From contig NZ_NNRJ01000052.1 of NCBI RefSeq assembly GCF_002252445.1, positions 62,001-126,000 on the forward strand: DNA of 64,000 bases, given 5' to 3'. A program made the position numbers and the translations under genes. Shown here piece by piece: positions 1 to 64,000 of this stretch (the first letter of the stretch is position 1; every line of letters begins with the position of its first letter). A model generated the notes under the pieces. The model was not told the origin of the DNA, searched no databases, and worked only from the letters and a program-made list of their open reading frames with translations. The stretch is from Brucella thiophenivorans. Lineage in GTDB: Bacteria > Pseudomonadota > Alphaproteobacteria > Rhizobiales > Rhizobiaceae.

Positions 1-2
1 AT

Positions 3-641
3 GCTGATCTTCCATTTGCTGAACTGGCACTTTTTGGTTGTGCAGTGCAAACCGGTGTCGGCGCAATTATCAACACCTGCAAGGTGCAGCCGGGGCAAAG
101 TGTTGCAATTGTTGGCCTGGGCGGCGTTGGCCTTGCTGCTTTATTGGGTGCGGTTGCAGCGGGTGCCACTGAAATCATCGCCATCGATTTATCGAGTGAA
201 AAGCTGGCAATTGCCGCTGAGCTCGGTGCAACCAAAACCTATCTTGCGAGCGAAGCGGGTATCGTTGAAAAAATCCGCTCCGATACGCGTGGCGGCGTTG
301 ATCATGCGGTGGAACTTGCGGGGGCCGTGCCAGCTTTCGAACTCGCTTACAAAATCACCAAACGCGGCGGCCAGACTGTGACCGCAGGTCTTGCAGCGCC
401 AAATTCGGAATTCAAAATACCAGCCGTTAATCTGGTGGGAGACGAGCGCACCGTTAAAGGCAGCTATATGGGCTCTTGCGTGCCTCAGCGCGATATTCCC
501 CGTTATATTGCGCTTTATAAGGCTGGGAAACTGCCCGTAAACAAGCTCTTGACCGGCGTTCTGACACTTGATGAGATCAATGAGGGTTTTGACCTTCTTG
601 ATCAGGGAAAAGCGATTAGGCAAGTGATTGTCTTTGACTAA
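3..641 (+). CDS. Zinc-type alcohol dehydrogenase, C-terminal part (cut by left edge)
   Basis: The frame is open from base 3, so the N-terminal zinc-binding half lies outside the window. The visible 212 residues are the nucleotide-binding and C-terminal parts of a medium-chain NAD(P)-dependent alcohol dehydrogenase. A Rossmann motif GLGGVG is encoded at 114-131, followed by an acidic strand end (IIAIDLS) that suggests NAD rather than NADP. The stretch GCAVQTGVGAI just before it is typical of the zinc-dependent class III-like group, which oxidises alcohols to aldehydes in the cytoplasm. The substrate cannot be told. The stop lies 11 bases from the stop of the convergent GntR gene. Confidence 0.85.
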   Translation, partial: ADLPFAELALFGCAVQTGVGAIINTCKVQPGQSVAIVGLGGVGLAALLGAVAAGATEIIAIDLSSEKLAIAAELGATKTYLASEAGIVEKIRSDTRGGVDHAVELAGAVPAFELAYKITKRGGQTVTAGLAAPNSEFKIPAVNLVGDERTVKGSYMGSCVPQRDIPRYIALYKAGKLPVNKLLTGVLTLDEINEGFDLLDQGKAIRQVIVFD

Positions 642-652
642 ACACTTTTTAA

Positions 653-1432
653 TTAACCGGAAGAACGGGTGAGCAAATCGCTGTTAAAAGCAGCATCCAA
701 TTGGCACATAAAATCTTCCGCACAACACATATGGTCTTCCATGATCTTGGCCGCAGCTTGTTTATCATGGCGCTTGAAAGCCTCAACCAATGCGATATGG
801 CTTGCCACATTATGATCGCCGAACAGCTCATGCTCCTTCAGGCTTTGAGACCGGAAACTCACCAGATCACGCAAAAGACTATTGAGAAAGCGGCAGATAA
901 AAATCAGCAGCGGATTATCGGAAGCATCACATAAAATGTCATGAAATTCCGTCTCAGCAGAACGCCCGACGGCGCGGTTGCCATCTCGATTGGCATTGAC
1001 ACAGATGTCGATATTCTCTTCCAGTTTGCGATAATCATCATCTGTCAGTTTGCCCATCACACTCTGTGCTAATGCCACTTCTATAGATTTTCGCACTTCA
1101 TAGACATTTTGAAATGTCAGTGTCTGAAAATGCATATATTGACGAAGCTGTTGCATCGCAATTTCAAGTGAAGACGGCTGAATTTCCGGCCCTCCGTTGG
1201 GGCCGGATTGCATGGCGATCAAGCCTTCAACTTCAAGTGCCTTTAAGGCTTCTCTGATAGTGCCTTTAGCGCAGCCATAATGCTCCATCAGTGCTTTTTC
1301 ATTTGGCAAACGGTCACCGGGAACCATCTTTTCGCCAGCGATAGTTCGACGTAAATCCTCGGCAATCTGATCCGAGAGTTTTATGCGTTTGAACTTAACC
1401 GCCTTATCAATTTTGCCTGACATCTGATACAT
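653..1432 (-). CDS. GntR-family (FadR/FCD subfamily) transcriptional regulator
   Basis: The protein has 259 residues. Residues about 15-85 form a winged helix-turn-helix of the GntR type, with the conserved stretches LPNEKALMEHYG and GTIREALKALEVEGLI. The rest is an all-helical FCD ligand-binding domain, with metal-site candidates in the ETEFHDILCDASDNPLL region and the late GDHNVASH segment. It is the last gene of the minus-strand operon that starts at 8861, 11 bases after the M81 peptidase, so it most likely senses a substrate of this operon and represses it. A second Met three codons in (base 1423) is an alternative start. Confidence 0.88.
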   Translation of the reverse strand: MYQMSGKIDKAVKFKRIKLSDQIAEDLRRTIAGEKMVPGDRLPNEKALMEHYGCAKGTIREALKALEVEGLIAMQSGPNGGPEIQPSSLEIAMQQLRQYMHFQTLTFQNVYEVRKSIEVALAQSVMGKLTDDDYRKLEENIDICVNANRDGNRAVGRSAETEFHDILCDASDNPLLIFICRFLNSLLRDLVSFRSQSLKEHELFGDHNVASHIALVEAFKRHDKQAAAKIMEDHMCCAEDFMCQLDAAFNSDLLTRSSG

Positions 1433-1443
1433 ATTTTATCCCG

Positions 1444-2928
1444 TCACTGCCAGACGGCCTCATCATCCAGAGGGTAAATGGGCCTTGCTAATTTTTTGAA
1501 CGAAAACAATTGGTAATTGGAACTGGTTACACCACCGCTCGCACATTCAACAACAGCTAAAGCGTGAGGTTCGAATACTGGGCGACAATACATGCGCGAC
1601 TTTAATATCAGATAATCGGCTTGCAAAGCGTCAATATTGGCGCAGTTGAATACACCCAGATCCCATGGCTCATGCGGCAATTCTGAAATCAGAATTGTAG
1701 CTTCGTTCGTTTTAAATGCAACACTACGCCCCATATGGCATAACTGGCCTGTATAAATCGGCCCCGAGACAACATAATCACCATCACTGAGAGCTGTCAC
1801 GGTTCCTGTCAGCTCAAGAGGCGGGTTTGGCAGAATGAAGTCATCCGCAGAGATTTTGTTGCCAAGTTTGATCGTGGTTTGTGCGCCGACGCCTGCCTTA
1901 AACAACTGATCAACAACATCAGGATCACTGAATGGACCTGCCACAATATTGGTAAGTCCCGCTTCAACGGAAGCTTGTAAAACATCCATATTTTCGCATG
2001 TACCGCCCGACATACAGTTGTCGCCATGATCAAGCATCAGGATGTAGCCCGACGAATGCTTATGACGTTCTCTCTCAGCTTCACTAACCGATGTTTCGAG
2101 CGGCGTTTCAGTATATAAAAACTCGTCACGACGCTGCCATGCAACGCCGGCAATTTCAGCCGCAACGGCTTGCGCCTGATCACTATTATCCGCAACCACT
2201 ACGATGGAGAGGCCCGTTTCTTTTAAGTCAGCGATCGGAAATCCACCAAAAACCGTTACAGCATGAATGCCTTCACGTTTCTCAGCTTCCTTCGCCAGAT
2301 TAATGACATCCGTCATCGCACAATCTTCATTGGTATTCATGCGTAATGTTGCCGCCAGCATCGGCGGGTGACTGAGCGCTTGTTGAGGCTTCAAACCATC
2401 ATCCAACATCTTGTCGATGACGCGGGTGACATGCTCGCCGGTCGCAAACATATCAATATGCGGATAGGTTTTAAAACCAACGATACAATCGCAATTATCG
2501 AGAATAGTCTGCGTGATGTTGCCATGTAGATCAAGAGCCACACCAATCGGAGTGATCGGCGCAAGAGCCCGTACACGGCGCAACAACTCGCCCTCGCCAT
2601 CATCATAAGAGCGCGTCACCATCGCACCGTGCAGATCAAGCAAAATAAGGTCGCAACCCTTTGCTACACCCTCGGTGATTGCACCACAAAGATGCTCGAA
2701 CGCCTCATCCTCGACCGGTCCGCTCGGATTGGCGGTTGCGGCCAGGGGCACAATAATCTCCGCATTCTTCCGTATTGCATAATCATAAAATGCTCCCAAC
2801 GCCGTATTGGAGCCATGGGCAAATTGCGCAGCATCGGCAGCAAAATGTGGGTTGAAGGAATTTAAATCTGTCACGACAGGTGAAAAGCTATTGGTCTCGT
2901 GGTTGAGACGAGCAATCAGAATTCGCAT
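1444..2928 (-). CDS. M81 family (MlrC-like) metallopeptidase
   Basis: The 494 residues start with RILIARLNHETNSFSP, which is typical of the MlrC / DUF1485 N-terminal domain. LLDLHGAM and ALDLHGNI are the expected metal-binding neighbourhoods, and the C-terminal domain ends in the usual position. Family members include MlrC, which cleaves linearised microcystin; most others sit in amide or amino-acid catabolic operons with unknown substrates. Here it follows an M20 amidohydrolase by 9 bases and precedes the GntR regulator, so it probably acts on the compound imported by the linked ABC system. The microcystin label should not be taken literally. Confidence 0.85.
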   Translation of the reverse strand: MRILIARLNHETNSFSPVVTDLNSFNPHFAADAAQFAHGSNTALGAFYDYAIRKNAEIIVPLAATANPSGPVEDEAFEHLCGAITEGVAKGCDLILLDLHGAMVTRSYDDGEGELLRRVRALAPITPIGVALDLHGNITQTILDNCDCIVGFKTYPHIDMFATGEHVTRVIDKMLDDGLKPQQALSHPPMLAATLRMNTNEDCAMTDVINLAKEAEKREGIHAVTVFGGFPIADLKETGLSIVVVADNSDQAQAVAAEIAGVAWQRRDEFLYTETPLETSVSEAERERHKHSSGYILMLDHGDNCMSGGTCENMDVLQASVEAGLTNIVAGPFSDPDVVDQLFKAGVGAQTTIKLGNKISADDFILPNPPLELTGTVTALSDGDYVVSGPIYTGQLCHMGRSVAFKTNEATILISELPHEPWDLGVFNCANIDALQADYLILKSRMYCRPVFEPHALAVVECASGGVTSSNYQLFSFKKLARPIYPLDDEAVWQ

Positions 2929-2937
2929 TTGTTATCC

Positions 2938-4194
2938 TCAAACCGCGCTTTGCTGTTCTGCGATTTTGCGGTCATAATGCATCACAGCATCAAGCAAAAC
3001 CTGGACACCGGCCGTGCACTCTGTCGAGCTCGTAGCCTCTGCCTCATTGTGGCTCAAGCCACCTTCACTCGGCACAAAGATCATGGTTGTCGGCGCAATT
3101 GTTGCGGTGTGCGCTGCATCATGTCCCGCACCCGAAATCAGATCCATACTGCTATACCCGTGTTTGTCGGCAGCATGGCGAACAGATCCGATACAATCAG
3201 AATTGAACACAACAGCATCGTTTCTTGAAATGCATTCGAGCGAACCATCAAGAGCGTTCAATTCTTTTTGCTGATCGAAAATTTCAAAAATGCGAGCTTC
3301 CATTTCGTCCAGTACGGCATCATCGGGATGACGGATATCAACGGTAAAATGCACCTCACCCGGAATAACATTGGAGGAGTTCGGTGTAATTTCCATAAAG
3401 CCAATTGTGCCGACAGCGTGGGGCGCATGCTCGTGAGCAAGATCATCAACAAAAGAAATGAGACGAGCTGCACCAAGCAAAGCATTGCGGCGCATGCTCA
3501 TCGGTGTTGATCCTGTATGCGCAGCACAACCGATGAGACGGCCCTCATACCAGCGCATCCCTTGAACGCCTTGAACAACGCCGATCAGCTTTTCTTGTGC
3601 TTCAAGAATTGGCCCCTGTTCGATATGCAATTCAAACATAGCGCCAAAACCAGTCTCTTGCCTCGTCGCCTCTCCGCGATAGCCGATGTCATCCAGCGCA
3701 TTGCCGAATTTAATGCCCTCCACATCTTCACGATTATCGGCGTAATGACGGCTGTAAACGCCCGCATAAACGCCTGAGCCCAGCATGGCAGGTGCAAAGC
3801 GCGAGCCTTCTTCATTCGTCCAGTTGACCAGCATTAACGGTGCTTCAGTGACATAACCACTTTGATCAAGTGTACGCAGCACTTCCAATGCGCCAAGAAC
3901 CCCCAAAACTCCATCGAATTTACCGCCGGTCGGCTGTGTATCCAGATGGCTGCCCATTGCAATCGGAGCGAGTGCGTTGTTCCGCCCTTCGCGAAGGGCA
4001 AACATATTACCGACTTCATCAATTTTAACGCTCATGCCCAGTTTTCCACATTGAGCTGTCAACCAGTCACGTACCTTTTTATCATGCTCGGTCAGCGTCA
4101 AGCGTGCCACGCCACCATTCGGGAGACCGCCAATTTTGGCGGTTTCCATCAGGCTGTTCCATAAGCGGTTTTCATCGACAATCATGTTAGACAT
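2938..4194 (-). CDS. M20 family Zn-dependent amidohydrolase (N-carbamoyl-L-amino-acid hydrolase / allantoate amidohydrolase type)
   Basis: All hallmark motifs of the hydantoinase/carbamoylase branch are visible: GSHLDTQPTGGKFDG with metal-binding His and Asp, NEEGSRF, HIEQGP, HTGSTPMSMRRNA in the lid domain, and GAGHDA. Two zinc ions hydrolyse an N-carbamoyl or ureido group in the cytoplasm. I chose the ATG at 4194 because AAGGAGG lies 10 bases upstream; an in-frame start at 4221 would place that Shine-Dalgarno inside the gene. The product is 418 residues, normal for the family. It lies between livF and the M81 gene in one operon, so import followed by ureido or amide hydrolysis is likely. 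The exact substrate is unknown. Confidence 0.88.
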   Translation of the reverse strand: MSNMIVDENRLWNSLMETAKIGGLPNGGVARLTLTEHDKKVRDWLTAQCGKLGMSVKIDEVGNMFALREGRNNALAPIAMGSHLDTQPTGGKFDGVLGVLGALEVLRTLDQSGYVTEAPLMLVNWTNEEGSRFAPAMLGSGVYAGVYSRHYADNREDVEGIKFGNALDDIGYRGEATRQETGFGAMFELHIEQGPILEAQEKLIGVVQGVQGMRWYEGRLIGCAAHTGSTPMSMRRNALLGAARLISFVDDLAHEHAPHAVGTIGFMEITPNSSNVIPGEVHFTVDIRHPDDAVLDEMEARIFEIFDQQKELNALDGSLECISRNDAVVFNSDCIGSVRHAADKHGYSSMDLISGAGHDAAHTATIAPTTMIFVPSEGGLSHNEAEATSSTECTAGVQVLLDAVMHYDRKIAEQQSAV

Positions 4195-4227
4195 TAAAAG
4201 TGCGCCTCCTTCGGCAGACACGGCATG

Positions 4228-4935
4228 TTAATTCGCTTTAACGCCCAGATAGCGGTCTCGCGCATCAGTATCAGCAATAAATTCCTGTGCAGTTCCGTGG
4301 TAAACAATGCGTCCCAATTCCAGAATGTAGTGACGATCAGCAAGTACCGTACAGACGGCCAGATTTTGCTCGATCAATAGAATGGGAACACCGGCAGCAC
4401 GGATTTTCTTGATCTGCTCAACAATTTCCTCAACTATGACGGGCGCCAAACCTTCAACCGGTTCATCCAACATCAAAAGCTTTGGATTATTGAGCAGTGC
4501 GCGAGCGATTGAAAGCATCTGCTGCTCACCGCCCGATAGCTGACTACCACCATTTTTCCGGCGTTCTTCCAGCCGCGGAAAAATGCGGTAAATATCAGCC
4601 ATCGACCAAGGTGAATTTTTACGTTGGGAAATTTGAAGATTTTCTTCAACCGTTAGCATGCTAAAGATACCCCGGTCTTCGGGAACCATCGCCAGACCTT
4701 GCTGGGAGATTTTATAAGCAGGCAATCCGGCCATATTTTTGCCTGCAACCATCACACGGCCTTTTGCGGGCGTCAGCAATCCACTGATGGATTTCAGAGT
4801 TGAGCTTTTGCCAGCACCATTTCGGCCAAGAAGAGTGACAATTTCACCTGCATTCACTTCCAGTGAAACACCCTGCACAATGTGGCTTTTACCATAATAG
4901 CTATGAATATTTTCCACTTGAAGAAAAGCACTCAT
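4228..4935 (-). CDS. Branched-chain-type ABC transporter ATPase (LivF-like)
   Basis: The protein has 235 residues, the usual LivF length. Walker A is GRNGAGKSS, the signature is LSGGEQQM and Walker B is LMLDEPVEGL. The phrase VPEDRGIFSMLTVEENL is typical of LivF. It energises the inner-membrane importer with LivG, LivH and LivM. Its ATG overlaps the stop of livG (ATGA), showing translational coupling. The GEGLAP-like Walker B context (EPVEGLAP) separates it from LivG. The imported substrate is probably not leucine, given the linked hydrolases. Confidence 0.92.
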   Translation of the reverse strand: MSAFLQVENIHSYYGKSHIVQGVSLEVNAGEIVTLLGRNGAGKSSTLKSISGLLTPAKGRVMVAGKNMAGLPAYKISQQGLAMVPEDRGIFSMLTVEENLQISQRKNSPWSMADIYRIFPRLEERRKNGGSQLSGGEQQMLSIARALLNNPKLLMLDEPVEGLAPVIVEEIVEQIKKIRAAGVPILLIEQNLAVCTVLADRHYILELGRIVYHGTAQEFIADTDARDRYLGVKAN

Positions 4936-5726
4936 GCGATATCTCCTGTGATCATATTGCCCAGATAAGCCCTTTGTACTTCCGGATCTTCACGCACGAA
5001 GGCAGGGGGTCCTTCTACCAGCTTCCGACCCGCGCGCATTACTGTCACGGTGTCGCTGATATTCATCACAATGCCCATGTTATGCTCAATAAACAGCACT
5101 GTATGATCACGTCCCAGATCTTTAATTAGGCGCTTCATTTCCTCAATATCATCGATACCCATGCCCGATGTCGGTTCATCCATCAGGATGACGAGCGGTT
5201 TCGAGGCCATTGCCATTCCAACTTCCAACCGTCTTTGCTGGCCATGGGAAAGCTCACCTGCCGCCCTTGAGCGCACATGGGCAAGATTCAGGCGTTCCAT
5301 CACATGTTCAGCCGTCTCAAGCGCTTCAATATTGCTATCTGCACTCCGCCAAGGTGCAAGTGCCTGCCATGGGGTTTTGCCTTGAGCCGCAAGACGCAGG
5401 TTTTCGAAAACATCCAATGTCGGGAACAGGCTGGTAACCTGAAAAGAACGGGCAACCCCAAGCTGGACGCGCTCCTCAGCGGACGCAGAGGTAATGTCCT
5501 TGCCATAAAGATGGATCGAACCGGATGAAGCCTTTACACGACCGGTGAGTGCATGAAAAAGTGTGGTTTTCCCTGCACCATTTGGCCCGATAATGGAGTG
5601 GACACTGTTAGCCTTGATCGAAAGGTCTACATCTGCAAGAGCAACGAATTTACCATATGTGATACCGACGCCTTTTGTTTCCAAGGCAATTTTGGCTGAG
5701 AAATTTGTTGGATGAATTGCACTCAT
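4932..5726 (-). CDS. Branched-chain-type ABC transporter ATPase (LivG-like)
   Basis: Walker A is GPNGAGKTT, the signature LSHGQQRRLEVGMA and Walker B VILMDEPTSGMG, as in LivG and the urea transporter UrtD. An in-frame start at 5789 would overlap livM by 62 bases. The ATG at 5726 is preferred: GGAGGAG lies just upstream and it sits 1 base after the livM stop. This gives 264 residues, close to the family norm. It acts as the second ATPase of the importer. Confidence 0.92.
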   Translation of the reverse strand: MSAIHPTNFSAKIALETKGVGITYGKFVALADVDLSIKANSVHSIIGPNGAGKTTLFHALTGRVKASSGSIHLYGKDITSASAEERVQLGVARSFQVTSLFPTLDVFENLRLAAQGKTPWQALAPWRSADSNIEALETAEHVMERLNLAHVRSRAAGELSHGQQRRLEVGMAMASKPLVILMDEPTSGMGIDDIEEMKRLIKDLGRDHTVLFIEHNMGIVMNISDTVTVMRAGRKLVEGPPAFVREDPEVQRAYLGNMITGDIA

Positions 5727-5727
5727 A

Positions 5728-6705
5728 TCACTTCTCCTCCGCGGCTTCCGGTTTCGCGGTCTCTCCGCGTTTAGATGAGAGCGCTGCAACCAATTTTTCT
5801 AACAACCCCCAGAGACCTTTTTGAGCAAAAAGCGAAACAACGATCAGCGCCAGTCCGAGTAAAAGCAACCATCGCGGCCAGATTACCGACAGCCAGTCAG
5901 CCAATAGCAAGTAACTCGCAGCGCCGATAACAGAGGCGATCAAACTCGTGCTGCCGCCAATAATGGTCATAATCAAAATGACTTCACTGGTGTGGTGTTC
6001 AATATTGGTCAGCGGAGCCACACCAATTAGCATGGCATGCAGTGCACCAGCCAAAGCTGTGACGGCACCAGAAATTGCAAAAGCCGCGACTTTAAACGCT
6101 TTGATCGGATAACCAACAGCAATTGCGCGTTCTTCATTTTCACGAATTGCAATCAACGTCCGGCCGAAGGTTGATTGAATGACGCGCAAAAGCAACGCAA
6201 AGACGACAAGAAAGATGATCGCAACATAGACATAATATGACCAAGGTGATGATAGTGTCTCACCTGCAAAACTTGGGCGTGGCACATCCAGAAGACCATT
6301 ATCACCACCGGTAATATCGCTGAATGTATAGGCCAAAAAGAAGAAAAGCTGCGAGAAGGCAAGCGTCAGCATAACAAAGTAGACACCTTGCCTGCGAATG
6401 GCAAACCAGCCAACGAGCGCTGCCAGGGCTGCGCCGCCGACAACTGCCAGTGGCAGCATTACGCCGGCAGGAATACCGGTGCGAGTGAGCAAAATACCGG
6501 CAATATAACTACCAGAGCCAAAGAAAATGCCCTGTCCGAAAGATAAAAGCCCGGTATAGCCCAGCAACAGATTACAAGCTGTAACCGCGAGTGCAAAAAT
6601 CAAGATTTCCGTTGCCAAAATACCGGATTTCATAAGAAGCGGCATGACAAGGACGGCGACCACAGCAAGTAGAAACTGAAAATAGGGATTGTTCAGGGTT
6701 TTCAT
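5728..6705 (-). CDS. Branched-chain-type ABC transporter permease (LivM-like)
   Basis: The 325-residue polytopic protein has about eight to ten hydrophobic segments and the LivM landmarks NLLLGYTGLLSFGQG near residue 45 and the EAA-like loop IRENEERAIAVGYP that contacts the ATPase. The C-terminal tail is charged and cytoplasmic. It starts 3 bases after the livH stop, inside the same operon. It forms the transmembrane channel with LivH. Confidence 0.92.
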   Translation of the reverse strand: MKTLNNPYFQFLLAVVAVLVMPLLMKSGILATEILIFALAVTACNLLLGYTGLLSFGQGIFFGSGSYIAGILLTRTGIPAGVMLPLAVVGGAALAALVGWFAIRRQGVYFVMLTLAFSQLFFFLAYTFSDITGGDNGLLDVPRPSFAGETLSSPWSYYVYVAIIFLVVFALLLRVIQSTFGRTLIAIRENEERAIAVGYPIKAFKVAAFAISGAVTALAGALHAMLIGVAPLTNIEHHTSEVILIMTIIGGSTSLIASVIGAASYLLLADWLSVIWPRWLLLLGLALIVVSLFAQKGLWGLLEKLVAALSSKRGETAKPEAAEEK

Positions 6706-6708
6706 GAT

Positions 6709-7563
6709 TTATGCTCTCCCGAACAGGCCGCGCGGCATTGAAATGATAATAAGCGCCATGCCCAGATAAATTATCAGTCGTGCACCTTCAGGCCAGATCG
6801 TGGCCATCATACTTTGGAGCACGCCAACCAGAATGCCGGCAACCAATGCCCCTGTGTAACTGCCCATCCCGCCGATTACGACGACAACAAAGGCAATGCC
6901 GAGCGCATCGATGCCCATAAACGGTTCAACACCACGGATTGGCGCGACCAAGGCACCGGCAAGGCCGGCGAGGCCTGCACCAAGGGCAAAAATAGCCGTA
7001 TTGATACGCAAGGTGTTATATCCGAGCAGCGCCATGTTGTCGGAGGATTCAGAGCCTGCGCGTACAATCGCGCCAAGTCTTGTTCCTTCTAGCAACCACC
7101 ACAAAAGAGCGGCCAGAATGGCTGTGAAAACGATCACGAAAATACGATATTGAGGGTAGATAAAGTCGCCCCAGATGAACACACCGCTTAACGCAGCTGG
7201 TGCCGCAACACTGCCTCCCAAGGGGCCCCAGATAATGATAACTATTTCCTGTATGGCGAGTGCCATACCAACCGTTACCAAGATGTGGAATGTATGTGGT
7301 AATTTATAAATACGCCGCAGCAACACTGCTTCCGTTATTGCTGCCAGTGCTGCCACAGTCACCGTTGCAATGGGCATTGCCACCCAAAAGCTGAAACCAC
7401 GTTCAACCAGATCATAGGCCAGATAGGCGCCCAATAGATAAAATGCACCATGGGCAAAGTTTACAAACTGCAATAGTCCGAAAATAACGCTAAGCCCAAC
7501 AGCGAGCAGGAAATAAAGCATACCCAGCCCGATGCCGTTCAGCATCTGGAACAAATAAATCAC
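6709..7563 (-). CDS. Branched-chain-type ABC transporter permease (LivH-like)
   Basis: LivH family landmarks are GLGMLYFLLAVGLSVIFG and NFAHGAFYLLGAY near the N terminus and a typical EAA loop region (VRAGSESSDNMALLGYN). I chose the GTG at 7563, with AGGAG seven bases upstream, over an in-frame start at 7590 that would include that ribosome site. The product is 284 residues, normal for LivH. It is separated from the binding-protein gene by 89 bases holding a hairpin, as often seen where the binding protein must be made in excess. Confidence 0.9.
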   Translation of the reverse strand: MIYLFQMLNGIGLGMLYFLLAVGLSVIFGLLQFVNFAHGAFYLLGAYLAYDLVERGFSFWVAMPIATVTVAALAAITEAVLLRRIYKLPHTFHILVTVGMALAIQEIVIIIWGPLGGSVAAPAALSGVFIWGDFIYPQYRIFVIVFTAILAALLWWLLEGTRLGAIVRAGSESSDNMALLGYNTLRINTAIFALGAGLAGLAGALVAPIRGVEPFMGIDALGIAFVVVVIGGMGSYTGALVAGILVGVLQSMMATIWPEGARLIIYLGMALIIISMPRGLFGRA

Positions 7564-7592
7564 CAGAGTTCTCCTGAAGGTAAGAAGCAAGC

Positions 7593-7614
7593 ACGGGCAT
7601 GCCTGGATGCCCGT
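7593..7614 (-). promoter_or_regulatory. Intercistronic stem-loop between binding-protein gene and livH
   Basis: ACGGGCAT and ATGCCCGT form a perfect 8-bp stem with a 6-base loop, not followed by a T-run. It stands 38 bases downstream of the binding-protein stop. Such hairpins usually protect the upstream mRNA and give more binding protein than permease. That role is inferred. Confidence 0.55.
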
Positions 7615-7652
7615 ACATGTGAGCTGTATCAGGTCAAATAAACCCTTAAGGC

Positions 7653-8861
7653 TTAGCCCATTTTACAACCGGCAGCCTCGGGATCGAGGAATGATTTGCC
7701 TGATGATACGACATCAGCATAATCAATATTATCCTTCATCGCCGATTTAGCCTTACCCCTCAGCAGGTAATAATCTTTGATAACCTGATGATCGCCAGAA
7801 CGGATAAGCTCTTCACCCGTGATGCCGTCATATTTCATGTCATTGAGCACTTTGGCGATGGCATCGCCGTCAGTGCTGCCTGCCTGAACCGCAGCATCAA
7901 TCAGCAGTTTGGTCATCAGATATGAACCTGCGAGCGAATAGTTCGGAGCCTCACCGTATTTGGCCTGCGTCAGCTCGGCCAATACCTTATTCTCTGGTGC
8001 ATCCACACCGTGCCAATATTGCGCACCGAAATAGACATCTTCACTTAAGTCAGGTCCTAAACCTTGAAATTGTTCTAGACCGGATGCCCATGCCACAACA
8101 ATTTTCATACGATCTTTCAGGCCGAAGCTGATCGCCTGACGCAGCGTGTCGGAGGACTGCGCGCCAAAGTTAAGGATCAGCAACGCATCCGGCTTTGCCC
8201 CAATCGCATTGGTGAGATATCCGCTGAACTCTTTTTCCGTCAAAGAGTGATAACTGTTGCCGACATGTTCAGCACCCTTTTCCGCAAAGACGTTTTTAGC
8301 CGCATTGAGCAAGCCATCACCAAACACATATTGCGGAGTGATAGTGTACCAGCGCTTCACTTCAGGCATCTGTTCGATGATAGGGCGAACAGTCTGCTCA
8401 ATCGCTCCATAAGTCGGCACACTCCAACGATAAGTTCCGGCGTTGCAATCAACACCTGTTAACTCGTCAGCACCAGCGGTAGTGAAAAGTGTGGCTTTTG
8501 CTTTGGTCGCCTCTTTGCCCATTGCGAGCGATTCAGACGAAAGAATACCGCCTGCAAACAGCTTGATACCATTTTGTTCAATGGCATCCTGCATTTTGCG
8601 AACAGCAGTGGCAGGCTTGCCTTCAGTGTCTAAATCGAATGTTTTGACTTTGATACCATGATTCTTTTCCGCCTCTTCTGCTGCCAGAATAGCTCCCATC
8701 GAGGCATATTTTCCATTGGCCGCAAATGGTCCGGAAATAGGTACAGGAATACCAATATTGATTGTCTCGTTTGCGGCCCAAGCGCTGCGAATGAGACCTG
8801 GCATAGCCAACGTGGTTCCAGCCAAAGCAGAATAAGTCAAGAATTGACGTCTTGATATCAT
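7653..8861 (-). CDS. ABC transporter substrate-binding protein (LivK/UrtA/AmiC-like), Tat-exported
   Basis: The 402-residue protein starts with MISRRQFLTYSALAGTT, a twin-arginine signal (SRRQFL), with a probable cut after SAWA near residue 29. The mature part is a periplasmic binding protein of the type I (peripla_BP_6) fold: INIGIPVPISGPFAANGKYASMGA is the standard opening. It resembles the amide/urea-binding branch more than leucine-binding LivK. It is the first gene of the operon. The Tat signal suggests folding or cofactor loading before export. The ligand is not known; an N-carbamoyl, ureido or amide compound is the best guess from the operon. Confidence 0.88.
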   Translation of the reverse strand: MISRRQFLTYSALAGTTLAMPGLIRSAWAANETINIGIPVPISGPFAANGKYASMGAILAAEEAEKNHGIKVKTFDLDTEGKPATAVRKMQDAIEQNGIKLFAGGILSSESLAMGKEATKAKATLFTTAGADELTGVDCNAGTYRWSVPTYGAIEQTVRPIIEQMPEVKRWYTITPQYVFGDGLLNAAKNVFAEKGAEHVGNSYHSLTEKEFSGYLTNAIGAKPDALLILNFGAQSSDTLRQAISFGLKDRMKIVVAWASGLEQFQGLGPDLSEDVYFGAQYWHGVDAPENKVLAELTQAKYGEAPNYSLAGSYLMTKLLIDAAVQAGSTDGDAIAKVLNDMKYDGITGEELIRSGDHQVIKDYYLLRGKAKSAMKDNIDYADVVSSGKSFLDPEAAGCKMG

Positions 8862-8909
8862 ACCAAATTGTCCCCTTTTATAACATCCCTTTAATAGAGA
8901 TCGTTATAA

Positions 8910-8921
8910 CTATACGCATAG
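8910..8921. promoter_or_regulatory. Possible operator upstream of the liv-type operon
   Basis: CTATACGCATAG is an imperfect palindrome about 50 bases upstream of the binding-protein start, in an AT-rich stretch where a promoter is expected. It is a candidate site for the operon's GntR regulator. No second copy was found, so this is weak. Confidence 0.25.
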
Positions 8922-9031
8922 ATTATTGTAACTGTCTATAGGGAGAAGAAAGACCTTGGTTTTGAATATAAATAATTGAATTTATTATATTAATTATGTT
9001 TCTTCCAAATGAATTTTTGGATCTAGTTTAG

Positions 9032-9274
9032 TGTGCGCAGCATGGAAAACACATTTCATATAGCAAGATTCTTGAATGTTTTAAGGTCACTGATAACCCA
9101 GAGACCACCCCATTATGCAGGCGTTTTTGGAGGCAATGTCGCTCAAAGTTGGCCAAAGATGACACGAGCCAGATTATTTCAGGCGAAGTTAGAGAATTGC
9201 TTTTGCAGCGCTGCGCGTGGATCAAACTGCGCACGCTTGATCATTCCGAAAAGGCGTTAAGCTCCGCCGCATAA
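9032..9274 (+). other. Unassigned open frame without a start codon
   Basis: A frame stays open from a TAG at 9029-9031 to a TAA at 9272-9274 but has no good start codon or ribosome site. Its translation is hydrophilic and protein-like (for example SQIISGEVRELLLQRC) and could be the tail of a destroyed gene. I do not recognise it. It lies in the decayed patch between the liv operon and the IS3 relic. Confidence 0.2.
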
Positions 9275-9407
9275 TCGCTGCCGTCGAGTAGATATGTCTG
9301 TTTTGCTAAAAAATGTACGATTGTCTGAAGTCAGCACTCTTGGGACAGATTTAGGTCGCGTGGACAAAGGAGGATTTCTGGTTCATCATAACTTTCATGG
9401 ATTGAAG

Positions 9408-9790
9408 ATGAACAAGACATCCGGGACATCGGAAGACGCGGCGGACAAGCTTGTCAAGAACATCCTTCGCAAGACCCGTCAAACCTATTCGGCAGAGGAA
9501 AAAATCTGCATCGTTCTGGCGGGTATTCGAGGAGAGGAAAGCATCTCTGTGTTGTACCGCCGCGAAGTCATCGCCGAAAGCCTTTATTACAGTTGGTCGA
9601 AGGAGTTCCTGGAAGCGGGCAAGCGTCGGCTCTGAGGGGCGACACGGCACGGCAAGCTACGTCGCCGGAAGTAAAGGACCTTCGCTCTGAAGCTTTGTCG
9701 TTGAGGGACAAGATCAAGAAACTGACAATCCGCCAACGCCGCTTGCAACAAAAAAACAAGTGGCATAATCAGTCAAACAAACGAACCAGA
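9408..9790 (+). pseudogene. IS3-family transposase orfA relic, frameshifted and truncated
   Basis: From the ATG at 9408 the frame encodes an IS3-type OrfA N-terminal domain, including YSAEEKICIVLAGIRGEESI and ESLYYSWSKEFLEAGKRRL, the helix-turn-helix that binds IS ends. The frame then hits a stop at 9633-9635. Homology continues in another frame from about 9631 (GDTARQATSPEVKDLR), so there is a one-base frameshift. After about 9700 the similarity fades and no orfB follows. It is a dead fragment. It belongs to a different IS3 subgroup from the relic at 52577-53244. Confidence 0.7.
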
Positions 9791-9832
9791 GCCTCCAATA
9801 CTCAAGCCGCTCTGATGTCCAATTTTATATAA

Positions 9833-10129
9833 CGACGGACACCCCCGCCCCGCCAGCTCTTCCGCGTAAAATCTGTCCCATAATGCATCCCTCCAAGCTT
9901 GGGAATATAGTGCACCATCAAAACCTGGGATCAAACACCTAGAAAACGAGCGATGCATTTCGCGGATCATGGTGAGTGGACTATCCATTATCTCAAATGA
10001 CCTTCATCGGTTTCCGGCAATGCTCCTGATAAAGGCCCCAAATTTAGAGGTTCCTCTTTTACGGTAATGAATTTCAAGGAAAAAAGGACGCTCGTTCTAA
10101 CTCAATAAAACTGAGAGCCGCTCTAAACT
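9833..10129. other. Gene-poor stretch between IS3 relic and bphP
   Basis: A small minus-strand frame at 9773-9988 (71 codons) covers part of it but resembles nothing I know and has no ribosome site. I see no clear terminator or repeat here. It is probably the eroded flank of the insertion. Confidence 0.3.
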
Positions 10130-12259
10130 TTATAGCTCGATTGGCACCGTCACCACGACCTTCAGCCCCGGATTATTGTTTAATTCTTCGAGTTCGCCAC
10201 CAAGACCAATGACGATTGCGTTGAGCATCTTGCTGCCAAAACCACTGCGGTCTCGCGTCTTTCCACCGCCATTATCAGCCACGATCAGTCGCGCCTGATT
10301 AAAGTGCTGGTCCAGTATCACCTCGGTCGGACCGGGCGCACCATCGTAAGCGTATTTATTCGCATTGGTGACCAGTTCTGAATAAACCAACCCGATATTG
10401 ATAGCCCGATCTGCATTGATTAACACATGCGAGAGCTTGCTCGTATGGCGACTTCTCCATTCCTCACCCATGGACTGAAACAGTTCATTCGATAGTTCTT
10501 CGAGGTATCGGGCGAGATCGACCGATCCAACATAATTATCGGAATAAAGACGCCGATGCACCAAAGCCACCGCGGCAATACGACTGCGCGCGTCGGTAAG
10601 ATATTGGATAACAGTCGGATCAGTGATTTCCCGCATCTGCATGCCAAGAAATGTGGAAACAAGCTGAAGACTGTTCTGGACCCGATGATTAATTTCCTTC
10701 ATGAGGAAATCCTTCTGTTCCAGAAGCTTGTCTTTCTGCTCCACAGTCCTTTGCAACTCACGATTCAGTCGATCAATACGCCGGCGCTGATAGGCTTCAG
10801 AAATGACGCGCCCAACACGGTGCATCGCGTCGATCTTGTTGAAATTCCAATAACGCGAGCGACCACGAACTTCTTCTGTCCACGCTTCAAAAGATGCGCG
10901 AGGCGTAAGTGGTTGCGCTGATGAACTTTCCGCATCCTTGTGCGGATTTCCAGCCCATTCAACAATTTGTACCTTTTCCGCCCGCGACCATATCAGGAAT
11001 ACATCATCATCAAGATACAGTTTGAGAACAGCAATACCGCTTGCGAGTGGCACGATATGCGAGGGCAAACTCTTATTGCGTCCAAACTCATACGAGTAAA
11101 ACAAGCCATCCTTGAGCTTGTTTTCGGTCAATTGGATGATTGTATTGAGATCGGCGATATCCGGAGACGTTCCGGACTGAGCATCAAGCCTTCCATTGGC
11201 AACGACAGCGAACCCGTCTGCAATCATCATTTTTCTCAGATTGTCGGCAGATGCAGAAAAACGCTCCTCAAGAGAACTGTTGATCAGGAGCGCCTCAACC
11301 AGACGATCCTCATGCGATCGAAGACGAAGCCGCTCTCTTGCATTTTCCGCCTCGTCCTTGGCCTTCATCTGGCGTGCAAGACTTGCCGCCAAAGCGCGCG
11401 CCACAGCGCGTATTGCAAAAGGCATCACCATAGGCGTTGCATTGTGACAAGCAATCAACCCCCAGAGCACGCCATCCTTGATGATGGAAACGGACGCACT
11501 CGCGCCCACGCCCATATTCCGCAGATATTGCAGATGAATAGGAGACACACTTCTCAGCGCCACATCGCTTAGATCGAGATGCTCGACGGAGGCGCCATAC
11601 CATTTTAACGGTTGTGGCTCATAGGACGAATTGGGAATAACGCGAACGCGGTTGCGCAAATAAAGAGCGCGGGCCTGCCTCGGAATATCGCTGGCAGGGA
11701 AATGATGGTTGAGAAAGGATGGGTAAACATCGTTGCGGTCTTCAGCAACAACAACGCCGGACGCATCATCAAGAAACTGGTAGATCATAACGCGGTCAAA
11801 GCCCGTGAGCGTGCGAAACACCGCAACAGCCTTCCCAAACAGGGCCTGAGTATCCGGCGCGTTTTCAAACGCATAGGCTATTGCTTCAAGACCTGAAAGT
11901 GACTGTTCGGGCGTAATATTTGCCTCAAGCGCAGGCTCGATTTCGATCAGCAGATACTGATCGAGAATATGTCCCAGCAGGTCGAAACTCTTCTCACCGA
12001 CGATACGTTTGCCAAGAATGATTTCATCGGCACGCGGCGCATTTCGAGCAATTGAAAGCACATTGAGTTGCAGCAATGTATCGATGTGTTGCCCATACCA
12101 TCGGTCACCGAAATAGGTTTCCAACTGCCCCGCACCACCCACAATCAGCCCCGTAGAAATTTCTGCGATCAGAAGCATCCCATGCGGCTGAATCGATCCC
12201 GGTATATGTATGGGTTCGCGATCGCAGCCGGTCTGGTCAGGCAGATTGTCTGGCGACAT
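10130..12259 (-). CDS. bphP: Bacteriophytochrome sensor histidine kinase
   Basis: The 709-residue red/far-red photoreceptor kinase has PAS, GAF and PHY domains followed by a HisKA_2-type kinase. Cys12, in GCDREPIHIPGSIQPHG, is the expected biliverdin attachment residue. The GAF signature PASDIPRQARALYLRN and the chromophore-pocket WGLIACHNATP are intact. The phospho-accepting His is about residue 525 in EINHRVQNSLQL, with N-box ELVTNANKYA and DNGGG/GFGSKM in the ATPase domain. I chose ATG 12259 because it leads directly into the Cys-bearing tail. It overlaps the upstream heme oxygenase by 23 bases, so the two are coupled. No response regulator is next to it; HisKA_2 kinases often signal through the general stress response, but that is inference. 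Confidence 0.93.
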   Translation of the reverse strand: MSPDNLPDQTGCDREPIHIPGSIQPHGMLLIAEISTGLIVGGAGQLETYFGDRWYGQHIDTLLQLNVLSIARNAPRADEIILGKRIVGEKSFDLLGHILDQYLLIEIEPALEANITPEQSLSGLEAIAYAFENAPDTQALFGKAVAVFRTLTGFDRVMIYQFLDDASGVVVAEDRNDVYPSFLNHHFPASDIPRQARALYLRNRVRVIPNSSYEPQPLKWYGASVEHLDLSDVALRSVSPIHLQYLRNMGVGASASVSIIKDGVLWGLIACHNATPMVMPFAIRAVARALAASLARQMKAKDEAENARERLRLRSHEDRLVEALLINSSLEERFSASADNLRKMMIADGFAVVANGRLDAQSGTSPDIADLNTIIQLTENKLKDGLFYSYEFGRNKSLPSHIVPLASGIAVLKLYLDDDVFLIWSRAEKVQIVEWAGNPHKDAESSSAQPLTPRASFEAWTEEVRGRSRYWNFNKIDAMHRVGRVISEAYQRRRIDRLNRELQRTVEQKDKLLEQKDFLMKEINHRVQNSLQLVSTFLGMQMREITDPTVIQYLTDARSRIAAVALVHRRLYSDNYVGSVDLARYLEELSNELFQSMGEEWRSRHTSKLSHVLINADRAINIGLVYSELVTNANKYAYDGAPGPTEVILDQHFNQARLIVADNGGGKTRDRSGFGSKMLNAIVIGLGGELEELNNNPGLKVVVTVPIEL

Positions 12260-12842
12260 AGTTGAAAACCTTAAGATAATTATACTCGAGCGCACCTAAC
12301 GCTGCGATGGCCGCAAACATGCAGCGCTCCTCATCATCATCGTCAAAAGGCGTTATTTCAATGAGTTTTAATGCCTGTGGCCATAAAAATAAACTGCTGG
12401 ACTGTTTTATCAGATGGCGAGCACCAAAATCTCCATTAAATCCAAGTTGTGATACCAGTTCAGCACGTTGCTGAACCCCGTAAACGGTGGATTCGAGAGC
12501 ATAAAGCGTACCAATCACAGTCGCCAGATCAACCGGCTGAGTGGTGCGCTTTGGTCCGACGACAAGGGGAATATCAACATCGGCAATATCGTCGATGTCG
12601 CTTAAAAGCTCTTGTTCAAGCTTGCTCTGATCCCAGCCGGAATAAAGCGCGCCAATATGGCTAACTTCCAGCATGGTTTCCAGACAGGTTCTGCTTGCAA
12701 GAGTGGCCTGTAAATACCGCTTATAGTTCTCAACCGAGCAAAACATCGACTGATTGCCATATAATTCGTCAAGTCTTTCACGGTGGGGAGCGGTAGCCGA
12801 TTTCAATCGACGATACCGTCCGGACGTCACAATCTGAAACAT
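12237..12842 (-). CDS. bphO: Heme oxygenase supplying biliverdin to the phytochrome
   Basis: About 201 residues. LKSATAPHRERLDELYG carries the proximal heme-ligand His in the family's usual N-terminal position, and GTLYALESTVYG matches the distal helix region (normally YVLEGSTLGG). The family opens heme to biliverdin IX-alpha, CO and iron in the cytoplasm. It sits directly upstream of, and overlapping, bphP, which needs biliverdin, so the role is well supported. The start is uncertain: an in-frame ATG 12 codons earlier (12878) also exists; 12842 keeps the usual short N-terminal tail and has a GGAG upstream. Confidence 0.85.
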   Translation of the reverse strand: MFQIVTSGRYRRLKSATAPHRERLDELYGNQSMFCSVENYKRYLQATLASRTCLETMLEVSHIGALYSGWDQSKLEQELLSDIDDIADVDIPLVVGPKRTTQPVDLATVIGTLYALESTVYGVQQRAELVSQLGFNGDFGARHLIKQSSSLFLWPQALKLIEITPFDDDDEERCMFAAIAALGALEYNYLKVFNYVARQSA

Positions 12843-12995
12843 TAAGAAAATTCGCTCCGCTTGATGTGAAGAGCGCATGCCACCAAGCCTGAATGCACTC
12901 CTCCGCGCCTAAAACGCAGCCCAACCGCCTTTGTTCCTGCAGGTGTAAAATTAAATTTGAACGCAGAAAATTGAAAGATTGGCGGTCGGCTTTTA

Positions 12996-13017
12996 TTAGG
13001 TAGACTGATCTACCTAA
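12996..13017. promoter_or_regulatory. TetR-type operator upstream of the TetR/EamA pair
   Basis: TTAGGTAGA and TCTACCTAA are perfect 9-base inverted arms around a 4-base centre. The core TAGACTGATCTA has the shape of a TetR-family half-site pair. It ends 18 bases before the regulator start and should overlap its promoter, so autorepression, together with repression of the coupled transporter, is likely. Confidence 0.75.
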
Positions 13018-13035
13018 CTACTCTATACGGGTGCT

Positions 13036-13623
13036 ATGAACAACCAACTTGAAAATGCATCAAAAACAGCGCGCGAACGGCTTTTAGAGGCCGCTCAGAT
13101 ATTGTTTTATAATGATGGCATTGCCGCCACAGGCATCGACTCGATCACACGCCGTGCGGGTGTTGCAAAGCAAAGCCTTTATAATAATTTTTCGTCCAAG
13201 GCCGACCTTGTCGCAACCTATCTAGAATTGCGACATGAGGAATGGCTGTCACTTTATGAAAAACGCCTTGAGAATGCTAAAAATCCCAAAGAGAAAATTC
13301 TGGCCGTTTTTGCGGCTTATGAGGACCATGCAGAATTTGCCTATGAACGGGGCTTTCGCGGCTGCGGCCTCTTGAATGCTGCGGCAGAATTATCGGCGGA
13401 CAATCCGGGGCGTGCAACTGTGCGCAGGCACAAAGAACAGATCGAAGGCTTTCTCGCTGACCATCTTCGCGACCTCATCACCGATGACGTAGAGTTGAAT
13501 TCATTTGCAAGGCACCTCTCCTTCATTCTCGAAGGTGCTATCACGCGCTCCGGTCTTGAAGGCAACGGCAGACAGATGCGTGAAGCCAAAGACCTCGTCG
13601 TTACACTATTGAAGACACTCTGA
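13036..13623 (+). CDS. TetR/AcrR family transcriptional repressor
   Basis: The protein has 195 residues. The N-terminal helix-turn-helix is clear: ARERLLEAAQILFYNDGIAATGIDSITRRAGVAKQSLYNNFSSKADLV. The C-terminal ligand-binding part matches TetR regulators that control exporters (a Cys-bearing FRGCGLLNAAAEL segment). It has no obvious Shine-Dalgarno sequence and may be leaderless or weakly translated. It is translationally coupled to the EamA transporter (TGATG). The palindrome at 12996-13017 is its likely operator. Confidence 0.9.
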   Translation: MNNQLENASKTARERLLEAAQILFYNDGIAATGIDSITRRAGVAKQSLYNNFSSKADLVATYLELRHEEWLSLYEKRLENAKNPKEKILAVFAAYEDHAEFAYERGFRGCGLLNAAAELSADNPGRATVRRHKEQIEGFLADHLRDLITDDVELNSFARHLSFILEGAITRSGLEGNGRQMREAKDLVVTLLKTL

Positions 13624-14558
13624 TGCAATCATCAAAAGACTACCTGCTCGGCGTTGCAGCAATCCTCATCGCGTCCATCATCTGGGGCACCACAGGAACG
13701 GCGGCAACATTTGCACCCGAAGTAAGCGCTGTTGCCATCGGTGCCGCCGCAATGGGCATTGGCGGACTGTTGCAAGCATTGCTCGCTTTCAAAGGCATTT
13801 CCGCATCGCGACGGGCATTGATGGTTGAATGGCGCTATCTTTTGTTTGGCGGCGTTGCCGTTGCTCTATACCCACTGGCTTTTTACGCTTCCATGCGGAT
13901 GGCTGGGGTCACTATCGGCACGCTTATTTCGTTGGGATCAGCTCCTCTTCTATCCGCACTCATTGAATATAAGCTTGATGGTCTTCGTTTATCCATGCGC
14001 TGGGCAATCGGTGCATCGATCGGCATTATCGGAATGCTGCTTCTATGTGTAGCCGAAGGCAACGGAGGACATGCATCCAGCAACTCCAATTCCGAAATCA
14101 TCGGCATGTCGCTGGGGCTTGTGGCAGGTTTCACCTATGCACTTTACTCGTGGTGCGCGCGCCGCCTCATGCAGAAGAGCATTTCTTCAACAACGGCAAT
14201 GGGAGCGATTTTTGGTATTGGCGGATTGCTGCTGATGCCAGTTCTGGCTTTGACCGGCGGCCCCTTTCTGGTGTCATGGAACAACGCAGCCGTTGGCATC
14301 TATATGGCGCTGATCCCGATGTTTCTGGGCTATGTCTGTTTCGGTTACGGCCTAAGCCGGGTTCAGGCGAGCGTGGCGACAACAATTACGCTCTTTGAAC
14401 CCGTCGTTGCCGCATTTTTTGCAGTTCTTATCGTTGGAGAAAGATTGCCTGCGCTTGGCTGGCTTGGCGTGTTGCTGGTTGTTATATGTCTGATCGTCAT
14501 CACGATGCCTGCGAAGGCTCAAAAACAACAAGCCAATACCGGTTCTCTGCCCGCGTGA
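13623..14558 (+). CDS. EamA/DMT superfamily transporter
   Basis: The 311-residue protein has ten predicted membrane helices in two EamA repeats. The first opens ILIASIIWGTTGTAATFAPE and the second ends in GYGLSRVQASVATTITLFEPVVAAFFAVLIVGE, the standard DMT-family C-terminal signature. Members export amino acids, metabolites or drugs across the inner membrane. Its ATG shares a base with the stop of the TetR gene, so the two form a regulator-exporter operon. The substrate is probably whatever binds the TetR protein. Confidence 0.9.
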   Translation: MQSSKDYLLGVAAILIASIIWGTTGTAATFAPEVSAVAIGAAAMGIGGLLQALLAFKGISASRRALMVEWRYLLFGGVAVALYPLAFYASMRMAGVTIGTLISLGSAPLLSALIEYKLDGLRLSMRWAIGASIGIIGMLLLCVAEGNGGHASSNSNSEIIGMSLGLVAGFTYALYSWCARRLMQKSISSTTAMGAIFGIGGLLLMPVLALTGGPFLVSWNNAAVGIYMALIPMFLGYVCFGYGLSRVQASVATTITLFEPVVAAFFAVLIVGERLPALGWLGVLLVVICLIVITMPAKAQKQQANTGSLPA

Positions 14559-14651
14559 CAATTATTTCTTGAGGAAACGTGACCCGCAAACACTGGCGGT
14601 CAGTTTCAATTGGAGTTAATGGCCTCTCGATAAACATCTTACGAGGGGTCT

Positions 14652-15941
14652 ATGTCCTATTTTCCAAAGTGGCGTCTTACCAATAACAGCACGGTATTGC
14701 CTGACGAACGGCTTCCGACAGCGGCCGCAGTGCCGATGGGCATTCAGCATCTGCTGGCCATGTCCGGCTCAACCATCGTCGCACCTTTGCTGATGGGTTT
14801 TGATCCAAACGTCGCAGTCTTTTTCTCAGGCATTGGAACGCTCATCTTCTTTTTGATGACTGGCGGTCGCGTGCCAAGCTATCTTGGTTCGTCTTTCTCC
14901 TTCATAGCTGTCGTGATCGCTGTGACAGCCTATTCCGGCAGCGGCCCCAATCCGAATATCGCGCTTGCTCTTGGCGGCATCATCGCCTGCGGTGCGCTTT
15001 ACGCCGTGATCGGACTTGTGGTGATGGCTGTAGGTTCAGGCTGGGTCGAGCGACTGATGCCGCCCGCAGTTACCGGCGCCATCGGCGTCGCCATCGGCCT
15101 TAACCTCGCACCAGTAGCAATCGGCCAGCTCAAGGGCTCCGGCGCGCATATGACAATCGCACTGTTAACCGTGCTTTGTATGGCGATGATTTCAGCCTAC
15201 GGTTCACTTGCCACCAAGCGCATTGCCGTGCTGCTGGCGCTCCTGTTCGGCTATTGCCTCGTACTGATTTTCGGCAATGGCCTTGGCTTTGTTCCGGGAA
15301 TTGACTTTGCCGCTGTGGGGGCTGCTCCATGGTTTGGCCTGCCAGCCTTCACCGCACCTGTTTTCACATGGCCGGCGATCACGCTGATTGCACCGGTGGC
15401 AATCGTTCTGGTTGCTGAAAACCTCGGCCATATCAAAGCGCTTGGCTCGATCACCGGCCAGAACATGGACCGCTACATCGGTCGTGGCTTTTTCGGCGAT
15501 GGTATTGCCACGATGATTTCAGGTTCTGGCGGCGGTACGGGCGTCACAACCTATGCCGAAAATATCGGCGTCATGGCCATGACCAAAGTCTATTCAACGC
15601 TGATCTTCGTCATTGCGGCTGTGGTTGCCATCGCACTTGGCATGTCGCCAAAATTCGGCGCGATCCTGCACACCATTCCGGCCCCGGTTCTGGCAGGACT
15701 GGCTGTATCGGTTTTCGGTCTGATTGCTTCGGCAATGGCACGTATCTGGGTGGTCAACAAGGTCAACTTCGCCGATCCGCGCAATCTCTTCACGGTTGGC
15801 GTCGCACTGATTTTCGGCGCTGGCGATTTCACTGTCAATATTGGAAGTTTTGCACTTGGTGGGATTGGTACATCAACCTTTGCCGCTCTGGTGCTCTATC
15901 AGCTTTTAAGCATTGGTCGTAAAAGCGACGAAGCGGCTTAA
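14652..15941 (+). CDS. Uracil/xanthine permease family (NCS2) transporter
   Basis: The protein has 429 residues and about 14 helices. QHLLAMSGSTIVAPLLMGF near residue 34, the central VLVAENLGHIKALG with the substrate-binding Glu, and SGSGGGTGVTTYAENIGVMAMTKVYS are the NCS2 signatures of UraA and RutG. It imports a pyrimidine base, probably uracil, with a proton. It is monocistronic, ending at the hairpin 15948-15979. A GAGGGG ribosome site precedes the ATG. Confidence 0.9.
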   Translation: MSYFPKWRLTNNSTVLPDERLPTAAAVPMGIQHLLAMSGSTIVAPLLMGFDPNVAVFFSGIGTLIFFLMTGGRVPSYLGSSFSFIAVVIAVTAYSGSGPNPNIALALGGIIACGALYAVIGLVVMAVGSGWVERLMPPAVTGAIGVAIGLNLAPVAIGQLKGSGAHMTIALLTVLCMAMISAYGSLATKRIAVLLALLFGYCLVLIFGNGLGFVPGIDFAAVGAAPWFGLPAFTAPVFTWPAITLIAPVAIVLVAENLGHIKALGSITGQNMDRYIGRGFFGDGIATMISGSGGGTGVTTYAENIGVMAMTKVYSTLIFVIAAVVAIALGMSPKFGAILHTIPAPVLAGLAVSVFGLIASAMARIWVVNKVNFADPRNLFTVGVALIFGAGDFTVNIGSFALGGIGTSTFAALVLYQLLSIGRKSDEAA

Positions 15942-15947
15942 AATCAT

Positions 15948-15979
15948 GCCGCGCAAAGCTCAGGAAAGCTTTGCGCGGC
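15948..15979. terminator. Bidirectional hairpin between convergent permease and MFS genes
   Basis: A perfect 13-bp stem, GCCGCGCAAAGCT / AGCTTTGCGCGGC, with a 6-base loop, lies between two stop codons that face each other. Only a weak T-run (ATTTTAAG on the minus side) follows. Confidence 0.7.
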
Positions 15980-15984
15980 TCATC

Positions 15985-17613
15985 CTAAGTTAAGTCGAGA
16001 TGCGTCTTCAGCGGCATATCATCATGAATTGAGACCGTTTGCCGCTCAATCATGCGATGCACCACAGGCGGCGTCGAACCTTTGTGAAGAGCAAGCAGTC
16101 TTTCTGAGACTTCTGCATCCGACTGCGTGCGCCGCTGATTGTGGCGCACATATTCCACCCATGTCGGAACATGATAGCTCTCGGTCCATGTTTCTGGGTT
16201 TTCCAGATCGCGCAGCAGCGCCCATTGCCGTGCACCATCACGAATGCGAATACGCCGTCGCAATGCCATTGCTTCCAGAAATGCGCGGACATCCTCTTGC
16301 GCGATTTTATAATCGACCATGATCATGATCGGCCCACTGCGCGAACGCAAATCAAGCCGCAATTTGGGTTCGCTGAAGCGATTGAGCGGATCGAGATTGA
16401 GCGATTCAAAATCAGGCTGCGGCAGAAGAAAACCGACCAGCGCCCCAAACAGCAAAACACCTGCCGCGACCATTAGGGCAATAGGCACACCAACTCCGTC
16501 AGCCACAGAACCCCAAAGCCAGCTGCCAGCCGCCATGCCACCAAACGTGGCAGTCTGGTAAAGTGCCAATGCGCGACCCACTACCCATCGTGGCGTGGAA
16601 AGCTGCACAGTCACGTTAAAAAGCGACAGGGCAAGCACCCATGAAAGGCCTGCGGGAAGCAGAAAAAGGCAACTCATCCATATGCTGCGGCTAACCGATA
16701 GTAACAGGCAGCTGATTGCGAATGCTGTGAAAGCACCACGCACCAGCCATTCATTGCCGAGCAATTCGCGCAGCCTTGCGCTTGAAAGCGCGCCACCAAT
16801 CGCGCCCACGCCAAAAAAGCCAAGCATGATGCCGTATGTCAGCGCTGTACCGTCGACAAGATCACGCGCCACAAGCGGCAGAAGTGCGAGAATGACAATC
16901 GCCGATAGACCAAACAAAAAGCCGCGAAACATCACCTTCAAAAGGTTCGGCGACATCGATACATAACGCAGACCCGCCACCATTGCAGGCCCTAGCGTTT
17001 CGCGTGGCAATGTCGATTTGGTTGTCTGCGGCTGCCAGCGCCATAAGGCCAGAATAAGCGCAAGGTAGCTGAAAGCATTGAAGATGAAGGCAAAGGCCGC
17101 ACCCGCCACCGCAACAATTGCACCGCCGATTGCCGGGCCAATGCTGCGCATCAGATTAAAGCTCATGGAATTGAGCGCCACAGCCGCTGGCAGATCGGCG
17201 CGCGGCACTATATCACCCATCGACGCCTGCCAAGACGGGTTGTGCAACGCGCCACCACAGCCAATCAGAAAGGTAAAGCCAAGCAACATCCACGGCGTCA
17301 GCATGCCAAGATAAGCGAAAGCCGCAAGCGCCACGGACACCAACAACAGCAGAATTTGCGCGGTGAGCATGATGCGGCGGCGATCGAAATTATCGGCCAG
17401 CGCACCGGCTGCCACAGAGAAAATCATCACCGGCAAAGTCGTCGAAGCCTGAACCAGCGCAACCATATCATCGGAATGCGCAATGGTGGCCATCATCCAG
17501 CCCGCGCCGACCGTTTGCACAAGCCCGCCAAGGTTTGAAAACAGCGTTGCAGACCACAAAGCGCGAAAAGTTCCATACTGAAACGGCGCGAGGGGGGAAT
17601 TTCTTTGCGGCAT
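15985..17613 (-). CDS. MFS transporter (EntS-like) with C-terminal soluble domain
   Basis: The protein has 542 residues. Residues about 1-410 form a 12-helix MFS_3/EntS-type exporter: FRALWSATLFSNLGGLVQTVGAGWMM, ADNFDRRRIM (motif A) and NSMSFNLMRSIGPAIGGAIV. The last 125 or so residues are soluble and resemble the dimeric alpha-beta barrel (ABM-like) fold (PIMIMVDYKIAQEDVRAFLEAMALRRRIRIRDGARQW is only partly quoted from residues around 430-465). This fusion is known in Rhizobiales. The exported substrate and the role of the extra domain are unknown. Confidence 0.85.
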   Translation of the reverse strand: MPQRNSPLAPFQYGTFRALWSATLFSNLGGLVQTVGAGWMMATIAHSDDMVALVQASTTLPVMIFSVAAGALADNFDRRRIMLTAQILLLLVSVALAAFAYLGMLTPWMLLGFTFLIGCGGALHNPSWQASMGDIVPRADLPAAVALNSMSFNLMRSIGPAIGGAIVAVAGAAFAFIFNAFSYLALILALWRWQPQTTKSTLPRETLGPAMVAGLRYVSMSPNLLKVMFRGFLFGLSAIVILALLPLVARDLVDGTALTYGIMLGFFGVGAIGGALSSARLRELLGNEWLVRGAFTAFAISCLLLSVSRSIWMSCLFLLPAGLSWVLALSLFNVTVQLSTPRWVVGRALALYQTATFGGMAAGSWLWGSVADGVGVPIALMVAAGVLLFGALVGFLLPQPDFESLNLDPLNRFSEPKLRLDLRSRSGPIMIMVDYKIAQEDVRAFLEAMALRRRIRIRDGARQWALLRDLENPETWTESYHVPTWVEYVRHNQRRTQSDAEVSERLLALHKGSTPPVVHRMIERQTVSIHDDMPLKTHLDLT

Positions 17614-17710
17614 TCAGACGACCTCCATCCTTCACCAATACTTCAGGTGATATGGAAATAGCCACCAAGGAATAATTAAATTCGTTCAAGCGCGACGCGA
17701 CGACACAGTT

Positions 17711-18886
17711 TTAAACGACCTGCCCTGCGCACCAACCCGACGACCACGCCCACTGAAAATTGTAACCGCCAAGCCAGCCCGTAACGTCAACCACTTCACC
17801 TATGAAATAAAGACCTGCAACGCTCTTGGCCTCCATAGTCTTGGATTCAAGATCGCGTGTGTCCACACCGCCCAGCGTGACTTCCGCTGTGCGATAACCT
17901 TCGGAACCGGCTGGCTTCACATGCCAGTCATTGACCGCAGCCGCAACACGCCGCAGAACGGTATCCGACAAATCAGCAAGATTGGTTAGAGGAAAATCGG
18001 CTGCAATAAGCTGCGCCAGCTTTTTTGGAATGAAGAACGAAAGTGCTGTTTGCAATGCTTGCTTGCCATTTTTAGAACGCTGATCGCGCAGCGCTTCAAA
18101 CAGATCAGTTTTTGGCAGCATCGAGATCGCAATTTCATCCCCCTCGCGCCAATAAGACGAAATCTGCAAAATGGACGGTCCGCTGATGCCACGATGGGTG
18201 AACAGCATGGCTTCCGTGAACTTCGTCTTTTTGCAGGAAACAACCGCATCGACTGCAATACCCGCCAAAGGTTTCAGGCGCTCCAGCAAATGCGGCTCAA
18301 ACGTCAACGGCACCAGCCCCGGACGTGTCTCGACAAGACGCAGACCAAACTGCTTGGCAACGTCATAACCAAACCCCGTCGCACCCATTTTGGGAATGGA
18401 TTTTCCGCCTGTGGCAATGACCAACGACTTTGCTGTAACACTTCCGCCGGAATGCCGGACAACAAAACCACGCTCGCTCTTGTCGACATTTTCGATGGAG
18501 GTTTCGAGTTGCAAGCGAGCGCCATAATGTTTCATTTCATCAAGCAGCATATCAATGATCTGCGTGGCCGTGCCATCGCAAAAGAGCTGTCCAAGCGTCT
18601 TTTCATGATAGGCAATGCGATGCTTTTCCACCATTTTGATAAAATCGCGTTGTGTGAAGCGACTTAGAGCAGAAATACAGAAATGCGGGTTTTGCGACAG
18701 AAAGTTTTTCGGACTTGCATAGATATTCGTGAAATTGCAGCGACCGCCGCCCGAGATACGGATCTTGTCACCGGGCTTTTTTGCATGGTCCAGAACCAGC
18801 ACCGAACGACCGCGTTTTGCAGCCTCAATCGCGCACATCATGCCAGCCGCGCCAGCGCCTATCACCAAAACATCGACGCTCTGCAA
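17711..18886 (-). CDS. HI0933/YhiN-family FAD-dependent oxidoreductase
   Basis: FAD-binding GxGxxG is VIGAGAAGMMCAIEAAKRG near the N terminus. KIRISGGGRCNFTN, VIATGGKSIPKMGATGFGYD and the terminal VTGWLGGYNFQWAWSSG are diagnostic of the HI0933/YhiN (BaiN-like) flavoproteins. The physiological reaction is not settled for most members. I chose the TTG at 18886, preceded by GGAG eight bases away; another in-frame TTG at 18946 has no ribosome site. About 391 residues, normal length. Confidence 0.85.
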   Translation of the reverse strand: MQSVDVLVIGAGAAGMMCAIEAAKRGRSVLVLDHAKKPGDKIRISGGGRCNFTNIYASPKNFLSQNPHFCISALSRFTQRDFIKMVEKHRIAYHEKTLGQLFCDGTATQIIDMLLDEMKHYGARLQLETSIENVDKSERGFVVRHSGGSVTAKSLVIATGGKSIPKMGATGFGYDVAKQFGLRLVETRPGLVPLTFEPHLLERLKPLAGIAVDAVVSCKKTKFTEAMLFTHRGISGPSILQISSYWREGDEIAISMLPKTDLFEALRDQRSKNGKQALQTALSFFIPKKLAQLIAADFPLTNLADLSDTVLRRVAAAVNDWHVKPAGSEGYRTAEVTLGGVDTRDLESKTMEAKSVAGLYFIGEVVDVTGWLGGYNFQWAWSSGWCAGQVV

Positions 18887-19024
18887 AAATTCAACTCCAG
18901 TCTCACAATTAAGCGCGCACCATATTGCGGGAAATCTTAAGCGCAAGGCGTGTTTTGGAGTTTTTAAACATTAAGGGATAGAAAGAAGCAAAGTCGGTCA
19001 ATTTATGCCGAACGGGGGCAGCGT

Positions 19025-20716
19025 TTGAAAGTTTCAGTTAGTTCAGAGCCAGACACAGAAACCGGATTTACTCGTTTTTTCGGCGGACCGATTTTCTGGA
19101 TGCTGCTTGTACTGGTCGTGCTCATTGTCCTCTTGAGCCTTACGCTGACCGTTCCAATCGGCCCGATGTATTGGGATACTTATCTCTATCTCGACGCTGC
19201 TCAACGTATTAACACCGGACAGATACCTTCAGTGGATTTTTCCATCCCTGTCGGTCCACTCGGATATTATCTTTTCGCCTGGGGCATGAAGCTTTTCCCG
19301 CACGCACAATCACTGTTGCTTGTGCAATGGTCTTTGCTTGCCGTGGCCGCACCCTTGATGATCGTGGTCCTTTCAGACGTGGTGAGGAAAAGCCGGGCGC
19401 TTGCCTTTGCGCTTCTCATTCCATTTCTTGTTTTCGCAATCTTCCCCGCCAATGTGCAGACTTACACGTCCTATCCGGGACTGGATGGCTTTGGCATCTA
19501 TAACCGGCAGGTGTCGCTGCTGCTTTATGTGTTGACCTGCGGGCTAATGTTCATTGCCAATGGTCGCAAGCTGGCAGCCTTTTGCGCTGTTGCGATGCTG
19601 GCACTGTTTCTGACCAAGATCACCGGCTTTCTGGTGGGCGGTCTTTTTGGCTTCACAGCTCTTCTTGCTGGTCGTATTTCGATCAAAAACATTCTGCTAG
19701 CAGCAATTATTGCACTTATCGCTCTTGGTGCGCTTGAATTCAACAATCACATGATTTCGGCCTATATTGCCGACATCCAGCAACTTCTGGCGCTCAATCA
19801 AGGTGCGCTGTTGCCGCGCTTTCTGACCGTTGTTTCCGGCAAGCTCGACGTCATTTTACCAGCCGCAATTTTAGTCCTCGTGCTGTTCTGGATTGAAATC
19901 ACACAAGGCACAAATTCCATTCGCTTTTTTGACCGCAGTTCCGTTTGGCTTGCGATTATCCTGCTCGGCGGCATCATTCTGGAGACACAGAACACCGGAA
20001 GTCAGGAATTCATTTTCATCTGGCCCGTTTTGCTGATGATCTATCAGCGCGTCAAACATGTTGAAGGCAAAGCCAAAATCGCTTTCATCGTGTTTTCTGC
20101 CTTCTGCGTTATCCCGACTTTCAGCAAGGTAACGCACAGAACTCTGCGCGCGATTGCCGTAGCACCAACCTATGTGCAGCCACCCGTAACAGAGCTGAAA
20201 AACATGCGTCAGGTATCCGCCAGACCCGACATCATGGACCGTGCGAAATTATTGCCAGAGCATTATGCCGATTATTCTGCGCCTTATGAGGCGCTTGCAA
20301 CACAAGGACAATTGCCAAGCTGGCGGCTTTATTCCGAGCTTGATTATCAGATGTATTGGATCATTTCGGCGGATGAAGCGGTCAAAGCCTTCAAGCAGTT
20401 TGAAGTCAGAACAGGTGCGCATCTGAACACGCTGATGACACTGGATTTCACCGATCCGTTTCCATGGCTGCTCAATCGCGAGGCAACGCGCAAAATCCAG
20501 ATCGGTGCCGATCCTTTTCGCACCGTCCCTGCAATGACACCCGAAACCAAGGCCGCGGTTGAAGCAACCGACGGCGTGTTGCGCCCCAAATGCCCGATGA
20601 CGACTTCGCGTCTGGCATTGCAGGAAATTTACACTGACGCGCTTAAAGATCGGGACGTGGTGCCGCTCGATGCCTGCTGGGATTTGCTGGTGCGCCCCGG
20701 CATTCTGAAAAAATAA
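19025..20716 (+). CDS. Polytopic membrane protein, GT-C/GT39-like glycosyltransferase candidate
   Basis: 563 residues with about ten to twelve membrane helices and a soluble C-terminal tail of about 170 residues. After the first helix comes PMYWDTYLYLDAAQRINTGQ, then a PVGPLGYYLF segment. An Asp in the first periplasmic loop followed by a short motif before helix 2 is the plan of GT-C enzymes such as ArnT and the arabinosyltransferases, which take sugars from polyprenyl phosphate. No close family is recognised, so this is inference. TTG start with a G-rich ribosome site. It faces the polyprenyl-sugar operon, with a terminator between, which supports a shared role. Confidence 0.6.
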   Translation: MKVSVSSEPDTETGFTRFFGGPIFWMLLVLVVLIVLLSLTLTVPIGPMYWDTYLYLDAAQRINTGQIPSVDFSIPVGPLGYYLFAWGMKLFPHAQSLLLVQWSLLAVAAPLMIVVLSDVVRKSRALAFALLIPFLVFAIFPANVQTYTSYPGLDGFGIYNRQVSLLLYVLTCGLMFIANGRKLAAFCAVAMLALFLTKITGFLVGGLFGFTALLAGRISIKNILLAAIIALIALGALEFNNHMISAYIADIQQLLALNQGALLPRFLTVVSGKLDVILPAAILVLVLFWIEITQGTNSIRFFDRSSVWLAIILLGGIILETQNTGSQEFIFIWPVLLMIYQRVKHVEGKAKIAFIVFSAFCVIPTFSKVTHRTLRAIAVAPTYVQPPVTELKNMRQVSARPDIMDRAKLLPEHYADYSAPYEALATQGQLPSWRLYSELDYQMYWIISADEAVKAFKQFEVRTGAHLNTLMTLDFTDPFPWLLNREATRKIQIGADPFRTVPAMTPETKAAVEATDGVLRPKCPMTTSRLALQEIYTDALKDRDVVPLDACWDLLVRPGILKK

Positions 20717-20740
20717 AGGCCGGTTTCCCGGCCTTTATTT
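20711..20740. terminator. Bidirectional rho-independent terminator
   Basis: AAAGGCCGG / CCGGCCTTT with a TTTC loop, extended by A-T pairs and followed by TTTATTTTT on the plus strand. It also ends the minus-strand aminotransferase transcript. Confidence 0.85.
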
Positions 20741-20790
20741 TTATGCTTTATCCTGCGCAAAATCGCTTCGCACTTTTGCTGGAAATGCTT
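20734..20790. repeat. Partial palindromic repeat (Brucellaceae REP type)
   Basis: From TTTATTTTTA to GGAAATGCT this matches bases 28223-28279 with about six mismatches. It carries the core seen on the minus strand as GCATTTCCAGC...GCATAA, with AAAAGTGCGAAGCG in the middle. It is a copy of the dispersed repeat family described in the findings, here cut at one side by the terminator stem. Confidence 0.7.
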
Positions 20791-20796
20791 TTAACT

Positions 20797-22242
20797 TTAC
20801 TTGATCTGGGCTTTTACGAAATCCTTGACGATACGGACAATGCCACGCCCCAGAACTTCATCGACGGCTTTTATAAACTCATCAACATGCGCGCGGGTGC
20901 AGATCAATGGCGGCTCAAGCCGGATGACATTGCGATTATATTCCGTGAATGCCACCAGCACGCCGTGATCGCGCAACAAATGACTGCCGATAAAGCCCGG
21001 AAGCGAGCCCTTCAGCTTGTCATCCAGCATTGCCAGCACGGGGCGTAATACCATCGGCATAGTCTTTGAGAAATCGTGGAACTCCAGCCCCACCATCATG
21101 CCCTTGCCACGCACATCCTTGATCAGCGCCGGATAGCGGTCCTGCAACTCTTTCAAACGTTCAAGCAGATAATCGCCAGTTTCAGCCGAGTTATCGATCA
21201 GATGTTCATCATAAAGAACATTGATCGTTTCAATCGAGGTGATGCAAGCTTCGCCAATGCCGCCAAACGTCGCCATGGCATGGATCATTGCCGTTTTCGG
21301 CGTGCCATAGGCTTTCATGTAAACATCGCGTTTGGAAATCATCGCAGCCATTGCCGTCTTGCCGCCACCAAGCGACTTGGCAAGCGCTGTGACATCCGGG
21401 ATAACACCATAATGCTCAAAGGCATAGAACTTACCAGTACGGCCAAAGCCGCACTGCACTTCATCGGCCACCCAGATCACGCCATACTGGTCACAAAGCT
21501 GGCGCAGTTTTTGCCAGAAAGCCGTATCAGCCTGAATAATGCCGCCGCCCCCCTGAACCGTTTCAAGTACAATCACGCCGATTTCAGGATCGGCGCGGAA
21601 TGCATTTTCAATGGCATCAATATCACCGAACGGCACGCGCACTGTGTTATCCACCAGCTTGAACTCGCCGCGATAAAGCCCGCCATCGGTGATCGACAAC
21701 ACGCCCTTCGTCTTGCCGTGGAATGAATTCTCAGCATACACAATCTTCGGCTTCTTAGGGCCTGCGGCGCGCTCTGCAACCTTGATTGCCGCTTCCATGG
21801 CTTCCGAACCGGACGAGCCAAGGAACACCATGTCAAGATCGCCCGGCGAGCAGGCTGCAATGTCATAAGCCAAAGCCGCCGCATATTGCGACATGAAAGC
21901 AATAGCGATTTCGTGTCGCATTTCTTCCTGAAATTTGCGACGCGCTTCAAGAATGCGCGGATGGTTATGCCCAAGCGCCAGCGAACCAAAGCCGCCGAAA
22001 AAATCGAGTATCTTGCGACCGTTCTGGTCATAATAATACATGCCTTCGGCGCGTTCGATTTTTACCTTGTGAAAGCCGAGCAGCTTCATGAAATGCAACT
22101 GGCCCGGATTAAGATGGCCGGTAAAAAGCTCGGTCATGCGCGGCAGATCAAGCGCTTTGGCGTCTTCGACCGTCAGAAGCTTCGGCTTAGGCGTGTGATT
22201 GGCAACCGAAATCGCATTATCTATTTTCACTGTCTTTGTCAT
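20797..22242 (-). CDS. Class III PLP-dependent aminotransferase
   Basis: 481 residues from ATG 22242; an earlier in-frame start at 22275 would overlap the epimerase gene. Class III landmarks: FGGFGSLALGHNHPRI, GSSGSEAMEAAIKVAERA, SFHGKTKGVLSITDG, VQGGGGIIQ, VIWVADEVQCGFGRTGK and ALAKSLGGGKTAMAAM, with the PLP-binding Lys. The N-terminal HFMKLLGFHKVKIERAEGMYYYD is shared with aminotransferases acting in lipid or polyketide pathways. It is the last gene of the operon with UbiA and DprE1 homologues, 10 bases after the epimerase, so it may aminate a keto-sugar or another envelope precursor. Confidence 0.85.
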   Translation of the reverse strand: MTKTVKIDNAISVANHTPKPKLLTVEDAKALDLPRMTELFTGHLNPGQLHFMKLLGFHKVKIERAEGMYYYDQNGRKILDFFGGFGSLALGHNHPRILEARRKFQEEMRHEIAIAFMSQYAAALAYDIAACSPGDLDMVFLGSSGSEAMEAAIKVAERAAGPKKPKIVYAENSFHGKTKGVLSITDGGLYRGEFKLVDNTVRVPFGDIDAIENAFRADPEIGVIVLETVQGGGGIIQADTAFWQKLRQLCDQYGVIWVADEVQCGFGRTGKFYAFEHYGVIPDVTALAKSLGGGKTAMAAMISKRDVYMKAYGTPKTAMIHAMATFGGIGEACITSIETINVLYDEHLIDNSAETGDYLLERLKELQDRYPALIKDVRGKGMMVGLEFHDFSKTMPMVLRPVLAMLDDKLKGSLPGFIGSHLLRDHGVLVAFTEYNRNVIRLEPPLICTRAHVDEFIKAVDEVLGRGIVRIVKDFVKAQIK

Positions 22243-22252
22243 GGTCGTGTCC

Positions 22253-23239
22253 TCACGCTGCCTTCGCATCGGCAAGTTTCTTGCGGTATTCGGTGTAGGC
22301 TGCGATCAGCATATCCTCATCACGATATTGCGGCACCCAGCCGAGTTCCCGCTCGCCCTTCGAGACATCGAGAACGCACATTTCATCAGCAATCAGATAT
22401 TGCTCGGGGTCCATCAATGGCTTGTTGAGCCAGTCGAGGAAATCCAGTGTGCGCTTGACCGCCCATGCAGGCGTCGGCACCAGAATAGATTTTGATCCGG
22501 CATGTTTGACCAGATCACCAAGCAACTTACGCACTGGCGGCGGGTTGAGCGAGCCAAGGTTATAAACCTCATTCGGCACACCGGCCTTATAAGCCGCATA
22601 GGCTGCGGATGCACAATCAAACACGGAAATGAACTGATAAGGATTCTTACCCGATCCGATCATCGGAACCGGCAGATTGTTATCGATCAGCTTGAACAGC
22701 TTTTCCAGAATGCCAAGGCGTCCCGGTCCGATGATCAGACGCGGACGAAACAGCGAGATATTCATGCCGCGCATACGCCATTCAGCGGCCAGTTCCTCAG
22801 TCTTGAACTTTGACAGACCATATTCCCCCAGCGGATTGCAGGGGTGATCTTCCTTTTGCGGCCACACATAAGTATGGCCATAGACCATGTCGGTGGTGAA
22901 ATGCACTAGCCGCTTGGCACCAGCCTCATCCATCGCCTTGATGATGTTTTCCGTTCCGTAATAATTGACCGGGAAGAAGAAATCATGACGCTTGGCGCGA
23001 ACTTGAATGGGTGAGAGCATTTTAGCAGAAAGATTATAGACCATGTCATCGGCGCGAATGCCAAGCTTGCGGATGGCTTCCGGGTCGGTCACATCGGTGT
23101 AAACGAAGGTCGCTTGTGCATAATGTGCAAGATCGCTTTTGACGATGTCGGCAACAATCACCTCATGCCCATCCGCCAACAACATCGGGGCCAGATAACG
23201 TCCCACAAAGCCATCGCCACCGAAAATAATATGTCTCAT
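22253..23239 (-). CDS. NAD-dependent epimerase/dehydratase (extended SDR)
   Basis: 328 residues from ATG 23239. The NAD-binding motif GGDGFVGRYLAP is at residues about 7-18 and the catalytic Y-x-x-x-K is in EYGLSKFKTEELA; HFTTDMVYGHT carries the usual Thr/Ser. It acts on a nucleotide- or lipid-linked sugar. In the mycobacterial decaprenyl-phospho-arabinose pathway, an SDR (DprE2) reduces the keto-sugar made by DprE1. This gene stands in that place but is an extended SDR rather than DprE2-like, so the exact step is inferred. Confidence 0.85.
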   Translation of the reverse strand: MRHIIFGGDGFVGRYLAPMLLADGHEVIVADIVKSDLAHYAQATFVYTDVTDPEAIRKLGIRADDMVYNLSAKMLSPIQVRAKRHDFFFPVNYYGTENIIKAMDEAGAKRLVHFTTDMVYGHTYVWPQKEDHPCNPLGEYGLSKFKTEELAAEWRMRGMNISLFRPRLIIGPGRLGILEKLFKLIDNNLPVPMIGSGKNPYQFISVFDCASAAYAAYKAGVPNEVYNLGSLNPPPVRKLLGDLVKHAGSKSILVPTPAWAVKRTLDFLDWLNKPLMDPEQYLIADEMCVLDVSKGERELGWVPQYRDEDMLIAAYTEYRKKLADAKAA

Positions 23240-23260
23240 AATCAAGCCCCAACCTTAAAA

Positions 23261-23680
23261 TTACGACGCTGAGCGGTCATGAACCGCTGCTTTTTGTTCG
23301 GCAGTCGACGTCTTGCCGCTCTGCGCGATCAGTACTGTTCCAATGCAAATAAAAGCGATGCCCGCGATCTTATAGACACCCAGTTCTTCCTTGAACAAAA
23401 GCCATGCGAAAACCGCCACGGCGACATAGGCAAGGCTTAGAAACGGATAGGCAAAAGACAGATCGACCTTAGACAAAACATACATGTGTGATGCCATGGA
23501 GATTACGAACATGGTCAGACCAGCGAAAACCCATGGATTAAAAAGGATCTGAAAGATGCGATAAATCAGTGTATCCGCCGTGTAACTGGCATTACTGAAT
23601 GTCATCATTCCATATTTAAGCAGCAACTGTGCTGCCGCATTGGTCATGACCGTGAAGAGAATGAATGGGATATATTTCAT
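23261..23680 (-). CDS. Small EmrE/EamA-type four-helix membrane protein, candidate lipid-sugar flippase
   Basis: 139 residues with four hydrophobic segments: FILFTVMTNAAAQLLLKYGM, WVFAGLTMFVISMASHMYVL, LSFAYPFLSLAYVAVAVFAWL and VYKIAGIAFICIGTVLIA. The plan and the mid-protein LSFAYP segment match small multidrug-resistance-like proteins such as ArnE/ArnF, which move undecaprenyl-phosphate aminoarabinose across the inner membrane. Twelve bases separate it from the DprE1-like gene and 21 from the epimerase, so it belongs to this operon. Flippase activity is inferred from the family and context. Confidence 0.8.
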   Translation of the reverse strand: MKYIPFILFTVMTNAAAQLLLKYGMMTFSNASYTADTLIYRIFQILFNPWVFAGLTMFVISMASHMYVLSKVDLSFAYPFLSLAYVAVAVFAWLLFKEELGVYKIAGIAFICIGTVLIAQSGKTSTAEQKAAVHDRSAS

Positions 23681-23692
23681 ATTCCGCCCCGT

Positions 23693-24997
23693 TTAATTGC
23701 TTAATGCCGTGCGCCGCCAGAAGTCGGAGCAGAATTTTGCGTCTCGCATATCTTCAAGCTGCTGCCATTCCGGAAAAGCCGTTTTAAATGTCAAAGCGCT
23801 CATGCGCTGATCCTTGTATGGATTAACGCGCCCACCTGCCTCGATTGTCATGCGATCAAGAAGCGTGAGCAGTTCAAGCGTCTTTTGTCCGCGATTAGGA
23901 AAATCCATCGTCAGCGTGTAGCCTGGCTTTGGAAATGACATTAGACCCGGCGAATGCACATCACCAAACCGCTTCAACACCGTGAGAAACGATGCCTGAC
24001 CCGCTGCACGGCTCGCAGCCAACATTGCCGGAATCACACGCTCCGCTGCATCAAAGGGCATGACACTCTGATGCTGATATAGCCCGGCAGGACCATAAAG
24101 CCTGTTCCAGTTGCGCACGCCATCCAGCGGATAGAAAAAGCTGCCAAACCCCACCGGATGCTGTTCCTGCTTGCGGCGCTTGGCATTATAATAAAGTGTG
24201 TTGAATGCCGTGAGGCTTGGCCCGTTCACCATCGAAAATGGCAGGTCGAATGGCACAGAAAGCTTTGCTTCTCTTGTAATGACTGTGCGATTTCCATTAA
24301 TCGCATGATTGCCGGTCAAGAGCACACCACGCCCCTCAGATCGTCCACTCGCCAACTGGTCTACCCACGCCACCGCATATTCATTATCGCGATCAGACGC
24401 CTCCGCTATGCTGAAATAATCGGCAAGGCTATCAAACGGCGTAATGCGCTCTTCAACATCGAGCGAACCCACCGGCATCAGGCGAATGCGCGCGCTCAAG
24501 ATCAAACCAGTCAGGCCCATACCGCCAATGGTTGCAGCAAAAAGCTCCGGGTTTTCAGCGCTTGAACACTGGTAATGCACACCGTCAGAGCGCAGCAATT
24601 CAAAGCTTTCGACGTGGCAGCCAAATGTGCCCCGCGCATGATGATTTTTGCCGTGCACATCATTGGCGATAGCACCGCCCAGCGTCACAAAACGCGTGCC
24701 GGGGGTTACCGGCAGAAAATAACCGTGCTTTGCAACAGCCGCAATCACTTCACTGAGCAGAACACCGGATTGCGCTTCAAGAATGCCGGTATGCGCATCA
24801 AAACTGACGATGCGATTTTGCGTTCTCATCGGGACGAGTACGCCCGCATCATTATGGCAACTATCGCCATAGGAGCGCCCATTTCCGAAGGCCAGCAGGC
24901 TTTTTTCGCCTTCCAGGTTTGACCACACATCATCGAATGCGATCGCATCTCGTCGGTGTCGGTCAATGCGTCCAAAACTGTCAAATGAGCGTTGCAT
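23693..24997 (-). CDS. DprE1-like FAD-dependent decaprenylphosphoryl-ribose 2'-oxidase
   Basis: 434 residues from ATG 24997, which shares one base with the stop of the UbiA-fusion gene; a longer frame to 25060 lies inside that gene. FAD-binding motifs of the VAO family are FGNGRSYGDS (residues 38-46) and TPGTRFVTLGGAIANDVHG (about 99-116), which continues KNHHARGTFG, closely matching the mycobacterial DprE1 active site. DprE1 oxidises the C2 hydroxyl of the ribose on decaprenyl phosphate to a ketone at the periplasmic membrane face. Coupling to a UbiA homologue makes the same chemistry likely here. Confidence 0.85.
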   Translation of the reverse strand: MQRSFDSFGRIDRHRRDAIAFDDVWSNLEGEKSLLAFGNGRSYGDSCHNDAGVLVPMRTQNRIVSFDAHTGILEAQSGVLLSEVIAAVAKHGYFLPVTPGTRFVTLGGAIANDVHGKNHHARGTFGCHVESFELLRSDGVHYQCSSAENPELFAATIGGMGLTGLILSARIRLMPVGSLDVEERITPFDSLADYFSIAEASDRDNEYAVAWVDQLASGRSEGRGVLLTGNHAINGNRTVITREAKLSVPFDLPFSMVNGPSLTAFNTLYYNAKRRKQEQHPVGFGSFFYPLDGVRNWNRLYGPAGLYQHQSVMPFDAAERVIPAMLAASRAAGQASFLTVLKRFGDVHSPGLMSFPKPGYTLTMDFPNRGQKTLELLTLLDRMTIEAGGRVNPYKDQRMSALTFKTAFPEWQQLEDMRDAKFCSDFWRRTALSN

Positions 24998-26433
24998 CAG
25001 CGTAATCCAGCAACAAACAGCAGGACCGCGCCAATCGCAATCACCACCTGACTGCGCCAATCATTGGCGAGAAAGACAACCGGATCGTCGTCCATTTCCT
25101 TGCGATGCGCCAATATCCACACGCGAATGATGATGTAGAGAACAATAGGCACCAGCGGCCAAATCAGCCATTGATAAGTGTAAAGCTCCTGTACTGCGGC
25201 CGAGTTGATATACAGCGCTAAAACCACGGCTGCGGTAAAGCCGGATGCAACTCCGCTCTGCCCGACAACATTCATATCCTCTGGCCGATAACCGCGACCA
25301 GCGATGCGGTCTTTTTCAGTAACCGTCGAGTGCTGCAACTCGACATAGCGTTTGACCATGGCAAGTGACAGGAAGAAAAACATCGCAAATGCCATCAGCC
25401 AGAATGATTGCGGAATTTCGGTTGCCGCCGTCCCGCCCAAAAGCCGCATCGCGTAAAGGGCTGCGAGGCAAATAACATCGATCAACAACATGCGCTTAAG
25501 CGCCAATGAGTAAGCAGTCGTTGCAACGAGGTAAAGACCAATGACAAGCGCGAATTCCATAGGCAGAAACAAACAACTGGCCGCTGCCAACAAAAGTAGA
25601 AAAATCGAAACTTTGAGGCCAAACGGAATGCTGAGCGCACCGCTGGCAAAAGGCCTCAATCGCTTTCTTGCGTGCTGGCGATCAAGCGGTAAGTCGATAA
25701 TATCATTGAGAATATAGATCGCCGAAGCAGCCGCCGAAAATGCTACAAAAGCCAGAACCGAAGCCAGCAGTATGTCTGGATAGAAGATGGTATGAGTGAG
25801 GATCGCAGGCACAAAAACCAGCAGGTTCTTAAGCCATTGATGAACACGCAGCATTTTTAGATATGGTTTGATGCCTGACGCTTTCTCGGCAAAAAGACGG
25901 CTTCCATGCTCTTTTTGAAAACGTGCGGCAGCATAGTCAGGGGCAACGACAATCACTTCGCGGGCAGCCGTAAAGACGGCAAGATCGGCCCGGTCATTAC
26001 CGGCATAATCAAAACCGTTAGGCCCAAATTTTTCGCTCAAAATCTGCGCTTTGCGATGCGAGGAAAGATTGGTTTTCCCACTCGTTGCATAAAAAGTTTC
26101 AAAAATCCCGAGCTCAGTCGCCACAGCCTTTGCGAGTGGTTCCGCGGCTGCCGTTGCCAGCACAAGCCTGCGCCCAAGCGCATGTTCTTGGCGCAGGTAA
26201 TTTAGAAAATCCTGACGATAAGGCAAAAGCGCCGCATTGATGGAAACGCGGCTCGCAATCTGTTGCTTGAGATTGGCCTTGCCTGACAACAGCCAGATCG
26301 GCAGAAGAAATATAAATAGTGGGTTTTTCTTCAGAAGAACAAAGGTGCTTTCCCAGAGCAAATCTGTCGCAATGAGCGTTCCATCGAGATCCACCGCTAA
26401 CGGCACATCCCGGCTTTTTAGCCGCTCATCCAT
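24997..26433 (-). CDS. HAD phosphatase fused to UbiA-type polyprenyl-phosphate phosphoribosyltransferase
   Basis: 478 residues. Residues 1-185 form a HAD phosphatase: nucleophile and acid Asp15/Asp17 in AVDLDGTL, and the metal loop GNDRADLAVF at 145-154. Residues about 190-478 form a UbiA membrane domain with nine or so helices, beginning LRVHQWLKNLLVF, with the Mg-pyrophosphate motif N-D-x-x-D-x-x-x-D at 243-251. In mycobacteria these activities are separate: DprP/Rv3806c joins phosphoribosyl pyrophosphate to decaprenyl phosphate, and a phosphatase removes the 5-phosphate. The fusion would do both. First gene of the operon. Confidence 0.85.
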   Translation of the reverse strand: MDERLKSRDVPLAVDLDGTLIATDLLWESTFVLLKKNPLFIFLLPIWLLSGKANLKQQIASRVSINAALLPYRQDFLNYLRQEHALGRRLVLATAAAEPLAKAVATELGIFETFYATSGKTNLSSHRKAQILSEKFGPNGFDYAGNDRADLAVFTAAREVIVVAPDYAAARFQKEHGSRLFAEKASGIKPYLKMLRVHQWLKNLLVFVPAILTHTIFYPDILLASVLAFVAFSAAASAIYILNDIIDLPLDRQHARKRLRPFASGALSIPFGLKVSIFLLLLAAASCLFLPMEFALVIGLYLVATTAYSLALKRMLLIDVICLAALYAMRLLGGTAATEIPQSFWLMAFAMFFFLSLAMVKRYVELQHSTVTEKDRIAGRGYRPEDMNVVGQSGVASGFTAAVVLALYINSAAVQELYTYQWLIWPLVPIVLYIIIRVWILAHRKEMDDDPVVFLANDWRSQVVIAIGAVLLFVAGLR

Positions 26434-26520
26434 GGTCCGCCCCCTCTGAAACCCTCCCGCTCATGTCGCTTTCCACGGCTTTAAACGAGACTCCGAACGA
26501 AAATACAAGTCTTTGATACA

Positions 26521-26539
26521 ATCGATAATTGTTATTGAT
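26521..26539. promoter_or_regulatory. Imperfect palindrome in the divergent UbiA-fusion / diguanylate cyclase promoter region
   Basis: ATCGATAA-TTG-TTATTGAT has one mismatch in 8-base arms, in the AT-rich 278-base divergent region. It could be an operator for either gene. The sequence alone does not identify the protein that binds it. Confidence 0.3.
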
Positions 26540-26711
26540 CAGCCCGTCTCTACCAGACCGGCATTTAATCAATCGCTACAAATTTTGGTTAATAACACGC
26601 TTCTAAACATAAGTGCTGGTTTATCTTTTTATCGCGTAATATAAGGCAGTCATTATCTGCCAATCTGTTCTGCGCATAATTGCAAGGACGCCTCAGGTTT
26701 AGAACCGAACG

Positions 26712-28175
26712 ATGAATATTGAATCTGCCTTAAATGACGGTGCCAATGTCTTTGAACTCGCGCCAATTTCCCTGTGGCTTGAGGACTATAGCGGATTGCG
26801 TGCGCAATTCGAGCAATGGCGCAAACTCGGCGTTACTGACCTTAGAACCTTTCTCAAGGAAGATACGAGCCGTTTGCGCACCTGCACAAGCCAGATCCGT
26901 GTTCTCAAGGTCAATCGCAAGACCCTTTCTCTTTATGAAGCGCGCGACATCGATCATCTGACTGAAAATCTAGAGCGCGTATTCCGCGACGATATGGTCG
27001 ACCCGCATATCGAAGAAATGGTCCAGCTCTGGAACGGCGACAACGCCTTTATGAGCGATACGATAAACTATTCGCTTGGCGGCAAGCGCTTGGACATTCA
27101 GCTCAAGGGCGTGGTTTTACCCGGCCATGAAGAAAGCTGGGATCGCGTTCTTTTGTCCATCGAAGACGTGACGGCACGCGAAGAAGCACGACGCGAGCAG
27201 AGCAAGCACAAGCAGCACGCCGAAGGTCTGTTCGAGCACTCGCCGGTTTCGCTCTGGGTCGAAGATTTCAGTCGTATCAAGCAGATGATGGACGACATCC
27301 GGGATCGCGGCATTGTCGATTTCCGCGTCTTTACCGATGTGCACCCCGAATTTGTACGCCAGTGCATGAGTGAAATTCGTGTTCTCGACATCAATCGTGA
27401 AACACTTGAACTCTTTCTTGCACCAGACAAAGCAACGCTTTTGCAAAACCTGCAAAATGTTTTCAAAGGCGACATGGAAACGAATTTCCGCGAACAACTG
27501 ATTGATCTCTGGAATGGCGTTCTGTTTCAGCGCCGCGAAGTTGTCAATTATGCGCTCGATGGTAGCGAACGGCATCTGCTGCTGCAATTCTCGGTCCTGC
27601 CGGGCCACGAAAAGGACTGGTCGCTGGTTCAGGTGGCACTTGCCGACATTACAGCGCGCAAGAAGGCAGAAGCCTATCTCGAATATCTCGGCAAGCATGA
27701 TGTACTGACCAAGTTGCATAATCGCGCTTTCTATGTTGACGAACTCAATCGTCTTGAGCGCAAGGGACAGCCACCTGTTTCAATTATCATAATTGATCTG
27801 AACGGCCTGAAAACCGCCAATGATCAGCTTGGACATGCCAGCGGCGATGGCCTGCTTCGCCGTATCGGTGAAGTGCTCAATGAAGCTGTGAAGTTACCCG
27901 GCCATGCAGCGCGTATCGGTGGTGACGAATTTGCAGTCGTGCTTCCATATGTGGATGAGCGTGGCGCAGATGCGGTCATGGAAGACATTCGCCGGCTGGT
28001 TGACATTAACAACCAGTATTACTCGCAACTCAAAATCGAGCTTTCGATGGGCGCTGCGACCAGCATGCCGGGCGAAAAACTGGAAACGGTGGCAAAACGT
28101 GCCGATCTTCTGATGTATGAAGACAAGCGCAAGCACTATTCGGCGGAAGCCTTGCGAAAGTCGCAACTTTCCTGA
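26712..28175 (+). CDS. Diguanylate cyclase with two tandem copies of a PAS-like sensor domain
   Basis: 487 residues, no membrane segment, so cytoplasmic. Residues about 14-155 and 175-310 are copies of one domain: both contain (A/S)P(I/V)SLW(L/V)ED(Y/F)S, S(Q/E)IRVL, LWNG and VLPGHE, and end D(V/I)TAR. The GGDEF domain follows, with [20 protein letters not shown] and an intact RIGGDEFAVVLP, so it should make cyclic di-GMP from GTP. The inhibitory RxxD site five residues before GGDEF is absent (LPGHAA there), so product inhibition of the usual kind is not expected. The input signal is unknown. Confidence 0.88.
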   Translation: MNIESALNDGANVFELAPISLWLEDYSGLRAQFEQWRKLGVTDLRTFLKEDTSRLRTCTSQIRVLKVNRKTLSLYEARDIDHLTENLERVFRDDMVDPHIEEMVQLWNGDNAFMSDTINYSLGGKRLDIQLKGVVLPGHEESWDRVLLSIEDVTAREEARREQSKHKQHAEGLFEHSPVSLWVEDFSRIKQMMDDIRDRGIVDFRVFTDVHPEFVRQCMSEIRVLDINRETLELFLAPDKATLLQNLQNVFKGDMETNFREQLIDLWNGVLFQRREVVNYALDGSERHLLLQFSVLPGHEKDWSLVQVALADITARKKAEAYLEYLGKHDVLTKLHNRAFYVDELNRLERKGQPPVSIIIIDLNGLKTANDQLGHASGDGLLRRIGEVLNEAVKLPGHAARIGGDEFAVVLPYVDERGADAVMEDIRRLVDINNQYYSQLKIELSMGAATSMPGEKLETVAKRADLLMYEDKRKHYSAEALRKSQLS

Positions 28176-28177
28176 TC

Positions 28178-28280
28178 AGAGCGGTTCCTGTTGAAACTGA
28201 AGCGTCGAAACCGCTCTATGCCTTTATTTTTACGCATTATCCTACGCAAAACCGCTTCGCGCTTTTGCTGGAAATGCTCT
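28178..28280. repeat. Full-length 103-bp palindromic repeat (Bru-RS-like)
   Basis: It starts AGAGCGGTT and ends AAATGCTCT, and has an internal hairpin GAGCGGTT...AACCGCTC plus the shared core. It fills the gap between the convergent cyclase and YigZ genes and touches the YigZ stop codon. Length and structure fit the roughly 100-bp palindromic repeats known from Brucella. Confidence 0.75.
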
Positions 28281-28866
28281 AATCATCAAATTTGATGGTG
28301 GTTTTGCCACGCGTAATATCGCTCACAAGACGCGCCAATTCGTCTTGTGCAGCGATCGGCATTGCACCAGCCATTTCCACACCGGTTGCTGTGAAATTTT
28401 CATTAGCAATCGCCACATGCTCAACAGCGGTCAGACGCGCTTTTATAAGCGCGTGATCGGAGAAGTCACAGGCAAATGAGAACCCGATAACAGGGATTAC
28501 TTCAGTCTTTTCCGCCTGACGCAAACACATGGCTGCCGTACCGCCATAAGCGCGCATCAGCCCGCCGCTGCCCAAAAGAATACCGCCGAACCAGCGCGTG
28601 ACAACAACCACGATATTATCGAGTTGTTGCCCGTCTATTGCTTGCAGAATGGGTTTACCTGCCGTACCGCTCGGCTCGCCATCATCGCTAAAACGATAAT
28701 TTTGCCCGATGCGCCAAGCCCAGCAATTGTGATTGGCCGCAAGATCCGAATGCGCAGACAAAAAGTCCTTCGCCGCCTGCTCATTGGCAACAGGAGCAGC
28801 TATGCCCAAAAAGCGGCTCTTCTTGATCTCCTGCGTGACGGTTTCAATGCGGCTGATGGTGAACAT
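28279..28866 (-). CDS. YigZ/IMPACT family protein
   Basis: 195 residues. SRFLGIAAPV, RFSDDGEPSGTAGKPIL and VVVVTRWFGGILLGSGGLMRAYGG are the diagnostic UPF0029/YigZ motifs of the N-terminal domain; the C-terminal domain resembles an elongation-factor-type ferredoxin fold. Eukaryotic IMPACT affects translation control through Gcn2. The bacterial role is not settled. The gene stands alone; its stop overlaps the repeat at 28178-28280. Confidence 0.88.
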   Translation of the reverse strand: MFTISRIETVTQEIKKSRFLGIAAPVANEQAAKDFLSAHSDLAANHNCWAWRIGQNYRFSDDGEPSGTAGKPILQAIDGQQLDNIVVVVTRWFGGILLGSGGLMRAYGGTAAMCLRQAEKTEVIPVIGFSFACDFSDHALIKARLTAVEHVAIANENFTATGVEMAGAMPIAAQDELARLVSDITRGKTTIKFDD

Positions 28867-29031
28867 GGCTATCCTGTAAGCAATATTCTGGGGCCTAGCA
28901 TTTTACGTTGCGGATGACGACCCCTTATGGCTGCGTTGGCATTGCGTGCGTGCAAAGTTGGGTATAAGGCAATGAAAAATGGGCCTGCCTCCCCCGCCGC
29001 TCATCCTGCCCAAAACATGAAAGGTCCGCCG

Positions 29032-30321
29032 ATGTTCGATTTGATTGTAAGAAACGCCAATCTTCCCGACGGACGTGAGAAGCAGGACATTCTGGTCAAG
29101 GATGGCAAGATTGCCGACATTGTGGCCTCAAATGGCGAGCATGAAGCGGCCAAAGAGATCGATGCCTCCAACCGTCTGGTGACGCCGCCTTTCGTCGATC
29201 CACATTTCCACATGGATGCGACGCTCTCGCTCGGCTTGCCCCGCCTCAACCGCTCCGGCACACTTTTAGAAGGCATTGCGCTTTGGGGTGAACTTAAGCC
29301 CATGCTGACTATTGATGCGATGGTCGAACGCGCCTTGCGCTATTGCGATCTTGCCGTCAGTCAGGGCCTGCTTGCCATCCGTAGCCATGTCGATGTCAGT
29401 GATCCGCGCCTTTTCACCGCCCAGGCGATGATCGAAGTGCGTGAGAAGGTTAAACCTTATATCGATCTGCAACTCGTGGCTTTCCCACAGGACGGCTACT
29501 ATCGTTCGCCGGGTGCTGTCGATCTCGTCAACCGTTCGCTCGATATGGGCCTTAATGTTGTCGGCGGCATTCCGCACTTCGAACGTACCATGGCAGATGG
29601 CGCAGCTTCACTTGAAGAACTCTGCCGCATCGCCGCCGAGCGAGGCCTGCCGGTCGATATTCATTGCGATGAAACCGACGATCCAATGTCGCGCCATGTC
29701 GAAACATTGGCAGCGCAGACGATGCGTTTCGGTCTTCAGGGCCGCGTGTCCGGCTCGCATCTCACCTCCATGCATTCCATGGATAATTATTATGTTTCAA
29801 AGCTTATTCCGCTGATTGCGGAAGCTGAGATGAACGCTATTCCAAATCCGCTCATCAATATCACCTTGCAGGGCCGCGCCGACACTTATCCGAAGCGTCG
29901 CGGAATGACGCGTGTTCCGGAGCTGATGGCTGCTGGTGTCAATGTTGCCTTTGGCCACGACTGCGTCATGGACCCGTGGTATTCGATGGGTTCAGGCGAC
30001 ATGCTGGAAGTCGGCCATATGGCAGTCCATGTCGCACAAATGACGTCAATCGAAGGCAAAAAGCGGGTTTTCGATGCGCTCACCGTCAATTCCGCAAAGG
30101 CACTTGGGCTTGAAGGCTATGGCCTAGAAAAAGGCTGCAATGCAGATTTCGTGGTGCTTCAGGCACGCGACCCATTGGAAGCACTGCGTCTCAAAGCCAA
30201 TCGCCTGACCGTCGTCAAGCGCGGCAAGATCATCGCAGAAACACCCCAGCGCATCAGCACTCTCAACCTTGAAGGCCGTCCGTCTTCAGTCGACGCTGCC
30301 GACTACGCACCCCTAGGATGA
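29032..30321 (+). CDS. Cytosine-deaminase-like amidohydrolase
   Basis: 429 residues from ATG 29032, preceded by AAAGG; an in-frame start at 28927 adds 35 residues that look non-coding. DPHFHMDATLS gives the metal HxH pair, DIHCDETDD the next His and catalytic Glu, SHLTSMHSM the next His and FGHDCVMDPW the metal Asp. These match CodA-type deaminases, which convert cytosine or isoguanine to uracil or xanthine in the cytoplasm. It is followed by a nucleoside-type ABC importer operon, which supports a base as substrate. Which base cannot be told. Confidence 0.85.
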   Translation: MFDLIVRNANLPDGREKQDILVKDGKIADIVASNGEHEAAKEIDASNRLVTPPFVDPHFHMDATLSLGLPRLNRSGTLLEGIALWGELKPMLTIDAMVERALRYCDLAVSQGLLAIRSHVDVSDPRLFTAQAMIEVREKVKPYIDLQLVAFPQDGYYRSPGAVDLVNRSLDMGLNVVGGIPHFERTMADGAASLEELCRIAAERGLPVDIHCDETDDPMSRHVETLAAQTMRFGLQGRVSGSHLTSMHSMDNYYVSKLIPLIAEAEMNAIPNPLINITLQGRADTYPKRRGMTRVPELMAAGVNVAFGHDCVMDPWYSMGSGDMLEVGHMAVHVAQMTSIEGKKRVFDALTVNSAKALGLEGYGLEKGCNADFVVLQARDPLEALRLKANRLTVVKRGKIIAETPQRISTLNLEGRPSSVDAADYAPLG

Positions 30322-30454
30322 TATTCCCACAAATATGCGACGAAAAAACGGTGCCTGTTTTTCAATCGTCTGATAAAAGCGCTTGAATTAACGGCAGATT
30401 CGTCTGAAATACGTAACGTTGCTCATAAGCCTCGCAAAAGAGGCAGAGCAAAAA

Positions 30455-30499
30455 GCGCGTCCCGAAAAGTGTGAAACGGTTTTCGGAAAAGATGCGCGC
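30455..30499. repeat. Palindromic repeat core
   Basis: GCGCGTCCCGAAAAG...CGGTTTTCGGAAAAGATGCGCGC is a short copy of the repeat core: outer arms GCGC, inner arms CCGAAAA/TTTTCGG. It lies about 60 bases upstream of the BMP-protein gene, in its leader or promoter region. Confidence 0.7.
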
Positions 30500-30558
30500 C
30501 AAAGCAAAAGACTACCGCGCATAATTGCACGTCTAAAAATCACCCAAGAGGGGTTCCC

Positions 30559-31548
30559 ATGAACAGAACATCTAAATTTACCCGCCGCAGCGTTCTCGCA
30601 ATGACTGCTGCACTCGGCGCAACCGCGTTATCCAGCAATGTATTCGCCGCCGATGAAAAGCTCAAAGTCGCCGGCATTCATGCTTCCCCTGTGGAAAACG
30701 CATGGAATTCACGCCTTCATGAAGCGCTGAAACAGGCCAATGACGAAGGCGTCATTGAATATGTTTTCTCGGAAGGCGTTTCAGCCAGCGACTATCCCCG
30801 CGCCATGCGCGAATATGCCGAACAGGGCATAAAACTGATCGTTGGCGAATCCTATGCTGTTGAGCGCGAAGCGCGTCAGGTGGCAGCAGATTATCCGCAG
30901 ACGACTTTCATCATGGGTTCTTCCGGCAAGGAACAGGGCGATAATTTCGGCGTGTTTGGTACGTGGAATTTTGAAGCCGCATATCTTGCTGGCATGTTGG
31001 CAGGTGCAACAGGCAAATCCGGCACATTCGGTTCGGTTGGCGCGGTTCCAATTCCGGAAGTAAACATGTTGATCAATGCGTTTCAGGATGGCGTGAAGGA
31101 AACCCGCCCCGATGCGAAGTTCAACGCTTCCTATATCGGCACATTCTTTGATCCGCCAAAGGCCCGCGAAGCTGGCCTAGCGCAGATTGATGCAGGCGCA
31201 GACATTCTGTTTGGTGAGCGCATCGGCACGGCAGATGCTGCCAAAGAACGTGGCATCAAGGCAATCGGCTCACTGATTGATTACACGCCACGCTACCCGG
31301 ATACGGTTTTCGCCAATGCGATGTGGTATTTCCGCCCGATCCTCAATGCTGCCATTGCGGACGTTAAGGCAGGCAATCCAACCGGTAAGGATTACACGCC
31401 TTTCAGCCTGATGAAGGAAGGCGGCAACGACATCGTTTACGTCAAAGGTGTTGCACCTGCTGAAGCCGAAGCCAAGATGGAAGCGCGCCGCGCCGAAATC
31501 AAGGCAGGCAACTTCAAGGTCGAGCCTAATCCGGCTGATCCGAAGTAA
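30559..31548 (+). CDS. BMP-family ABC transporter substrate-binding protein
   Basis: 329 residues. The signal peptide has RRSVLAMTAALGATALSSNVFA, cut near residue 30, and twin arginines suggest Tat export. The mature part is a Bmp/PnrA-like binding protein (EKLKVAGIHASPVENAWN; EGVSASDYPRAMREYAEQG; GTWNFEAAYLAGMLAG). This family binds nucleosides and related bases in the periplasm. It is the first gene of the operon with an amidase, the two-domain ATPase and two permeases. GGGG ribosome site before the ATG. Confidence 0.9.
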   Translation: MNRTSKFTRRSVLAMTAALGATALSSNVFAADEKLKVAGIHASPVENAWNSRLHEALKQANDEGVIEYVFSEGVSASDYPRAMREYAEQGIKLIVGESYAVEREARQVAADYPQTTFIMGSSGKEQGDNFGVFGTWNFEAAYLAGMLAGATGKSGTFGSVGAVPIPEVNMLINAFQDGVKETRPDAKFNASYIGTFFDPPKAREAGLAQIDAGADILFGERIGTADAAKERGIKAIGSLIDYTPRYPDTVFANAMWYFRPILNAAIADVKAGNPTGKDYTPFSLMKEGGNDIVYVKGVAPAEAEAKMEARRAEIKAGNFKVEPNPADPK

Positions 31549-31571
31549 CTAAACAGGCAGGACGGCATAGC

Positions 31572-32972
31572 ATGGCTCCCGATATGAAGCAGCAAGACGC
31601 AACAGCGCTCGCGCAAGCGATTGCAAATGGCGCTTTATCTGCGAGAGAGGCCTTGGATTGTGCTATTGAAGCCGCAGAAAAATGGCGCCCGCTGGGCGCC
31701 ATTGCATATGTTGATGCGGAACTTGGCCGTAAAAACGCTGCCGCTTTTGATAAAAAAGCTGCCTTCTCTGGTGTGCCATCGCTATTTAAAGATCTGGGCG
31801 GCCCTTGCGCTGGTCTTCCCATTCGTCTCGGCTCACGCGCCTGCGCCAATGCATCGACCGAGCGTGATTCAGAACTTGCCGCACGTCTGCGCAAAGCTGG
31901 TCTTAATTTCTTCGGCACGACAACTGTTCCCGAATTCGGCATGGCACTTGCAAGCGAGCCGATAGACGGCCCTCTCGCTCGCCATCCTTTTGATGAGACG
32001 CTTTCGCCTGCAGGTTCTTCCGGCGGAGCAGCGGCAGCGGTCGCGGCTGGGATTGTTTCGGTAGCGCACGCCACCGATGCAGGCGGATCAATTCGCGTTC
32101 CAGCCGCAGCCTGTGGCCTCATAGGCCTGAAACCCAGTCGCGGAGCCATGCCAGCGGGTCCATATTTCGGCAATTATCTCGCGGGCATTGCCAGTGAGTT
32201 TGCGCTTTGCCGTTCAATACGCGATGCAAAAACATTGCTGCCGCTGTTGGCCGGAAAAACAGAAAGCTTTTTGCCAGATGTCGCGCTGGTAACCTACACA
32301 AGCCCGAAAAGGTTACGTATCGGGATTATTTCCAACGATCTTATCAATTATCCGGTGAGCACAGAGCGCTTGCAAATCGTGGCCGATGCAGCACGCTTTC
32401 TGGAAGCAAAGGGCCAAACAATTTGCGACATCAATGCGCAAACACTCGCGCCGCTCGTTGATGCAAGTGCTGTAGCTTTTGACCGCATCATCTCGGCCAA
32501 TCTGGCATCGGCTATTGATGCATTCTCCATTGATGAAGATAAGCTCGAAAGACTAACGCAAGCAGTGGCTTTACGTGGCCGCACGTTGACTGCCATCGAA
32601 CTTTACGACGCCATGAATGGCGGTGTGGTGGTTGCGCACAAGCTCTGGCAGATTTTCCATGACATCGATGTGCTTATCACGCCGATGCTTTCAACTGCGC
32701 CACAGCCTCTTGGTTCCTATCCCGTGGATCACGACGATGTGGACGCACATTGGTATAAGATGAATGCATTTTCCCCTTATGCCGCATTGGCCAATATTTC
32801 CGGTTTTCCGGCACTTTCCATGCCATTTGGCGAGGACGCAAACGGTATGCCAGTTGCCATTCAGTTGATTGCGCCCATGGGATCGGACAATCTTCTGTTG
32901 AACCTTGGCGAGCTGATGGAAGAGGACTGTCGCTGGCAGCATAAATTTTGCGTTGCGGGGCTGAACACATGA
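31572..32972 (+). CDS. Amidase (amidase-signature family)
   Basis: 466 residues. The Ser-cis-Ser-Lys triad is visible: Lys in SLFKDLGGP, the cis-Ser in SPAGSSGGAAAAVAAGI and the nucleophile Ser in DAGGSIRVPA. It hydrolyses an amide to acid and ammonia, probably in the cytoplasm since no signal peptide is present. Its position between the binding protein (23 bases) and the ATPase (ATGA overlap) in a transport operon suggests it processes the imported compound, for example a ureido product of base breakdown. The substrate is unproven. Confidence 0.88.
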   Translation: MAPDMKQQDATALAQAIANGALSAREALDCAIEAAEKWRPLGAIAYVDAELGRKNAAAFDKKAAFSGVPSLFKDLGGPCAGLPIRLGSRACANASTERDSELAARLRKAGLNFFGTTTVPEFGMALASEPIDGPLARHPFDETLSPAGSSGGAAAAVAAGIVSVAHATDAGGSIRVPAAACGLIGLKPSRGAMPAGPYFGNYLAGIASEFALCRSIRDAKTLLPLLAGKTESFLPDVALVTYTSPKRLRIGIISNDLINYPVSTERLQIVADAARFLEAKGQTICDINAQTLAPLVDASAVAFDRIISANLASAIDAFSIDEDKLERLTQAVALRGRTLTAIELYDAMNGGVVVAHKLWQIFHDIDVLITPMLSTAPQPLGSYPVDHDDVDAHWYKMNAFSPYAALANISGFPALSMPFGEDANGMPVAIQLIAPMGSDNLLLNLGELMEEDCRWQHKFCVAGLNT

Positions 32973-34480
32973 CCACCACAGTTCTTGAACTGCAAAACAT
33001 CACCAAGCGGTTCGGCGCGTTAACCGCCAATGACGATATTTCGCTCAAACTTGAGCGCGGCGAAATACTCGCTTTCCTGGGCGAAAATGGTGCAGGCAAG
33101 ACCACACTGATGAATATCCTGTTCGGCCATTATGTTCCGGATGAAGGCCGCGTATTCGTCAAAGGCGCTGAAATCCCGCAAGGCAAACCGCGTACCGCCA
33201 TTGATGCAGGCGTTGGCATGGTGCATCAGCATTTTACGCTTGCCCCCAACCTCACGGTTCTGGAAAACATCATCACTGGCACCGAAAGCCTCTGGAAATT
33301 AAAGTCGGATCGCAGTGCCGCCCGGGCAAAAATCGCGCAGACCGCTAAGCGTTTTGGCTTGCAGGTCGATCCCGACGCGCGGCTTGGCGATCTTTCGGTC
33401 GGCGAACAGCAGCGTGTCGAAATCCTCAAAGCTCTTTATAACGACGCCGACATTCTGATCCTCGATGAGCCAACCGCGGTTCTGACCACACAGGAAGCGG
33501 AAGGCCTGTTTGCGACGCTCAAAGAAATGGCGCGTCAGGGCTTGTCGCTGATTTTCATTTCGCACAAATTGCATGAAGTCATGTCGGCTGCCGACCGTGT
33601 CGTGGTTTTGCGTGGCGGCAAACTGGTTGCAGAACGCAAAGCTTCCGAAACATCCAAGGAAGAGCTTGCGGAACTAATGGTCGGTCGCCGTGTTTCGCGC
33701 CCGTCTCGTGCGAAAGCTAGCCCTGGCGAGACTTTGCTTGAAGCCAAAAATGTGAGCGTTATCGAAGACCGTACAACACGTCTGTCAAAGCTTAACTTTC
33801 ACCTTCGCGCAGGCGAAACACTCGGCATTATCGGTGTTTCGGGCAATGGACAGGCCGCACTTGGAAGGCTTGTTTCGGGCCTGAGCCAACCCGCCAAAGG
33901 CTCGCTTTTCAAGTTCGGACAGCAGGTCACAAAGTTTGACCCGCGCAGTTTCGTTTCCGAAGGCGTTGGCCGCATCCCGGAAGACCGGAATGCAGAAGGC
34001 GCAATCGGCGATCTCACACTTTGGGAAAATGCTGTTCTTGAGCGTGTGCGCGATCCGCAATTCTCCAATGGTCTGCTAGTCAATCGTCAGGCCGCGCGCG
34101 CGTTCACCAACCGCATCATCAAGGAATTCGATGTGCGCGGGGGTACGCCAGACAGCCGAATTCGCCTGCTTTCGGGTGGCAATATGCAGAAGCTTATTCT
34201 TGGCCGCAATCTTGAAACGGCACCGCGCATTCTGATTGCGGCGCAGCCGACACGCGGCCTTGATGAAGGTGCGGTTGCAGCCATTCATACCCGCATTCTG
34301 GAAGCCCGCGCCAAGGGTGCGGCGGTGCTGCTCATCTCAGAAGATCTGGATGAAATCCTCGGCCTTGCCGACCGCGTGCAGGCAATCGTCAAGGGCAAGC
34401 TGTCACCACCGATTGAGGCAGAAGAGGCCGATGCGCAACGACTGGGCCTGATGATGGCCGGCGAGTGGGGCAGAGCATGA
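32969..34480 (+). CDS. BMP-type ABC transporter ATPase with two ATP-binding domains (YufO/NupA-like)
   Basis: 503 residues from ATG 32969, overlapping the amidase stop. Domain 1: Walker A GENGAGKTT, signature LSVGEQQRVEI, Walker B LILDEPTAVL. Domain 2 (from about residue 260): a degenerate Walker A GVSGNGQAAL, signature LSGGNMQKLILGR, and AAQPTRGLDEG. This asymmetry is normal for sugar and nucleoside importers of this type. The last codons and the stop lie inside a palindromic repeat (34475-34519), so the gene's end was supplied by that repeat. Confidence 0.9.
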   Translation: MTTTVLELQNITKRFGALTANDDISLKLERGEILAFLGENGAGKTTLMNILFGHYVPDEGRVFVKGAEIPQGKPRTAIDAGVGMVHQHFTLAPNLTVLENIITGTESLWKLKSDRSAARAKIAQTAKRFGLQVDPDARLGDLSVGEQQRVEILKALYNDADILILDEPTAVLTTQEAEGLFATLKEMARQGLSLIFISHKLHEVMSAADRVVVLRGGKLVAERKASETSKEELAELMVGRRVSRPSRAKASPGETLLEAKNVSVIEDRTTRLSKLNFHLRAGETLGIIGVSGNGQAALGRLVSGLSQPAKGSLFKFGQQVTKFDPRSFVSEGVGRIPEDRNAEGAIGDLTLWENAVLERVRDPQFSNGLLVNRQAARAFTNRIIKEFDVRGGTPDSRIRLLSGGNMQKLILGRNLETAPRILIAAQPTRGLDEGAVAAIHTRILEARAKGAAVLLISEDLDEILGLADRVQAIVKGKLSPPIEAEEADAQRLGLMMAGEWGRA

Positions 34481-34519
34481 TCCCGAAAAGTGTGAAGCGG
34501 TTTTCGGATAAGATCATGC
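34475..34519. repeat. Palindromic repeat core inside the BMP operon
   Basis: GCATGATC...GATCATGC outer arms and CCGAAAA/TTTTCGG inner arms form a long hairpin. It includes the stop codon of the ATPase gene (34478-34480) and lies 25 bases before the next permease. Confidence 0.8.
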
Positions 34520-34544
34520 TCAAACAAAAGGAAGGGCTGAACTG

Positions 34545-35588
34545 ATGCGTATTGAACGACGCGAAACACGGCCCATGCTTCTGGTAGCAACTGCACCCAT
34601 CATCGCCGTCTTTGCAGCCTTTGTATTGGCCGGACTGCTGATTGCGAGTGCCGGAGCGCCAGTGTTTGAGGCTTTCCGCCAGATCGCCATTGGTGCCTTT
34701 GGCAACAAGCTCTCCATCACGGAAACGCTGACCCGCGCAACGCCCTTGATGCTAACGGGCCTAGCCGCCGCCGTCGCCTTCCGTTCCAAGCTCTGGAACA
34801 TTGGCGCAGAAGGTCAGTTCTATATGGGTGCGCTTGCAGTGGTGGCCTTTGGCACGCAGTTGCAACTTCCGGCAGCTTTGCTGATCCCGCTGCTACTGAT
34901 CGTTGGTGCGATTGCTGGCATGATCTTTCTGCTAATCCCGCTTGGGCTTCGTCTGCGTTTTGGCGTTGATGAAGTTGTGACCACCCTGCTGCTCAATTTC
35001 GTAGCCGTGCTGTTCGTCTCAATGATGATCGAAGGTCCGATGAAAGACCCGATGGCCTTTGGCTGGCCGCAGTCAGAACCTGTACCCGATGCCGCCGTTC
35101 TGCCGAAAATCATGTCCGGCATGCGTCTACATATAGGCATTCTGATTGCCATCGCATTAGCGCTTATCATCGCCTATGTGCAAAAACGCACCGTATTCGG
35201 CCTTGAAACCAAAGCCGCCGGTCTTAACCCGCAAGCGGCACGTTTTGCAGGTGTTCCGCTTGGAAAAACGCTTGTGAAGGTTGCCTGTATTTCGGGTGGT
35301 CTCGCAGGCCTTGCCGGTGCAATTCAGGTCATGGGCGTCAAAGGCTATGTCACGACCGATCTGTCGCCGGGATTTGGTTATTCCGGCATAATCGTTGCTA
35401 TGCTCGCCAATCTAAATCCGATTGGCGCAATCTTTTCAGCACTGTTTGCTGCCGCCATGTTTGTGGGCGCTGACGGTATGAGCCGCGCGATTGGCATTCC
35501 AAGCTTCATCGCTGATGTGACTGTGGCGCTCTCACTGCTGACCATGCTGGTTGCCCTCTTTTTCACCCAATACAGGATCGCCCGATGA
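34545..35588 (+). CDS. BMP-type ABC transporter permease 1 (YufP-like)
   Basis: 347 residues with about nine helices. TRATPLMLTGLAAAVAFRSKLWNIGAEGQFYMGA is quoted here only in part (TRATPLMLTGLAAAVAFRS) and is the standard opening; LRFGVDEVVTTLLLNF and GLNPQAARFAGVP mark the cytoplasmic coupling loop. It forms the inner-membrane channel with the next gene. AAAGGAAGGGC gives a good ribosome site 9 bases or so upstream, just after the repeat. Confidence 0.9.
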   Translation: MRIERRETRPMLLVATAPIIAVFAAFVLAGLLIASAGAPVFEAFRQIAIGAFGNKLSITETLTRATPLMLTGLAAAVAFRSKLWNIGAEGQFYMGALAVVAFGTQLQLPAALLIPLLLIVGAIAGMIFLLIPLGLRLRFGVDEVVTTLLLNFVAVLFVSMMIEGPMKDPMAFGWPQSEPVPDAAVLPKIMSGMRLHIGILIAIALALIIAYVQKRTVFGLETKAAGLNPQAARFAGVPLGKTLVKVACISGGLAGLAGAIQVMGVKGYVTTDLSPGFGYSGIIVAMLANLNPIGAIFSALFAAAMFVGADGMSRAIGIPSFIADVTVALSLLTMLVALFFTQYRIAR

Positions 35589-36529
35589 ACGAGTTGATGG
35601 ATATCCTGCTTTCCGCTGGCCTCTGGGTTTCAGTGCTTCGCATTGCAACACCGCTGATTTTCGGCACACTTGGCGCGCTTTATTGCGAACGCGCAGGCGT
35701 TCTCAATCTTGGCATCGAAGGCATTATGACCTTCGGCGCAATGATTGGCTGGCTGACCGTCTTCAATGGCGCTGACCTTTGGGTGGGCGTGCTTGCAGCG
35801 GCTGCATCGGGCGCTTTGTTCGGTCTGCTTCACGCAGCGCTCACCGTGCCGCTCGGCTTGTCACAGCATGTGGTCGGTCTTGGTATTACGCTGTTTGCAT
35901 CGAGCCTCAGCTACTTCCTGTTCCGCCTGCTGGTGCCGCTATCATCGACCCCGCCAACAATCACACCGTTTCAGCCGCTCAATCCATCATGGCTCACTGA
36001 CATTCCATTTTTGGGACAGGTTCTCGGTACACAAACCGCACTCACATGGATCGCCATTCCGCTGGCGCTGCTGCTTGCTTATATCTTGTTTCGAACGCCT
36101 ATCGGCCTAGCCATCCGCATGACCGGCGAAAACCCGCATGCAGCAGAAGCACAAGGCATCAATCCAATCCGCGTGCGTATTTTCACCATCATGTTCGGCA
36201 GTGCATTGATGGCTGTTGGTGGTTCGTTTCTAACGCTCTCAGCGTTCAACTCATTCTTCCCAACTATGATGCAAGGACGCGGCTGGGTCTGTATCGCGCT
36301 TGTCGTTTTTGCGTCGTGGAAACCCGCGCGTGCGCTGCTTGGTGCGCTGCTATTCGCACTCTTTGATGCATTCCAGCTGCGCTTGCAGACCGTTTACGGT
36401 AAGCTCGTGCCTTATCAGCTTTTCCTGATGATCCCATATATCATGTCGATTGTAGCACTGATCGTCATGGCGCGCCGCGCGCGCGTTCCGCAAGCATTGA
36501 TGCAACCTTACCGTCGCGGCGAGAGATAA
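35585..36529 (+). CDS. BMP-type ABC transporter permease 2 (YufQ-like)
   Basis: 314 residues, about nine helices. TPLIFGTLGALYCERAGVLN and LGIEGIMTFGAMIGW near the N terminus and TGENPHAAEAQGINPIRVR (coupling loop) are typical of the second permease of nucleoside importers. Its ATG overlaps the stop of the first permease (ATGA). The operon ends at the terminator 36553-36580. Confidence 0.9.
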   Translation: MNELMDILLSAGLWVSVLRIATPLIFGTLGALYCERAGVLNLGIEGIMTFGAMIGWLTVFNGADLWVGVLAAAASGALFGLLHAALTVPLGLSQHVVGLGITLFASSLSYFLFRLLVPLSSTPPTITPFQPLNPSWLTDIPFLGQVLGTQTALTWIAIPLALLLAYILFRTPIGLAIRMTGENPHAAEAQGINPIRVRIFTIMFGSALMAVGGSFLTLSAFNSFFPTMMQGRGWVCIALVVFASWKPARALLGALLFALFDAFQLRLQTVYGKLVPYQLFLMIPYIMSIVALIVMARRARVPQALMQPYRRGER

Positions 36530-36552
36530 ATAATCATCAATCTGACAAAATG

Positions 36553-36580
36553 AAAACGGCGCCCTTCGGCGCCGTTTTTT
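36553..36580. terminator. Rho-independent terminator of the BMP operon (bidirectional with typA)
   Basis: AAAACGGCGCC-CTTC-GGCGCCGTTTT followed by two more T. The A-run on the other side lets it serve the convergent typA gene as well. Confidence 0.92.
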
Positions 36581-36595
36581 GTTCAACCAGAGAAA

Positions 36596-38422
36596 TCAAG
36601 CAGCGCTTGATTTGCCGCTCTTTTCAAAGCGCTTGCGCTCATTTGGATCGAGATAGAGCTTGCGCAGACGGATCGACTTTGGCGTTACTTCAACCAGTTC
36701 GTCATCCTGAATCCACGACAAAGCGCGTTCCAGCGTCATGCGGATCGGCGGCGTCAGCTTCACGGCTTCATCCTTGCCCGACGCGCGAACGTTGGTGAGC
36801 TTCTTGCCCTTCAACACGTTCACCTCCAGATCGTTGTCGCGCGAGTGAATGCCGATAAGCATACCCTGATAAACCTTGACGCCTGCGTCAATGATCATCG
36901 GACCACGATCTTCAAGGTTGAACAGTGCATAAGCAACAGCTTCGCCCTGATCGTTAGAAATCAGAACACCATTGTTACGACCAGCGATTTCGCCCTTATA
37001 TGGCTGATAATCGTGGAACAGACGGTTCATGATCGCCGTGCCGCGTGTATCGGTCAGAAGTTCCGACTGATAGCCAATAAGACCACGGGTCGGTGCGTAG
37101 AAAACCATGCGAACGCGATTGCCGCCCGAAGGACGCAGTTCGACCATTTCGGCCTTACGTTCGGACATTTTCTGAACAACGGTGCCGGAATATTCTTCAT
37201 CGACGTCGATGACGACTTCTTCCACAGGCTCAAGCATTTCGCCGTTGTCGCCTTCTTTCATGACAACGCGCGGACGCGAAACGCCAAGTTCAAAGCCTTC
37301 ACGACGCATGTTTTCGATCAGAACAGCAAGCTGCAATTCGCCGCGACCAGAAACGAAGAAAGAGTCTTTTTCGCTCGATTCTTCGATCTTCAGAGCAACA
37401 TTGCCTTCCGCTTCCTTCATGAGACGGTCACGAATAACGCGGCTCGTTACCTTGTCACCTTCGGTGCCGGCATAAGGGCTGTCATTGACGATGAAGGACA
37501 TAGTTACGGTTGGCGGATCAATTGGCTGCGCTTCAAGCGGAATACTTACCGATGTATCGCAGAATGTGTCAGCAACTGTACCCTTGGAAAGACCCGCGAT
37601 TGCAACAATGTCGCCTGCATGGGCTTCATCAATTGCCTGACGCTCAATACCGCGGAATGCAAGTATCTTGGAAATACGGCCGGTTTCGAGAAGCTTGCCA
37701 TCCTGGCTCAGTACCTTCACAGGCTGGTTCGACTTAACCGAACCGGAATGTATACGACCAGTGATAATGCGACCGAGGAAAGGATCAGCTTCAAGGATCG
37801 TACCGATCATGCTGAATGGACCTTCCGCCACCTTTGGCGCAGGTACGTGCTTGAGCACCAGATCGAACAGCGGTGCCAGACCTTCGTCCTGCGGGCCCTC
37901 TGGATTCAGCGCCATCCAGCCATTACGGCCTGAACCGTAAAGAATCGGGAATTCAAGCTGCTCATCTGTCGCATCGAGATTTGCGAAGAGGTCGAATACT
38001 TCATTGATGACTTCTTCATGACGACCATCTGGACGATCAATCTTGTTGATCGCAACGATTGGACGCAGACCCACTTTGAGCGCCTTGCCGACAACAAATT
38101 TCGTCTGTGGCATCGGACCTTCAGCTGCGTCAACAAGCACGATAGCGCCATCAACCATCGAAAGAATACGCTCAACTTCGCCACCGAAATCGGCGTGGCC
38201 GGGTGTGTCGACGATGTTGATGCGCGTGTTTTTCCAAACGACCGAAGTCGCCTTGGCGAGAATGGTGATCCCGCGTTCCTTTTCGATGTCGTTGGAGTCC
38301 ATCATGCGTTCTGCAACGCGCTGATTGTCGCGGAACGAGCCGGACTGTTTCAACAATTCATCGACCAGTGTGGTTTTGCCATGATCGACGTGTGCGATAA
38401 TAGCGATATTACGCAATTCCAT
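36596..38422 (-). CDS. typA: Ribosome-associated GTPase TypA/BipA
   Basis: 608 residues, normal length. G1 is [15 protein letters not shown]2 region [12 protein letters not shown]3 [16 protein letters not shown] and G4 NKIDRPD. After the EF-G-like domains comes the TypA-specific C-terminal domain ([36 protein letters not shown]). It binds the ribosome and helps 50S assembly and growth under stress such as cold. It stands alone between two terminators. Confidence 0.96.
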
Positions 38423-38516
38423 ATGGAGATCACTTCTCTACGAGTTGGGAGCCGCGCCAGCATTGGTTGCGCGGAAAATCAATGGGGCGCTCATACAGGT
38501 TTTTTTGCGTTTTAGA

Positions 38517-38541
38517 AAGGGGCAGCACGAAACTGCCCCTT
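38517..38541 (-). terminator. Terminator downstream of mgtE
   Basis: AAGGGGCAG / CTGCCCCTT, 9-bp stem with a 7-base loop, between mgtE and typA. The T-run is short (TTTCT), so strength is uncertain. Confidence 0.65.
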
Positions 38542-38609
38542 AATTAACCCGAAAAGCCCGGATTTAGGTGTTTATTTACAGGCCGATTGTGACAGTTTTG
38601 CCGTGTTTT

Positions 38610-39992
38610 CTACAGCAAAGTTCCTGAGAGGATCACCAATGCAACACTGAAATAGATCACAAGGCCTGTCACATCGACCAGCGTGGCAACGAAAGGTGCC
38701 GACGCACTGGCTGGATCAAAACCCAGCCTGCGCAGAATAAATGGCAGCATAGACCCCGTCACAGAACCAAAAGTCACGATACAGACAAGCGCCATACCAA
38801 CGGTTGCTGCAACCAGCATCCAGTGTTCACCATAATCGTAGATACCGAGATTTTGCCAGATCGCAATACGCACGACACCGATGAAACCAAGGAATGCGCC
38901 GAGTGCCAAACCAGTTGGTAATTCACGAATTGCGACACGCCACCAATCTTTGAGACTAAGTTCCTGCAATGCAAGCGCACGGATGATCAGTGATGTGGCC
39001 TGTGAACCGGAATTACCACCCGATGACATAATCAGCGGAATAAACAGCGTCAGCACGAGTGCTTTTTCCAGCTCGACTTCAAAATGCTGCATCGCACTTG
39101 CGGTGAGCATTTCGCCAAGGAAAAGAATCCCCAGCCAGCCACCGCGCTTCTTGAGCATTTCGCCAAAGCCGATGCGCATATAAGGCTTATCGAGTGCTTC
39201 CATACCGCCGAAACGGTAAGCGTCTTCACTCGCATCCTCAGTCATCGCATCGAGCACATCGTCAACAGTCACGATACCAATAATATGGCGGCTGTCATCA
39301 ACGACAGGCACTGCCAGAAGGTCGTGCTTGCGGAAAAGGCGCGCAACGTCTTCACGATTGGCAAGCGGAGAAATGGTGATCGGGTCATCATCACGCGCAA
39401 GCGAAAGGATCGGCTCGTCCAGCTCACGAATGATCAGACGACGCAGGCTGACTACGCCCAGAAGAACGCGGGTTTGCGGATCAACCACATAGATGGCGTA
39501 GACGGTCTCACGCGTACGCTCGACCTGACGAATGTGGTCCAGCGTTTGTCCAACATTCCAGTTGGATGGCACGGTGATGAACTCAATCGTCATCAGACTA
39601 CCAGCCGTATTCGGCGGATAGCCCATGAGCTTTTTTAACGCAGCCTTGGTTTCAGGCGCAAGAATGGGGAACAGACGTGCACGATCTGCGTCTTCCATAT
39701 CCTGAAAAACGTCGGTGGCACGGTCAGCGGACATGCCATCAAGCAGGAAGCTTGCGATATTTGGCGGCAAGGTTGCCAGAATTTCGGTGGCCCGTTCCAG
39801 CTCAGGCTGGTCGAGCAAACGGATAGCATCGTCGTGCGATAGCTGTGCAATAACTGCGATTGCGTCATCTGCATCGAGTTCATTGACAATTTCGACTGCG
39901 TCACCGGTACGAATATCGGCGATGCGGCTGGCAATTGCAGCAGCAGGAAGGTCGGCAACATTGAGAACTTCGGTGAAGTTGTTGTCGGTCAT
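38610..39992 (-). CDS. mgtE: Magnesium channel/transporter MgtE
   Basis: 460 residues from ATG 39992 with AAAGG ahead of it; a longer frame to 40037 would run through the leader hairpin. Layout: N domain of helical repeats (residues about 15-125), two CBS domains (about 130-255) with GVVSLRRLI and IGIVTVDDVLD, and five membrane helices from about 285, with LFIPLIMSSGGNSGSQATSL and FVATLVDVTGLVIYFSVA in the pore region. Mg2+ bound between the N and CBS domains closes the pore. Monocistronic with a structured leader. Confidence 0.95.
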   Translation of the reverse strand: MTDNNFTEVLNVADLPAAAIASRIADIRTGDAVEIVNELDADDAIAVIAQLSHDDAIRLLDQPELERATEILATLPPNIASFLLDGMSADRATDVFQDMEDADRARLFPILAPETKAALKKLMGYPPNTAGSLMTIEFITVPSNWNVGQTLDHIRQVERTRETVYAIYVVDPQTRVLLGVVSLRRLIIRELDEPILSLARDDDPITISPLANREDVARLFRKHDLLAVPVVDDSRHIIGIVTVDDVLDAMTEDASEDAYRFGGMEALDKPYMRIGFGEMLKKRGGWLGILFLGEMLTASAMQHFEVELEKALVLTLFIPLIMSSGGNSGSQATSLIIRALALQELSLKDWWRVAIRELPTGLALGAFLGFIGVVRIAIWQNLGIYDYGEHWMLVAATVGMALVCIVTFGSVTGSMLPFILRRLGFDPASASAPFVATLVDVTGLVIYFSVALVILSGTLL

Positions 39993-40315
39993 AGGCTTGC
40001 CTTTCTGTCGATCCGCCGTCAGAGGCAGATCGTGCAAGCCGACCGAAAGCGATCAGATCACGAACTGCCTTGACGGCTGAAACAATCGACTGTGACTGTC
40101 GCTTGGCATGAGAGAATAAAACTCCGGTTGAAATGCAGCCAAAGAGAATGCGGCTGCGAGGCTCATTTGCGCCGCGTCAGCGTCAAAGTCAACCCCCGCA
40201 CCGCGTTCATGACGGCTTTTTCATATTCCTCTTAAAGCTGCCAATTGCTCTTGCCCTGCCATCATTGAAATCCTAAGTCTGATACATAGCGAATTCATTT
40301 AGCGAGAGTTTTCCG
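39993..40315. other. Divergent mgtE / peptidase intergenic region
   Basis: The 323 bases hold the mgtE leader hairpin (40015-40077) next to mgtE. The remainder should contain two divergent promoters, but I see no convincing -35/-10 pair. No gene is evident. Confidence 0.4.
40015..40077 (-). promoter_or_regulatory. Long hairpin in the mgtE 5' leader, candidate cis-regulatory RNA
   Basis: On the mgtE strand GCCGTCA-A-GGCAG pairs with CTGCC-TC-TGACGGC, and inside it CGTG/CACG and GATCG-CTTT-CGGTC also pair, so 63 bases fold into one long interrupted stem. It ends 22 bases before the start codon, just ahead of the ribosome site. No T-run follows. It does not look like the known M-box. Confidence 0.5.
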
Positions 40316-42364
40316 ATGTCCGATACGCCCGTCTATAATCACGCATTGACCGAATGGAATGGACCTCTGGGCCTGCCGGATTTCACCGCTTTCAGGGATG
40401 ATGATTTCGATGCCACTTTCGATGCAGCTCTGGCTAAAGACCTTGCGGAAGTCGAAGCTATTACCAACGACACTGCGGAACCAACCATTGAAAATACACT
40501 GAAAGCCTTACAGCTTACCGGCCAATCGCTTGATCGCGTTTCATCAATTTTCTGGATGCGCGCCGGTGCATATACCAACGATACTATTCAGGCGCTGGAA
40601 CGCGAAATCGCACCAAAAATGTCGCGTCATTATTCGCGCATCATGATGGACCCAAAACTGTTTGCGCGTATTGATGCACTTTATGAAAACCGCGATCATC
40701 TTGATCTCGATATTGAGACAAAGCGTGTGCTGGAAAAGACCTGGAAGGGCTTTGTCCGCTCTGGCGCAAAGCTTGATGAAGCAGGCAAACAGGAATTGGC
40801 AGACATCAACGAGAAGCTTGCCGGACTCGGTGCACGCTTTGGTCAGAATGTACTCAAAGATGAATCAAGCTGGGCATTGTTTATCACCAACGAAGCTGAC
40901 CTAGCGGGACTGCCTGACTTTCTAAAAAATGCCATGCAAAGTGCAGCAACAGAACGCGGCAAACCAGACGCGTGGGCGGTCACGCTGTCTCGGTCTATCG
41001 TTGAACCATTTCTGACATTCTCGGAAAACCGCGAACTACGCGAACAGGCTTTCAACGCATGGGGCAAGCGCGGCGAAAATGGCGGAGAAACCGATAATCG
41101 CGAGGTTGTGCGCGAAATGGTGGAACTGCGCGAACGCAAAGCGCACCTGCTCGGCTATGCTAATTTCGCAGCCTATAAGCTCGATGACACCATGGCTAAA
41201 ACACCAAAGGCCGTGATGGATCTACTGGAGCCAGTGTGGGACAAGGCACGCGCCAAAGCGCGGGAAGAAGAAACTGAGCTTGAGCGCCTGATCGCAGCAG
41301 ATGGTAACAATCACAAAGTGGCACCGTGGGACTGGCGTTTTTATGCTGAAAAGCTTCGCGCCGAACGTTTCGCGTTCGATGAGGCCGAACTGAAGCCCTA
41401 TCTGCAACTCGAAAAAATCATTGAAGCAAGTTTCGATGTTGCGACGCGGCTTTTCGGCATTCGCTTTGAAGAGAAAAAAGGCATCTCCACATGGCACCCT
41501 GATGTAAGGGTGTTTCAGGTTTTGAATGCCGATGGCAGCGGGCGTGGCTTATTCCTCGGTGACTATTTTGCACGTACCTCAAAACGTTCAGGTGCATGGA
41601 TGAGTTCTTTGCAATCAAGCCATAAGCTTGGTGCTGGGCAAAAGCCGTTCATCTATAACGTAATGAATTTCGCGAAGCCCAAGGCTGGCGAACCTGCGCT
41701 GCTATCGCTGGATGATGCCCGCACGCTATTCCACGAGTTTGGACATGCGTTGCATGGGCTTTTGTCGGATGTGACATGGCCTGCCGTATCAGGCACCGCC
41801 GTTGCACGCGACTTTGTCGAACTGCCGTCTCAACTATATGAGCATTGGTTGACCGTGCCAGAAGTGCTTGAAAAATATGCCGTGCATTATCGTACCGGTG
41901 ACGCCATGCCCAAGGCACTGCTCGACAAGGTACTCGCTGCCCGCTCGTTCAATGCAGGGTTTAATACCGTCGAGTTTACATCATCCGCACTTGTCGATAT
42001 GGCATTTCATACGGGCACGGAAAAGATCACTGACCCACTCGCATTTGAAGCGGCAACACTGGAAAAGCTTTCGATGCCTGATGCCATTATCATGCGTCAC
42101 CGCACGCCACATTTCACACATGTCTTCTCTGGCGACGGCTATTCCGCTGGTTACTATTCCTACATGTGGTCGGAAGTGCTTGATGCCGATGCTTTCTCAG
42201 CATTTGAAGAAACCGGCGATGCTTTTAACCCTGCACTCGCTGCAAAGCTTAAACAATATATCTATTCGGCAGGCGGTAGCCGTGACCCGGAAGATCTTTA
42301 CAAGGCATTCCGGGGCAAAATGCCAACGCCTGACGCGATGATTGAAAAACGTGGTTTGAATTAA
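40316..42364 (+). CDS. M3 family metallopeptidase (peptidyl-dipeptidase Dcp / oligopeptidase A type)
   Basis: 682 residues. The zinc motif HEFGHALHG is at about residue 472, with the downstream Glu in RDFVELPSQLYEHW, as in all M3 peptidases; FTHVFSGDGYSAGYYSYMWSEVLDADAF is the family's C-terminal substrate region (quoted: SGDGYSAGYYSYMWSEVLDA). It degrades short peptides in the cytoplasm or periplasm. No signal peptide is visible, so cytoplasmic. Monocistronic. Dcp and PrlC/OpdA cannot be separated with certainty, though length favours Dcp. Confidence 0.92.
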   Translation: MSDTPVYNHALTEWNGPLGLPDFTAFRDDDFDATFDAALAKDLAEVEAITNDTAEPTIENTLKALQLTGQSLDRVSSIFWMRAGAYTNDTIQALEREIAPKMSRHYSRIMMDPKLFARIDALYENRDHLDLDIETKRVLEKTWKGFVRSGAKLDEAGKQELADINEKLAGLGARFGQNVLKDESSWALFITNEADLAGLPDFLKNAMQSAATERGKPDAWAVTLSRSIVEPFLTFSENRELREQAFNAWGKRGENGGETDNREVVREMVELRERKAHLLGYANFAAYKLDDTMAKTPKAVMDLLEPVWDKARAKAREEETELERLIAADGNNHKVAPWDWRFYAEKLRAERFAFDEAELKPYLQLEKIIEASFDVATRLFGIRFEEKKGISTWHPDVRVFQVLNADGSGRGLFLGDYFARTSKRSGAWMSSLQSSHKLGAGQKPFIYNVMNFAKPKAGEPALLSLDDARTLFHEFGHALHGLLSDVTWPAVSGTAVARDFVELPSQLYEHWLTVPEVLEKYAVHYRTGDAMPKALLDKVLAARSFNAGFNTVEFTSSALVDMAFHTGTEKITDPLAFEAATLEKLSMPDAIIMRHRTPHFTHVFSGDGYSAGYYSYMWSEVLDADAFSAFEETGDAFNPALAAKLKQYIYSAGGSRDPEDLYKAFRGKMPTPDAMIEKRGLN

Positions 42365-42366
42365 AA

Positions 42367-42411
42367 GCATGTCTCCCAAAAGTGGTGTCCGATTTTTGGA
42401 CAAAGACATGC
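42367..42411. repeat. Palindromic repeat core
   Basis: GCATGTCT...AGACATGC outer arms with CCCAAAAG and CGATTTTTGG inner parts. Same layout as the copies at 34475 and 30455. It lies between the peptidase stop and its terminator. Confidence 0.75.
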
Positions 42412-42421
42412 GCAAAAAGAC

Positions 42422-42447
42422 AAAAGGCCGGGAAACCGGCCTTTTTT
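42422..42447. terminator. Rho-independent terminator
   Basis: AAAAGGCCGG-GAAA-CCGGCCTTTTTT, a 10-bp stem followed by T's on the plus strand and an A-run on the other side, so it also serves the convergent DUF1737 gene. Confidence 0.92.
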
Positions 42448-42453
42448 ATTCAA

Positions 42454-42660
42454 TCAATAGTCGCCTAGTTTGATGTCAGGCGTATATTCGACGCCTTCGA
42501 CTTCCTTGATAACCGGCTGACCGCAATGCAGCACACCCGTTGCTGCATTGAACGCATAAGTCGGCGAACCATGCAGCTGCCAGCCCTTGTTCAAAGCGGC
42601 CGTCACGCGATGACAAAATGCAGAGTCGTCTGGTCCTGTGATGAAACGATAAAGCTTCAT
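42454..42660 (-). CDS. DUF1737 small protein
   Basis: 68 residues: MKLYRFITGPDDSAFCHRVT, GWQLHGSPTYAF and CGQPVIKEV match the DUF1737 family, which is small, cytoplasmic and of unknown function. GGAAG ribosome site precedes the ATG. It follows the CoA-ester lyase gene by 21 bases and is probably co-transcribed with it. Confidence 0.85.
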   Translation of the reverse strand: MKLYRFITGPDDSAFCHRVTAALNKGWQLHGSPTYAFNAATGVLHCGQPVIKEVEGVEYTPDIKLGDY

Positions 42661-42681
42661 AATTATTCTTCCTTTTTGTAA

Positions 42682-43551
42682 TTATGCGTTTGATTTTGCG
42701 AGCAAGCGCTCGGCTATTTTCAGATGCAGGCGCTCGACCATCTGACCATCCAGCGATACGACGCCCTTATCAGCATTCTCCGGCTGCGCGAAGACAGCAA
42801 CCACAGCACGGGCATAAGCCACATCGTCATCAGACGGCGAAAAAGCACGGTTTGCGGCTTCAATTTGTGAAGGATGAATAAGCGTCTTTCCATCAAACCC
42901 CATTGCCGCGCCTTGCACGCATTCTGCTTCAAAGCCCGTAGTGTCACGAAAGTCGTTATAAACACCATCCAAAATATCAATTCCACCAGCACGCGCGGCC
43001 AATAATATCTGCATCAGCCATGGGATCAGATAGGGTCGTCCTTCTAGGGGGCGTACGCCAGTTGCCAGCGCAATATCATTCGGTCCCACCACAAAACAGC
43101 CAAGCCGTGCCGCAGAGCGATGACCTAGAACAGCAATCTCATCCGCGTTCAGAATACCGCGAGGTGTTTCTATCATCGCCCAGACGCGCATTGCAGGATG
43201 GGCATCCTGGCGATCAAGCCGGCTGGCTGCATCAATCACATCCTGCGGTCGTTCAGCCTTCGGCAGCAAAACTGCATCCGCGCCAATCTTTGCCGCAGCA
43301 GTAAGATCAGCCTTATTCCATTGCGTATCAGCAGCGTTAACGCGCACAACGCGCTCAAAGCCAACCTTTGGATGCTCGGTAAAATGAGCAATCAATGCAT
43401 CGCGCGCAGCAAGTTTCGCTTCCGGCGCAACCGAGTCTTCCAGATCATAAATGACGCAATCGGCTCCAAGCGTCAGTGACTTTTCAACTGCACGGCTATT
43501 GGAAGCTGGCACAAACAAAACGGAACGACGCGGGCGAGCATTTGTTTTCAT
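42682..43551 (-). CDS. HpcH/HpaI family CoA-ester lyase (citrate lyase beta / malyl-CoA lyase type)
   Basis: 289 residues from ATG 43551 (an earlier in-frame start at 43599 adds 16 unlikely residues). RRSVLFVPASNSRAVEKS, DCVIYDLEDSVAPEAK, LLPKAERPQDV and AMIETPRGILNADEIA are the family's conserved blocks, with the metal-binding Glu and Asp in place. It splits or forms a (3S)-3-carboxy-3-hydroxyacyl-CoA such as malyl- or citramalyl-CoA using Mg2+. No pathway partner lies nearby, so the substrate is open. Confidence 0.87.
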   Translation of the reverse strand: MKTNARPRRSVLFVPASNSRAVEKSLTLGADCVIYDLEDSVAPEAKLAARDALIAHFTEHPKVGFERVVRVNAADTQWNKADLTAAAKIGADAVLLPKAERPQDVIDAASRLDRQDAHPAMRVWAMIETPRGILNADEIAVLGHRSAARLGCFVVGPNDIALATGVRPLEGRPYLIPWLMQILLAARAGGIDILDGVYNDFRDTTGFEAECVQGAAMGFDGKTLIHPSQIEAANRAFSPSDDDVAYARAVVAVFAQPENADKGVVSLDGQMVERLHLKIAERLLAKSNA

Positions 43552-43798
43552 GCGCAATTTGTGCACTGAATAGCGATCGTTCGCAAGCGTCCTTCCCATA
43601 CATTCTAAGGCACTTGAAATCTGACTTATGACTGCTTATTTTGCATTCACGGTTGGAATGCACCTGCCGCTTGCAGCCTAAAGGCCATGGTAAAGCATTC
43701 TGAATTCAAGTTCCTGTTTCGGCCTGTTCCGGTGACGGCAGAAACGGCAATGCGGGCGCCCGTTTACGAAAATGCTGCTCACATTCAGGAGCGAACCC

Positions 43799-44263
43799 AT
43801 GACCACAGCTATCCTTGCTGGGTACACGACAACTGACTTCAAACACCAGGCTCGCCGTTTGCGGCAGGCTTTGGGCGAAGAAGGCATAAATATCAGCCAC
43901 GGAAAAGCGCTTGATCTCGTCGCCCGACAATCTGGCACACGAGACTGGAATACGCTTGCAGCCAACGGTGTGAAGGTTGAAAAAGTACAAGTTGAAGACG
44001 ATACAGCGCCTTATCGCGTCAGCCAGCGCGTTTCGGGCATGTTCCATTCAACAGCATTTGAAGCCCGCATCATAGGCGTCGAGGAAACGATCAAGCCTGA
44101 TCTCTGGCGGATTACGCTGCAATTCGACCCCGCGATTAATGTTGCAGTTTCGCCGAACCTATCGATGCTGCGCAGGCGATTTACGGTCATTGTCGGTGCA
44201 GATGGAAGGTCTCGCCGATTGACCGGTAGTGAAAGCGGAAACATTGCCCTAAATGTACAATAA
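43799..44263 (+). CDS. Glyoxalase-related small protein (Glyoxalase_8-type domain)
   Basis: 154 residues from ATG 43799, chosen because AGGAG lies 8 bases upstream. Residues about 10-55 (ARRLRQALGEEGINISHGKA, DLVARQSGTRDWNTLAA) match the domain found in proteins labelled glyoxalase superfamily in alphaproteobacteria. The rest is beta-rich and ends near SESGNIALNVQ. No catalytic metal ligands of glyoxalase I are evident, so enzymatic function is doubtful. It stands alone. Confidence 0.7.
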   Translation: MTTAILAGYTTTDFKHQARRLRQALGEEGINISHGKALDLVARQSGTRDWNTLAANGVKVEKVQVEDDTAPYRVSQRVSGMFHSTAFEARIIGVEETIKPDLWRITLQFDPAINVAVSPNLSMLRRRFTVIVGADGRSRRLTGSESGNIALNVQ

Positions 44264-44349
44264 TTTCGCTTAGCACTACCTCGGCGCATGATTCCGAATT
44301 TTGAATCTAAAATTCAGACATATTCGTGTGTCGAGACAGTTGCGTATCG

Positions 44350-44374
44350 CCGGAGCGCCTTAAAAACGCTCCGG
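44350..44374. terminator. GC-rich hairpin downstream of the glyoxalase-related gene
   Basis: CCGGAGCG / CGCTCCGG with a 9-base loop rich in A. No T-run follows, so it may be a weak terminator or a leader structure. Confidence 0.4.
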
Positions 44375-44431
44375 ATGCAAGCTTATTACGATCCGAGGTT
44401 GCGACCTATTGGGCACTTGCGGCTTGAAACA

Positions 44432-44459
44432 TTGACTCTGTGTCATGCTGATGTAAACC
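44432..44459 (+). promoter_or_regulatory. Putative leuD promoter
   Basis: TTGACT, 16 bases, then TAAACC, about 40 bases before the leuD start. The -35 is good and the -10 poor. Confidence 0.4.
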
Positions 44460-44499
44460 AGTTTTCAAATTGTAAATACAAAACTGACAGGCTCCAGAT

Positions 44500-45105
44500 A
44501 TGGATAAGTTCACCAAGCTCACGGGCGTTGCAGCCCCCCTGCCGATCGTCAATATCGATACGGACATGATTATCCCGAAGGATTATCTCAAGACGATCAA
44601 GCGCACGGGTCTGAGCAAGGGTCTGTTTGCCGAAATGCGTTTCAACGAAGACGGCACCGAAAATCCAGATTTCGTGCTCAACAAGCCCGGCTATCGCAAC
44701 GCGCAGATTCTTGTAGCTGGCGATAATTTCGGCTGCGGTTCTTCGCGTGAACATGCGCCTTGGGCATTGCTCGATTTCGGCATCCGCTGCGTGATCTCGA
44801 CCTCTTTTGCCGACATCTTCTACAATAACTGCTTCAAGAACGGCATCTTGCCAATCAAGGTGTCTCAGGAAGACCTCGACAAGCTGATGGATGACGCGTC
44901 GCGCGGTGCCAATGCAACGCTGACCGTTGATCTTGAAGCCAAGGAAATTCACGGCCCCGATGGCGGCACGGTTTCCTTCGACCTCGACGATTTTAAGCGT
45001 CATTGCTTGCTCAATGGTCTCGACGACATCGGCCTGACCATGGAAAAGGCAAAAAGCATCGACATATTCGAAGCAAAGAACGCCCAACAGCGTCCCTGGG
45101 CATGA
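44500..45105 (+). CDS. leuD: 3-isopropylmalate dehydratase small subunit
   Basis: 201 residues, the full LeuD length. [28 protein letters not shown] opens the protein (quoted: [15 protein letters not shown]), [17 protein letters not shown] is the active-site swivel loop, and [17 protein letters not shown] follows. With LeuC it isomerises 2- to 3-isopropylmalate in leucine synthesis. No leuC or leuB is in the window, so the genes are scattered, as in other Rhizobiales. Confidence 0.96.
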
Positions 45106-45180
45106 TGGCTTTCAGTATTAGCACGCTCATTGCCAGAAAGTCCGGTGGCCTAAACATTGAATAGGACCCGGTTAGCTGAA

Positions 45181-45603
45181 ATGGCCCGAGAAGATCAAAG
45201 CGGCGACTGGGCGGCACGACTTTCGCCCTCCCTTGATCAAGTGGAATCTATCGCGATTGAAGCGCTTGCGCATCTGCCGCAGGATTTTCGCACGCTTTGT
45301 GGCGATATCATCATTCAGATATCCGATTTCCCCGAAGAGCAACTTGTCGAGGATATGGGGCTGGAAACGCCTTTCGATCTGCTCGGCCTGTTTGAAGGTA
45401 CGGGCATTGGTGAGCGGTTCACTTTTCAAACAGGTGAAGGTCCAAACCGCATCACGCTCTTCCGCCGCGCAATTCTCGACTATTGGTCAGAGAATGAAGA
45501 GACACTTGGCGATATCATCACCCATGTTCTCATTCATGAAATTGGCCATCATTTTGGCCTTTCGGATGATGATATGGAAGCTCTGGAAGCACATGCTGAT
45601 TAA
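45181..45603 (+). CDS. Zincin-like metallopeptidase family protein (zincin_1 type)
   Basis: About 140 residues. The zinc motif HEIGHHFGLSDDDM near the C terminus is intact (HExxH plus a downstream Asp), and DFRTLCGDIIIQISDFPEE and ITLFRRAILDYW match the short metallopeptidase family common in Proteobacteria, often next to leuD in Brucellaceae. The target is unknown. It follows leuD by 75 bases, perhaps in one transcript. The ATG at 45181 has no strong ribosome site; a TTG at 45157 is an alternative. Confidence 0.85.
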   Translation: MAREDQSGDWAARLSPSLDQVESIAIEALAHLPQDFRTLCGDIIIQISDFPEEQLVEDMGLETPFDLLGLFEGTGIGERFTFQTGEGPNRITLFRRAILDYWSENEETLGDIITHVLIHEIGHHFGLSDDDMEALEAHAD

Positions 45604-45676
45604 AGCAATACATTATCGCCGTGCTTTATAAATACCCCCATTCTGATCTAAATTGAGACAATTTTGGTCGTTTTTG

Positions 45677-45702
45677 ATACAATCGAATAACAGATATTGT
45701 AT
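45677..45702. promoter_or_regulatory. Inverted repeat upstream of the LysE-family gene
   Basis: ATACAAT and ATTGTAT are perfect 7-base arms separated by 12 bases, about 45 bases before the exporter start. It could be an operator; no linked regulator is present. Confidence 0.35.
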
Positions 45703-45747
45703 GCGGAGAATGCTATAAATCTGCTCAGTTCAAATTGAGTGATGATC

Positions 45748-46389
45748 ATGAGCCTTTCGCCCGCCGCCTATCAGCTTCTTCTTGTTTACACAACCTATGT
45801 GATTGCCGCTGGAAGCCCTGGGCCAAGCAACATGCGCATCATGGGCGTTGCCATGCATCAGGGCCGCAAAGCGGGTTTGATGTTTGCAGCGGGTGTTGTG
45901 ACCAGCTCCATATTTTGGGGCCTGATGGCTGCAACCGGCGTCTCAGCGATCCTAACTCAATATGCACAAGCGCTGATCATCCTTAAGATATTTGGTGGCC
46001 TTTACCTGCTCTATCTCGCATTCAAAGCCGGACGTGCAGCCATAACCTCAGATGAGAAGCTTGCCGCTCGCCCGTTTAATGGCAGTGCAACGCTTGCAGG
46101 CAGCGATCTTTATCGCCGTGGCCTCCTGATGCACCTCTCAAATCCCAAGTCTATTTTGTCATGGATAGCGCTGGTGACGCTCGGTCTAGGTACAGAGTCG
46201 TCGTGGTCCCATATGGCGGCATTTCTTGGGGGCTGTATCATCCTCAGCGTCACGATTTTCTGCGGCTATGCGATTGTGTTTTCTACCGCACCCATGGTGC
46301 GATTATATCGCCGCGCTCGACGCTGGATTGAAGGCGTACTTGCGGCAGTCTTTTGTTTCGCCGGTATCCGCTTACTTCTCTCACGCTAA
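45748..46389 (+). CDS. LysE/RhtB family amino-acid exporter
   Basis: 213 residues, about six helices. AAGSPGPSNMRIMGVAMHQGRKAG is the family signature near the N terminus (quoted: GSPGPSNMRIMGVAMHQGRK), and LMHLSNPKSILSWIALVTLG marks helix 4. It exports amino acids or related compounds across the inner membrane. Starts at 45739 (GTG) and 45742 (ATG) are in frame; the choice is uncertain. The next gene begins 23 bases later, so they may be an operon. Confidence 0.88.
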   Translation: MSLSPAAYQLLLVYTTYVIAAGSPGPSNMRIMGVAMHQGRKAGLMFAAGVVTSSIFWGLMAATGVSAILTQYAQALIILKIFGGLYLLYLAFKAGRAAITSDEKLAARPFNGSATLAGSDLYRRGLLMHLSNPKSILSWIALVTLGLGTESSWSHMAAFLGGCIILSVTIFCGYAIVFSTAPMVRLYRRARRWIEGVLAAVFCFAGIRLLLSR

Positions 46390-46412
46390 ACACATTCGAA
46401 AATGGCATCAAA

Positions 46413-47312
46413 ATGAAACTTTTCAAAGGCCTCTCCGCTTTTCCGCTGACACCTATAGATACCTCGGGCAAACTCATGGAGGGTACGCTTGGCACGATTC
46501 TCACGCGCATTCATGACGCAGGCGTGGATTCAATCGGCCTGCTGGGCAGCACTGGCGGCTATGCATTTCTTACGCGGGAACAGCGTCGACATACGGTTGA
46601 AACCGCTGTGAAATATATCGGTACGAAGACGTCGTTGATTGTGGGTGTTGGTGCATTGCGCACCGATGACGCGCAGGCGCTCGCACGCGACGCCGCAGAT
46701 GCTGGCGCAGATGCGCTGTTGCTTGCACCCGTTTCCTATACGCCGCTCACGCAGGAAGAAGGCTTTGAGCACTTCAAGGCTGTTGCTGAAACGACTGATC
46801 TACCGCTTTGTATCTATAATAATCCCGGCACAACCAGATTTTCCTTCAGTGTTGAACTGATTGCACGGCTTGCTCATGTGAAGAACATCAAGGCGATCAA
46901 AATGCCGCTGCCAGCGGATGAGGATTACGCTAAAGAAATAGCAAAGCTGCGTTCCTTAACACCAGACGACTTCGCTATTGGTTATAGCGGCGATTGGGGT
47001 GCCAAGGACGCATTGCTTGCAGGTGCAGATGCTTTCTACAGTGTCGCTGCGGGCCTTCTTCCAGCTCAAACATTGGCACTGGTCCGTGCCGCCCAAAGCG
47101 GCAATCGCTCAGAAGCCGAGCGCATCAATGAAGCCTTTGAGCCGCTCTGGAGCTTGTTCAAGACTTATGGCAGCTTCCGCGTCATGTATGTGATCGCCGA
47201 TTTGCTCGGCTTGGCAAAGGTTGAGCCACCTAGACCTATATTGCAATTAGGTGAAGAAGCGCAAAGGCAAGTTGAGGCCGCTTTGAATGCACTGGCTGAA
47301 GTGTCTCAATAA
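46413..47312 (+). CDS. Dihydrodipicolinate synthase family (DapA-like) lyase
   Basis: 299 residues. LFKGLSAFPLTPIDTSGKL, GLLGSTGGYAFLTREQRR (the GxxGE-like loop, here GSTGGY), LCIYNNPGTTRF with the catalytic Tyr, and NIKAIKMPLPADEDY with the Schiff-base Lys. The GSTGGYAFLT loop and the lack of the DapA GTTGES motif suggest an aldolase or lyase of another pathway rather than lysine synthesis. It makes or breaks a pyruvate adduct. It sits behind a LysE exporter. Confidence 0.88.
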   Translation: MKLFKGLSAFPLTPIDTSGKLMEGTLGTILTRIHDAGVDSIGLLGSTGGYAFLTREQRRHTVETAVKYIGTKTSLIVGVGALRTDDAQALARDAADAGADALLLAPVSYTPLTQEEGFEHFKAVAETTDLPLCIYNNPGTTRFSFSVELIARLAHVKNIKAIKMPLPADEDYAKEIAKLRSLTPDDFAIGYSGDWGAKDALLAGADAFYSVAAGLLPAQTLALVRAAQSGNRSEAERINEAFEPLWSLFKTYGSFRVMYVIADLLGLAKVEPPRPILQLGEEAQRQVEAALNALAEVSQ

Positions 47313-47319
47313 ATAAAAC

Positions 47320-47344
47320 AAAGGCGCCCGTTTAGGCGCCTTTT
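47320..47344. terminator. Rho-independent terminator (shared with ohr)
   Basis: AAAGGCGCC-CGTTTA-GGCGCCTTTT between the convergent DapA-like and ohr genes. Confidence 0.9.
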
Positions 47345-47355
47345 GCCTATCTGAC

Positions 47356-47778
47356 TTATGCCACGCTCAAGCGGACATCAATATTGCCGCGTGTTGCGTG
47401 CGAATATGGGCAAACGATGTGCGCGGCATTAACCAGTTCTTCCGCCTTGGCCTTATCAACGCCCGGAAGTGTAATTTCCAGAGCCACATCAAGGCCAAAA
47501 CCTGTGCCATCTTCGCGCGGACCAATGCCAACTGTCGCAGTCACTGTGCTGTCAGCCGAAATTGAAACTTTCTCTTTGGCCGCAACGAATTTAAGCGCAC
47601 CAAGAAAGCAGGCCGCATAGCCCGATGCGAAAAGCTGTTCGGGATTTGTGCCCTCGCCGCCCGAACCGCCCAATTCCTTTGGCGTATCGAGGACAACGCT
47701 AAGACGTCCATCAGCGGTCTTGGCGCTGCCAGTACGGCCACCGGTTGCTGTCGACTGGGTCGTGTAAAGAATTGGCAT
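47356..47778 (-). CDS. ohr: Organic hydroperoxide resistance protein Ohr
   Basis: 140 residues, normal. The two redox cysteines are Cys57 in GYAACFLGAL and Cys123 in HIVCPYSHATRGN, as in Ohr rather than OsmC. It reduces organic and fatty-acid hydroperoxides in the cytoplasm using lipoylated proteins. It is divergent from ohrR, the usual arrangement for thiol-based regulation. Confidence 0.95.
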   Translation of the reverse strand: MPILYTTQSTATGGRTGSAKTADGRLSVVLDTPKELGGSGGEGTNPEQLFASGYAACFLGALKFVAAKEKVSISADSTVTATVGIGPREDGTGFGLDVALEITLPGVDKAKAEELVNAAHIVCPYSHATRGNIDVRLSVA

Positions 47779-47837
47779 TGAAACTCTCCATTGGTGATTG
47801 CTAAACTACCGTCCCAATCAGGATTGCAAATTATTAA

Positions 47838-47849
47838 ATTGTGCGCAAT
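47838..47849. promoter_or_regulatory. OhrR operator candidate 1
   Basis: ATTGTGCGCAAT is an inverted repeat in the ohr promoter region, close to known OhrR sites (AATT...AATT type). It lies about 60 bases before ohr. Confidence 0.5.
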
Positions 47850-47891
47850 CTAATTTTGAAAAATCTATTCTCACGATTATGTGATGCACGA

Positions 47892-47908
47892 TTTAATTGC
47901 GCATGTTG
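47892..47908. promoter_or_regulatory. OhrR operator candidate 2
   Basis: TTTAATTGCGCATGTTG shares TTGCGCA and AATT with site 1 and lies 26 bases before ohrR, suggesting autorepression. Confidence 0.4.
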
Positions 47909-47933
47909 TATGATGACAATAGGAAAAGAGATC

Positions 47934-48383
47934 ATGAGCAAAGACACACATCTGCACCTCTCAGACATGGTCTGCTTCGCACTTTATTCGACTGCGAATG
48001 CGCTCACCCGTGCCTATCAGCCTATTCTAGCCAAGCTGGATCTCACCTACCCGCAGTTTCTGGTGATGCTGGTTCTCTGGGAAAAAGACAATCAGACCGT
48101 ATCGGAAATAGGTGGCAAGCTTAATCTTGATTCAGGCACCCTCACCCCGCTTCTAAAGCGCCTTGAAGCGGCAGGTCGCATCGCCCGGCGTCGTGACCCG
48201 CAGGATGAGCGTCAGGTTCGGATTACATTGACCGATGAAGGCAGCATTTTGCGCACACAAGCAGAGAGTATCCCTGAACAGGTTTTTTGCGCTCTGGGAC
48301 GCCCTGTCGATGAATTGCAGGATTTGCGTGAACGGCTGCTCGATATACGCGGCAATCTCACCGAGAGCCTTCCAAACAAATAA
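47934..48383 (+). CDS. ohrR: MarR-type peroxide-sensing repressor OhrR
   Basis: 149 residues from ATG 47934, with AGGAAAAGAG ahead; an in-frame start at 47841 would run through the operators. Cys14 in DMVCFALYSTANALTRAYQP is the reactive Cys of OhrR. The winged helix (VSEIGGKLNLDSGTLTPLLKRL, then RRRDPQDERQVRITLT) binds DNA. Oxidation of Cys14 by organic peroxides releases the ohr promoter. Divergent from ohr. Confidence 0.93.
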   Translation: MSKDTHLHLSDMVCFALYSTANALTRAYQPILAKLDLTYPQFLVMLVLWEKDNQTVSEIGGKLNLDSGTLTPLLKRLEAAGRIARRRDPQDERQVRITLTDEGSILRTQAESIPEQVFCALGRPVDELQDLRERLLDIRGNLTESLPNK

Positions 48384-48410
48384 AAAAGCGCCAGTTTCCC
48401 GGCGCTTTTG
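48384..48410. terminator. Rho-independent terminator (ohrR / asd)
   Basis: AAAAGCGCC and GGCGCTTTT with an 8-base loop, between the convergent ohrR and asd genes. Confidence 0.9.
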
Positions 48411-48431
48411 TCTTTCAAACTGCAAAGATGG

Positions 48432-49466
48432 TTAAGCAGCAAGCGCCTTTGGCGTGATCAGGCCGCGAGCAACCAGCAGTTCTGCGATCTGAATTGTGTT
48501 GAGAGCCGCACCCTTACGCAGATTGTCGGAAACAATCCACATAGCAAGGCCGTTTTCAACGGTAATGTCTTCGCGGATACGGCTAATGAAAGTCGCATCT
48601 TCGCCAGCTGATTCATAAGGCGTGATGTAGCCGCCGTCTTCGTGCTTATCGATAACCTGACAACCCGGCGCTTCACGCAGAATTTCACGGGCTTCTTCGG
48701 CCGAAATCGGGTTTTCGAACTCGATATTGACTGATTCAGAATGACCAATAAACACTGGAACGCGCACAGCAGTCGCCGTGAGCTTGATCTTTGGATCAAG
48801 CATCTTCTTGGTTTCGGCCACCATCTTCCATTCTTCTTTGGTGTAACCATCTTCCATGAAGACATCGATATGCGGGATCACATTGAACGCAATGCGCTTG
48901 GTGAACTTCTGCACTGACACTGGATCAGCGACAAATACCGCGCGTGACTGCTGGAACAGCTCATCCATGCCTTCCTTGCCAGCGCCAGAGACGGACTGGT
49001 AAGTCGAAACGACAACACGCTTGATCTTGGCTGCATCATGCAAAGGCTTGAGCGCCACAACGAGCTGTGCCGTCGAGCAGTTCGGATTGGCGATAATATT
49101 CTTCTTGCGGAAACCTTCAATCGCATCTGGGTTCACTTCTGGAACGATAAGGGGCACGTTCGAGTCATAACGCCACGCGGAAGAATTATCGATAACAACG
49201 CAACCCTGCGCACCGATCTTTGGCGACCATTCCTTGGAAATATTTCCGCCAGCCGACATGAGACAAATGTCGGTATCGGAGAAATCATACTGGTCGAGCG
49301 GCTTAACTTTCAGCGTCTTGTCGCCATAGGATACTTCCGTACCCTGGCTGCGACGCGAAGCAAGAGCCACGACTTCATCAGCCGGAAAGCCACGTTCTTC
49401 AAGGATGTTGAGCATTTCGCGACCGACATTTCCGGTAGCGCCGACGACTGCAATCTTAAAACCCAT
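48432..49466 (-). CDS. asd: Aspartate-semialdehyde dehydrogenase
   Basis: 344 residues, normal. The NADP motif is VGATGNVGREML, the catalytic Cys130 is in ANPNCSTAQLV and the active-site region VPVFIGHSESVNIEFE follows. It reduces aspartyl phosphate to aspartate semialdehyde, the branch-point for lysine (and diaminopimelate for the wall), threonine, methionine and isoleucine. GGAG lies 9 bases before the ATG. An attenuator-like leader precedes it (49497-49694). Confidence 0.97.
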   Translation of the reverse strand: MGFKIAVVGATGNVGREMLNILEERGFPADEVVALASRRSQGTEVSYGDKTLKVKPLDQYDFSDTDICLMSAGGNISKEWSPKIGAQGCVVIDNSSAWRYDSNVPLIVPEVNPDAIEGFRKKNIIANPNCSTAQLVVALKPLHDAAKIKRVVVSTYQSVSGAGKEGMDELFQQSRAVFVADPVSVQKFTKRIAFNVIPHIDVFMEDGYTKEEWKMVAETKKMLDPKIKLTATAVRVPVFIGHSESVNIEFENPISAEEAREILREAPGCQVIDKHEDGGYITPYESAGEDATFISRIREDITVENGLAMWIVSDNLRKGAALNTIQIAELLVARGLITPKALAA

Positions 49467-49496
49467 TTACTTGTCTCCTGTCCTCTCCTCTTCCAT

Positions 49497-49517
49497 AAAA
49501 ACCCGCGACCAGCGGGC
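49497..49517 (-). terminator. Intrinsic terminator in the asd leader (candidate attenuator)
   Basis: On the asd strand GCCCGC-TGGTC-GCGGG is followed directly by TTTTT. It ends 30 bases before the asd start codon and after the Thr/Lys-rich leader frame, so it would stop transcription before asd unless prevented. GGCC repeats just upstream (about 49527-49530 and 49557-49560) offer competing pairings. Confidence 0.7.
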
Positions 49518-49565
49518 CTTTTCCCTGGGCCGGACCCGGGGAGAGAGGGCGAGCAGGCCAAGGGG

Positions 49566-49694
49566 TCAGACCGTTTTGGTGGTCGTTTTAATGCAAGTGG
49601 CCATGGTGGTTTTGGAAACGGACGCCATAGGGATCAAAATGGCGATGAGGCCATTCAGTCCACACAAGCTATGTGATGCGCGACAAGCGTTCAC
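49566..49694 (-). CDS. Candidate asd leader peptide rich in Thr, Lys, Ile and Met
   Basis: A 42-codon frame begins with GTG at 49694, preceded by AAGGAG six bases away, and ends at TGA 49566-49568. Its last 16 residues are SKTTMATCIKTTTKTV: seven Thr, three Lys, one Met and one Ile, all made from aspartate semialdehyde; three more Ile occur earlier (LIAILIPM). A terminator stands between it and asd. This is the plan of a ribosome-controlled attenuator like those before thr, trp or leu operons: shortage of charged tRNA would stall the ribosome and let asd be read. An in-frame ATG at 49628 would give a 20-residue version. Inference from sequence only. Confidence 0.65.
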   Translation of the reverse strand: MNACRASHSLCGLNGLIAILIPMASVSKTTMATCIKTTTKTV

Positions 49695-49718
49695 GGAATT
49701 CTCCTTTTCCGATTGCGC

Positions 49719-49745
49719 TTTTAAGCCCTTTGAAAAAAGAGTCAA
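49719..49745 (-). promoter_or_regulatory. Putative promoter of the asd leader transcript
   Basis: TTGACT (49745-49740) and TTAAAA (49724-49719) with 15 bases between, slightly short. The leader ribosome site begins about 14 bases further on. Confidence 0.4.
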
Positions 49746-50096
49746 TGATTTTGCGATTGAAAGAGCAAGAAACGTGCTCAAAATCATGGAAACCGTGCCG
49801 CTTATTACGCGACGGCTAAAATAGCCAGTCTGCATGGCAGATATGGAATGTGATATTGCGCTATGTGGCCGAGATAGCACGAATACCCAAGTTTTAATTT
49901 TTATTATTGTTTTGCACCTTTACTCAAGCGGCTTTCGCATCTGTGCGCTCATTTTGTAATTATAATTCTGGCTACCTGTCTAGCTGGGTGGAGAAACATG
50001 TGTGGGGAAGGCTTGAGGGCGATTCCAAACAAAAAAAGAGCACTTTTACACCCCATTTAAAGCCATAAAAATAGAAGCAATGGCTCAAAAGAAAGC
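49746..50096. other. Gene-free stretch upstream of the asd promoter
   Basis: About 350 bases with no convincing gene or repeat. Frames here lack ribosome sites, and coding-like composition is absent. The T-rich part at 49890-49930 is unremarkable. Confidence 0.4.
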
Positions 50097-50369
50097 CTAG
50101 GCCGTGTGGACGATTCTTTTTCGGAGCGTGGTATGGATGAAAATAGCACAGGTTTAGGAGCAAAGCCGAAGGTGGAGTGGTTCTCCATCAAGGTTTTGCG
50201 ACGCAAAGCTGGGTTATTTTCACCATATCCCTTCGGGACGTGGTGGATTTTGTCTCTGAATGCGTCGAACAACCCCTGTGGAGAACCACTCCACGGCGGT
50301 CTGTTCTCCTGTTCAGAAACAAAATCCGTCTCACGCCACGCCCGAAAAATAATCGTCCACACGGCCTAG
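50097..50369. mobile_element. MITE-like element with terminal inverted repeats and TA flanks
   Basis: Both ends read inward as CTAGGCCGTGTGGACGATT, and the match extends to about 35 bases with one mismatch and one 1-base gap. A second inverted pair lies inside: GTGGAGTGGTTCTCCA at 50172-50187 and its complement at 50279-50294. The element is bounded by TA on both sides if the repeat starts at GGCC, as expected for TA-targeting transposases (IS630 or the IS427 group of IS5). It has no transposase and no credible gene, so it would be mobilised in trans. Confidence 0.7.
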
Positions 50370-50683
50370 CAGCACGTCCTTTAACAAGGTCAAAGTCTAT
50401 TTAAATATGCTCGCTCTATTTAAGGTGTTGGACTAATTTTTCTTTTGCGTTTTAACTAATGTAGTTGTTTCAAATGACGTGCGTTTTCTCGGTAAGGATT
50501 TTAGATTGAGTAAAATATTTATACAACGAACTGACGGTATCATATTGGAACTTCTCACTGTATTATCGATAATGTTTGTTATTATTAATAATACACCCAA
50601 TTTCTTATTTAACATTCAGAATACAACAGCACAGCTCCTCAGCATGAAAAAATATATTAGGCCGTGTGGGGATGACTGCCGTC
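50370..50683. other. AT-rich gene-free stretch
   Basis: About 310 bases, distinctly AT-rich (for example 50500-50660). Short frames on both strands have no ribosome site or recognisable product. It ends with an isolated copy of the MITE terminus (50658-50669). Confidence 0.4.
50658..50669 (+). repeat. Isolated MITE/IS terminus
   Basis: TAGGCCGTGTGG repeats the first 12 bases of the element's ends, in the same orientation as the left end, including the flanking TA. The match stops there. It may be the remaining end of a second, destroyed copy. Confidence 0.45.
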
Positions 50684-50789
50684 ATTAGAGCGCGTTTCGA
50701 TTTGATTGAATCAGATCGGCGCCTCATCATTTATTTTAACGCGCATCTTATCCGAAAGCCGTTTCACACCTTTCGGGATGCGCTCTAAT
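50684..50789. repeat. Full-length 106-bp palindromic repeat (Bru-RS-like)
   Basis: The ends ATTAGAGCGC and GCGCTCTAAT are perfect inverses. Inside lie TTTCGATTTGATTGAATCAGATCG and the shared core GCGCATC...GATGCGC (50741-50783), read on the minus strand as the CCCGAAAGGTGTGAAACGG version. It is the most complete copy in the window. Confidence 0.8.
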
Positions 50790-51153
50790 CGCCCCTTCAT
50801 GCGGTCAGTGTCGGCAACCTGACATCAAGGCTATCGAGGATAACGCACTCAAGACCTGGCAGACTGATCAAAAACCTAAATAGATGTCAGGCTTTACGCA
50901 CTGCGCTGAATTATTAAGCTCATCAGAATAACGACAGACCGAATGAAGAATACAGATTGATTAGTCCGAATCAGAAAAAAATATTTTTATCATGGTTAAA
51001 CAACGACGCAGCTTTTCGTAGGCGAAAATAACACCCTAATTCAGGATTTCCCGACCTTACATTGCTGTCGTGCGTACAGGCGAAGAAGATCTTCATTTTT
51101 TATTTCTGCATCAAAAATATCGGCGTTCCGAACAATGACATGAAGGAGGAAGC
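50790..51153. other. Upstream region of the 2-hydroxycarboxylate transporter
   Basis: 364 bases without a gene. It ends in a strong ribosome site AAGGAGGAAGC before the ATG at 51154. I could not pick out a convincing promoter. Confidence 0.4.
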
Positions 51154-52485
51154 ATGACTCATTTTGCGCAAATTAAACACCGAACAGACAAAGCGGATTG
51201 GCGCGGTTCTCTGTGGCGTGCACAGCGTACCCACATCGGAATTGTGCCACTCCCAGCCTACGTTCTTATTGTAGTGCTGATCTTTGGCTTTGTATCTATC
51301 GGTAAAGTCCCATCAGATCTGACAATGTCAATCGGCATTCTGTCGATCGGTGGCTTCATCTTCATGGAGTTGGGGAAGCGCTTTCGAATACTTGGACTGA
51401 TGGGTGGTGCCGCTATTATGGCCTTCGTTGTTCCATCTGCTGCCGTGTTTTACGGGTGGATCCCAACATCAGTGGCTCAATCTGTGACGACTTTCAGCAA
51501 ACAGTCCAACTTTCTTTATCTATATATCTCAGCGATCGTTGTCGGCAGTATAATGAGCATGGACCGACAAGTGCTGCTAGCTGGATTTTTAAAGATTTTC
51601 ATACCGGTCACTGCCGGCTCTGTCGTAGCTTCGATTGTCGGCACAATTGTAGGGGTATCTATGGGGTTGCCCCTGACACACACTCTCTTTTTTATCGTCG
51701 CGCCCATTATGGCAGGCGGTTTGGGAGAGGGCGCAATTCCTCTTTCACTTGGATATTCTTTCATTCTAAATCAACCGCAAGACGTGCTCTTTGCCCAGAT
51801 CATTCCCGTTGTTATGCTGGGCAGTTTCACTGCCGTTCTGTTATGCGGACTTCTCAATATGTTGGGCAAATGTTTGCCGCACCTTACCGGTGAAGGAAGG
51901 CTCCAGTCTGAGAAGGACAACGAGAAGTCACATCCAGTCGAAAGTTCAGAAACAGCAGATATAACAGAAATCGCAGCAGCAGGCGTTACGATCGTCAGTC
52001 TATACCTTTTCGGTGTCTTCATCCAGAATTTGACAGACTTTCCAGCACCTATCTGCATGTTGTTTCTGGTTGTTGCCGCCAAGATTGGGCGCTTGTTCGA
52101 TCCCAGCATCGAAAATGGCAGCCGTCATGTTTATAAATTCTTCTCAACTATTGTCACATGGCCGCTGTTGTTTGCGATGGGTGTCGCATTTACACCCTGG
52201 AGAGAATTTGTTGCGGTGTTTACGTTACCCACTGTCGTGACGGTATTCGCTACAGTGTTCTCGCTTATTGCGACCGGCTTCTTCACTGCCAGATTGGTCA
52301 ACATGTATCCAATTGATACTGCAATCGTGACAGGCTGCCATAGTGGTCAAGGTGGCACCGGTGACATCGCCATCCTAACCGCCGCAAATCGTATGACGCT
52401 CATGCCTTTTGCACAAATAGCAACACGTATTGGTGGCGCAGTCACCGTCTCGCTGGCAATTTTTACCATCAAGTATTTCGTATGA
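51154..52485 (+). CDS. 2-hydroxycarboxylate transporter (CitS/MaeP family)
   Basis: 443 residues and about eleven helices. The two re-entrant-loop GGxG motifs of the 2HCT family are present: APIMAGGLGEGAIPLSLGYS and TGCHSGQGGTGDIAIL. Between the halves is a hydrophilic loop of about 35 residues. Members import citrate or malate with Na+ or protons, or exchange them for a fermentation product. No citrate lyase or malic enzyme is adjacent, so the substrate is open. It is flanked by repeats and an IS relic, consistent with acquisition. Confidence 0.92.
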   Translation: MTHFAQIKHRTDKADWRGSLWRAQRTHIGIVPLPAYVLIVVLIFGFVSIGKVPSDLTMSIGILSIGGFIFMELGKRFRILGLMGGAAIMAFVVPSAAVFYGWIPTSVAQSVTTFSKQSNFLYLYISAIVVGSIMSMDRQVLLAGFLKIFIPVTAGSVVASIVGTIVGVSMGLPLTHTLFFIVAPIMAGGLGEGAIPLSLGYSFILNQPQDVLFAQIIPVVMLGSFTAVLLCGLLNMLGKCLPHLTGEGRLQSEKDNEKSHPVESSETADITEIAAAGVTIVSLYLFGVFIQNLTDFPAPICMLFLVVAAKIGRLFDPSIENGSRHVYKFFSTIVTWPLLFAMGVAFTPWREFVAVFTLPTVVTVFATVFSLIATGFFTARLVNMYPIDTAIVTGCHSGQGGTGDIAILTAANRMTLMPFAQIATRIGGAVTVSLAIFTIKYFV

Positions 52486-52576
52486 ATTTGTAAATTTATG
52501 ATCGAACCAGACAACAAGCAATATAGCTTTTTGGTCCGCGCGCTCATCTTCAAAGACGTTATTTAAAAATAGGCGG

Positions 52577-53244
52577 TGCGGACGAAACTTGGACTATCAT
52601 GGAGGTAGTTCATGTATTCCTACGAAGACCGGATGCGAGCCGTTGCGCTCTACATCAAGCTGGGCAAGCGCCCGAAAGCGACTATTCACCAGTTGGGCTA
52701 TCCAAGCAGGAATGCGCTGAAGGATGGTGCCTGGAATATGAGCACCATCTTGATCTGCGTTTAGGATTTGCGCCCCAAGCCCATAAGTTCAAACAGGCGC
52801 AGAAGAAAGCGGCTGTTGAGTACTACCGCACGCATGATCGTTGTGTTTCTGCAACGATGCGCGCCTTAGGCTATCCCGGTCGTGCAACGTTGACAGCATG
52901 GGTTCGTGAGGCGTTTCCCGAAACTAGCAAAGCTGTCACTGGAAGTACTGGACGTCCGCGATATCCGGAGACGTTGAAGAAGGCTGGCGTCGTCAGACTT
53001 CATAATCGGCAAGAAAGTGCGCAGGCTTTGGCCGAAAAGCTCGGCGTATGCAGACCGACACTGTATAACTGGAAAAATCAGTTACTCGGTCCAGAGGCTC
53101 CCGCAATCATGAAACGCAAGAACAACTCACCACCAGTGTCAGAGCGAAAAGCGGATCAAGATATCACTTGGCGCACGAAGCCCAATCGAATATCGAAACA
53201 GTCTTGGCATCGTGTCATAAAACCAGTCCAAGTTTTTATCCGCA
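52577..53244 (+). mobile_element. Internally deleted IS3-family element with both inverted repeats
   Basis: The left end TGCGGACGAAACTTGGACT (52577-52595) and the right end (53225-53244, complement of TGCGGATAAAAACTTGGACT) are inverted repeats differing by one substitution and a gap of one base. Between them only the orfA region remains, about 670 bases in all, and orfB, the catalytic part, is missing. It cannot move by itself. Confidence 0.75.
52612..53190 (+). pseudogene. IS3-family transposase orfA, frameshifted
   Basis: GGAGG precedes ATG 52612. The first frame encodes MYSYEDRMRAVALYIKLGKR and PKATIHQLGYPSRNALK, a classic IS3 OrfA helix-turn-helix. Around 52720 the frame shifts and the homology continues as FKQAQKKAAVEYYRTHDRCV, ATMRALGYPGRATLTAWV and later SAQALAEKLGVCRPTLYNWK, a second DNA-binding unit. 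The C-terminal coiled coil is cut after about 53190 and no orfB follows. Confidence 0.75.
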
Positions 53245-53711
53245 GCCCCACTGTGATAAACGATGGGGATTAGGGCCAATCCTCCGCGTTATGGATGGCA
53301 CTTGAGATGCAGAGCGATCATAGGGCGGGAAATAAGCATGCTTACTGTGGCAGGTCAGCTACATAAATGTCTGCTGAGTTGCATAGAACAAATGAGGATC
53401 GGTACGCTTATCCTGATGGATATTGTTTTTCGAGCGGAGGTCGAGTGAAAGATCGCCATAAGGCATCATTTCATTCTAAACACGCATGAACCTATGCAGT
53501 TTGCGCACCACATTGCACCGTTGAGAACCACCCGGTATAGCAGTTGAGCGCTTGACACTTATAGCTAGCAACATCTTATATATCAGCAGCTCGGGTGGGG
53601 CGCTGATTACCGATATATCTCAGACGAGTACAATCAGCATCTGCGTTCTATCGAGAGCGGGCTTTCAAATGAACGGCAGGCTTTTGCTGGTTGTTCAGCT
53701 AGGAATGAAAT
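53245..53711. other. Gene-free region after the IS relic
   Basis: About 465 bases. Two short frames (53263-53448 and 53552-53740) have no ribosome site and no recognisable product. The region carries the promoter candidate at 53552-53582 for the dipeptidase operon. Nothing else stands out. Confidence 0.4.
53552..53582 (+). promoter_or_regulatory. Putative sigma-70 promoter of the dipeptidase/Dpp operon
   Basis: A perfect TTGACA at 53552-53557 and TTATAT at 53576-53581 with 18 bases between. It lies about 130 bases before the first gene. Confidence 0.5.
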
Positions 53712-54770
53712 ATGCAGCGCGTTTTCGACGGGCACAATGATGTCCTTCTGCGTCTTTGGGAAAACCAGCGTCACGGTGGCGATCCCATCAAGGAATTCAT
53801 CAACGGCACCGAAGTTGGTCATATCGACTTGCCGCGCTCACGCAAAGGCGGTTTGGCCGGTGGTATCTGCGCAATCTATGTCCCATCCGGTCATCATATC
53901 GAATTGGGAAAGCCCGACGAGAACGGCCATTACGTAACTCCGCTTTCGCCGCCGTTGGAACGCTCCCGTTCACTGGATATAGCGCTTGAGTTTGCATCTC
54001 TTGCTCTGCGACTTGAAGAAGCTGGCGGCTGGAAGCTTTGCCGCAACGGCAAAGATCTCGATGAGACGCTTGACAGCGACACCTTCGCTGCTGTTCTTCA
54101 TATGGAAGGTTGTGAGGCCATCGATGTAGAGCTTGCCGCGCTTGATGTGTTTTATGCCGCTGGCCTGCGCTCGTTGGGGCCGGTCTGGAGCCGCAACAAT
54201 ATTTTCGCGCATGGGGTTCCTTTTGCATACCCGATGAGCCCCGACACCGGTCCCGGCCTGACACCAGCGGGCGAGCGCCTTATTAAGGAATGCAACCGCA
54301 AAGGCATTCTGATCGATCTTGCGCATATTACCGAAAAAGGCTTCTGGGATGTGGCAAAACTGAGCGATCAGCCGCTTATTGCCAGCCATTCCAACGCGCA
54401 TGCCCTCACGCCTGTCGCACGCAATCTCACGGATCGACAGATGGATGCAATCAGCGAAAGCAAGGGACTTGCCGGTCTCAACTATGCAACCACCATGCTG
54501 CGCAGTGACGGCAAAGAAAATGCAAATACGCCTTTGTCCGATATCGTCCGGCATGTTGATTACATGGTCGAACGCATGGGCATTGATTGCGTGGCGCTTG
54601 GCTCGGACTACGATGGTGCGACTATTCCAGCGGAAATCGGCGATGCCGCAGGCACACAAAACTTGGTAACTGCCTTGCAGGATGCAGGTTATAGTGAGGA
54701 CGAACTTGCCAAGCTTTGCCGTAACAATTGGGTACGCGTACTGAAACAAGCTTGGCACGACGCAGCCTGA
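53712..54770 (+). CDS. M19 membrane-dipeptidase family peptidase
   Basis: 352 residues. The metal ligands of renal-dipeptidase-type enzymes are visible: VFDGHNDVLLR (His, Asp), LHMEGCEAI (bridging Glu), DLAHITEKGF (His), PLIASHSNAHAL (His) and ALGSDYDGA (Asp). These zinc enzymes cleave dipeptides, including ones with D-residues. No signal peptide, so it probably acts on peptides after uptake by the ABC importer encoded next. TAGGAA ribosome site. Confidence 0.92.
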   Translation: MQRVFDGHNDVLLRLWENQRHGGDPIKEFINGTEVGHIDLPRSRKGGLAGGICAIYVPSGHHIELGKPDENGHYVTPLSPPLERSRSLDIALEFASLALRLEEAGGWKLCRNGKDLDETLDSDTFAAVLHMEGCEAIDVELAALDVFYAAGLRSLGPVWSRNNIFAHGVPFAYPMSPDTGPGLTPAGERLIKECNRKGILIDLAHITEKGFWDVAKLSDQPLIASHSNAHALTPVARNLTDRQMDAISESKGLAGLNYATTMLRSDGKENANTPLSDIVRHVDYMVERMGIDCVALGSDYDGATIPAEIGDAAGTQNLVTALQDAGYSEDELAKLCRNNWVRVLKQAWHDAA

Positions 54771-54801
54771 GCACAAACAAAATTACAGAAAGGGAACTAA
54801 A

Positions 54802-56433
54802 ATGACGCATTTCGGACGTTTTCGTCTTCTCGCTGCTGGCGCGGCTTTTGCCACCATCATGGCTGCGAACCCGGCATTTTCAGCAACACCAGCCGACACG
54901 CTGGTTCAGGCTTGGGCCATCGATGATACCATAACGCTTGATCCGGCTGAATCCTTTGAACTTTCGCCCGCTGAATTCATCGGCAATGCTTATGACATGC
55001 TGGTTCGCCTCGATATCAACGACACATCCAAGGTCGTGCCGGGCGTGGCTGAAAGCTGGACGATTTCGGATGACGGTCTGACCTATACGTTCAAGCTCAA
55101 GCCAGGCATCAAATTCGCCTCCGGCAACCCTCTGACCGCAAAAGACGTGGCTTACTCCTTCGAACGCGCGGTGCGCCTCGACAAAAGCCCGGCATTTATC
55201 CTGACCCAGTTTGGCCTGAATGGCGAAAACGTCAATGAAACGGCCAAGGCAGTTGACGACACCACTTTTGTTCTGACCGTCGACAAAGCTTATGCACCAA
55301 GCTTTGTGCTGAACTGCCTCACGGCCACGATTGGCGCGATTGTCGACCAGAAGCTTTTGGAAGAACACTCCGTAAAAGTCACACCAACCGATGACTATAA
55401 ATACGACACCGATTATGCGGCTGCATGGCTCAAGACAGGCTATGCCGGTTCAGGTCCATTCAAAATCCGTGACTGGCGTGCCAATGAAGTTGTTGTTTTA
55501 GAACGCAACGATAATTATTACGGCGAAAAAGCCAAGCTTGCTCGCGTCTTCTATCGTCACGTCAAGGAAAGCGCCACACAGCGCCTTATGCTTGAATCGG
55601 GTGACGTCGACGTGGCACGCAATCTCGAACCAGGCGATCTGGAAGCCGTTCAGAAGAACAAGGAACTCGCAGCGGTAGATGCGCCAAAAGGCACTGTCTA
55701 TTACATTTCGCTCAACCAGAAGAATGAAAATCTGGCAAAGCCGGAAGTGCGCGAAGCCTTCAAATATCTGGTTGACTACGATGCAATTGGCTCAACGCTG
55801 ATCAAGGGCATTGGCGACATTCGCCAGACCTATCAGGCAAAAGGCGTGCTTGGCGCACTCGACGCAAGCCCTTACAAGCTTGATGTCGAAAAAGCCAAGG
55901 AACTGCTCGAAAAAGCTGGTCTTAAAGATGGTCTTTCGGTCACTTTCGACGTTCGCAACACACAGCCCGTAACCGGTATTGCTGAGTCATTCCAGCAATC
56001 CGCTGCCAAGGCCGGCATTAAGATCGACATCATTCCGGGCGATGGCAAACAGACGCTGACCAAATACCGTGCCCGTAACCACGATCTTTATATTGGCCAG
56101 TGGGGAATGGATTATTGGGATCCGAATTCCAATGCTGAAGCTTTCACGTCCAACCCGGATAATGGTGACGACGCGTCCAACAAGACGCTGGCATGGCGCA
56201 ATGCATGGGACATTCCTGCGCTAACTGAGCAAACCAAGGCTGCACTTCTCGAACGCGACAACGACAAGCGTGCTGCGATCTACCAGAAGCTTCAGCAGGA
56301 AGCCCTTGATGAAAGCCCATTCGTGATGCTGTTCCAGCAGATCGAAGTTGCGGGGCTTCGTGGCAATGTGAAGGGCTACAAGCTCGGGCCTACATTCGAT
56401 TCGAACTTCCTCGCACCAGTCAGCAAAGACTGA
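54802..56433 (+). CDS. Dipeptide/oligopeptide ABC transporter substrate-binding protein (DppA-like)
   Basis: 543 residues with a Sec signal peptide (RLLAAGAAFATIMAANPAFSA), cut near residue 27. The mature part is a type 5 extracellular binding protein: LVQAWAIDDTITLDPAES, VVPGVAESWTISDDGLTYTF and KLKPGIKFASGNPLTAKDVAYSFERA are its usual segments (quoted in pieces). It captures peptides or similar solutes in the periplasm. AAAGGGAA ribosome site; 31 bases after the dipeptidase. Confidence 0.92.
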   Translation: MTHFGRFRLLAAGAAFATIMAANPAFSATPADTLVQAWAIDDTITLDPAESFELSPAEFIGNAYDMLVRLDINDTSKVVPGVAESWTISDDGLTYTFKLKPGIKFASGNPLTAKDVAYSFERAVRLDKSPAFILTQFGLNGENVNETAKAVDDTTFVLTVDKAYAPSFVLNCLTATIGAIVDQKLLEEHSVKVTPTDDYKYDTDYAAAWLKTGYAGSGPFKIRDWRANEVVVLERNDNYYGEKAKLARVFYRHVKESATQRLMLESGDVDVARNLEPGDLEAVQKNKELAAVDAPKGTVYYISLNQKNENLAKPEVREAFKYLVDYDAIGSTLIKGIGDIRQTYQAKGVLGALDASPYKLDVEKAKELLEKAGLKDGLSVTFDVRNTQPVTGIAESFQQSAAKAGIKIDIIPGDGKQTLTKYRARNHDLYIGQWGMDYWDPNSNAEAFTSNPDNGDDASNKTLAWRNAWDIPALTEQTKAALLERDNDKRAAIYQKLQQEALDESPFVMLFQQIEVAGLRGNVKGYKLGPTFDSNFLAPVSKD

Positions 56434-56453
56434 TCTGAAGAACGGTCAGACCA

Positions 56454-57518
56454 TTGAACGCTACAACAACACCTAAAAGGAGGGGCGCCCGGCGGCGCTC
56501 CTCAACCATCGCATTAGCAATCGCCAGCTTTCTGGGGATCGTTGTAACCACCTATATCGGCCTTTTGGCAGTGACCTTCTTCATCGGCCGCGTTGTGCCG
56601 ATTGATCCTGTTCTGGCAATCGTTGGCGACCGCGCACCTGCGCATGTGGTGGCACGTGTCCGCGAGGAGATGGGCTTTAACCTGCCCTATTACCAGCAGT
56701 TTTACCTTTATGTAAAAGGCATATTGCAAGGCGATTTTGGAACGTCTGTCTTAACCACCAATCCGGTTATGGCCGATATTCGCCGCGTGTTTCCTGCCAC
56801 CATGGAACTTGCAACGATCGGCACGATCATTGGCGCTTTGTTCGGCATTCCGCTTGGCGTTCTGGCTGCGGTCAAGCGTGGCAGCATCATCGATCAAATC
56901 GTGCGTGTGATTGGTCTTGTGGGTTATTCGGTCCCGATTTTCTGGCTTGGCATGCTGGCGCTGCTAATTTTCTATGCGCGGCTTGGTTGGACTTCTGGAC
57001 CCGGACGCATTGACATTACCTTTGAATATACATTCACCCCAATCACCGGCTTTTATCTGTTTGACGCGATTGTACAGCGTGATTGGGAAGCGCTGCGCAA
57101 CATCGTCTCACACCTTGTTCTGCCATCTGCGCTGCTCGGTTATTTCAGCCTCGCTTATATCAGCCGTATGACGCGCTCATTCATGCTCAATGAACTTGAG
57201 CAGGAATATATCATTGCAGCACGCGCAAAAGGCATTTCAGAAACCCGCATCATATGGGGCCATGCTTTGCGTAATGCTGCCGTGCCGCTGGTGACAGTTA
57301 TCGCCCTCTCCTATGCAGGTCTGCTCGAAGGCTCGGTGCTGACCGAAACCATTTTCGCATGGCCGGGACTGGGACTTTACATCACCAATTCGCTGCAAAA
57401 TGCCGACATGAACGCCGTTCTGGGTGGTACGATTATCATCGGTTCGGTCTTTATCGCGCTTAACCTCGTGTCCGATCTTCTCTATCGGCTTCTTGACCCA
57501 AGGACGCGCGTGAAATGA
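56454..57518 (+). CDS. Peptide ABC transporter permease (DppB-like)
   Basis: 354 residues, about six helices. VREEMGFNLPYYQQFYLYVKG near residue 65 and the EAA loop EYIIAARAKGISETRIIWGHALRNA (quoted: ARAKGISETRIIWGHALRNA) are typical. A TTG start with little ribosome site; the N-terminal tail is very basic (KRRGARRRSS), which fits the cytoplasmic side. It pairs with the next gene to form the channel. Confidence 0.9.
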   Translation: MNATTTPKRRGARRRSSTIALAIASFLGIVVTTYIGLLAVTFFIGRVVPIDPVLAIVGDRAPAHVVARVREEMGFNLPYYQQFYLYVKGILQGDFGTSVLTTNPVMADIRRVFPATMELATIGTIIGALFGIPLGVLAAVKRGSIIDQIVRVIGLVGYSVPIFWLGMLALLIFYARLGWTSGPGRIDITFEYTFTPITGFYLFDAIVQRDWEALRNIVSHLVLPSALLGYFSLAYISRMTRSFMLNELEQEYIIAARAKGISETRIIWGHALRNAAVPLVTVIALSYAGLLEGSVLTETIFAWPGLGLYITNSLQNADMNAVLGGTIIIGSVFIALNLVSDLLYRLLDPRTRVK

Positions 57519-58447
57519 GCCAAATGACAGACGTTTCAAATCTTTCATGGCGCGACTGGTTGCTTTCAGAGCGTCCGCAGTCGCGCATGCAGGCCCGCCT
57601 TGGTCGTTCCTATATGGTCTGGCGACGCTTCACAGCGAACAAGCTCGCTGTGATCGGCCTTTTTATCATCATCGCGCTTTTGTTTGTCGCAGCCTTTGCA
57701 AATCTTCTCGCACCGCATTCGCCATATACAGGCGATCTGGCCAATGCACGCTTGCTGCCACCGGGCACGCCCGGTTATCTGCTTGGCACCGATGATCAGG
57801 GTCGCGATATTCTTTCTCGACTGATCTATGGTTCGCGTCTTACACTCTATGTCGTTCTGCTTGTAGCAATTATCGCAGCGCCAATCGGTCTGTTGGTTGG
57901 TACGGTTGCGGGCTATGCCGGTGGCTGGGTCGATGCCATTCTCATGCGCATCACCGATATTTTCCTTGCTTTCCCAAAACTCATTCTCGCGCTTGCATTC
58001 GTTGCAGCTTTGGGACCTGGCATCGAAAACGCCATTATTGCCATCGCCATTACCTCATGGCCGCCTTATGCGCGTATTGCCCGCTCTGAAACACTGACCG
58101 TTCGCAATTCCGATTATATCTCCGCCGTGCGTCTGATGGGTGCTTCGCCGTTTCGCATTGTCCTGCGTCACATCATGCCGCTCTGCACCTCCTCGCTGAT
58201 CGTGCGTGTGACGCTTGATATGGCGGGCATCATTCTGACCGCGGCAGGCCTTGGCTTTCTTGGCCTCGGTGCTCAGCCGCCGTTGCCTGAATGGGGGGCA
58301 ATGATTGCTTCAGGTCGTCGGTTTATCCTTGATCAATGGTGGGTAGCTGCCATGCCGGGTATTGCGATCCTGATCGTCAGCCTGGGCTTCAACTTCCTTG
58401 GCGACGGCTTGCGTGATGCACTTGATCCGCGGGGTAACAACCAATGA
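57515..58447 (+). CDS. Peptide ABC transporter permease (DppC-like)
   Basis: 310 residues, six helices, with the DppC N-terminal RRFTANKLAVIGLFIIIALL, the periplasmic GTDDQGRDILSRLIYGSR and the EAA loop SAVRLMGASPFRIVLRHIMP. ATGA overlap with dppB-like gene shows coupling. It is the second channel subunit. Confidence 0.92.
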   Translation: MSQMTDVSNLSWRDWLLSERPQSRMQARLGRSYMVWRRFTANKLAVIGLFIIIALLFVAAFANLLAPHSPYTGDLANARLLPPGTPGYLLGTDDQGRDILSRLIYGSRLTLYVVLLVAIIAAPIGLLVGTVAGYAGGWVDAILMRITDIFLAFPKLILALAFVAALGPGIENAIIAIAITSWPPYARIARSETLTVRNSDYISAVRLMGASPFRIVLRHIMPLCTSSLIVRVTLDMAGIILTAAGLGFLGLGAQPPLPEWGAMIASGRRFILDQWWVAAMPGIAILIVSLGFNFLGDGLRDALDPRGNNQ

Positions 58448-59277
58448 CGCCGCTTTTGACAGTTGAAGACCTTCGCGTCACCTTTCCCACTCGCACAGGT
58501 GCTATTGAAGCCGTACGTGGCGTCAGCTTTACGCTTGGCCGCGAACGTTTGGGTATCGTTGGCGAATCCGGTTCCGGTAAGTCGCAGACCGGACGCGCTA
58601 TCATGGGGCTTACTCCGCTTCACGCAAAAATCACCGCCAAAAAGCTTGAATTTGACGGCATTGACCTTCTCAATGCATCTGCACGCCAACGTCGCAGCTT
58701 GCGCGGGGGACGCATTGCGATGGTCCTGCAAGATCCGAAATATTCGCTTAACCCGGTTATGACGATCGGCAAGCAGATAGCCGAGACGCTCAAAGCACAC
58801 GGCAAGTTTTCACGTGCCGAAATCCGCAATCGCTCAATCTCAATGCTTGAGGCCGTTCAGATCAATGATCCTGAACGCGTCATGAAGCTATATCCGCACG
58901 AAGTTTCGGGCGGCATGGGACAGCGCGTGATGATTGCCATGATGCTGATCGCAGAACCTGAATTGCTGATTGCCGACGAGCCGACGTCCGCACTGGATGT
59001 TACGGTTCAGCTTGAAGTGCTTGGCATTCTCGATAAGCTTGTAGCCGATCGGGGTATGGGCCTGATTTTCATTAGCCACGATCTACGTCTCGTTTCATCC
59101 TTTTGCGACAGGGTGATTGTCATGTATGCGGGTAAGATTGTTGAGGAAATTGCTGCAAGCGATCTTTCCAATGCGAAACATCCCTATACGCAGGGATTGC
59201 TGGACTGCATGCCCAAACTTGGCATGGAGCGCCATCCACTTCCCACCTTAAAGCGCGAAGAGGCATGGCGTCTATGA
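58444..59277 (+). CDS. Peptide ABC transporter ATPase (DppD-like)
   Basis: 277 residues. Walker [11 protein letters not shown], signature [15 protein letters not shown], Walker [13 protein letters not shown] and switch His in FISHDLRLV. Short for DppD, which usually has a C-terminal peptide-binding extension with an iron-sulfur Cys motif. That extension is cut back here (ends EEAWRL). ATGA overlap with the permease. Confidence 0.9.
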
Positions 59278-60023
59278 CAACCGCATCCGCACTCAACATC
59301 GACAAAGTCGATGTATTTTTCGATGAATTCCACGCGTTGAAATCGGTCAGCATTGATGTGGCTCGTGGTGAATCCTATGGATTGGTGGGCGAGTCTGGTT
59401 CTGGCAAGTCCACGCTGTTGCGCGCTGTTGCAGGCCTTGCACCCGTCGATGACGGTGAAATCCGCATCGATGGTAAACTGCTCAAAACCCCGCGAGACAA
59501 AGACTTTTATCGCACTGTTCAAATGGTGTTTCAGGATCCTTATGGCTCGCTGCATCCTCGTCAAACAATCGACCGTTTGCTACTTGAACCGCTTGCCATC
59601 CACGGTATCGACAACACCGAACAACGTATTGTTCGCGCACTGGATGAAGTCGGGCTGGGCTCTGGATTTCGCTTCCGGTATCCGCACCAGCTTTCAGGCG
59701 GCCAGCGTCAGCGCATAGCAATTGCGCGGGCCCTGATAATCGAGCCGAGTATCCTGCTGCTCGATGAGCCTACCTCGGCACTGGATGCTTCAGTGCAGGC
59801 TGAAGTGCTGAACCTGCTCGAACAGGTGCGTCGAGATCGCAAGCTCACCTTTGTTATGGTTAGTCATGACCTTGGCGTTGTCACTCATATGTGTGAACGA
59901 TTAGCCGTTATGCGAAATGGCGAAGTGGTGGAACAACTTGATGCCAATGACCTTGTCAGCGGCAATATTAACGCCGATTACACAAAAAGCCTTATGATGG
60001 CCAGCGAAGGTTTCAGACGTTAA
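59274..60023 (+). CDS. Peptide ABC transporter ATPase (DppF-like)
   Basis: 249 residues from ATG 59274, which overlaps the stop of the preceding gene. Walker [12 protein letters not shown]-loop VFQDPYGSLHPRQTI, signature LSGGQRQRIAIARAL, Walker [12 protein letters not shown] and switch VSHDLGVV. It too lacks the longer C-terminal extension of enteric DppF. Both ATPases being short suggests a compact importer. Confidence 0.92.
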   Translation: MTTASALNIDKVDVFFDEFHALKSVSIDVARGESYGLVGESGSGKSTLLRAVAGLAPVDDGEIRIDGKLLKTPRDKDFYRTVQMVFQDPYGSLHPRQTIDRLLLEPLAIHGIDNTEQRIVRALDEVGLGSGFRFRYPHQLSGGQRQRIAIARALIIEPSILLLDEPTSALDASVQAEVLNLLEQVRRDRKLTFVMVSHDLGVVTHMCERLAVMRNGEVVEQLDANDLVSGNINADYTKSLMMASEGFRR

Positions 60024-60332
60024 AAGGCAGTCAGAACAGGAATTTGGTATATCTGTTGTTTCCGATTTTAGTTGTTTCGGAACTCAAATCATCTGTGCGC
60101 TTCAAAAAAGCATGTCATCAGCTTAATAAAAAGCTGCAAATAACCTGAACGCAACAAGCGATAGTTCTCGTTAGGCACGTCAAAATCGGCCACGCCACGT
60201 CGACCATCTCAACGAAAATCCCTTTAAGCAATAATAGGTTTAAAGGGTACAAACCCTTAAAATGTGTCGCGCAAAACCAATCAAGGTTTTGCGCGACACG
60301 CCCCCGCCGGCATCAACGACGTCGTACTTTGA
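60024..60332. other. Intergenic region between the Dpp and xyl operons
   Basis: 309 bases with no gene. A hairpin TTTAAAGGGT/ACCCTTAAA (about 60239-60262) and a strong 15-bp hairpin (60264-60299) lie next to the xyl operon end. I see no promoter. Confidence 0.5.
60264..60299 (-). terminator. Terminator of the xyl-type operon
   Basis: GTGTCGCGCAAAACC and GGTTTTGCGCGACAC, a perfect 15-bp stem with a 6-base loop. On the minus strand it is followed by ATTTTAAGGG. Confidence 0.75.
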
Positions 60333-61502
60333 TCAAGCGCGACGCGTACCCGACGATACAATATCGAGATAGACGGCCAGCACCAAAATACTTCCTTTGA
60401 TGATCTGCTGCCAGAATGTGTCGACGCCCAGCATCGACATGCCATTGTCGAGGCTCGACATAATAAGCGCACCGACCAATGCACCTATGACTGAACCAAC
60501 GCCACCACGCATTGATGTTCCACCGATAAAGCAGGATGCAATGGCATCAAGCTCGCCGCCGAAGCCTGCCGAAGGCGTACCAGCCGCAAGGCGTGCGGTT
60601 GTGGTCAGGCCAGCAACGGCTGCCATCAGACCCATCAGCGCAAACACAGCCATCTTGACGAAGTTCACATTGACGCCGGAAAATCGTGTGGCCTCAAGAT
60701 TGGAGCCAACCGCATAAATATGGCGTCCGAAGACTGTCTGCCGTGAGATAATGGTGAAAACACCAAGGATAACGAGCAGCACGAGAACCGGAAACGGAAC
60801 ACCCTGATAGCTGTTAAGAACCAAAATGAAGCCCAAAATCAGGATGCCCGTTCCAACCAGACGCGCAATTTCCATAGCCGGTGAAAGCATTTGCAGATTG
60901 TGCTTACGCTTGCTGGCGCGCGTTCGCAGAGTGATCAATATAAGCACGGCGAACAAAGCCATCGCGCAGACATTGCCAAACCATTCTGGCAGATAGCCCT
61001 GCCCGAGATATTTAAAGTCTGACGAGATAGGCGCGATGGTAACGCCACCCATAATACCAAGCACGATCCCGCGGAAAACCAGCTGTCCGCCAAGCGTGAC
61101 GATAAAGGATGGAATGCCAAGATAGGCCGTCAACCAGCCGTTAAAACCTCCCAAAATCACGCCTAAAACCAACACAGTACTGATTGTAGCCCATAAGGGC
61201 CAGCCATAGACAACGTCGAGTACAGCCGCCACGCCTCCCAAAAGACCAAGCAAAGCCCCGACAGACAAGTCGATTTCACCCGCCACAATGACGAACACCA
61301 TGGCTGAGGCCAACATGCCGGTAATTGCCATCTGGCGCAGAAGATTTGAAAAGTTTCGCGCCGTCAAAAACTGCGACCGACCCATTTCAGGATCATAAGT
61401 CATGACGGCAAAGAATGCCCAGATCAAAGCGACGACGATCAACAGCGCCACGATCTTATATTCTGATAAAAATTTTCTGAGGCTTTTGCCTGTCAACGTC
61501 AT
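60333..61502 (-). CDS. xylH: Sugar ABC transporter permease (XylH-like)
   Basis: About 389 residues, roughly ten helices. FVIVAGEIDLSVGALLGLLG, LGIPSFIVTLGGQLVFRGIV and the coupling loop AVGSNLEATRFSGVNV are typical of XylH/RbsC-type permeases. FGGELDAIASCFIGGTSMRGGVG is the family C-terminal signature. It moves D-xylose or a similar sugar. A GTG at 61511 is an alternative start. It is the last gene of the operon. Confidence 0.85.
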   Translation of the reverse strand: MTLTGKSLRKFLSEYKIVALLIVVALIWAFFAVMTYDPEMGRSQFLTARNFSNLLRQMAITGMLASAMVFVIVAGEIDLSVGALLGLLGGVAAVLDVVYGWPLWATISTVLVLGVILGGFNGWLTAYLGIPSFIVTLGGQLVFRGIVLGIMGGVTIAPISSDFKYLGQGYLPEWFGNVCAMALFAVLILITLRTRASKRKHNLQMLSPAMEIARLVGTGILILGFILVLNSYQGVPFPVLVLLVILGVFTIISRQTVFGRHIYAVGSNLEATRFSGVNVNFVKMAVFALMGLMAAVAGLTTTARLAAGTPSAGFGGELDAIASCFIGGTSMRGGVGSVIGALVGALIMSSLDNGMSMLGVDTFWQQIIKGSILVLAVYLDIVSSGTRRA

Positions 61503-61545
61503 ATCATGCACCGGTTAGATTAGCTGCGGTTCAATATTCAAAAAA

Positions 61546-63081
61546 CTAGGCCGCATTGGTTTCAGGCTTGCCAATAGCTGCGGCAAGAACCTTCTCTTGG
61601 CTTAGATTTTCATTCGGGAAGTCGCCGCGCAACTTGCCCTCGCCAATAACGAGAACACGATCACTAATGCCCAGCACTTCCGGCATTTCCGACGACACCA
61701 TCAAAATGGCCACGCCTTGTTTCGCTAGCGCGAAGATCAGCTTGTAAATTTCATATTTCGCACCGACATCGACGCCGCGTGTCGGCTCATCAAGAATAAG
61801 CACCTTGGGGTTAGGCAGCATCATTTTTGAAAGTACAGCTTTCTGCTGATTGCCGCCTGAAAGCGACGCAATGGCAAGCATTGGATCGGCTGTCTTCACT
61901 TTCAAACGCAGGATTTCTCGCTGGATCGTTGCGAGTTCAGACTCTTTGTCGATCAAACCGCGCAAGGAAAAGCGATCAAGGACAGAGATCGTCATGTTAT
62001 GACCAACCGCCATGATGGGCAGAATGCCATCACGCTTGCGATCTTCCGGCACCATGCAAATACCTTGCTGCACAGCATCGCGGGGATTACGGATTTTGAT
62101 TTCTTTGCCTTCAAGAAAGACTTGTCCTTGGTGTACACCCGGCCAGACACCAAACAAGCTCGACACGAGTTCCGTTCGCCCTGCGCCTACGAGTCCTGCA
62201 ATACCCAAAATCTCACCGCGCCTTAGCGCGAACGAAACATCATCAACCACTTTGCGATCAGGATTGGTTACACCCCAGCAACTTATATTACGGGCTTCAA
62301 ACACCACCTCGCCAATGTCGTGCGGCTCACGTGGGAAAAGATTTTTCATTTCACGCCCAACCATCATCGTGATGATGTCAGGTGTGGTCAGTTCTGCCAT
62401 CGGGCGTGTCGCAATATGTGCGCCATCGCGAATGACAGTCACTGTGTCAGAAATTTCAGCCACTTCATCAAGCTTGTGCGAGATGTAGACACAAGCCATA
62501 CCTTGCGCTTTAAAATCCTTGATCAGATCGAGTAGAATACGCGTTTCAGATGAAGTCAGCGCCGAAGTCGGCTCATCCAGAATGAGAAGCTTGGCGTTTT
62601 TGTTGATTGCTTTAGCAATTTCGATCAACTGCTGCTTGCCACCGGTATAATGATAAACCGGCAGCGCGACATTGATATCGAAAATCTTGAGACGTGCGAG
62701 CAGCTCAGTTGCCCGTGAGTTCATCTGATCATAATCGATGAAGCCGCCAGTTGTCGGTTCAGAACCCAGAAAGATATTCTCGGCCACAGACAAATGCGGC
62801 ACCATCATCAATTCCTGATGGATAATAACGATGCCAGCTTCTTCCGTATCGCGAATGCCGCTGGCTTTTAATTCTTTACCTTCCCAGAAAATCTCACCCG
62901 TCCAAGTGCCATAGGGATAAACACCCGAAAGCACTTTCATAAGCGTCGATTTACCCGCGCCGTTTTCACCGCAAAGCCCGACACATTCTCCCGGACGCAC
63001 TTTCAGGTAAATTCCATCCAACGCCTTTACGCCGTTGAAATCTTTACTGATGTTTCGCATTTCCAAAAGGTATTCGGACAT
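61546..63081 (-). CDS. xylG: Sugar ABC transporter ATPase with two ATP-binding domains (XylG-like)
   Basis: 511 residues. Domain 1: Walker [21 protein letters not shown]-loop [21 protein letters not shown], Walker [12 protein letters not shown]. Domain 2: [19 protein letters not shown], the QRK signature [16 protein letters not shown] and Walker [35 protein letters not shown] is typical of XylG. It energises sugar import with XylH. Confidence 0.88.
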
Positions 63082-63180
63082 AAATACACGACCTTACAGT
63101 ATTTCGGGTAGCATTTTCAGAAAGCAAATTGACCATAGACAACGCTGTCAAACTGAGGCCAATAAAAAAGTTCTGAAGGT

Positions 63181-63210
63181 CAGACGCCAAAAAACGTTAT
63201 CCGGCGCCTG
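63181..63210 (-). promoter_or_regulatory. Intercistronic stem-loop between xylF and xylG
   Basis: On the operon strand CAGGCGCC pairs with GGCGTCTG (one mismatch) around a 14-base loop, 38 bases after the xylF stop. It probably stabilises the binding-protein mRNA. Confidence 0.45.
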
Positions 63211-63247
63211 ATCCATCAACTAATTTCCAAGTTGAAACAACCGGGCC

Positions 63248-64000
63248 TTACTTCCCGTCGATCTGTTCCTTGGTATAAAAACCGTCTGTCACATAGATGT
63301 CGACATTGTCCTTGGTCACAGCAGTTGGTGTCAGAAGCAATGTATCGACTTCCTTCGAACCATTGTCGATCTTGCCATTGAATTCAGGCTTTTCGTCCCG
63401 AACCAGCTGAACCGTCAACTTCGCTGCTTCTTCAGCAATCAGCTTGAGCGGCTTGTAAACCGTTACGGTCTGCGTGCCATCAACCAGACGCTTTACAGCA
63501 GCCAGATCGCTGTCCTGACCGGAAACCGCTGTCTTACCTGCAAGACCCTGTGCGGCCAAAGCCTGAATTGCGCCACCGGCAGTACCGTCATTGGAAGCAA
63601 CAACAGCATCAATTTTGTTCTGGTTTGCCGTCAATGCGTTTTCCATGATGGAGAGCGCTTCAGTCGGGCTCCATTCCTTGACCCATTGCGAGCCAACGAT
63701 CTTGACCTTGCCGGAATCGACCGCTTCCTTCAGCGCCTTTTCCTGACCAGCACGAAGAAGCTTCGCGTTGTTATCGGTTGGCGAACCACCGAGCAGGTAA
63801 TAATTGCCTTCCGGCTTTTCCTTGAGCACGGCTTCTGCCTGCATGAAACCAACACGCTCATTATCAAAAGAAATATAAGCGTCGATATCGGCATTGAGGA
63901 TCAAGCGATCATAAGACAGAACCTTGATGCCGGAAGCTTTTGCATCAGCAACGACAGCATCAAAAACCTTTGAGTTCATCGGCACGATCACAATAGCGTC
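63248..64000 (-). CDS. xylF: Sugar ABC transporter substrate-binding protein (XylF-like), cut by right edge
   Basis: The frame is open through base 64000, so the signal peptide and first part lie outside. The visible 250 residues are the C-terminal two thirds of a periplasmic type I sugar-binding protein: VLSYDRLILNADIDAYISFD, NYYLLGGSPTDNNAKLLRAG, AVVASNDGTAGGAIQALAAQG and SGQDSDLAAVKRLVDGTQTV are XylF-like. Located first in the xylFGH-type operon. Confidence 0.88.
   Translation of the reverse strand, partial: DAIVIVPMNSKVFDAVVADAKASGIKVLSYDRLILNADIDAYISFDNERVGFMQAEAVLKEKPEGNYYLLGGSPTDNNAKLLRAGQEKALKEAVDSGKVKIVGSQWVKEWSPTEALSIMENALTANQNKIDAVVASNDGTAGGAIQALAAQGLAGKTAVSGQDSDLAAVKRLVDGTQTVTVYKPLKLIAEEAAKLTVQLVRDEKPEFNGKIDNGSKEVDTLLLTPTAVTKDNVDIYVTDGFYTKEQIDGK

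What the first reader, a model, noticed from the sequence alone, without database searches (positions are those of the whole stretch)
49497..49745. Candidate attenuator of asd responding to aspartate-family amino acids
Seen: upstream of asd, on its strand, a 42-codon frame with an AAGGAG site ends SKTTMATCIKTTTKTV. Twelve of its last fifteen residues are Thr, Lys, Met or Ile, all derived from the Asd product. A GC-rich hairpin with TTTTT follows, 30 bases before asd. Known: leader peptides rich in the regulated amino acid, followed by an intrinsic terminator, control thr, trp, his, leu and ilv operons. Inference: asd is attenuated by charged tRNA-Thr, -Lys, -Met and -Ile. I do not recall an asd attenuator of this type being described, though similar ones may have been predicted. 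Frame choice and the antiterminator are not proven.
Basis: partly seen in the sequence, partly recalled or inferred. Interest (0 to 1): 0.82.

Follow-up and report, generated by a model that had tools for sequence, protein, structure and literature searches.

The report
Threonine-lysine leader switch before asd
Just ahead of a key gene for making lysine, threonine and related amino acids, rhizobia and their relatives carry a tiny threonine- and lysine-rich reading frame and a foldable RNA that probably lets the ribosome sense shortage of these amino acids and switch the gene on.

Summary
In detail: on the minus strand, ahead of asd, lies a 42-codon frame with an AAGGAG site that ends ...KTTTKTV, followed by a hairpin with TTTTT. 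It is far beyond chance. A frame ending in a Thr/Lys cluster precedes asd in 79 of 80 related loci and 25 of 60 order-wide picks. Synonymous sites in the cluster covary as base pairs, and the RNA shows strong covariation. In 150 order genomes the covariance model's 15 full-length hits all adjoin asd; two partial ones do not. The conserved switch is not the TTTTT hairpin, whose U-tract exists in 26 of 80 sequences and 0 of 28 wider-sampled ones, but an upstream hairpin (A) competing with a pairing by the bases just after the leader's stop. Folding with a stalled ribosome predicts a sharp switch at the Thr/Lys codons. Full-length equilibrium folds do not show it, and the output (termination or ribosome-site occlusion) is unproven. 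Rfam has no such family. A translated Sinorhizobium ORF (SEP5) was already suggested as a leader peptide (PMC10117765), so the idea is partly in print.

The parts
49718..49745 (-). Promoter-like TTGACT (49745-49740) - 16 nt - TAAAAG (49723-49718)
   Evidence: Sequence. TTGAC lies 90-260 nt before the leader stop in 79 of 81 sequences, with a -10-like partner in 71 of 81. Not listed by the generic scan.
49701..49706 (-). Ribosome site AAGGAG of the leader ORF
   Evidence: Sequence; similar sites before leader starts of relatives seen by eye, not counted.
49566..49694 (-). Leader ORF, 42 codons, GTG...TGA, ends KTTTKTV
   Evidence: pN/pS 0.42 and third-position variability in the last 8 codons.
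49572..49589 (-). Control-codon cluster K-T-T-T-K-T (codons -7 to -2 before the stop)
   Evidence: Lys at -7 and -3 and Thr at -6, -5, -4, -2 in 78-97% of 72 distinct tails.
49569..49584 (-). P1 (1:2) inner stem: GACC 49584-49581 with GGTC 49572-49569, inside the ORF tail
   Evidence: 94.5% of cells paired in 50 sequences; wobble-site G-C to C-G exchanges on both sides.
49556..49565 (-). Region 2, CCCCTTGGCC just after the leader stop; can pair with region 1 or with region 3
   Evidence: Own against swapped pairing with region 3: 0 of 5000 overall, 15 of 5000 within G1, not significant within G2; shuffled-region control.
49523..49541 (-). Hairpin A (5' arm 49541-49534, 3' side = region 3, 49531-49523); switch hairpin competing with 2:3
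   Evidence: 94.9% of cells paired, C-G/G-C exchange at one pair; stall-dependent folding.
49540..49548 (-). 5' strand of the closing stem
   Evidence: 96.6% of cells paired, U-A/C-G exchange; not supported by the swap test.
49482..49488 (-). 3' strand of the closing stem, GGAGAGG, just upstream of the asd ribosome site
   Evidence: As above.
49497..49516 (-).
   Evidence: Present in the window; U-tract in 26 of 80 and 0 of 28 wider-sampled sequences.
49475..49479 (-). asd ribosome site AGGAG
   Evidence: Sequence.
48432..49466 (-). asd, aspartate-semialdehyde dehydrogenase
   Evidence: NCBIfam TIGR01296 477.6 bits, NF011456 532.7 bits.

Best explanation
It is a ribosome-mediated attenuator of asd that reads charged tRNA-Thr and tRNA-Lys. 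Shown by comparison: a leader ORF whose Thr/Lys cluster is kept; a 1:2 hairpin inside its tail; hairpin A; a closing stem beside the asd ribosome site; and, less firmly, the complementarity 2:3. Inferred: when Thr or Lys is scarce a ribosome stalls at codons -8 to -3 and covers region 1. The bases after the stop codon (region 2) then capture the 3' arm of hairpin A (2:3), so hairpin A and the closed domain at the asd start do not form and asd is expressed. When both amino acids are plentiful the ribosome reaches the stop and covers region 2, or leaves and lets 1:2 form. Hairpin A and the closing stem then form and asd is held down. The output is most likely reduced access to the asd ribosome site in genera without a U-tract, with hairpin B adding intrinsic termination in the Brucella, Mesorhizobium and Phyllobacterium type. 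That last step is inference.
For: Leader conserved far beyond chance, with Thr and Lys enriched and Met and Ile not. Synonymous-biased change in the tail: 22 peptides from 39 DNA tails, pN/pS 0.42. Covariation: 90.9% of cells paired, 13 pairs with changes on both sides against a shuffled mean of 7.9 (0 of 500), slid controls at most 58.9%. 2:3 pairs better with its own partner than with swapped ones (0 of 5000; 15 of 5000 within G1; not significant within G2). Decision-window folds of 80 distinct sequences: stall at -8 to -3 gives 6.2-9.4 bp of 2:3 and 0.6-3.2 bp of hairpin A; at -2 to stop 0-0.7 and 7.5-8.1 bp. In the Brucella clade (5 sequences) it is 7.7-7.9/0-0.1 against 0-0.1/7.4-7.7. Shuffling region 2 drops 2:3 from 6.34 to 1.38 bp. 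The RNA model's 15 full-length hits in 150 order genomes all adjoin asd. The tail pattern occurs once in the own genome. A probable homologue is translated in S. meliloti by Ribo-seq and Western blot (PMC10117765).
Against: Full-length equilibrium folding shows no relief of the asd start on stalling: mean opening cost 7.0 (stalled), 5.9 (stop), 6.5 kcal/mol (free); stalling was lower than stop by more than 1 in only 4 of 81 and higher in 31. The window itself goes the wrong way (9.2 stalled, 3.4 stop, 6.7 free), and so do 27 order-wide sequences on average (6.4 against 5.6; lower in 4, higher in 10). So the switch needs a co-transcriptional decision. With the two conformers imposed, opening is easier in the ON form in 29 and harder in 12 of 81: 19 against 2 of 24 in G2, 10 against 5 of 40 in other G1, 0 against 5 of 17 Mesorhizobium-type; in the window the gain is only 0.6. 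In 25 wider-sampled sequences the transient pairing of region 2 is barely above shuffles (12.4 against 10.9 bp, higher in 15). Swap tests ignore tree relatedness, and a control pairing (region 2 with hairpin B) also beat overall permutation though not within groups; the closing stem failed the swap test. No expression data.
Confidence: 0.74

Rival explanations
1. Classical transcription attenuation: hairpin B with its U-tract is the regulated terminator throughout.
For: A U-tract in the window clade, most Mesorhizobium-type (15 of 17) and Phyllobacterium sequences (26 of 80 in all). In those 26, hairpin B is predicted a little less formed on stalling (0.73 against 0.98 at the stop; 11 of 26 differ by over 0.2).
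Against: No U-tract in 54 of 80 or in 28 wider-sampled sequences. Hairpin B is the least conserved of the four stems (75.5% paired). In the window it forms in both states (0.86 and 0.996).
Confidence: 0.15
2. Nascent-peptide arrest: the Lys/Thr-rich tail itself stalls the ribosome (TnaC-like, recalled), sensing a ligand rather than charged tRNA.
For: The tail is strongly conserved in the family and sits at the stop codon.
Against: Spacing and order of Lys and Thr vary in wider-sampled sequences (for example KTTTTTTL, TTKTTTTA, KRTKTTTT), which fits codon identity rather than a peptide motif.
Confidence: 0.06
3. A structured RNA element regulated by a protein or small molecule, with the ORF incidental.
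For: Strong covarying structure near the asd start.
Against: The frame and its Thr/Lys end persist in other families of the order and the tail changes mostly at synonymous sites. No Rfam match at gathering score.
Confidence: 0.05

Closest known systems
E. coli thr operon attenuator (thrL) and the trp/his/leu/ilv class (recalled; class described in the abstract of PMC1183508 as shown in a listing)
   Same: Leader ORF rich in control codons for the pathway's products; alternative hairpins gated by ribosome position.
   Different: Controls asd; reads Thr and Lys, from two branches after the Asd step; the conserved switch hairpin lacks a U-tract and a closing stem reaches the asd ribosome site.
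SEP5 of Sinorhizobium meliloti (PMC10117765, passages read)
   Same: Small ORF with six Thr and three Lys codons near its 3' end in the 5'-UTR of what the authors call the aspartate dehydrogenase gene; translated; suggested leader peptide.
   Different: The authors report conservation only in Sinorhizobium, and the passages I read give no RNA structure. That it is the same element is my inference; I did not see its sequence.
asd RNA motif RF01732 of Lactobacillales and the S. mutans asd attenuator-like sequence cited with it (PMC2864571, passages read)
   Same: RNA element ahead of asd (position of the motif recalled).
   Different: Other phylum; no leader peptide mentioned in the passages read; no Rfam match in the window.
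trp attenuator rnTrpL/peTrpL of S. meliloti (PMC10117765 passages; PMC7298713 abstract start)
   Same: A rhizobial leader-peptide attenuator; there the RNA and peptide also act in trans.
   Different: Trp, leaderless ORF, other operon; no evidence here for action in trans.

Membership tests
Ribosome-mediated attenuators of amino-acid operons | Translated short ORF ahead of the biosynthetic gene | tested here: met
   ORF and coding-type change conserved; translation itself shown only for the probable S. meliloti homologue.
Ribosome-mediated attenuators of amino-acid operons | Clustered control codons for products of the pathway | tested here: met
   Thr 44.6%, Lys 24.9% of the last 12 residues; Met and Ile not enriched.
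Ribosome-mediated attenuators of amino-acid operons | Mutually exclusive RNA folds gated by ribosome position | tested here: met
   Met as a prediction in the decision window; not seen in full-length equilibrium folds.
Classical transcription attenuators | Intrinsic terminator with U-tract as the OFF structure | tested here: not met
   26 of 80 and 0 of 28 wider-sampled; the window has one, but it is not the switch hairpin.
Translational attenuators (ribosome-site occlusion) | OFF fold hides the gene's ribosome site and ON fold frees it | tested here: inconclusive
   Closing stem next to the site conserved; accessibility differs as expected in 19 of 24 of one group, mixed elsewhere.
Ribosome-mediated attenuators of amino-acid operons | Response to starvation for the amino acids | not testable with these tools
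   No expression data.
Rfam families (RF01732 asd motif, lysine riboswitch and others) | Covariance-model match | tested here: not met
   None at gathering score in the window; with E up to 10, five matches on the other strand, all E 0.81 or above and below gathering score.

The most novel reading that the evidence does not exclude
A Thr-plus-Lys attenuator of asd, old in the order Hyphomicrobiales, in which the ribosome-sensing switch was kept while the output changed between lineages: occlusion of the asd start by a three-way junction in genera without a U-tract, and an added intrinsic terminator in the Brucella/Mesorhizobium/Phyllobacterium type. It integrates two branches of one pathway at their shared enzyme.
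Probability: 0.42. Interest if true: 0.66.

Novelty: new variant of a known kind. Interest (0 to 1): 0.52.

Why it matters
It would supply a regulator for the branch-point enzyme of lysine, diaminopimelate, threonine and methionine synthesis across rhizobia and relatives, where none matched in Rfam. It would give a clean case of one ribosome sensor reading two amino acids, and of an attenuator keeping its sensor while its output changes. It would also widen a translated S. meliloti small protein of unclear role into an order-wide family with a testable function.

Tried and rejected
Met/Ile as control codons: rejected on composition. Simple equilibrium occlusion of the asd start relieved by stalling: tested and not supported. 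My first automatic search for hairpin A picked A-to-B hairpins in many sequences (one search was a failed script), so its numbers were replaced by the column-based version. The closing stem got no support from the swap test (4749 of 5000 swaps as good) but strong support from column covariation; I rely on the latter and report both. A first U-tract count that let A-U pairs eat the tract gave 10 of 80 with five or more T; the corrected count is 26 of 80. As the alternative fold, region 2 with the asd ribosome region was worse than swaps (4999 of 5000), and region 2 with hairpin B passed overall (0 of 5000) but not within groups. A conserved hairpin in the ORF body is likely (mean -16.4 against -11.7 for one shuffle each, lower in 68 of 80), but its role was not pursued. 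Paper searches (listings capped, for example 10 of 929 and 20 of 53) showed no description of an asd leader-peptide attenuator other than the SEP5 remark. Term look-ups in PMC1273637, PMC2965389, PMC2573895, PMC4833913 and PMC1262725 found no asd. Vitreschak 2004, cited in several, was not read.

Full report
What is there. The minus strand of the window carries asd at 48432-49466 (TIGR01296 asd_B 477.6 bits and NF011456 532.7 bits). Upstream lies a promoter-like TTGACT-N16-TAAAAG (49745-49718), an AAGGAG site, and a 42-codon ORF from GTG 49694 to TGA 49566 that ends SKTTMATCIKTTTKTV. Ninety-nine bases separate its stop from asd. The window's genus is Brucella in the wide sense: the nearest named loci are B. 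pseudogrignonensis and B. rhizosphaerae (98% identity each).

Is it more than chance. Of the 80 asd loci kept (the best 80 of 587), 79 have a frame ending 40-230 nt before asd with at least 6 Lys+Thr in its last 10 residues, and the other has 5. Base-shuffled upstream regions reached 6 in 0 of 1600 trials and the antisense strand in 0 of 80. In 60 order-wide picks (mostly one per family, from 146 genomes with a match) 25 reach it, against 0.0008 of 1200 shuffles and 0 of 60 antisense. In 20 picks from other orders of the class it is 1 of 20. In the 79 scoring loci Thr makes 44.6% and Lys 24.9% of the last 12 residues, against 3.2% and 1.2% of the body; Met (2.1 against 2.7%) and Ile (4.4 against 3.6%) are not enriched. 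In 72 distinct tails Lys sits at -7 and -3 and Thr at -6, -5, -4 and -2 in 78-97%. In 28 wider-sampled tails (picked for at least 5 Lys+Thr in the last 10) the order varies, but Thr or Lys fills 64-93% of each position from -8 to -2.

It is coding. In the last eight codons, variability by codon position is 0.31, 0.66 and 1.12 bits, and pN/pS is 0.42 over 39 distinct DNA tails giving 22 peptides. The same positions also carry RNA pairing, so this ratio is a mixed signal. A homologue is very probably SEP5 of S. meliloti, a small ORF with six Thr and three Lys codons near its 3' end, in the 5'-UTR of what the authors call the aspartate dehydrogenase gene. It was detected by Ribo-seq and Western blot, suggested to be a leader peptide, and said to be conserved only in Sinorhizobium (PMC10117765, passages read). 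I did not see its sequence.

The RNA. An alignment of 50 representatives of 81 sequences (four odd rows and near-duplicates dropped) was tested for four stems. The inner stem of 1:2 joins the third base of one Thr codon and the next Thr codon with the last Thr and Val codons; 94.5% of cells pair, and the two synonymous wobble pairs exchange G-C for C-G (5 and 22 of 50 sequences). The closing stem pairs the C-rich stretch after the stop with GGAGAG(GG) next to the asd ribosome site (96.6%; at one pair U-A in 24 and C-G in 21). Hairpin A pairs in 94.9% of cells and hairpin B in 75.5%. Overall 90.9% of cells pair (shuffled 83.5, 0 of 500 as high); slid controls give 35-59%. These counts do not correct for relatedness.

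Where it occurs. The model built from that alignment gives 17 matches in 150 order genomes. All 15 full-length ones end at or within 15 bases of the asd start known; the two partial ones do not. In the family it matches 72 of 101 genomes at full length, and there are 17 weak partial matches (E 1.7e-4 or worse) in 8 of them; adjacency to asd was not checked there. The tail pattern, with up to two mismatches, occurs once in the own genome. Rfam has no match at its thresholds in the window; with E up to 10 there are five weak matches, on the other strand.

The switch. Region 2 (the bases after the stop) can pair with region 1 in the ORF tail or with region 3, the 3' arm of hairpin A. Own partners pair better than swapped ones for 1:2, hairpin A and 2:3 (0 of 5000 each; within group G1 0, 22 and 15 of 5000; within G2, the Rhizobium/Agrobacterium group, none is significant). 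I folded RNA up to the end of hairpin A with the ribosome's 3' edge 13 bases from the A-site, for 80 distinct sequences. A ribosome at codons -8 to -3 leaves 2:3 formed (means 6.2-9.4 bp) and hairpin A mostly open (0.6-3.2 bp). At -2, -1 or the stop the reverse holds (0-0.7 and 7.5-8.1 bp). In the window's clade of five the change is complete. Edges of 11 or 15 bases move the switch point by about one codon. The conserved Thr/Lys cluster therefore lies just where stalling would matter. Shuffling region 2 cuts 2:3 from 6.34 to 1.38 bp; 52 of 80 sequences exceed the 95th percentile of their own shuffles. Mesorhizobium-type sequences switch only for stalls nearer the stop (2:3 1.5 bp at -6, 9.3 at -4, 7.7 at -3).

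What speaks against a simple picture. At full length and equilibrium, hairpin A and the closing pairs persist in all states in the group means and in most of the 11 sequences whose folds I looked at, and stalling does not free the asd start. It costs more in 31 and less in 4 of 81, and in the window it costs more: 9.2 stalled against 3.4 at the stop. With the two conformers imposed, the start is easier to open in the ON form in 29 and harder in 12 of 81: 19 against 2 of 24 in G2, 10 against 5 of 40 in other G1 and 0 against 5 of 17 Mesorhizobium-type; in the window 2.6 against 3.2. In 25 wider-sampled sequences transient pairing of region 2 hardly beats shuffles. So the output step is not settled, and the switch must be decided while the RNA is being made, if at all.

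The terminator. Hairpin B has a U-tract in the window and in 26 of 80 distinct sequences in all, among them Brucella-like, Phyllobacterium and 15 of 17 Mesorhizobium-type; in 0 of the 24 G2 sequences and 0 of 28 wider-sampled ones. It may terminate transcription in the clade that has it (formation 0.73 stalled against 0.98 at the stop), but it is not the conserved switch.

Verdict. An attenuator of asd that reads Thr and Lys is well supported by comparison. Its fold switch is supported as a prediction, and its output is open. As the U-tract terminator that defines the classical kind is not general, I call it a new variant of a known kind, with a prior hint in print for one genus.

Noticed in passing
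window 50097-50369: A 273-base element with 28-nt terminal inverted repeats (96% complementary) ending in CTAG; the own genome holds five copies at 95-100% identity (this one included) and several diverged ones, so it looks like a MITE-type repeat.
   Followed up: partly
window 50655-50810: A second stretch that begins with the same TAGGCCGTGTGG motif and holds an imperfect inverted repeat ATTAGAGCGCGTTTCGA/TCGGGATGCGCTCTAAT; perhaps a related or decayed element.
   Followed up: no
leader ORF bodies, 108 to 36 nt before the leader stop (window 49605-49676): A hairpin in the middle of the leader ORF recurs with changing sequence (mean -16.4 against -11.7 for shuffles); it might be a polymerase pause site.
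   Followed up: partly
L074, L098 and L112: Compact versions (69-81 bases from stop to asd), by eye without a clear hairpin B; L074 shows a long 2:3 complementarity GUUCCGCCCC/GGGGCGGGAA. They could serve as minimal models.
   Followed up: no
   Followed up: no
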